From Anaerorhabdus furcosa (GTDB lineage Bacteria > Bacillota_I > Bacilli_A > Erysipelotrichales > Erysipelotrichaceae): 32,342 nucleotides of DNA. The stretch covers positions 1 through 32,342 of the forward strand of contig NZ_FUWY01000010.1 in assembly GCF_900167375.1 (NCBI RefSeq). The letters are read 5' to 3'. The notes under the pieces are model-generated. The model did not search any database and was not told the DNA's origin. It was given only the letters and a program-made list of their open reading frames with translations. Made by a program: the position numbers and the translations under genes. Shown one piece after another: positions 1-32,342 of the stretch; within the stretch, counting starts at the first letter, position 1; every line of letters starts with the position of its first letter.

Positions 1-11
1 AAAAACGCAAG

Positions 12-38
12 AAAAAAGGATATCCGCAAGGGATATCC
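12..38 (-). terminator. Terminator of the rRNA operon
   Basis: On the minus strand an 8-bp stem, GGATATCC / GGATATCC, with a 5-nt loop (26-30) is followed by TTTTTTC and then another T-rich run. It lies directly after the 5S rRNA. This is a classic intrinsic terminator. Confidence 0.9.
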
Positions 39-44
39 AAGGTT

Positions 45-158
45 ACCTGGCAACGAGCTAGTTTCACTATGGCGTGCATAGCTATAATCGCCGCTGAAAT
101 GCTTAACTTCTGTGTTCGGTATGGGAACAGGTGTGACCATTTCGCCATCATTACCAGA
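45..158 (-). rRNA. rrf: 5S ribosomal RNA
   Basis: The minus strand contains the conserved 5S core CCCATACCGAACACAGAAG and TTAAGC, and the ends (CTGGTAA near 157 and TTGCCAG near 46) pair to form the terminal helix. It is the last gene of the 16S-23S-5S operon, about 93 nt beyond the 23S end. The ends are set by the helix and may be off by a few bases. Confidence 0.95.
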
Positions 159-251
159 TTTGTGAGAGAAATTCTCTCAAAACTAAATAACAGTTTAAGA
201 CATTTTTTGTATCTTTCCGAATTGTTGTTGTGTTTGTTTTACTCTTGACGT
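159..251 (-). other. 23S-5S spacer with 3' half of the 23S processing stem
   Basis: No tRNA is present. Bases 166-195 are nearly complementary to 3304-3333 just upstream of the 23S 5' end, so they should form the long pre-23S helix cut by an RNase III-type enzyme. Within this half, GAGAGAA / TTCTCTC can also fold locally, which competes with the long stem. Confidence 0.7.
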
Positions 252-3152
<2,901 letters not shown>

Positions 3153-3404
3153 ACTTCGCCACAAGACTGAGATTTCTTCTCGTGGACTTCTTTTTTTAGA
3201 TTGAACTGTTTTTACTATGTTTTTCCTAAAATCATTTCATTGCTGTTCTGATTTTTGAAATCTAGTTTTTCAACTTTTCGGAAAGACCTTAATATCTGTC
3301 TTTCTCTGTTATTCAGTTTTCAAAGAACTTCTGAGAAATCACCGATCTCTCAAAACTAAATAGGAAATAAACGCTTAACTCAATTACTGTACTTCTTTCT
3401 CCTT
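3153..3404 (-). other. 16S-23S spacer without tRNA
   Basis: The spacer is about 250 nt and has no tRNA-like cloverleaf. It holds the 3' half of the 16S processing stem (3342-3372, pairing with 5004-5034) and the 5' half of the 23S stem (3304-3333, pairing with 166-195). Both stems are built on the same core, TTTGAAAACTGAATA and its imperfect complement TTTAGTTTTGAGAGA. The core resembles the boxA/processing region found in rRNA operons of Firmicutes. Confidence 0.75.
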
Positions 3405-4931
<1,527 letters not shown>

Positions 4932-5062
4932 AATTGCTCATTTATGACACTGACTTCTTTGTCAGTTTTATCCTTTTTGTTTCCTTTTTAATTGACGTTC
5001 GTTGTTTAATTTCCTATTCAGTTTTCAAAGATCGTTCGCTGTTTCCGCTTAGCGGTTCAGCT
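4932..5062 (-). other. rRNA operon leader with processing stem and 5' hairpin
   Basis: This is the transcribed leader between promoter P2 and 16S. Near its 5' end, CCGC and GCGG (5045-5055) form a small hairpin extended by GCTG/CAGC across an internal loop. Further on, 5004-5034 pairs almost fully with 3342-3372 downstream of 16S, forming the pre-16S processing helix. The stem includes CTTTGAAAACT, similar to the boxA antitermination region of Firmicutes rRNA operons. Confidence 0.7.
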
Positions 5063-5067
5063 TTGTT

Positions 5068-5096
5068 ATTGTATAACATTTGAGAACTTAATGCAA
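5068..5096 (-). promoter_or_regulatory. rRNA promoter P2
   Basis: On the minus strand the -35 is TTGCAT (5091-5096), the spacer is 17 nt and the -10 is TACAAT (5068-5073). An A/T-rich block upstream could act as an UP element. The bases after the -10, AACAAAGCTGA, are the same as in P1. Confidence 0.8.
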
Positions 5097-5175
5097 GCAT
5101 TATTTTAATTTTTTTTCAAAATAATTCAGCTTATTTTCAGTTCTTTTTTTGCTAACTTGGTGAGTCAGCTTTGTT

Positions 5176-5204
5176 AGTATATAACACACTTAAAACATAT
5201 GCAA
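5176..5204 (-). promoter_or_regulatory. rRNA promoter P1
   Basis: On the minus strand the -35 is TTGCAT (5199-5204), the spacer is 17 nt and the -10 is TATACT (5176-5181), followed by AACAAAGCTGA as in P2. A long A/T-rich stretch (5205-5250) lies upstream, as expected of an UP element. From there to the terminator at 5448 I see no gene; a short plus-strand frame is AT-rich noise. Confidence 0.8.
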
Positions 5205-5411
5205 GTAATATTTGAAATTTTTTTAATTTTTTTTCAAAAGGAAAAACTTACTCCATTTAATCATCAAATAAGTCCTTTATTTAAGCGTATCAAATCACTC
5301 TATTTCAATTTCTATTTCATAATAAGTTTTTACTTTTATATCATTAATTGTTATCGCTTTTATATTTACGCTTTTATCTTTTGATTTAAATATATTAGAA
5401 ATTATCTATTA

Positions 5412-5448
5412 TACAAAAAGAGTCATTCACATTTTCGCGAATGACTCT
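5412..5448 (-). terminator. Terminator after the UPF0210 gene
   Basis: On the minus strand a 10-bp perfect stem, AGAGTCATTC / GAATGACTCT, with a loop of about 10 nt is followed by TTTTTG. It lies 4 nt past the stop of the UPF0210 gene and separates that operon from the rRNA promoters. Confidence 0.9.
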
Positions 5449-5452
5449 ATAT

Positions 5453-6811
5453 TTAATTCTTTAAACTTTGAAGTGGTGCTGGTATTCTTCCACCACGATG
5501 AATCATAACAGCTGGTGATATTTTGCTTATCTTCATAATAGGTCCACTACCAAGTAACCCACCAAATTCTAACTCATCACAATCTTCACAACCTACTGCA
5601 GGTATAATACGAACTGCTGTAGTTTTACTGTTTACCATTCCTATAGCTGCCTCATCTGCAATGATACCCGAAATAACTTCTGCAGTTGTATCGCCTGGTA
5701 CAACAATCATATCCAAACCAACTGAACAAACTGCGGTCATTGCTTCTAACTTTTCTAATGTTAACGCGCCAGATCTTGCTGCTTCAATCATACCTGCATC
5801 TTCTGATACCGGAATGAAAGCTCCACTCAATCCACCAACATTTCCACTAGCCATGACACCACCTTTTTTAACTGCATCATTTAACATCGCAAGACATGCC
5901 GTTGTTCCAGGACCACCACATTGTTCTAAACCCATTTCTTCTAATATATATGCAACTGAATCACCTACAGCTGGTGTTGGGGCTAAAGATAGATCAACGA
6001 TACCAAAAGGAATCCCTAATCTCTCACTCGCAACTGTTCCAACTAACTGTCCCATACGTGTAATTTTAAAAGCTGTTTTCTTAATAATTTCAGCAATCTC
6101 ATCCATTGTGCAATCTTTGCCTGCTTTAGCAACTGCACTACGTACAACCCCAGGTCCAGAAACACCTACATTCAGTACAACTTCAGCTTCAGAAATTCCA
6201 TGAAACGCACCTGCCATAAATGGGTTATCCTCTACTGCGTTGCAAAATACAACAAGCTTTGCAGCACCTAAACATTGATTATCTTTAGTCATTTCTGCAC
6301 ACTTAACAACCACTTGCCCCATAATCCTAACTGCATCCATGTTAATCCCTGCACGAGTTGAGCCAATATTGACACTACTACAAACTTTGTTTGTAACCGC
6401 CAACGCCTCTGGAATTGATTCAATTAATTTAATTTCTCCTGGTGTCATTCCTTTTTGAACAAGCGCTGAATAACCACCGATAAAATTTACACCAACTGCT
6501 TCCGCAGCTTTATCCAATGTTTTAGCATATTCAACCGGATCTCCACCACTTACATCAACAAGTAAACTAATTGGTGTTACTGAGACTCTTTTATTAATAA
6601 TAGGGATTCCATATTCTTTTGAAATTTCTTCACCTACTTTAACTAAATCTTTCGCCTTTGATACTATTTTATTAAACACTTTCTCACATGATTTCTTAAT
6701 ATCTGTATCTGCACAATCAAGTAAAGAGATACCCATCGTAATAGTACGTATATCTAAATCTTCCTCTTGAATCATTTTGATTGTTTCTTGAATTTTATTT
6801 GTATTCAACAT
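5453..6811 (-). CDS. UPF0210 / DUF711 (PFL-like) family protein
   Basis: This 452-residue cytoplasmic protein has the sequence features of the UPF0210 (DUF711) family, which is named PFL-like for structural resemblance to pyruvate formate-lyase. Its biochemical role is not established. The glycine-rich and family-conserved stretches are intact, including [31 protein letters not shown], a [12 protein letters not shown] segment and [13 protein letters not shown], and the length is normal. It is the last gene of a four-gene unit, starting 9 nt after the ACT-domain gene; AGGTG at that gene's stop serves as SD. The UPF0237 (ACT)-UPF0210 pair is a known conserved neighbourhood in Gram-positives, so the ACT protein may sense a ligand for this protein, but that is inference. 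Confidence 0.92.
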
Positions 6812-6820
6812 AATTTACAC

Positions 6821-7090
6821 CTATATCGTATGCATTGCATTGAAAATATCTTCATGCATTACATGGATTACTAGATTATTTTCTTTGCCCGTTTTTTCAA
6901 TATGATTTACAAATTTCAAGAATTCTTCTGTTCCTGAATTAATATCCACAATCATAAACATATTGAAAACATCTTGCATAACCGTTTGAGAAACATCTTC
7001 AATGTTTGCACCAAACTTTAAACACTCATTACTAACTAATGCTAAAATACCTGTTCTATCTTTTCCTACTACTGAAATTACTGCTCTCAT
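6821..7090 (-). CDS. ACT domain protein, UPF0237 family
   Basis: This 89-residue protein is a single ACT domain. Its first strand and loop, VVGKDRTGILALVS, have the typical ACT pattern of a strand followed by D-x-x-G before the ligand site, and the rest fits the alternating strand/helix layout. ACT domains usually bind amino acids or other small ligands and act as dimers. The gene begins after a strong purine-rich SD (AAAGGGGG), 15 nt past the upstream lipoprotein gene, and is followed after 9 nt by the UPF0210 gene. Co-occurrence with UPF0210 is well known; the ligand is not. Confidence 0.93.
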   Translation of the reverse strand: MRAVISVVGKDRTGILALVSNECLKFGANIEDVSQTVMQDVFNMFMIVDINSGTEEFLKFVNHIEKTGKENNLVIHVMHEDIFNAMHTI

Positions 7091-7105
7091 CCCTTTTCCC
7101 CCTTT

Positions 7106-8188
7106 TTAGTTTAATGAACTTGGCGTTACACCTATAAACTGACATTCTTGAATAAATAATTCCTTAGCTAGCTGAATATTGGCCACTTGTTCCTCCGTAC
7201 ATCCATAATTTTTACTTTCTGTAAAATTATAAGTACAAACACCACCTAAATTTCCAGTATCATCACTCCAATTGTAAGTGTAAGTTCCACTATCTGTAAT
7301 TAGGTTAAATTCCATCTTATTAAAATCGAATTGATAGACTTCTGTTCCCCAATCATATTCAATGATACCAGAGTTTGTTTCTGTATAGTCTGCTTTCGAT
7401 ACTAATAATTTCATTAACTCATTTTGATTTGTTTCATTTGTAACTTCTTTATTTGAAAAATCTTCTAAATCACTTGGAAACTCAACAACAGTACTATTTA
7501 TATCACTGATCACCGAACTTAGTGTTACCTCAGTTGTCATCGTTGTTTCATCTTCGATAATATCCAGTAATAACTCCAAATTAATCTCAACAAGATACTT
7601 GTCTTGGTTTAAAACAAATTCAACATAGTTTTTACTTACTTTGTATTCAGTTTCATTTACCAATTGTCCTTGTGCCTCTAAGATTTGAATAATTTGCTTA
7701 TCATTGAGTTGAAACCTTAATACTGTGTTAGTACCCGATTCCTTAACTACTCCATTTTTATAGTCTAATTTTTCGATAATTGCGGAAAAATCACTTTCTC
7801 CCAATTGCTTCTCATATTCTTCAAAAGATCCCTCTTGAATTGTTCTAGCTCCATCACTTTGAATATAGAATTTTCCATCCTTTGTCCAAACTTCAACACC
7901 ACTTTCACCTACAGCATCAACAGCTACCGTCATCTTTGTGTATCCTTCACCAAGACTATTGGTATTGTTGATACTCGTTTCAATTGTTGAAAACGTATCC
8001 AAGATAACTTGTTCATTTGTAGCAATATTCACTTTAGCTACTTCGTGCTTGGAATAGTTTTGCAGCGTGTGTGTTAATTCAATGGATTCATTCAAAAGTT
8101 TTATCGTTTCATCTGTTGCACTTTTTTGATTTTGACTACACCCAGCAACTAAAAGCAACATCAAACAACATATTAATAATTTCTTCAT
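7106..8188 (-). CDS. Lipoprotein of unknown function
   Basis: The 360-residue product has a lipoprotein signal peptide: MKK, a hydrophobic core and the lipobox LVAGC with Cys17 as the likely lipidated residue. It should sit on the outer face of the membrane. The mature part is hydrophilic and rich in beta-prone, Asn/Thr/Glu-rich stretches. It resembles the loose group of Firmicutes lipoproteins with DUF6612-type folds, but I do not assign it firmly. Three cysteines (318, 330, 349) near the C-terminus could form a disulfide. The ATG overlaps the stop of the GH43-like gene (ATGA), so the two are translationally coupled and may act together. Confidence 0.85.
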   Translation of the reverse strand: MKKLLICCLMLLLVAGCSQNQKSATDETIKLLNESIELTHTLQNYSKHEVAKVNIATNEQVILDTFSTIETSINNTNSLGEGYTKMTVAVDAVGESGVEVWTKDGKFYIQSDGARTIQEGSFEEYEKQLGESDFSAIIEKLDYKNGVVKESGTNTVLRFQLNDKQIIQILEAQGQLVNETEYKVSKNYVEFVLNQDKYLVEINLELLLDIIEDETTMTTEVTLSSVISDINSTVVEFPSDLEDFSNKEVTNETNQNELMKLLVSKADYTETNSGIIEYDWGTEVYQFDFNKMEFNLITDSGTYTYNWSDDTGNLGGVCTYNFTESKNYGCTEEQVANIQLAKELFIQECQFIGVTPSSLN

Positions 8189-9399
8189 TTATCTTCCTCC
8201 ATCACAAATCCCTGTGTTACTCTTTCCCATTCTTTCCAAGTGATTGGGATAACACTTGCATGTCGCGGGCTCTCCATCGGTGCGATAACTTCTTTAATCA
8301 CGACAACATCTTCAAATATTTCGCTTCTTAATTCGTAGGTTGTCATCGCTTGGAATTGTTTTCTCGTGTAATCATCATAATACAAAATATAATCATAATC
8401 ACGCTTTAAATAAAATGGTCCTTCACTTTGATGTCCTGTAATTCTTTTTGATGAAAAAGTATCAAATCCCAAATAGTCAGTTGAGGATGTCCCCAAGAAT
8501 AATTGTGAGTATTCTTCCATTGGTTCCCTTTCATCTTTTAAGACAATTGTGTAATCATATCCTTCTTTGATAATTGTTCCATCAATGACTACAAAACCAG
8601 TGTCTAACAATTTCTTTGGATAACTAACATCATTGAAGTCTGTTGTGTAATTGTAATACATACCCCCATCTTTTGGGCTTGACCATGTAATAACATATTG
8701 ATCAATTCGTCGGTCATAAAATCCTTCTGGTGCCCACGCTTGTTTCTCACTCATTTGTAAATCATCACTCGATTTGTTGACTTGCAACAATCGTTCATTC
8801 TCATAATGAACTAAATCATTTGTATCCCATATGTAGATGGAAGGATTATCCCATCCTTGTGTTGCAATCATAGCGAAGGATCCATCTTTCTTTCGAACAA
8901 GTGAAGGATCTCTTACTTTTTTAGAACCTGTTGTCGCTTTAAATATCGGTTTATCATCATTAATCAAGTACCACAACATTCCATCAAATGTATAAGCTAA
9001 CTTAGGATTTTCATAGTTCTTGTCATTACCACCAAAATAAGTCATTAAATAACCTATTTGTTCATCCAACAATAATAATTGTTCAAATAAATAAGTTTCA
9101 CCATTAACCTTGCCTTGAAGAACTATATTTTCATATTCACTTGCATTTTTCTTTTTTACTAGTCGATTCTCACTAATTTCAGCTTCTCCTTGAATTACTT
9201 CCCATTCTACAGGTTCCCCTTTATAGGTTGGTAATTGACTTCCGGAGAAGATAAAACTATCTAAACTTTGATTCAAGTAATTGTATATTTCGCTTTGACT
9301 CGTATCTAGTTTTGCCTCATTATCAAAAGAAGGTTGTATCGATTTTGTTGAACAACCTACAAGGATTAAACTAAAGAATAAAATTAATATTTTTTTCAT
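8185..9399 (-). CDS. GH43-like beta-propeller lipoprotein
   Basis: The 404-residue lipoprotein has lipobox LVGC with Cys16. From about residue 115 it looks like a five-bladed glycoside hydrolase family 43 propeller: RDPSL with Asp164, AWAPEG at 221-226, IDG with Asp273 and SEGPF with Glu326, in the order expected for the base, pKa-tuning and acid residues. These families cleave arabinose- or xylose-containing glycans; the substrate here is unknown. Residues 20-110 form an extra N-terminal region. It is first in a four-gene operon. The ATG is supported by the signal peptide, yet there is no SD, and an extended -10 lies only 6 nt upstream, implying a leaderless message. Confidence 0.82.
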   Translation of the reverse strand: MKKILILFFSLILVGCSTKSIQPSFDNEAKLDTSQSEIYNYLNQSLDSFIFSGSQLPTYKGEPVEWEVIQGEAEISENRLVKKKNASEYENIVLQGKVNGETYLFEQLLLLDEQIGYLMTYFGGNDKNYENPKLAYTFDGMLWYLINDDKPIFKATTGSKKVRDPSLVRKKDGSFAMIATQGWDNPSIYIWDTNDLVHYENERLLQVNKSSDDLQMSEKQAWAPEGFYDRRIDQYVITWSSPKDGGMYYNYTTDFNDVSYPKKLLDTGFVVIDGTIIKEGYDYTIVLKDEREPMEEYSQLFLGTSSTDYLGFDTFSSKRITGHQSEGPFYLKRDYDYILYYDDYTRKQFQAMTTYELRSEIFEDVVVIKEVIAPMESPRHASVIPITWKEWERVTQGFVMEEDK

Positions 9400-9405
9400 G
9401 TTCTC

Positions 9406-9436
9406 ATTATACCAAATATCAATGAGTCAATCACAA
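9406..9436 (-). promoter_or_regulatory. Extended -10 promoter directly at the GH43-like start codon
   Basis: The minus strand shows TGGTATAAT (extended -10, TATAAT at 9406-9411), then six bases, then the ATG at 9399. A weak -35-like TTGTGA lies 19 nt upstream. Normal start-site spacing puts +1 at or within a base or two of the ATG. An intrinsic terminator just upstream limits read-through from the previous gene. Confidence 0.7.
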
Positions 9437-9461
9437 TAAAAAATCAGGTTTCCCTGATTTT
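9434..9461 (-). terminator. Terminator after the small membrane protein
   Basis: On the minus strand AAAATCAGG / CCTGATTTT forms a 9-bp stem with a GAAA-like tetraloop, followed by a T-rich tail (TTTTTTATTG). It overlaps the stop codon of the small membrane protein gene. Confidence 0.85.
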
Positions 9462-9660
9462 ATTCATCATGCGTTGATATTTCTTCTTTGATACGTGTCC
9501 ATTTCACTTCTTTTTTCTTTCGAAATGGATTTAGTTTTTTAATAAACCCAATAAGAATATCCCAAAACCCTACCCATACTCGAATTGCAATAAAAGATAT
9601 AAATGAAAGAAAGAGTATGGTTCCTAGTAAAACAAGAATTTGATTAACGTCTAAATTCAT
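9460..9660 (-). CDS. Small single-helix membrane protein
   Basis: I do not recognise this family. The preferred start, ATG at 9660 (MNLDVNQILVLL), gives 66 residues with a GAGG-type SD about 10 nt upstream. One long hydrophobic segment (about residues 8-40) is followed by a strongly basic stretch (KKLNPFRKKKEVKW) and an acidic tail, so the C-terminus is probably cytoplasmic. The longer frame starting at 9732 lies fully inside the preceding damaged gene and is less likely. It overlaps the 3' end of that gene by 17 nt, so the two were probably expressed together. Confidence 0.6.
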   Translation of the reverse strand: MNLDVNQILVLLGTILFLSFISFIAIRVWVGFWDILIGFIKKLNPFRKKKEVKWTRIKEEISTHDE

Positions 9661-10107
9661 TCCGGAAATCCTCGAAATCCATAATTGTTCCTGGTTGATA
9701 AATATACGCAAAATAATCATCATCAAATTCATCCATCAAATAAAACTGAGTATACCCAGCCATCATTCCACCTGCATGATAGATGCAATAAGAACCTTGA
9801 ACATTTTTTGCTTTTTTAATTTCACCTTTTTTAAAAATTACTGGTTCACCACAACCATCAAGATCAGGTGATGTTTGTATAAGAACGATGCTCATGTCAC
9901 TTTGACGATAACCTAAAATGTAACTTCCATACAATTATGTTGTTTTTCGTGCTAGGACATAGTTTGTTGTCTTGACTTCAGATGTGTATGCATAAACAAC
10001 TTTATATCCTTCACTATCTTCTACGACTTGTTTGAACAACGTTACAAGTTTGTCTTTGTTCGCACTACTTTTTTCTCATCCCAAACTTTCTTTTTTCCAA
10101 GTCCAAA
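9644..10107 (-). pseudogene. Decayed gene of unknown function (frameshift and in-frame stop)
   Basis: Joined in frame, the pieces give a protein of about 150 residues: GLGKKKVWDEKK, then ANKDKLVTLFKQVVEDSEG and YKVVYAYTSEVKTTNYVLARKTT, a TAA at 9935-9937, then YGSYILGYRQSD through to FRNEFRR at 9644. The reading frame changes at a run of six A's (minus strand, 10069-10074); seven would restore it. The only intact piece is the 96-codon C-terminal part, starting with TTG right after the TAA. No clear original start codon remains, though an AAGGAG SD (10112-10117) and a good promoter survive. No family is recognised; the C-terminal part is acidic and aromatic, ending near the small membrane gene. 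Confidence 0.65.
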
Positions 10108-10131
10108 TAATCTCCTTATTCTTTTATGAGA

Positions 10132-10160
10132 AGTATATAGAAAGAACGTTGGTTATACAA
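10132..10160 (-). promoter_or_regulatory. Promoter for the decayed gene and small membrane gene
   Basis: On the minus strand the -35 is TTGTAT (10155-10160), the spacer is 17 nt and the -10 is TATACT (10132-10137). An AAGGAG SD follows at 10112-10117. It sits immediately after the AI-2E gene's stop codon. Confidence 0.65.
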
Positions 10161-10164
10161 TAGG

Positions 10165-11361
10165 TTATATTTTATTCTTATTCGATGCTGACTCATTTGA
10201 ATTATCATTAAGCACAATTTCATTGCCATTCACTTTTACATTTTTTCTCTCTAACATATAATAAATAAATTCTCTAAATAAAGTATAAACAACTGCAGTA
10301 AGTGGAACTCCTAAAAGTACACCAATTAACCCAAACAAACCTCCACATAAGAAAACGGAAGTTAAAACAAGAACACCTGGAAGTCCTACCGAGTTACCCA
10401 CTACTCTTGGGTACAATAGACTACTCTCAAGTTGTTGTACTACTTGATAAATCACAACAAACAAAATTGCTTGAAGCGGATTAATTGCGAGAATAAGAAA
10501 GAATCCAAAGATACAAACAAAGGTAGCTCCTAAAACAGGAATGATACCTAAAACCGCAAGCATACTACCAATAAGTAATGCATATGGAAATTGAAGAGCA
10601 GTTAAAACAATTGTAAGAATTATTCCTTCTAACAGACATTCGGTAAGTTGTCCACGAATGTAATGTGAAAATATATTATTACTCTTACTTGAAATCTCCA
10701 AAAGTTTGTTCGCTGCTTTAATTGGTAATAAAGCTCCAACAATTTTCTTAGCCTGAAGAATAAACTTTTCCTTATCCATCAAGAAATAGAAACAAATCAT
10801 AAAGCCCATAAAAACATTGAGAAATGTCATTGAGATGCTCATCGCATTTTTATATAAATCAGGTAATACTTTGGTTAAGTAATTCGTAACTTGTGGAAGT
10901 ATCGTTGTCCATGACTCTGATTTGGTAAAATCCAATGCATAGTCAATTTTTAATGTTGTTAATAACTGATTAATTAATTCTTCAATGGATTTCAAATACG
11001 AAGGTAATTGCTTCGCAAACATTTGAACACTTTGAATTAATTGTGGGAATATCGAGATAGTAAGAAAATAAAAGATAAGAATTGCAAGGAAAATAGTAAT
11101 AAAAATTGCAATTGGTCTTTTTGCCTTATTTATCCATTTATTCTTTTTAAACCACTTCCCTATTAAATTTTCAATGTGACTTGAGAATAAATTAATAATA
11201 AATGCAAATCCTAACCCAAACATTAAAGGGGTTAATAAAGTTCTAATCTTTGTAAATACCGCAAAGATTGTATCCACTTTCATAAGAATAAAAATGAATA
11301 AAGTACACACAGCAGCAAGTAATATCCACTGCGTTATTTTTTTGATATCTTGGTTAATCAT
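10165..11361 (-). CDS. AI-2E family transporter-like membrane protein
   Basis: This 398-residue integral membrane protein belongs to the AI-2E (TqsA/YdiK/YtvI) family. Hydrophobic helices at about 12-30, 42-60 and 85-110 are followed by a soluble loop (about 115-180) and a second helical bundle from 185 to 370. Family hallmarks are present: HYIRGQLTECLLEGI, GIIPVLGA, and QQLESSLLYPRVVGNSVGL followed by GLFGLIGVLLGVP. Members have been linked to export of signals, ions or other solutes; the substrate cannot be read here. The start is backed by AAAGGAG upstream. It lies downstream of the ribosomal operon terminator, so it is probably a separate unit. No clear terminator follows. Confidence 0.92.
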   Translation of the reverse strand: MINQDIKKITQWILLAAVCTLFIFILMKVDTIFAVFTKIRTLLTPLMFGLGFAFIINLFSSHIENLIGKWFKKNKWINKAKRPIAIFITIFLAILIFYFLTISIFPQLIQSVQMFAKQLPSYLKSIEELINQLLTTLKIDYALDFTKSESWTTILPQVTNYLTKVLPDLYKNAMSISMTFLNVFMGFMICFYFLMDKEKFILQAKKIVGALLPIKAANKLLEISSKSNNIFSHYIRGQLTECLLEGIILTIVLTALQFPYALLIGSMLAVLGIIPVLGATFVCIFGFFLILAINPLQAILFVVIYQVVQQLESSLLYPRVVGNSVGLPGVLVLTSVFLCGGLFGLIGVLLGVPLTAVVYTLFREFIYYMLERKNVKVNGNEIVLNDNSNESASNKNKI

Positions 11362-11384
11362 AGGTCTAAATCTCCTTTAATCTT

Positions 11385-11405
11385 ATTATAATCCTCTTTT
11401 ATAAG
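11385..11405 (-). promoter_or_regulatory. Possible promoter of the AI-2E gene
   Basis: A perfect TATAAT (11385-11390) on the minus strand lies 24 nt before the ATG. The best -35 candidate is poor (TTGTAT with a 15-nt spacer), so only the -10 is supported. Confidence 0.4.
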
Positions 11406-11428
11406 ATACAAGTCATATACTCTTTTTC

Positions 11429-11460
11429 AAAAAAAAAAGACTCAAGCCTAAACTTGAGTC
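11429..11460 (-). terminator. Terminator of the S10-spc-alpha operon
   Basis: On the minus strand GACTCAAG / CTTGAGTC forms an 8-bp stem with a 6-nt loop, followed directly by ten T's. It lies 12 nt past the rplQ stop. Confidence 0.93.
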
Positions 11461-11471
11461 CATTATTTAAA

Positions 11472-11834
11472 TTAAACTAATTCAATGATTGCCATTGGAG
11501 CATTATCTCCACGGCGAGATCTAGTTTTGATGACACGAGTGTATCCACCATTACGATCAGCGTATTTAGGTGCTACTTCATCAAATAACTTTTGAAGAAC
11601 AGTTTGTTCTGTTTTTTCATCAGCTACAACATTACGGATATAAGCAGCAGCTTGACGACGAGCGTGCAAGTCACCACGTTTACCTAAAGTAATCATTTCA
11701 TCTACAACAGAACGAAGATCTTTCGCTTTCATTTCAGTTGTTTCGATTTTTCCATGAAGGATTACTGATGTTGCCATATTTCTAAGCATAGCTTTACGAT
11801 GGTCAGCTTTGCGTCCAAATTTACGATTCCACAT
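11472..11834 (-). CDS. rplQ: 50S ribosomal protein L17
   Basis: 120 residues, the normal length for the short Firmicutes L17. The N-terminus [19 protein letters not shown] is a typical L17 start, and the C-terminus closes with the beta strand [10 protein letters not shown]17 binds 23S rRNA near the exit tunnel. It is last in the alpha cluster, 20 nt after rpoA, with GAGGAGG-type SD, and is followed by a strong terminator. Confidence 0.98.
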
Positions 11835-11854
11835 TGTCTATTTCCTCCTCGCTA

Positions 11855-12814
11855 TTAGTCAAATGATTTAAAGCTAAAACCTAGTTCATAGATTTTGTCT
11901 TTAACTTCCTTAAGAGATTTCTTACCTAAGTTACGAACTCTCATCATTTCATCTTCAGTTTTTTGAGTTAACTCTTCAACTGTTTGAATACCTGCACGTT
12001 TTAAACAGTTATAAGAACGAACAGATAAGTCTAGATCTTCAATCATCATAACTAGACCTTTATTAATTACTTCACCATTTGCATCTTTAATACAAGATTC
12101 CATATCAACTACAGCATCTTGAATATTCGCTAAAATATCAAGGTGGTCAATTAGAATCTTAGATCCTAATGCCAATGACATTTGAGGAGTAATTGAACCA
12201 TTTGTATATACTTCAAACACAAGGCGATCATACTTAGCATCTTGACCTACACGAGTAGGTTCAACATTGTACGAAATACGATCTACTGGTGTGTAGATTG
12301 AGTCAGTATAAACTGTTCCAATTCCTTGAGATGATCCTTGGTAAAGTGCTTTATTACCATCAGCACTAATGTATCCACGACCATTACGAGCTTTTAATTC
12401 CATTTCAAGAGATCCGCCTGCTTCTAAATGAGCAATTTCTAAATCCTTGTTTAAAATTTCTACTCCAGCTGGACAAATAATATCGCCAGCAGTAATTGTA
12501 CATGGTCCTTTAGCTGAAATTCTTAATGTGTGAATTTCATCATTTTCTATTTTCATGATCAATTGTTTGATGTTCAAAATCATCATAGTAACATCTTCTT
12601 GAACACCAGGAATTGATGTAAATTCATGATATACACCGTCTACTTTAATACAGTAAACAGCAGCTCCCGGTAATGAGGAAAGTAAAACACGTCTAAGTGC
12701 ATTACCAATTGTAGTTCCAAATCCTCTTTCAAGAGGCTCAATTACAAATTTACCGTAATTGTCTGATTCAACATATTCTTTAACTTCAAAATTGGCACGT
12801 TCAAATTTTTGCAT
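11855..12814 (-). CDS. rpoA: RNA polymerase alpha subunit
   Basis: 319 residues, the usual length. The N-terminal domain (about 1-230) with FVIEPLERGFGTTIGNALRR mediates dimer formation and assembly with beta and beta'. A linker leads to the C-terminal domain (about 250-319), whose helix-hairpin-helix part LKRAGIQTVEELTQKTED and NLGKKSLKEVKDKI contact UP-element DNA and activators. The matching A/T-rich blocks upstream of the rRNA promoters in this window fit that role. The gene lies between rpsK and rplQ as in most bacteria. Confidence 0.98.
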   Translation of the reverse strand: MQKFERANFEVKEYVESDNYGKFVIEPLERGFGTTIGNALRRVLLSSLPGAAVYCIKVDGVYHEFTSIPGVQEDVTMMILNIKQLIMKIENDEIHTLRISAKGPCTITAGDIICPAGVEILNKDLEIAHLEAGGSLEMELKARNGRGYISADGNKALYQGSSQGIGTVYTDSIYTPVDRISYNVEPTRVGQDAKYDRLVFEVYTNGSITPQMSLALGSKILIDHLDILANIQDAVVDMESCIKDANGEVINKGLVMMIEDLDLSVRSYNCLKRAGIQTVEELTQKTEDEMMRVRNLGKKSLKEVKDKIYELGFSFKSFD

Positions 12815-12839
12815 ATCGTGTTCCCTCCTTTATCTTTTA

Positions 12840-13232
12840 CTAACCACGAGGTCGTTTTGGTGGACGACATCCGTTATGTGGAATTGGAGTTACATCATTG
12901 ATAACTGTAATTTCAAGTCCAGCAGTTTGTAATGATCTTACAGCAGCTTCACGTCCAGGACCAGGTCCTTTTACGCTTACTTCTACAACCTTCATACCAT
13001 GATCAACTGCAGCCTTAGCAGCAGCTTCACCACACATTTGTGCAGCATATGGTGTTGACTTACGAGAACCCTTATAACCTAATGCTCCAGCACTTGACCA
13101 AGCAATAGCGTTACCAGCTTCATCAGTGATAGTCACGATTGTGTTATTGAATGTTGAATGAATATGTGCAACGCCTTTAGCTATATTCTTGCGGACACGT
13201 TTTTTACGTGTATTTGTTTTTGCATTTGCCAT
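12840..13232 (-). CDS. rpsK: 30S ribosomal protein S11
   Basis: 130 residues, normal length. The core [19 protein letters not shown] and [13 protein letters not shown] are diagnostic, and the C-terminus ends in the usual basic tail after [16 protein letters not shown]11 sits on the platform of the small subunit near the mRNA exit. It starts 18 nt after rpsM with a GAGGAG SD. Confidence 0.98.
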
Positions 13233-13250
13233 TATTTTCTCCTCCTATCA

Positions 13251-13616
13251 CTATTTCTTCTTATTCGCTACAGTACGACGAGGTCCTTTACGAGTACGAG
13301 CGTTTGTTTTTGTTCTTTGTCCACGAACTGGTAAACCACGTCTGTGGCGAATTCCGCGGTAACATCCAATTTCCATTAGACGTTTGATGTTAAGTTGAAC
13401 TTCACGACGAAGATCACCTTCTACTTTTATTTTGTCAATTTCTTGACGAATAGCGTTAACTTGATCATCTGTTAGATCTTTAACGCGAATGTTTTCACTA
13501 ATGTTTGTATCCTTAAGAATTTTCGCAGCTGTTGATGGTCCAATTCCGTAGATATAAGTTAGAGATACTACTACACGCTTGTCGCGTGGAATATCTATTC
13601 CTGCAATACGAGCCAT
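13251..13616 (-). CDS. rpsM: 30S ribosomal protein S13
   Basis: 121 residues, normal length. It begins [20 protein letters not shown], has the IYGIGPSTA helix-turn region and ends in the long basic tail with [21 protein letters not shown]13 lies in the head of the small subunit and contacts the P-site tRNA and L5. It is preceded by rpmJ after 14 nt. Confidence 0.98.
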
Positions 13617-13630
13617 ATCTTATCTTCCTC

Positions 13631-13747
13631 CTAGTTTCCTTGACGTTGTTTATGTTTAGGGTTTTCACAAATTACCATAACGGTACCTTTGCGCTTGATG
13701 ATGCGGCACTTATCACAGATTGGTTTGACTGATGGTCTTACTTTCAT
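13631..13747 (-). CDS. rpmJ: 50S ribosomal protein L36, zinc-binding form
   Basis: This 38-codon gene reads [20 protein letters not shown] and continues to end in HKQRQGN. Cys11, Cys14, Cys27 and His32 form the zinc ribbon, so it is the zinc-containing (C+) paralogue. AGGAGG lies about 10 nt before the ATG. Its place between infA and rpsM is the standard one. L36 packs against domains II/V/VI of 23S rRNA. Confidence 0.96.
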
Positions 13748-13767
13748 GTGTTGTTTTCCCTCCTAGA

Positions 13768-13986
13768 CTATTTATGTCTAAATGTAATTCGCCCACGTGT
13801 TAAATCATATGGTGAAATTTCTACAGTGACACGATCGCCTGGTAAAATGCGAATGTAATGCATACGGATTTTACCAGAAACGTGAGCCAAGATCACATGT
13901 CCATTTTGTAGTTTCACTTTAAACTTTGCATCCGGAAGTGTTTCTTCAACAATTCCATCAATTTCAATGACATCCTGTTTGCCCAT
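13768..13986 (-). CDS. infA: Translation initiation factor IF-1
   Basis: 72 residues from the ATG at 13986, which gives the canonical start [18 protein letters not shown] and the usual IF-1 length. GAGGAGG lies 11 nt upstream. A longer frame from a GTG at 14040 would add 18 residues that no IF-1 has, so I reject it. The OB fold includes [19 protein letters not shown] and ends in [17 protein letters not shown]-1 blocks the A site during initiation. A 13-bp hairpin upstream separates it from adk, where map is usually found. Confidence 0.97.
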
Positions 13987-14039
13987 TAAAAAGTGTTCCT
14001 CCTCGTTTTTAAATAGAATTGTTTCCTTTGGAAAGAACA

Positions 14040-14069
14040 CTATTTAGGTGAGTTTACTCACCTAAATAG
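14040..14069 (-). other. Perfect 13-bp hairpin between adk and infA
   Basis: CTATTTAGGTGAG pairs fully with CTCACCTAAATAG across a 4-nt loop. On the minus strand the stem is followed by TGTTCTTTCC, not a solid T run, so it is not a typical intrinsic terminator. It lies in the 105-nt gap between the adk stop and the infA ATG and could be a processing site, an mRNA-stability element or a weak attenuator. Confidence 0.75.
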
Positions 14070-14091
14070 GTTTCATTATTGAAGTATTTCT

Positions 14092-14736
14092 TCACTTTGC
14101 CAAAGCACAGTTGATATCATTATACACCATTTCGATTGGTTGTGATGCATTAATATCAACTACTAAACCTTTTTCCTTGTAATAATCAAGGCAAGGTTGT
14201 GTGTTTTTGTAATGTTCGTTTAAACGAACTCGAAGTTGTTCAACTGTATCGTCAGCACGCTGTGCCAGTGGTGAACCACATACATCACAAATTCCTTCCA
14301 CTTTTGGTGGATTACTCTTGATGTGATAAATAGCTCCACAGTTTTTACATATTCTTCTTCCAGTCACTCGTTCAGCGAGAGCATCAAAATCAACTGTAAG
14401 ATTAATCACCATTTGAATTGGCTTATTAATCTTATTCGTAATTTCTTCTAACGCTTTTGCTTGAGGAAGTGATCTAGGAAATCCATCAATTAGATAGCCT
14501 TTTTGACAATCTTCTTGTTGAAGTCTTTCTGCAATTAAACCGATAACTAAATCATCAGGTACAAGCTTTCCCTCATTCATATAAGTTTGAGCTTCTAATC
14601 CAAGTTTCGTTTCATTTTTAATTGCTTCCCTTAGCATATCTCCAGTAGAGATATGTGGAATGTTATAGTTTTCCAATATCTTTTCAGACATTGTACCCTT
14701 ACCGCTACCGGCAGGCCCCATGATGAGTATATTCAT
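14092..14736 (-). CDS. adk: Adenylate kinase
   Basis: 214 residues, the usual long form. It interconverts ATP + AMP and 2 ADP in the cytoplasm. The P-loop GPAGSGKGT is at 7-15, the AMP-binding part has STGDMLR at 30-36 and DGFPRS at 84-89. The LID domain carries four cysteines (130, 133, 150, 153), as in zinc-binding adenylate kinases of Gram-positives. It starts 16 nt after secY, with AAGGTG as SD. Confidence 0.98.
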   Translation of the reverse strand: MNILIMGPAGSGKGTMSEKILENYNIPHISTGDMLREAIKNETKLGLEAQTYMNEGKLVPDDLVIGLIAERLQQEDCQKGYLIDGFPRSLPQAKALEEITNKINKPIQMVINLTVDFDALAERVTGRRICKNCGAIYHIKSNPPKVEGICDVCGSPLAQRADDTVEQLRVRLNEHYKNTQPCLDYYKEKGLVVDINASQPIEMVYNDINCALAK

Positions 14737-14752
14737 CTAAACACCTTCTTAT

Positions 14753-16042
14753 TTATTTGTTAAGAAAGCCACGATATGCTTTCTGTGTTAATTGTCCCTT
14801 TAATTGGCTCATTGTTTCCATAGCTACACCAACAACGATGATAATTCCTGTTCCACCAATTGCGGTAGAAGTAGGTAAATTTGTTACCATTGGAAGTAAG
14901 TAAGGAAGTAGGGCTAAGAATGTTAATCCTGCAGCGCCTAGAACCGTTATACGATTTAATACTTTTCCTAAATACTCTTTTGTTTCATTACCTGGACGAA
15001 TACCAGGAATGTAAGCTCCACCTTTACCAAGGTTTTCTGCAACCTTGCTAGGATCAACTTGCATATTTGTATAGAAGAAAGTGAATAAAATCGTAAGGAT
15101 TGCATAGATTACTAAACCAACTGGTTTTTGTAAACTAAGTATATTTCCCATTGCTTCTGTAAATCCATTTGCAGGGAAGAAGCTAGCAATAATTTGTGGC
15201 GCAGTCATTATTGATTGAGCGAAAATTACTGGAATTACTGATGCCGAGTTAATTTTAAACGGCAAGAAAGTAATATCATTCTTTCCTTTTTGGACAGAAC
15301 TTGAAGTGTACTGAATAGGAATCTTTCTAACTGCAAGTTGCATAACAACGACAAGTAGAATAATAACTAAGTACATCGCAATAAACAATGCGAATTGAAT
15401 TAATCCATTAAACATTGCTGTTTGGTTTGATGCATCAACCAATACAGAATATGTTTGACTGAATGTGAATGGTAAATTTGAAACGATACCCGCGAAGATG
15501 ATAATAGAAACTCCATTACCAATTCCCTTTTGTGATATACGATCACCAATCCACAACAAGAACATTGTTCCTGCAGTCAATACAGTAGCTGTATAGAAAT
15601 AATTAGCAAGTGAACTTGCTTCAAGAATATGACTTGAAACATCAAATGCATAAATCATAGTGAAAGCTTGTGCGAATGATAGTACTACTCCTAAATAACG
15701 AGTAATTTTATCCATCTTAACACGGCCTTGTTGACCTGATTTAGCCATTTCAGTTAGAGCAGGAATAACATCCATACTCAATAACTGAATGATAATTGAT
15801 GCTGTAATATAAGGACCAACCCCCATAGCAAAGATTGAGAATCTTTGAAGAGAGCCTCCACCAAGTAGATTCATCATACTTAATAATGAATTATCGGCAA
15901 TACCACTACTAATTGCATCCATATTAATTCCAGGTGATGGAATTGCAGAACCCAATCGATAGATAAATAGCATTGCTAAAGTGAATAGAATTTTATTTCT
16001 AGTATCCTTGTTCTTGAACAAGTTGATACAAGTTTGGATCAT
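14753..16042 (-). CDS. secY: Preprotein translocase channel subunit SecY
   Basis: 429 residues with ten hydrophobic segments, as expected of the Sec channel. The first helix is preceded by FKNKDTRNKILFTL, the plug region follows AIPSPGINMD, MGVGPYITASIIIQLL is conserved, and the cytosolic loop with IPGIRPGNETKEYL is the ribosome/SecA contact site. The SD AGGTGA lies within the last codons of rplO, only two bases before the ATG. The two lipoproteins and surface proteins of this window would be exported through this channel. Confidence 0.98.
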   Translation of the reverse strand: MIQTCINLFKNKDTRNKILFTLAMLFIYRLGSAIPSPGINMDAISSGIADNSLLSMMNLLGGGSLQRFSIFAMGVGPYITASIIIQLLSMDVIPALTEMAKSGQQGRVKMDKITRYLGVVLSFAQAFTMIYAFDVSSHILEASSLANYFYTATVLTAGTMFLLWIGDRISQKGIGNGVSIIIFAGIVSNLPFTFSQTYSVLVDASNQTAMFNGLIQFALFIAMYLVIILLVVVMQLAVRKIPIQYTSSSVQKGKNDITFLPFKINSASVIPVIFAQSIMTAPQIIASFFPANGFTEAMGNILSLQKPVGLVIYAILTILFTFFYTNMQVDPSKVAENLGKGGAYIPGIRPGNETKEYLGKVLNRITVLGAAGLTFLALLPYLLPMVTNLPTSTAIGGTGIIIVVGVAMETMSQLKGQLTQKAYRGFLNK

Positions 16043-16043
16043 A

Positions 16044-16484
16044 TTAGATCACCTCAACTTTTCCGCCTGCTTTTTCAATTAATTCTTGAGCTGATTTAGA
16101 AAATTTATTAGCTTGAACAGTTAATTTCTTTTCTAATGTACCATTACCTAATACTTTAACACCATCTAATGTTTTTCTAACAAGACCAGTTGCTAACAAT
16201 GTTTCAATCGTTACAACAGCTCCGTCTTCAAAACAATTTAAACTTTCAACGTTTACAGTTGCGTATTCTTTACGAGTATAGTTTGTAAACCCTCTCTTTG
16301 GAATACGTTTGTAAAGAGGAGTTTGTCCTCCTTCGAAACCTAAAGCAACTCCACCACCACTACGAGCGTTTTGTCCTTTATTTCCTTTACCAGCTGTTTT
16401 ACCGTTTCCTGAACCATGACCACGCCCAACTCGGAAAGAGTTGCGACGAGCGCCTTCGGTATATTTCAATTCATTTAATTTCAT
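16044..16484 (-). CDS. rplO: 50S ribosomal protein L15
   Basis: 146 residues, normal length. The basic N-terminal half has the usual [17 protein letters not shown] and a glycine-rich stretch, and the globular C-terminal half follows. L15 is a late-assembling protein near 5S rRNA. It directly follows rpsE after 14 nt: the rpmD gene that usually stands between them is absent. Confidence 0.98.
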
Positions 16485-16498
16485 AAACCTTCTCCTCC

Positions 16499-17011
16499 TT
16501 ATCGAATTTCTTGTGGTTTCTTTTCACGTAGTTTAGCTACGCTATTTACTGTTTTTAAGTTAGTTAATGCTTCCATTGTAGCATGAACCATGTTAATTGG
16601 TGTACGAGACCCAATGCATTTTGACAATACATCAGATACACCAGCAAGTTCAAGAACTGCACGGACAGCACCACCAGCGATAACTCCTGTACCTTCTGCA
16701 GCTGGGCGAAGGAATACTTCACCAGCTCCATAAACTCCAGTAATTGAATGAGGAATTGTTTTCCCACCATTTACTAAGTTAATAGATACAACGTTTTTCT
16801 TTGCGGCTTCGATCGCTTTTTTGATTGCATCAGGTACTTCATTTGCTTTACCTGTTCCATATCCTACGCGACCTTTTTTATCACCAACAACTACTAGAGC
16901 GGAGAAGCGCATACGGCGACCACCTTTAACAGTTTTGCTGACACGATTAATGACAACAACGCGTTCTTCAAACTCTTTTTCGCGTTCTACTCTTCTTGGT
17001 TTACGTTCCAT
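16499..17011 (-). CDS. rpsE: 30S ribosomal protein S5
   Basis: 170 residues. The double-stranded RNA-binding N-terminal domain has [20 protein letters not shown] and [20 protein letters not shown]; the C-terminal domain has [21 protein letters not shown]5 sits at the mRNA entry and influences fidelity. It lies 13 nt after rplR. Confidence 0.98.
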
Positions 17012-17024
17012 TATGAGCCCCCTT

Positions 17025-17381
17025 CTAGAATTCTAGTCCAGCTTCTCTAGCTGCATCAGCTAAAGCTTGGACACGTCCGTGATATACATAACCTCCACGG
17101 TCAAATACTACTTTTGATATATTAGCTTCTTTGCAACGTTTTGCAATTTCAGCACCTACTTTTTGAGCGGCTTCTTTATTTCCACCATTTGCAAGTTTCA
17201 ATTCAACACTTGAACATGCAACTAATGTTTTTCCGTTTACATCGTCAATCACTTGAGTGTGAATGTGAGCATTTGAACGGAACACATTAAGGCGTGGGCA
17301 TTCAGGAGTTCCACTAACTTTAGTACGTACGCGCGCATGGCGGCGTAATCTTGTTTCATTTTTAGAAATTTTCTTAAGCAT
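17025..17381 (-). CDS. rplR: 50S ribosomal protein L18
   Basis: 118 residues, normal for L18. The basic N-terminus ([20 protein letters not shown]) and the 5S-binding fold with [20 protein letters not shown] are intact. L18 binds 5S rRNA with L5. It lies between rplF and rpsE in the usual spc order. Confidence 0.98.
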
Positions 17382-17402
17382 AGTCTATGATCTCCTTTCG
17401 CC

Positions 17403-17948
17403 CTATTTCTTACCAGCCGTTTTACCTTCTTTACGGCGGACTTGTTCACCTTTGTAACGAATACCTTTACCTTTATATGGTTCTGGTTTTCTAGTTGCAC
17501 GAACATTTGCAGCAAATTCACCAACACGTTGTTTATCAATACCAGTTACTTTGATTTCAGTATTTGAAAGACATTCAACTGTCAATCCTTCTTCTACTTC
17601 AAATTCAACTGGATGAGAATATCCAATGTTAAGTGTTAATTTTTTACCACTTACAGCAGCACGGAACCCGATACCTACGATTTCAAGTGAACGAGTGAAT
17701 CCTTCATGAACTCCTTCGATCATATTGTTAAGTAATGCACGAGTTGTACCATGTAATTGCTTTGTATGTTTTTCTTCGTTTGCACGAACAACAGTGATAA
17801 CACCATTGTCTTGTTTAATATCCATTAATGTACTAAACTGACGTGTTAAAGTTCCTTTAGGTCCTTTTACAGTCACCTCATTACCAGCTGCAACTGTTAC
17901 TTCAACTCCAGCTGGAATGGTAATCGCTTTATTTCCGATACGTGACAT
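17403..17948 (-). CDS. rplF: 50S ribosomal protein L6
   Basis: 181 residues, normal. It starts [17 protein letters not shown] and carries the family signature [14 protein letters not shown] near the C-terminus, followed by a short basic tail. L6 binds the sarcin-ricin region of 23S rRNA, next to the factor-binding site. Confidence 0.98.
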
Positions 17949-17970
17949 TCTAATGTTTTCCTTTCAGTTT

Positions 17971-18372
17971 CTACCACACGTAAGCGACAACTTCGCCGCC
18001 TGCATGTTTAGCTCTTGCTTCTTTATCAGTCATAAGACCTTGAGAAGTTGAGATAATTGCAATTCCTAAACCATTAAGTACGCGTGGTACTGAATCTGTC
18101 TTAGCATAAACGCGAAGACCTGGTTTTGAAATTCTTTTGATACCACTAATAACTTTTTCGTTATTAGCTCCATATTTAAGTGTAACTGTAATTTTCTTTT
18201 CAGCAGCTGTTTCTCCGCTTACTGCATAATTCATAATGTATCCTTCACTCTTAAGAATCTTAGCAATCTCTACCTTCACTTTAGAAGCAGGGATTTCAAC
18301 AGTTTCATGACGAGCTTGAACTCCATTACGGATTCTAGTAAGCATATCTGCGATTGGATCAGTCATATTCAT
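17971..18372 (-). CDS. rpsH: 30S ribosomal protein S8
   Basis: 133 residues. It begins [20 protein letters not shown], and the C-terminal [15 protein letters not shown] is the S8 signature. S8 binds the central domain of 16S rRNA and represses the spc operon in Escherichia coli; whether it does so here cannot be seen. It follows rpsN by 13 nt. Confidence 0.98.
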
Positions 18373-18385
18373 CGTAACTTCCTCC

Positions 18386-18571
18386 TTACCAGCTAGCCTT
18401 CTTTACTCCAGGAATTTGGCCTTTGTAAGCTAATTCGCGGAAGCAAATACGGCATAGTTTATATTTACGTAATACTGAATGTGGACGTCCACAACGCTCA
18501 CATCTTGTGTACTCACGTGATGAGAATTTTTGAGGACGTTGTTGAGATATTTTCTTTGATGTTTTTGCCAT
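18386..18571 (-). CDS. rpsN: 30S ribosomal protein S14, zinc-binding type Z
   Basis: 61 residues, the short zinc form. Four cysteines (24, 27, 40, 43) in [20 protein letters not shown] form the zinc site, and the end [11 protein letters not shown] is canonical. S14 lies in the head of the small subunit. The presence of the zinc form in the main operon fits a Gram-positive. Confidence 0.98.
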
Positions 18572-18584
18572 TGATTAGTCCTCC

Positions 18585-19124
18585 TTATTTCGCAAATGGC
18601 ATGCCCATTTCAGCTAGCAATGCCTTTGCTTCTTCATTTGTGTTTGCTGTTGTAACAATAACAATATCCATACCACGAGTTTTGTTAACTTTATCAAAGT
18701 TAATTTCAGGGAAGATTAATTGTTCTTTTACACCAAGTGTGTAGTTTCCACGGCCATCAAATGCTGTGTTACTTACACCACGGAAATCACGTACACGAGG
18801 TAATGAAATGTTGAATAATTTATCTAAGAATTCATACATTCTTTCACCACGTAATGTAACTTTACATCCAATAGGCATACCTTCACGAAGTTTGAAGTTC
18901 GCAATAGATTTCTTAGCCTTTGTGATAACAGGTTTTTGACCTGCGATTTGAGTTAATTCAGCAACTGCTTCATCTAATAATTTAGGATTTGCAATAGCTT
19001 CTCCAACACCTAAGTTGATAACTACTTTATCAATTTTAGGACATTGCATAACAGTTGTGTATTCGAACTTTTTAGTTAAAGCAGGAATAACTGTTGTTGT
19101 ATATTTTTCTTGAAGGCGGTTCAT
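18585..19124 (-). CDS. rplE: 50S ribosomal protein L5
   Basis: 179 residues, normal length. Typical stretches are [31 protein letters not shown] and [21 protein letters not shown]5 binds 5S rRNA and forms a bridge to S13. Its ATG overlaps the rplX stop (TAATG), so translation of the two is coupled. Confidence 0.98.
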
Positions 19125-19447
19125 TATTTCTTCTTACCTCCTTTGATTTCAGCACCTGATTTTTTATAAACACGTACTTTCTTATCTCCATCTGCTTTAT
19201 AACCTACACGGCTAGCAGTTTTAGCTTTTGAATCATAAGCCATAACGTTAGAAACATGAATTGGAGCTTCCTTTTCAATGATTCCACCATCTGGATTAGC
19301 TTGAGTTGGTTTTAAACTCTTCTTAATTAAGTTAACACCTTCAACAATGACTTTTTCTTCCTTAGGGAATACAGCAGTAACTTCCCCAATAGTTCCTTTG
19401 TAGTGTCCAGTGATAACTTTTACTTTATCGCCTTTTTTAATTTTCAT
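19124..19447 (-). CDS. rplX: 50S ribosomal protein L24
   Basis: 107 residues, normal. The KOW motif [20 protein letters not shown] is at the N-terminus. L24 starts large-subunit assembly and lies near the tunnel exit. It starts 10 nt after rplN and shares one base with rplE. Confidence 0.98.
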
Positions 19448-19457
19448 TGTTGACCTC

Positions 19458-19826
19458 CTACAGTACTTCTGGTGCTAGAGAAACAATTTTCATATATTCT
19501 CTATCACGAAGTTCTCTTGCCACAGGGCCGAAAATACGAGTCCCTTTAGGTGTTTTATCATCCTTGATAATAACTGCTGCATTATCATCAAATTTAATGT
19601 ATGAACCATTTTCGCGACGTACGCCATAAACTGTTCTTACGATTACAGCTTTAACAACGTCACCTTTCTTCACTGTTCCACCAGGAGCAGCTGCTTTTAC
19701 AGCACAAACAACGACATCGCCAATGTTTGCACTTTTACGAACGCTTCCGCCTAAGCAACGGATAACTAATAATTCTTTAGCACCGGTGTTATCAGCGACG
19801 TTTAATCTGCTTTCATTTTGAATCAT
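19458..19826 (-). CDS. rplN: 50S ribosomal protein L14
   Basis: 122 residues, normal. [19 protein letters not shown] at the start and [20 protein letters not shown] near the end are diagnostic. L14 lies at the subunit interface next to L19 and is a docking site for the silencing factor RsfS. Confidence 0.98.
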
Positions 19827-19847
19827 CTTTCATCTTCCTCCTTGTGC

Positions 19848-20108
19848 TTAAAGAATTACAGCTTTTTCAACGATTTTAATAAGGCGGAAGTGCTTATCAG
19901 CTGAAAGTGGACGAGTTTCCATAATTTCAACGATATCTCCAATCTTAGCCTCATTATTTTCGTCATGAGCTTTGAATTTCTTAGAATATTTAACGCGTTT
20001 TGAATATAAGTCGTGACTCTTGTTTGTTGCAACTTCAACAGTAATTGTCTTGTTCATTTTATCTGAAACAACTTTACCGCGTAATACTTTACGTTTAGAT
20101 CTTTCCAT
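19848..20108 (-). CDS. rpsQ: 30S ribosomal protein S17
   Basis: 86 residues, normal. The OB fold has [20 protein letters not shown] and [20 protein letters not shown], the usual S17 signature. S17 binds the 5' domain of 16S rRNA. It is 13 nt after rpmC. Confidence 0.98.
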
Positions 20109-20121
20109 AACTTAGACCCTC

Positions 20122-20322
20122 CTACTTCGCATCACTAAGCGTGCGCTCAGTGATGATTGTTTTAATACGAGCAATTGTCTTCTTGATATCCTTCATGCGT
20201 GATGGATTTTCAAGTTGACCTGTAGCTTGTTGAAAGCGTAAGTTGAATAGTTCTTCTTTTAAAGAGTCAATATCTTTTAGTAATTCTTCATTACTTTTTT
20301 CACGAATTTCTTTAACGTTCAT
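20122..20322 (-). CDS. rpmC: 50S ribosomal protein L29
   Basis: 66 residues, normal: two long helices with [20 protein letters not shown] and [21 protein letters not shown]29 lies near the tunnel exit, where trigger factor and SRP dock. The ATG immediately follows the rplP stop, and its SD is formed by the last glutamate/lysine codons of rplP (GAGGAGG). Confidence 0.97.
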
Positions 20323-20742
20323 CTATTTTTCCTCCTCACCTTTCTTAACAAATCTAGTTTTAATTGGAAGTTTGTGTGAAGCAAGACGTAGAGCTTCACG
20401 AGCTGTTTCTTCGCTAACACCACTAACTTCGAATAATACACGACCTGGTTGAACAACTGCTACCCAACCTTCAGGAGCACCTTTCCCAGATCCCATACGT
20501 ACTTCAAGAGGTTTCTTAGTAATTGCTAAGTGAGGGAAAATTTTAATCCAAACTTTACCACCACGGTTCATGTAACGAGTCATAGCAATACGAGCTGCCT
20601 CGATTTGACGGTTAGAAACATAAGCACCTTGCTCTGCAACTAATCCAAATTCACCAAACGCAACTTCACGTCCAGCTTTTGAACGACCTTCATAGCTTTG
20701 GCGATGAGGTCTTCTATATTTAGTTCTATTAGGCATTAACAT
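20323..20742 (-). CDS. rplP: 50S ribosomal protein L16
   Basis: 139 residues, normal. The start [15 protein letters not shown] is typical, and the inner part has [20 protein letters not shown] and [21 protein letters not shown]16 contacts the A-site tRNA. Its SD (GGGAGGT) is encoded by the last codons of rpsC, which suggests coupled translation. Confidence 0.98.
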
Positions 20743-20744
20743 AA

Positions 20745-21536
20745 TTAATTACCTCCCTTTGTAGCTTCCCCATTAGCTGGAGCTGCAGCAGGTGCTTTAG
20801 CATCAGCGTTTCTTGGAGCACGACGGTCGTTGTTACGAGGACGACGAGGTCCACGACCTTGAGGTGTTTTAGGAGCTTCTGGTTCTTTTACCATTTGTCC
20901 TGGTAATACTTGTCCACGACAAATCCAAACTTTAACACCTAATTTACCATAAGTTGTATTTGCTTCATACCAACAGTAGTCGATATCAGAGCGTAGTGTA
21001 TGTAAAGGTACAACTCCTTCAGAGTAACCTTCACCACGAGCGATATCAGCACCACCTAAACGACCTGATACTAAAGTCTTAATTCCCTTAGCACCTGAAC
21101 GCATAGTTTGTTGGATCGCTTTCTTTTGTGTAGTTCTGAAAGATTGACGAGCTTCTAATTGCTCAGCAATTTTTCTTGCAACTAAGTAAGCATCTAAATC
21201 TGGATTAGCAATTTCTAATACATCAATTTTGATATCTTTACCATTAGTAAGTTTTGATAGTTTTTTCTTTAAAGACTCCATCTTGTCTTCATCTTTTTCA
21301 TTTTTCCCTACAAGAACACCTGGACGAGCTGCACGAATGATTAATTTCAATTCGTTAGAAGTACGTTCGATTTCAATTCTTGAAACATAAGCGTTATGTA
21401 GTTCTTTTTCTAAGAATTTACGGACTTTAACGTCTTCCATTAATAGGTTACCGTATTCTTTTTCTGCGTACCATCTAGATTCCCAATCGCGGATAACTCC
21501 GACACGCATTCCAATAGGACTAACTTTTTGACCCAT
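20745..21536 (-). CDS. rpsC: 30S ribosomal protein S3 with extended basic tail
   Basis: 263 residues, about 40-45 longer than the roughly 218 of Bacillus-type S3. The start [20 protein letters not shown], the KH domain (about 38-106, with [20 protein letters not shown]) and the C-terminal core [15 protein letters not shown] are normal. From about residue 218 a low-complexity tail rich in Pro, Arg, Asn and Ala ([16 protein letters not shown], then [12 protein letters not shown]) is added. S3 lines the mRNA entry. Its position after rplV is standard. Confidence 0.97.
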
Positions 21537-21550
21537 ATCTGAACCCCTTC

Positions 21551-21883
21551 CTAGCGCTCATCAACCACAACTGTAATGTGGCTTGTGCGTTTTAAAATTT
21601 GATGTGCATTACCTTTTGCAGCAGGCATGAATCTCTTCATTGTGATTCCTTCATTTGCATAGCATGCTTTAATATATAGTTTTGATTCATCTAATTTGTG
21701 ATTGTTTGTAGCATTTGCTACTGCTGACTTAAGTACTTTACCAATTTCTGCAGCTGCATGATTTGGTGTGAACTTAAGGATAGCAGCTGCTTCAGCAGCA
21801 TCTTTTCCTCTAACTAAATCTAGAACTAATCTTACTTTGCGAGGAGCGATACGAACTGTCTTTGCTGTTGCTTTAACTTCCAT
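21551..21883 (-). CDS. rplV: 50S ribosomal protein L22
   Basis: 110 residues, normal. It has [20 protein letters not shown] and the C-terminal hairpin with [19 protein letters not shown], whose loop reaches into the peptide tunnel and affects macrolide sensitivity. It follows rpsS by 11 nt. Confidence 0.98.
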
Positions 21884-21894
21884 TTTCTTTCCTC

Positions 21895-22164
21895 CTACGC
21901 TTTCTTATCGTCACCATGCCCGCCATATTTACGAGTAGGTACGAATTCACCAAGTTTATGTCCAACCATGTCTTCAGTTACGAATACAGGAACATGTTCT
22001 TTACCATTATGCACTGCAAATGTATGTTCAACGAAACTTGGGAAAATTGTTGAACGACGTGACCATGTTTTAATAACTTCTTTTTTACCAGCCGCATTCA
22101 ATGTTTCAACCTTTTTCATTAAGTGGTCATCACAGAATGGACCCTTTTTTAAACTACGTGTCAT
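21895..22164 (-). CDS. rpsS: 30S ribosomal protein S19
   Basis: 89 residues, normal. [20 protein letters not shown] at the start and [15 protein letters not shown] near the end are diagnostic. S19 lies in the head next to S13 and contacts bridge B1a. Confidence 0.98.
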
Positions 22165-22183
22165 TTACTTTTCCTTCCTTTCG

Positions 22184-23017
22184 TTATTTACCTTTACGGC
22201 CTCTTACAATTAATTTAGAACTTTGTTTTTTATCTTTACGAGTTTTAACACCCATAGCTTTTTTACCCCAAGGAGTCATTGGTGATTTACGTCCAATTGG
22301 AGTTTTTCCTTCTCCTCCTCCATGAGGGTGATCATTAGGGTTCATAACAGATCCACGAACCGTTGGGCGAATACCCATCCAACGAGAACGTCCTGCTTTA
22401 CCAACATTGATTAAGCTATAATCTTCATTACCAACTGAACCGATTGTTGCACGACAGTTAGCAAGAATTTTTCTAACTTCACCTGATGTTAAACGAACAG
22501 TAACATAACGATCTTCAATACCAAGGATTTGTGCAGAACATCCAGCACTACGTGCAAGTTGTCCACCCTTACCAGGTTTTAATTCAACGTTATGAACAAC
22601 AGTACCTTCAGGCATGTTTTTCATTTCTAATGTGTTACCTACTTTAATATCAGCTTCTACACCAGATACAACAGTTTGTCCAACTGTTAATCCTTTAGGA
22701 GCAATGATATATCTCTTTTCACCATCTGCATAATTTAATAATGCGATGTTTGCAGATCTGTTTGGATCGTATTCGATAGTAGCAACAGTAGCAGGGATAT
22801 TGTCCTTGTTACGTTTGAAATCGATAATACGGTATTGACGTTTGTGTCCTCCACCTTGATGGCGAGTTGTGATACGTCCTGTGTTATTACGTCCACCTTT
22901 TGAACTAAGAGCTGATAATAATGAGCGTTCTGGTGTAGAAGTTGTAATCTCATCATTCATTAATGTGCTCATGCCACGACGGCCAGGTGTCGTTGGTTTA
23001 TATTTCTTAATAGCCAT
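22184..23017 (-). CDS. rplB: 50S ribosomal protein L2
   Basis: 277 residues, normal. It begins [17 protein letters not shown] and carries the C-terminal signature [20 protein letters not shown], including the conserved histidine near the peptidyl-transferase region. L2 is needed for subunit joining. The ATG lies in a small hairpin, and the 61-nt gap after rplW holds further potential structure. Confidence 0.98.
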
Positions 23018-23069
23018 TACTTAATGGTCCTCCTTACGCATTTTGTCCGGAAATAGCGTACTTCTTCCG
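23014..23069 (-). promoter_or_regulatory. Possible structured RNA over the rplB start
   Basis: The rplW-rplB gap is the longest within the S10 cluster. On the minus strand, CGGAA (23065-23069) can pair with TTCCG (23048-23052), and TACGC (23056-23060) with GCGTA (23035-23039); the two helices interlock as an H-type pseudoknot ending just before the AAGGAGG SD. CCATT and AATGG (23014-23027) form a hairpin enclosing the ATG. The pairings are seen; a regulatory role is inference. Confidence 0.4.
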
Positions 23070-23078
23070 ATATTTTAA

Positions 23079-23366
23079 TTAGTCTTTGAATAAGTTGATG
23101 TCTTGTCCTTCTGGTAATTTTACGATCGCTTTTCTAATAGCACTTGTTTTACCAACGTATTTTCCAACACGTTTGTCTTTAGGACGACAGTTTAAAATGT
23201 TAACTTTTTCAACTTTTACATTGAAGATTTCTTCAATTGCTTGACGAACTTGAGTTTTGTTAGTTCCTCTAGCAACTTCGAATGTAATTTTATTGTCGCT
23301 GTCCATCATCTTCATTGTTTTTTCAGTGATGATTGGACGGATGATAATGTCTCTAGCGTTACTCAT
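23079..23366 (-). CDS. rplW: 50S ribosomal protein L23
   Basis: 95 residues, normal. [18 protein letters not shown] at the start and [20 protein letters not shown] are typical. L23 is the main docking site at the tunnel exit for trigger factor and SRP. Its ATG overlaps the rplD stop by one base (TAATG). Confidence 0.98.
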
Positions 23367-23995
23367 TATGCAAGTACCTCCCCTGCTTTAATAGCAGCAG
23401 CTTCAGTAATTACGATTTGATCAGCATTTGCGATATCATATACATTTAATCCTTCAACAGTTAACATCATTGCATTTGCAACGTTTCTCATTGATAAGAA
23501 GGCATTGTCAAATTCTTCAGTGATATCAACTACGAATAATGTTTTTCTTTCGAAGTTGAATGCTTTCATCATTTCTACGAAGCTCTTAGTTTTGATTGCG
23601 TCAAATTTAATTGATTCAAGAATTGTACAGTTGTTGTTTGCTACTTTAGTACTCAATACTGACTTAAGAGCTAAACGACGAACTTTACGGTTTAATTTAT
23701 AAGCATAGCTTCTAGGAGTAGGACCGAAGGCAATTCCTCCACCTCTCCATTGAACAGCACGGATTGACCCTTGACGAGCGCGTCCTGTACCTTTTTGTCT
23801 AAATGGTTTTTTACCACCACCAGCAACTTCACGACGTGTTTTTGTCTTGTGAGTTCCTTGGCGCATGCTAGCTTGTTGCATTACGATTGCATCAAACATT
23901 GCTTGTTGATTAGGTTCAATGCCAAATACTGCATCGGCCAAATCGATTTGTTTAATGACTTTCGCTTCTTGGCTATATACATCTACCTTTGGCAT
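23366..23995 (-). CDS. rplD: 50S ribosomal protein L4
   Basis: 209 residues, normal. The extended loop with [20 protein letters not shown] and [20 protein letters not shown] reaches into the exit tunnel. L4 represses its own operon in some bacteria; the structured leader upstream of rpsJ makes some feedback here possible but unproven. It follows rplC by three bases. Confidence 0.98.
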
Positions 23996-23998
23996 GTC

Positions 23999-24718
23999 TT
24001 ATTCCTCCTCTTTAGCAACTTCAGTTGCAGCTTCTTGGGCAACTGGAGCATAATTAATTAATTCTTTTGCAGGAACGTTCTTAACACCTTTAACAGTTGT
24101 TTTAACCATTACAAGACCTTTCTTAGGTCCTGGAACATTTCCCTTTATTAACATGTAGTTGTTTTCAACATCTACTTTAATGATTTCTAAATTTTGATTT
24201 GTTGTTACATAGCCACCAGTTTGTCCAGCCATAGTAGTACCTTTATCGATACCACCTTTTCTAGATGTGATCCCTGTTGTAGCTAATGAACCGATGTGTC
24301 TGTGATGCCCTGAACCGTGAGACTTAGGTCCGATAGTTGCGTTATTTCTAACGATTGTACCGTTGAACCCTCTACCTTTACTAATTCCTGTTACATCGAC
24401 AATATCACCAGCGGAAAAGATATCAACTTTTACATCGTTACCTACTTCTAAGTTCATCATTTCATCTGCGCGAAGTTCGCGAGCGAAACGCTTAGGAGCA
24501 GTGTTAGCTTTTGCTGCATGACCCTTGTTAGCCTTAGTAGCTCTTGATTCTTTGATGTCTTCAAAGCCTAATTGAACTGCTTCATAGCCATCATTCTCAT
24601 TTGTTTTCTTTTGCATAACTACGTTTGGTGTTGCTTCTACAACTGTTACTGGAATTAATGTTCCATCAGTTGTAAACACTTGAGTCATACCAAGTTTACG
24701 TCCTAATATACCTTTCAT
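23999..24718 (-). CDS. rplC: 50S ribosomal protein L3 with C-terminal extension
   Basis: 239 residues, about 25-30 longer than typical Firmicutes L3 (about 209). The start [19 protein letters not shown] and the core [20 protein letters not shown] are normal. After the usual end (about residue 212) comes an Ala/Glu-rich tail, [18 protein letters not shown]3 starts large-subunit assembly and reaches towards the peptidyl-transferase centre. Confidence 0.97.
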
Positions 24719-24738
24719 GATGTCACCTCAAACCTTTC

Positions 24739-25050
24739 TTACAGTTTGATTTCGATATCGACACCACTTGGCAAATCTAAACGACTTAATGCGTCGATAG
24801 TCTCTGCGCTTGGACCGATGATCTCAATCAAACGTTTATGTGTTCTAATTTCAAATTGTTCACGAGCATCTTTATACTTATGTACCGCGCGTAGAACTGT
24901 AACCACTTGTCTTTCAGTTGGTAGTGGAACTGGACCAACAACCTTTTTAGCACCGTGACTAGTAGCAGTAGAAACAATCTTCTCACTTGCTTGATCTAGA
25001 CTTCTGTGCTCGTAAGCTTTCAAACGAATTCTTACTGAATTTTTTGCCAT
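24739..25050 (-). CDS. rpsJ: 30S ribosomal protein S10
   Basis: 103 residues, normal. It has [20 protein letters not shown] and [21 protein letters not shown]10 acts in the small-subunit head and, with NusB, in rRNA antitermination. It is the first gene of the large operon, with AAAGGAGG before the ATG and a structured leader of about 118 nt. Confidence 0.98.
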
Positions 25051-25169
25051 GAAATTTTCCTCCTTTATTTCACTTATCTTGCGATAATCGCTCCGTGTGA
25101 ATTACCCGACTTAACGCCTATGACAACGCTTTTCGGCGTGCCGGCAACCTCCCACATCCATGCGAGTGC
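25051..25169 (-). promoter_or_regulatory. S10 operon leader RNA
   Basis: The leader is clearly richer in G+C than nearby non-coding DNA, which suggests selection on RNA structure. Two helices compete: GGCA-CGC (25136-25142) with GCG-T-TGTC (25122-25129, one bulge), or GGCGT/ACGCC between 25135-25139 and 25114-25118. GCGATTATCGC (25081-25091) forms a small hairpin before the SD. I do not match it firmly to a named leader family. Confidence 0.55.
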
Positions 25170-25175
25170 TTTTAT

Positions 25176-25204
25176 ATATTAACACTTCCAAAACCCCATT
25201 GCAA
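25176..25204 (-). promoter_or_regulatory. Promoter of the S10-spc-alpha operon
   Basis: On the minus strand the -35 is TTGCAA (25199-25204), the spacer is 17 nt and the -10 is TAATAT (25176-25181). The start site should fall near 25169. A terminator for the previous gene lies about 30 nt upstream, so this promoter probably serves the whole cluster. Confidence 0.8.
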
Positions 25205-25231
25205 CTGTTTTTTTCGCATATTTTCAACTTT

Positions 25232-25268
25232 TAAAAAACAAAAAATTTGAGGCTTTTTACCCCAAATT
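25232..25268 (-). terminator. Terminator after the DUF1848 gene
   Basis: On the minus strand AATTTGGGG / CCTCAAATT forms a 9-bp stem (one G-T pair) with a 7-nt loop, followed by TTTTGTTTTTT. It lies about 96 nt after the stop of the DUF1848 gene, with AT-rich sequence and no gene in between. Confidence 0.85.
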
Positions 25269-25363
25269 CTTTACTTATTTATCATATAATCATCAACTAC
25301 ATCCAAATTTTGCATATTTTAGAGGATTTTCAATTATTTTTTTCATCCTTATTATATAGGGAT

Positions 25364-26245
25364 TTATTTTTTTCTTACCTTTATGATGTCATCTTGCTCT
25401 AAATAGCCTATTAATAAGGAAGAATTCACATCATGTTTCTTTCTATTTATTGCTACACTTTTCTCATCATAATTCGCATAACAATACCGACAATAGTGTC
25501 CGCACGTATTATAAGCACCAATATCCACCATTTCCACGCATCCACAATCTCTAGCTTTCCATTTTCCAAAGTTACTTCTTCCCGTAAGCGAATACGCTAA
25601 TTCTTTTGTAAGACAAGCAGATTGTATGAATCCAACACTTGTCAAATCATTCTTTTCATAACATGTTTGCATGGTCATTTGATACTTACTCGCAATACTC
25701 ACTAGCCGTTTACCTAATTCAAGAAAATCTTCATCCGTTAATTCCTTCATATCTAATTTTCCTTTATGTCGATTTACGTTTTTATATTCATCCACAAACG
25801 AAACAATCACATGTTCAACATAGCCATCCAATAATGTACATAACCTTTCAAACGCTTTTTCATGGTATTCCATTGTATATTTCTTATTTATAAGTATTGG
25901 ATCATAGCGTAAATACACTTTCTCTTTTCCTATTCTTTTACTAAGTTCGATAATTGATTCTACAATTTCTTTCTTATCTTTTATGCCCAACTCAATATCA
26001 GAACCATAAGGCGTACAAGTTATTTGAAACACAAACGGAATTTTTATTCTATCCAAATATTTCAAAATCGGATTTGGATTCTTCGTGCAAAATATAATAG
26101 CTTCAACATCACAAAAATTAATTCGACTTACACTTTTGGGATAAAAAGGATTCCTCACATCCACAAATCCTTCTTCTAATCGATTCATTAACCAATCAAC
26201 ATAAAACGCCACTACATCTGTTCTACCACTAATATTTAATATCAT
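25364..26245 (-). CDS. DUF1848 family protein with cysteine cluster
   Basis: 293 residues from the ATG at 26245, which gives MILNISGRTDVVAFYVDWLM, the usual DUF1848 start; AGGTGAG lies just before it. A frame starting ten codons earlier at a TTG lacks support because a TATAAT (26262-26267) overlaps that stretch. The C-terminal part holds Cys-rich ARDCGCVEMVDIGAYNTC followed by GHYCRYCYANYDE, whose spacing suggests an iron-sulfur or metal site. The family is considered radical-SAM-like in fold, but its reaction is unknown. It stands alone, with its own terminator. Confidence 0.85.
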   Translation of the reverse strand: MILNISGRTDVVAFYVDWLMNRLEEGFVDVRNPFYPKSVSRINFCDVEAIIFCTKNPNPILKYLDRIKIPFVFQITCTPYGSDIELGIKDKKEIVESIIELSKRIGKEKVYLRYDPILINKKYTMEYHEKAFERLCTLLDGYVEHVIVSFVDEYKNVNRHKGKLDMKELTDEDFLELGKRLVSIASKYQMTMQTCYEKNDLTSVGFIQSACLTKELAYSLTGRSNFGKWKARDCGCVEMVDIGAYNTCGHYCRYCYANYDEKSVAINRKKHDVNSSLLIGYLEQDDIIKVRKK

Positions 26246-26283
26246 ATGCTCACCTACATTTATTATACTAAACAAGTCAAATG

Positions 26284-26302
26284 AAAAGCACTATGCGTGC
26301 TT
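26284..26302 (-). terminator. Weak terminator after the Ig-like surface protein
   Basis: On the minus strand AAGCAC / GTGCTT forms a 6-bp stem with a 5-nt loop, followed by only a short T-rich tail (TTCATTTG). It overlaps the stop codon. Read-through into the DUF1848 gene is possible. Confidence 0.4.
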
Positions 26303-29300
26303 ATTCATCTTTCTTAACTAAATAGTAAGTATAAATTGTAGTAATGATTATCGTAAGTACAATCCACCACCACTCAACGCTCTTCTTATTTTCAGTGTTA
26401 CTATCTTCATCAACAGTTATTTCAATCTCTTCTTCTTGAGAAGGTGCCGATGTAGGATTTACTTCCTCAGTATTCGATGGATTTTGTGTTGGTTTTATCG
26501 TAGGGTTCTTTGTAGGCTCAGCTGGTTTAATTGTTGGTGAAGGAACATTATTTGATGATTCTGATTCTTTACTTTTTACATTCACTCGTATTGAGTAAGA
26601 TGAAGTATTTCCAATATCATCTGTATATTCAAAAGTAATACTATAGTTCCCTACTTGATTCACAATTCCATTTTCTTCTGGCACATTGCTTTGTATAACC
26701 AATTTTGATAAATCGACTTGTCCAGTAAATACCGTTACTTTTACATGACTCATCGAAAGAATATCCAACATATCTCCAATTCTTAATTCAATATTATTCG
26801 CAGTAATTATTGGTTTTTTAATCACATTTACTTTTACAAGTTTTGTCGTTGTTTTCTCTTCCTTATTAATTAAAGTATAACTCGCATCAATTTGCGCCTC
26901 ACCACCTTGAATTGGATCAACTTTAGAATAATCAATGATTGTTGGCACTTCCTTAACACTTAAATCAGGAAGCGTCACCGCAGCATTTGCGTTTATCAGT
27001 TTATCCATATTACTTTGTGATTCATACTCTTTTACTGTTATCTCTTGTTTTGACGAAATCATAGGAAGTGACGTAAACCCATACACCTTGTCAATTGTCA
27101 CAGTTCCATCATTAACACCACTTAGAGTATCTTCTGTTTCAAATGTTACCCGAATATATCCCGGTGAATCACTTGTAATTGTTGCTGAATTTTCACTATT
27201 TGTCACAGGTGTAGAATGAAAACTTCTCATTCCTTGTTGATTAACTAAATAAAAACCAGCTTTTACTATATCTAAATTTACTTCATCTTCCACAAAGTAA
27301 AACATTGGTTGATTTCCACTAAACCAAATCATTCCTTGTGTTAATATATCTTGCTCCATTTTCACTTTTGGCCTAAGTTGCGTACTATCTGGAAAATAAA
27401 TATATCGTTGCGCTTCAACAAACTCAACACGATGCACCATCACTGAATCTAGTGAAATTTCATCTAGAACTAACTCACTTGAAATTTCATTTCTACTTGA
27501 ATCAATGTATTTAATTATTGCATGCGGAGAATAATATCCACCTATTTTTTGTCTAACATTTATCACTTGACTAAAATCATCAAACCAAATATCAGAAGCT
27601 ATTTCAAAATCCTTTACAGTCATTGAAGCATTACCACTTTGATCAACTGCTCGATAGGTCACTTCAACAATTCCTGGACTCTTTAATAAATCAATAATAT
27701 CTTGTTGAACTGTTAGTGAAGAAAAATTGATTTCTAAATCTTGATTGATTTCTTTAATTTTCACAACTTCAACAACAGTGTCAAATCCATTGGCAATATC
27801 CTCATCATCTACCACTTCAATATAATCCAATAATTTTTTGTAGATTGGACTATCTGTAAGCGATAGTTTAGTATCACTTTCAACCTCTATGCCATTCAAT
27901 AGAATTGAATCACTCGTCAATCGGTATGTAATCGGATTTTTAACTGTAATTATCGGTGCATTTTGAATCTTGTTTACGACATGAACAATTACATTAAGTT
28001 TTGATGCCATATTAGGAAATCCAAAGTTTTTGCTATTATCTGTAGCAACCAATTGCAATATCAACGTTTTCGGTGTACCATCTGGATTCATTTCTGTAAA
28101 ATCAATATCAGAGAAATTGGTTAAACCCACATATTGAATTGTTATCGAACTATTTGGTTCACCATATTTATTAAGTACATTATTTTCCGTTAATACCTCT
28201 GCCACAAATCCTTCTATTTGATTTTTATTCATCATATAGAACTCATCGAAATTAGAATATTTTTTAACAGGATTGGTAGATGAATATTCAATTGTGCCAT
28301 CCGCAACCACCAATTCACCTCTTACAAGTATTTCTCTGATGGTTGTACTTAATCCACCATATGGATTTGAAAATTCATAATACGCTTTATATATACCCGG
28401 TGCTTTGTACGCTACAGCACCCACATCAACATTCGATTCATTCAAGACTTTTGAAACAACTGCATAACTAGAATCCTCATTATACCCAAGTGAAATTGGA
28501 GTCGCATTTTGAATGGTACCATCTTCTAAAACTTGATCATAAACAATATGATAACCTTCAAAGTAACGTGTGCTATCATACTCTCTTTTTCTTATATCAT
28601 TCATTCCATCTAACGGTACAAATTGATTATTATCATCAACTAGATACGGCAATCCTTGAACACTTACCTTTAGCACTACACTCGATGTGCCACCAGCATC
28701 ATCCACAACAGAAAATTCTACTTCATAAGAACCAACTTTCATGTTGTTTACATTTGAATTCACAACTACCTTATCAATTAAATTTTGATCAACACCCTCA
28801 TCGATAACCACAAATTTTTTCGGATCAAAATCAACCACTTCTCCAACATTCATTATTAATTTTTCTTGTACTAAACTTAAAATGTTTATCTTCGCTACAT
28901 TAACAGTGACTTCTGGTTGAACAAAATTAGGTTCTTCACTTACTTCAATACTTTCATCTATATTCGGATTAGACTCTTGTATCATTGTTTCTATTTGATC
29001 TACAATTACTTTTTCCTCTTGAGTAAATTGTTCACCATCTTTACTATAAGCAATATTAAAAATAACCGTTTGATTTTCTGTAACAACTTCTTGCGCTTTT
29101 ACACCCAAGTCATTTTTTATCATTACATTTCTACCATCAACGGTTATTGATTCAATTTCTATATTTGTATTTGGAACTACATCTAGATTTATAGTTGCAG
29201 TTGATTTATCTTCTGCATAATCAATTGTATTAGTTATTGTTAAATCTTGGTCTATAGCAAAAACAAACAGGTCTATTGAAGCAACTACAAGCATTAACGA

Positions 29301-29330
29301 TAGAAATATTTTAAGAATCCTATATTTCAT
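26301..29330 (-). CDS. Large Ig-like surface protein with C-terminal membrane anchor
   Basis: 1009 residues. An N-terminal signal peptide (about 1-25, ending LFVFA) is followed by a long ectodomain. At least three segments have the pattern of bacterial Ig-like domains: GSYEVEFSVVDDAGGTSS (about 197-215), GIVEVTYRAVDQSGNAS (about 551-567) and VGNYSITFEYTDDIGNTSS (about 891-908). A Pro/Thr/Lys-rich stalk with PTIKP-type repeats (about 923-963) leads to one membrane helix (about 985-1003) and a short charged tail. There is no LPXTG sorting motif. Anchoring in the membrane rather than the wall is likely; the ligand is unknown. It has its own promoter and follows the HD-GYP gene. Confidence 0.85.
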   Translation of the reverse strand: MKYRILKIFLSLMLVVASIDLFVFAIDQDLTITNTIDYAEDKSTATINLDVVPNTNIEIESITVDGRNVMIKNDLGVKAQEVVTENQTVIFNIAYSKDGEQFTQEEKVIVDQIETMIQESNPNIDESIEVSEEPNFVQPEVTVNVAKINILSLVQEKLIMNVGEVVDFDPKKFVVIDEGVDQNLIDKVVVNSNVNNMKVGSYEVEFSVVDDAGGTSSVVLKVSVQGLPYLVDDNNQFVPLDGMNDIRKREYDSTRYFEGYHIVYDQVLEDGTIQNATPISLGYNEDSSYAVVSKVLNESNVDVGAVAYKAPGIYKAYYEFSNPYGGLSTTIREILVRGELVVADGTIEYSSTNPVKKYSNFDEFYMMNKNQIEGFVAEVLTENNVLNKYGEPNSSITIQYVGLTNFSDIDFTEMNPDGTPKTLILQLVATDNSKNFGFPNMASKLNVIVHVVNKIQNAPIITVKNPITYRLTSDSILLNGIEVESDTKLSLTDSPIYKKLLDYIEVVDDEDIANGFDTVVEVVKIKEINQDLEINFSSLTVQQDIIDLLKSPGIVEVTYRAVDQSGNASMTVKDFEIASDIWFDDFSQVINVRQKIGGYYSPHAIIKYIDSSRNEISSELVLDEISLDSVMVHRVEFVEAQRYIYFPDSTQLRPKVKMEQDILTQGMIWFSGNQPMFYFVEDEVNLDIVKAGFYLVNQQGMRSFHSTPVTNSENSATITSDSPGYIRVTFETEDTLSGVNDGTVTIDKVYGFTSLPMISSKQEITVKEYESQSNMDKLINANAAVTLPDLSVKEVPTIIDYSKVDPIQGGEAQIDASYTLINKEEKTTTKLVKVNVIKKPIITANNIELRIGDMLDILSMSHVKVTVFTGQVDLSKLVIQSNVPEENGIVNQVGNYSITFEYTDDIGNTSSYSIRVNVKSKESESSNNVPSPTIKPAEPTKNPTIKPTQNPSNTEEVNPTSAPSQEEEIEITVDEDSNTENKKSVEWWWIVLTIIITTIYTYYLVKKDE

Positions 29331-29353
29331 ATCACATACCTACTTCCAGTTTA

Positions 29354-29383
29354 ATCATAACAAAAACATGATAAAAGTGTAAA
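29354..29383 (-). promoter_or_regulatory. Promoter of the Ig-like surface protein
   Basis: On the minus strand the -35 is TTTACA (29378-29383), the spacer is 18 nt and the -10 is TATGAT (29354-29359) in the extended form TGTTATGAT. It lies wholly in the 61-nt gap after the HD-GYP stop. Confidence 0.6.
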
Positions 29384-29391
29384 ATTATGCT

Positions 29392-30651
29392 CTACATATC
29401 TAGATGACTATACTTAGTTATCAGCAGCTGGTATTCACTCTGAATAGCTTCATACGCTTCAATAACTTCTTTACCATATGCGTTAACTTCATCCATAATT
29501 TCATCAAAATCATTTACCACAACTTCAACAACTTGACTATCTAACAACCCTTGTTTATCCATATCAGTAAGAATCCCAATTGTTTTTTCTTTACCAAATG
29601 CATCTTTATAACTTCTTTGACGTACCAACGCACTTACAATATCCGCCACTGCACATATACGTTGTTGTCTAGTTAAGTCATTAAATTTCAAATGATCTGG
29701 GTAACCCGATCCATCAATTCTTTCATGGTGTCTTGCTGCAATTTCTAAAATGTTGTTGTTGATCAATCCTTCAAGAATTCTTCTTGTATCCACAACATGA
29801 TCTTTCATAATTTCCATTTCTTCACTCGTTAATTTCCCTGGCTTTTCTAGTATTTCTACAGGGCAAGATATCTTTCCAACATCGTGTAGAAGCGATCCAA
29901 AGTACAAATCATTTAATTCTTTCGGAGACAAATTCATTCTTTCACCAATCGCCAAACTCACATTAACTGTTGTTACTGTATGAAGCACCATGAACTCACT
30001 TCTAAAATCAATTGCATAAGCAATTACTGTCAAATAATTTTCTATTTCATCATATTCATATTCCAAATCTTCCGCCATGCATTTTGAATACTCAGTATAA
30101 TTCTTTGATGCTATTTGTATTAATAGTTCTTTATAATTGGGCATACTAAAAAACACTCTCACCCAATAAGGTGACAACATTGTGCCCTGATTATCTTGTA
30201 TCCATTGTTCACAAAATTCCGGATTATTAAAACTTGTAATAACATCGATTCTATCTGCCAATCGAATTAAGCCAGCTATGTCATCCTCTTTCAATCCCAC
30301 TTCTTCATAATATTTATAAGGTAAGTGATGATACAATAACGGAATTGCTTTCTCTCTCATTTTTGATAAATTCTTTAAAAAAAGGTAACCATAGATTGAA
30401 TGGTACCAAACATGACTATTCTCAAACTCCATCATGTCATCAATTTCTTCTGTCTTATAAGCACCAATGTCATGCAATATCCCTAACAAAGTGATTTCCG
30501 CAATCTCATCTTTACTATACGTTCTCATGAAAGTTAAAATCGAATAAATCAAATATCCAACTTTATCCCCATGATTAACTAATCTTGAATCCACACGATT
30601 TAATGTTCTGCGCAAAATCTCCAAAAATTGCAGACTGGACATTTGTTTCAT
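29392..30651 (-). CDS. Two-domain HD / HD-GYP phosphohydrolase
   Basis: 419 residues, no membrane helices. The C-terminal domain (about 224-365) is a full HD-GYP: His224, LLHDVGK with His256-Asp257, His285, HHERIDGSGYP (308-318) and Asp337. Such domains hydrolyse cyclic di-GMP or related nucleotides. The N-terminal domain (about 27-140) is a second HD domain with His27, His60-Asp61, His84, His108-His109 and Asp133 but without a GYP loop, so it may be a divergent copy or act on another nucleotide. No GGDEF, receiver or other sensor domain is present. It lies between two surface-protein genes and has its own promoter, so it may tune their expression or function; that is inference. Confidence 0.88.
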   Translation of the reverse strand: MKQMSSLQFLEILRRTLNRVDSRLVNHGDKVGYLIYSILTFMRTYSKDEIAEITLLGILHDIGAYKTEEIDDMMEFENSHVWYHSIYGYLFLKNLSKMREKAIPLLYHHLPYKYYEEVGLKEDDIAGLIRLADRIDVITSFNNPEFCEQWIQDNQGTMLSPYWVRVFFSMPNYKELLIQIASKNYTEYSKCMAEDLEYEYDEIENYLTVIAYAIDFRSEFMVLHTVTTVNVSLAIGERMNLSPKELNDLYFGSLLHDVGKISCPVEILEKPGKLTSEEMEIMKDHVVDTRRILEGLINNNILEIAARHHERIDGSGYPDHLKFNDLTRQQRICAVADIVSALVRQRSYKDAFGKEKTIGILTDMDKQGLLDSQVVEVVVNDFDEIMDEVNAYGKEVIEAYEAIQSEYQLLITKYSHLDM

Positions 30652-30717
30652 ACTTTACCCCTCTGTTTCAAATAAACATAACTATTTTTGGATTACTACT
30701 AGGATTTTATCTCTTTC

Positions 30718-30746
30718 ATTATAGTTTGAATTCAATATTCCCGCAA
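30718..30746 (-). promoter_or_regulatory. Promoter of the HD-GYP gene
   Basis: On the minus strand the -35 is TTGCGG (30741-30746), the spacer is 17 nt and the -10 is a perfect TATAAT (30718-30723). The leader of about 60 nt ends in a GAGGGG SD and shows no recognisable riboswitch. Confidence 0.65.
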
Positions 30747-30777
30747 TAAAAGAAAAATCTGCATTTACATGCAGATT
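30747..30777 (-). terminator. Terminator after the partial surface protein
   Basis: On the minus strand AATCTGCAT / ATGCAGATT is a 9-bp perfect stem with a 4-nt loop, followed by TTTCTTTTATT. It lies 6 nt after the stop codon and just ahead of the HD-GYP promoter. Confidence 0.88.
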
Positions 30778-30782
30778 CATTC

Positions 30783-32342
30783 TTAAACTTGTGGTTTTAC
30801 TTCTTCATCCATTTCAACTTCATGCCATTTTCTTCCAAGGAAGAATACAACAATAGTAACTAAAGTTAAAATCAACATGATAATTGTATACTTATCTACA
30901 AGAACCATTGGTAATGTCATATTTTCAGTAAGAATAAATATAATAACTGATATAACCGCAACGATTGCTCCAATTACTTTATAAATTCGTTTACGCTCAT
31001 ATAACTCAGTTTCTTCTTGATTTGGATTGATTTCATCACTATCATCTTCTTCATCACTTTCGTGTTTAGAAACAATTAAAATAATTGTTAATAATAAACC
31101 AATAATAACCGCAATCAGATTAATTAAAGCCCAACTAGATTTACCAACTATTTCTGGTGTTGCATCATCTTCAACTTCAGTAATATCTGGTGTTGTTGAT
31201 GGTGTAGGTGTTGGTTTTACTAACGGAGTTTCTTCTTGATCAATTGTTGCATTACCACCATTAGTTGGTGGATTTGGATTAACTGGCGGAACGATTGGAT
31301 TCACAATAACTGGAGGTTCTTCACATAATTGTGTTCCTTCATTCCAAGTAGTTCCAACTGGACAACCTGGATCAACAGGTTCTTCTGGATCTACAGTTGG
31401 AGGTATTTTATTAAATACAACTGTAAACACCATTGTTGCTGCATACTCTGAGTTTCTAATCTCATCTATAGAATTAAATAATTTATTTTCACTATCGTGC
31501 CAATTATTAAATCTATAGTTACTTGCTGCATTGTTTACTACATCTTTAGCAAGCGGAGATACTTTAATATTTAATATCTCTGGATCATATTTTTCATTTC
31601 GATCATAATCTTTAGTTACATATTCATAAGTTTCAGATTTATTGTCAGACGTAACGTAACCAGTTCCATTTGTTTCAACTTTATAAATAAATTTAACTTG
31701 GTAAACATCTGGGATTTCATCACCAATGTCATTACCATCTTGATCTCTATCACCAACAACATCTTGGTAATAGAATAAATTCAATACATTATTTGAAATT
31801 TGCATTGTAATTTCATCTTGTTCTGCATACCAATATTTATAGTCAATAATATTAACTTTATGATCAGTTGCTTTAACTTTTGAATTGAATGATGCAATAT
31901 GTGTCTCGTGGTCATCGCTACCTACAAATTCAACAATACTACCATCTGCATTTATCATATGATGTTTAACTACATATTCATAATCAATTGGTAAATAAGT
32001 TACTTCAATCTTTGTTTTATTCGCAACGATGTCTCCTGCAACTACAGTTTCTCCACCAGTTGTTTGGATTGTATTAATCTTATATCCTTCTGGTGCTTTT
32101 GTTGCGATTGACTCTGCAGTTACTTTTAGTTCATCTGCATCATTAATCCATACTGTTTCTTTTACTGTTACTACTTCACTATCTCCATTTGGTAACTTGT
32201 GTGTTACTTCATAGCTTACTTCTTTTGTTTGTGTTTCATCTTTTACATAGTTGATTGTGATAACTTCACCCTCTGCAACTGTAGTTGGTGCATTATCAAT
32301 ATCAGATTGTACTACTTTATATCCTATTATTGTTTTTGCAGT
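30783..32342 (-). CDS. Surface repeat protein, C-terminal part (cut by window edge)
   Basis: The frame is open from the window edge (32342) to the stop at 30783, giving 520 codons; the ATG at 31958 is internal, so the start lies outside. At least two related units of about 85 residues are seen, one ending AEGEVITINYVKDETQT and the next with APEGYKINTIQTTGGETVVA, with MucBP-like flavour. A third part ends NNVLNLFYYQD. Then come a Pro-rich stalk with CPVGTTWNEGTQLC (31323-31364) and three membrane helices: the first after GKSSWALI, then an acidic loop, then two close to the C-terminus. No LPXTG motif is present. Adhesion or glycan binding is plausible but not shown. Confidence 0.85.
   Translation of the reverse strand, partial: TAKTIIGYKVVQSDIDNAPTTVAEGEVITINYVKDETQTKEVSYEVTHKLPNGDSEVVTVKETVWINDADELKVTAESIATKAPEGYKINTIQTTGGETVVAGDIVANKTKIEVTYLPIDYEYVVKHHMINADGSIVEFVGSDDHETHIASFNSKVKATDHKVNIIDYKYWYAEQDEITMQISNNVLNLFYYQDVVGDRDQDGNDIGDEIPDVYQVKFIYKVETNGTGYVTSDNKSETYEYVTKDYDRNEKYDPEILNIKVSPLAKDVVNNAASNYRFNNWHDSENKLFNSIDEIRNSEYAATMVFTVVFNKIPPTVDPEEPVDPGCPVGTTWNEGTQLCEEPPVIVNPIVPPVNPNPPTNGGNATIDQEETPLVKPTPTPSTTPDITEVEDDATPEIVGKSSWALINLIAVIIGLLLTIILIVSKHESDEEDDSDEINPNQEETELYERKRIYKVIGAIVAVISVIIFILTENMTLPMVLVDKYTIIMLILTLVTIVVFFLGRKWHEVEMDEEVKPQV

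Follow-up and report, generated by a model that had tools for sequence, protein, structure and literature searches.

A predicted leaderless start for a lipoprotein gene of Anaerorhabdus furcosa

We have studied the start of a lipoprotein gene encoded on the minus strand of a 32,342-nucleotide stretch of the Anaerorhabdus furcosa genome (contig NZ_FUWY01000010.1), referred to below as the window. The sequence makes it highly likely that this gene has its own sigma-A promoter, consisting mainly of an extended −10 element, and that its mRNA is leaderless or begins at most one or two bases away from the start codon. Most relatives of the gene share the leaderless layout seen at 9399, which is therefore very probably real. 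It adds a new case to a type of gene start already known and is no new mechanism.

The start region and the putative transcription unit

The initial annotation of this region described an extended −10 ending six bases before the ATG, no Shine-Dalgarno (SD) sequence, no other usable start and a terminator just upstream. All of these were confirmed, and the leaderless start that was proposed from them is supported by the promoter geometry, the absence of an SD and the spacing found in orthologues. The minus strand at the start reads ...AAAATCAGGGAAACCTGATTTTTTATTGTGATTGACTCATTGATATTTGGTATAATGAGAACATGAAAAAA, and the features of the region are collected in Table 1. The usual distance from the −10 to the transcription start is 5–9 nt. 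We infer that transcription starts on the A of the ATG, because this is where standard sigma-A geometry places it relative to the −10. No well-spaced −35 element is present upstream of the TATAAT, TTGACT lying at only 13 nt and TTGTGA at 19 nt.

Table 1. Features of the lipoprotein gene start and the genes downstream
Feature	Position in window	Strand	Basis and remarks
Intrinsic-terminator-like hairpin, AAAATCAGG-GAAA-CCTGATTTT, then TTATTGT	9440..9461	-	Terminator scan and sequence
Extended −10, TGG-TATAAT	9406..9414	-	Last T is 9406, 6 nt before the ATG; sequence, and spacing class in 16/21 orthologues
ATG start codon	9397..9399	-	Predicted transcription start is its A (9399), with C (9400) as pyrimidine at −1; −10-to-start geometry
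GH43/GH32-like lipoprotein, 404 aa, first gene of unit	8185..9399	-	ORF, Pfam and NCBIfam
Second lipoprotein gene, 360 aa	7106..8188	-	ORF; ATGA overlap with first gene; SD −9.8 kcal/mol
ACT-domain protein, probably in the lipoprotein unit	6821..7090	-	Pfam; SD −10.9
DUF711 protein, probably in the lipoprotein unit	5453..6811	-	Pfam PF05167; SD −6.3 (moderate)

SD pairing at 9399 amounts to −2.9 kcal/mol, weaker than at any other window gene with a start that can be judged (range −5.9 to −16). No ATG, GTG or TTG occurs in frame between the start codon and the TGA stop upstream of it. The lipobox MKKILILFFSLILVGC and the signal peptide require the ATG at 9399, which is the sole in-frame start before the lipobox. 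The Pribnow box would put the transcription start at the start codon or beside it, and the gene has neither an SD nor an alternative start codon that would provide a leader; by sequence it has the layout of a TA-led gene. A second window ATG that appeared to lack an SD, at 31958 (−1.2), was rejected as a gene start since a longer open frame encloses it. A structured 5′ end of the lipoprotein mRNA was also rejected, the 5′ structure being weak (z 0.63).

The terminator-like hairpin overlaps the stop of the preceding ORF and ends 40 bases upstream of the ATG, the interval between hairpin and gene reading TTATTGTGATTGACTCATTGATATTTGGTATAATGAGAAC, then ATGAAAAAAATATTA. The scan that detected it returned five terminator-like sites in a 4 kb region, where 1.2 were expected. 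This putative terminator limits read-through from the preceding genes into the lipoprotein unit. Two small upstream ORFs (9460–9934) overlap in different frames; their listed starts at 9732 (ATG) and 9934 (TTG) are probably too early, the real starts lying further in.

The protein carries a signal peptide with the lipobox cysteine of bacterial lipoproteins, and this cysteine is nearly invariant in the alignment. Its score of 28.1 bits against PF04616 does not reach the curated cut-off of 32.2, while PF00251 (GH32 N) gives 25.0 bits against a cut-off of 22.1; no relative in the PDB was matched by sequence at 1e-3. We therefore call it GH43/GH32-like and do not file it as a member of glycoside hydrolase family 43. 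An NCBIfam arabinofuranosidase model scored 79.5 bits against a cut-off of 500. A second lipoprotein-like ORF also lies downstream in four of the orthologue loci (L003, L037, L039 and L054).

Comparison of orthologues

The set comprised 21 genes, namely the window gene and 20 others that are 41–56% identical to it, taken from Erysipelotrichaceae and Solobacterium assemblies and two related genomes. A further locus (L042) was left out because it is cut off before its start. Starts were set at the signal peptide, and the −10 box was allowed at most one mismatch. The distance from the end of the −10 to the ATG is 6 nt in 7/21 genes (the window gene included), 7 nt in 8/21 and 8 nt in 1/21. When the 60 bases upstream of each gene were shuffled 5000 times, the 6–7 nt class averaged 0.4 and never exceeded 4, compared with the 15/21 observed, although the rows are related and their counts therefore lack independence. 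This comparison led us to reject chance as a full explanation of the layout at 9399. A pyrimidine occupies position −1 in 13 of the 16 orthologues with a spacing of 6–8 nt, as a transcription start on the A of the ATG would predict.

The genes upstream vary among these 16, with rplQ in front at one locus (L004), a divergent murG at six, and others. The neighborhoods differ, and the block of promoter and start therefore travels with the gene. At the six loci (L047, L048, L049, L051, L052 and L053) murG also looks leaderless, with C at −1 and an extended −10 (TGn TAAAAT/TAGAAT/TACACT) that lies exactly 6 nt upstream of its ATG, so that murG and the lipoprotein gene would form a back-to-back leaderless pair.

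The initial annotation had suggested the −10-to-ATG distance in orthologues as a check. The 16 genes above agree with the leaderless layout, but five do not, so that the outcome it had named as a refutation, orthologues with an SD and a longer leader, is realized in part. The −10 lies at 16 nt in L037 and at 18 nt in L039 and L054, the latter two having a clear SD (GGTGAT, −9.0 kcal/mol), and L038 and L040 lie directly behind another gene. These leadered or gene-adjacent orthologues count against the leaderless reading, as do the relatedness of the rows and the lack of a general peak in the A. furcosa genome described below. However, the five make up one clade (support 97/93), and one change on the tree suffices for the label. 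We therefore read them as a probable single change, and not as a refutation of the leaderless start. By path, the rows closest to the window gene are among these five; the position of the window gene itself in the tree is poorly supported.

Leaderless starts in A. furcosa and its relatives

The A. furcosa genome has a G+C content of 32.5% (400 kb sample), and there are 356 occurrences of TATAAT followed after four to eight bases by ATG, compared with 342 of the reversed pattern. Such pairs are common in this A/T-rich genome, and a lone TATAAT-ATG site does not therefore prove itself. The reversed-pattern control is too weak because reversal also destroys the promoter motif, and a spacing control (N3 versus N6) was added. 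The extended −10 motif occurs 48 times at 6–7 nt and 42 times at 2–3 nt. Motif counts in this genome were rejected as proof of leaderless starts, since most matches open no reading frame. Several matches to TGnTAnAAT-N6/7-ATG (e.g., L116, L119, L137 and L142) read ATGGAGG or ATGAGGTG, in which the ATG belongs to an SD close to a predicted transcription start rather than serving as a start codon; counting motifs alone thus overstates the number of leaderless genes.

The distances of −10 boxes from candidate ATGs show no peak in the 400 kb sample (1 at 6 nt and 3 at 7 nt), and the window gene is therefore one of a few isolated cases in its genome. Besides the window gene, good extended −10 cases that open a real frame are found at C3:104948 (345 aa) and C4:5064 (193 aa). 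Both (C3:104948–104965, minus strand, L129; C4:5064–5081, plus strand, L134) are apparent leaderless genes with the extended −10 at 6 nt, the first encoding a membrane protein and the second a product that looks like a methyltransferase. A lipoprotein gene on contig C2 (start ~281856, plus strand; 431 aa, phosphoesterase-like by eye) has the layout of the window gene, with a hairpin, then TATAAT, 6 nt and ATG, without an SD.

Could the TATAAT at 9406 be an inactive A/T-rich match, the gene being expressed instead from a more distant upstream promoter, or by transcription passing the terminator, on a leadered mRNA whose SD (GAG) is very weak? The frequency of TATAAT near ATG in this genome, the lack of a leaderless peak and the poor −35 would all fit. 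We nevertheless regard this as improbable, given that the terminator lies between, the −10 is an extended consensus, and the spacing recurs in 16/21 orthologues, beyond chance.

The distances between TAnAAT and candidate ATGs were taken in 300–400 kb samples from five genomes (A. furcosa, G002, G031, G036 and G061). The boxes at 6 and 7 nt number 12 and 12 in G031, 8 and 8 in G061 and 19 and 4 in G002, with 0–4 at each shorter distance; G036 has 4 and 5, hardly a peak. All 39 of the 6 nt cases in G031, G061 and G002 have a pyrimidine at −1. This pyrimidine, together with the 6 nt peak, indicates that the lineage uses such starts. The 6–7 nt class corresponds to 23/350 genes in G031, 16/322 in G061 and 23/261 in G002, or ~5–9% with chance matches included. 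A leaderless class is thus clearly detectable in these three relatives, and none is visible in the A. furcosa sample. Across 36 genomes of the family the extended motif gives 768 matches with N6 against 324 with N3, N6 being the more frequent in 32 genomes and the less frequent in two. A pyrimidine is at −1 in 60/64 N6 matches from four Solobacterium-type genomes, against 14/26 among the N3 matches listed from another genome.

Leaderless genes of the relatives are mixed in function. In pairwise comparisons of the sampled parts of the genomes, paralogues included, most of them match an SD-led gene in another genome, and by this comparison the arrangement at the lipoprotein gene looks unusually persistent. 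Tentatively, leaderless starts may be a regular minor class in the lineage (~5–9% of genes in the three sampled genomes) that A. furcosa has largely lost, the lipoprotein start having been retained not as a neutral relic but because leaderless initiation is important for expression of the gene; as a whole we consider this account possible but doubtful. A leaderless start conserved across deep divergence and in different neighborhoods offers a natural test of selection on the absence of a leader, for which the leadered sister clade of the lipoprotein gene is a matched control.

Proposed initiation and comparison with known systems

In the mechanism that we propose, the sigma-A promoter, driven mainly by its extended −10, would start transcription on the A of the ATG at 9399, while the upstream terminator would curb read-through from the preceding genes. 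The mRNA would begin with a 5′-terminal AUG in an A/U-rich, weakly structured stretch. This AUG would be recognized directly by ribosomes already carrying initiator tRNA (a 70S or IF2-dependent route), as described elsewhere for leaderless mRNA (PMC6431027, PMC10783764). The downstream genes, if cotranscribed, would be translated from their ordinary SDs. Promoter and start codon would form a compact block kept with the gene across neighborhoods.

The leaderless gene might in addition be translated preferentially under special conditions, such as an altered IF2/IF3 ratio, cold or stress. This is compatible with the mechanism above and is judged apart from it. Such effects are described in E. 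coli and have been proposed for streptococci (PMC6431027), and here the arrangement has lasted, while most other sampled leaderless starts match SD-led genes in other genera. The mixed functions of the leaderless genes in relatives speak against it, and we give it little chance. Weaker still is the proposal that the transcript begins a few bases away from the A, with a leader of 1–3 nt or a partial AUG, the promoter being merely compact and without a role in leaderless translation: bacterial transcription start points do vary by 1–2 bases and the orthologue spacing by 6, 7 and 8 nt, but the peak in relatives at exactly 6–7 nt with its invariable pyrimidine at −1 argues for a start on the A of the ATG, making this very improbable.

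The predicted leaderless start has counterparts in the TA-led class (Zheng et al., 2011; PMC3160421), found in Firmicutes mainly in Lactobacillales and Mycoplasma. The class shares with 9399 a TAtAAT-type −10 ~12 bp upstream of the start codon and the lack of an SD, and in some low-G+C genomes a TG precedes the −10, as it does here. It differs in that the class is minor in the present lineage, where one gene keeps the layout across deep divergence. Leaderless starts in Firmicutes are described mainly from streptococci, lactococci and Mycoplasma. Streptococcus pyogenes and S. agalactiae are low-G+C Gram-positive organisms like A. furcosa, and 81% of the leaderless mRNAs of S. pyogenes are common to S. 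agalactiae; their 5′ ends were measured, whereas that at 9399 is predicted (PMC6431027). In Deinococcus-Thermus (PMC12340547), an ORF-adjacent −10 motif gives leaderless expression, the layout shared with 9399, and −10-adjacent ORFs are an important general mode there, in contrast to the minor class of the present lineage. The term Erysipelotrich- does not occur in PMC3160421, and the sole mention of Erysipelotrichia in PMC10783764 is in its table of anti-SD types; the literature searched, partly judged by title and abstract, held no report of leaderless starts for the present lineage. Annotation that relies on SDs to predict starts will place some of them wrongly in this lineage. The view in the initial annotation that leaderless mRNAs are uncommon in low-G+C Gram-positive bacteria agrees with the A. 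furcosa genome, with Enterococcus (<1%) and with Clostridioides difficile (15 genes), but not with the three relatives, nor with the streptococci, in which 8.6–9% are leaderless (PMC6431027).
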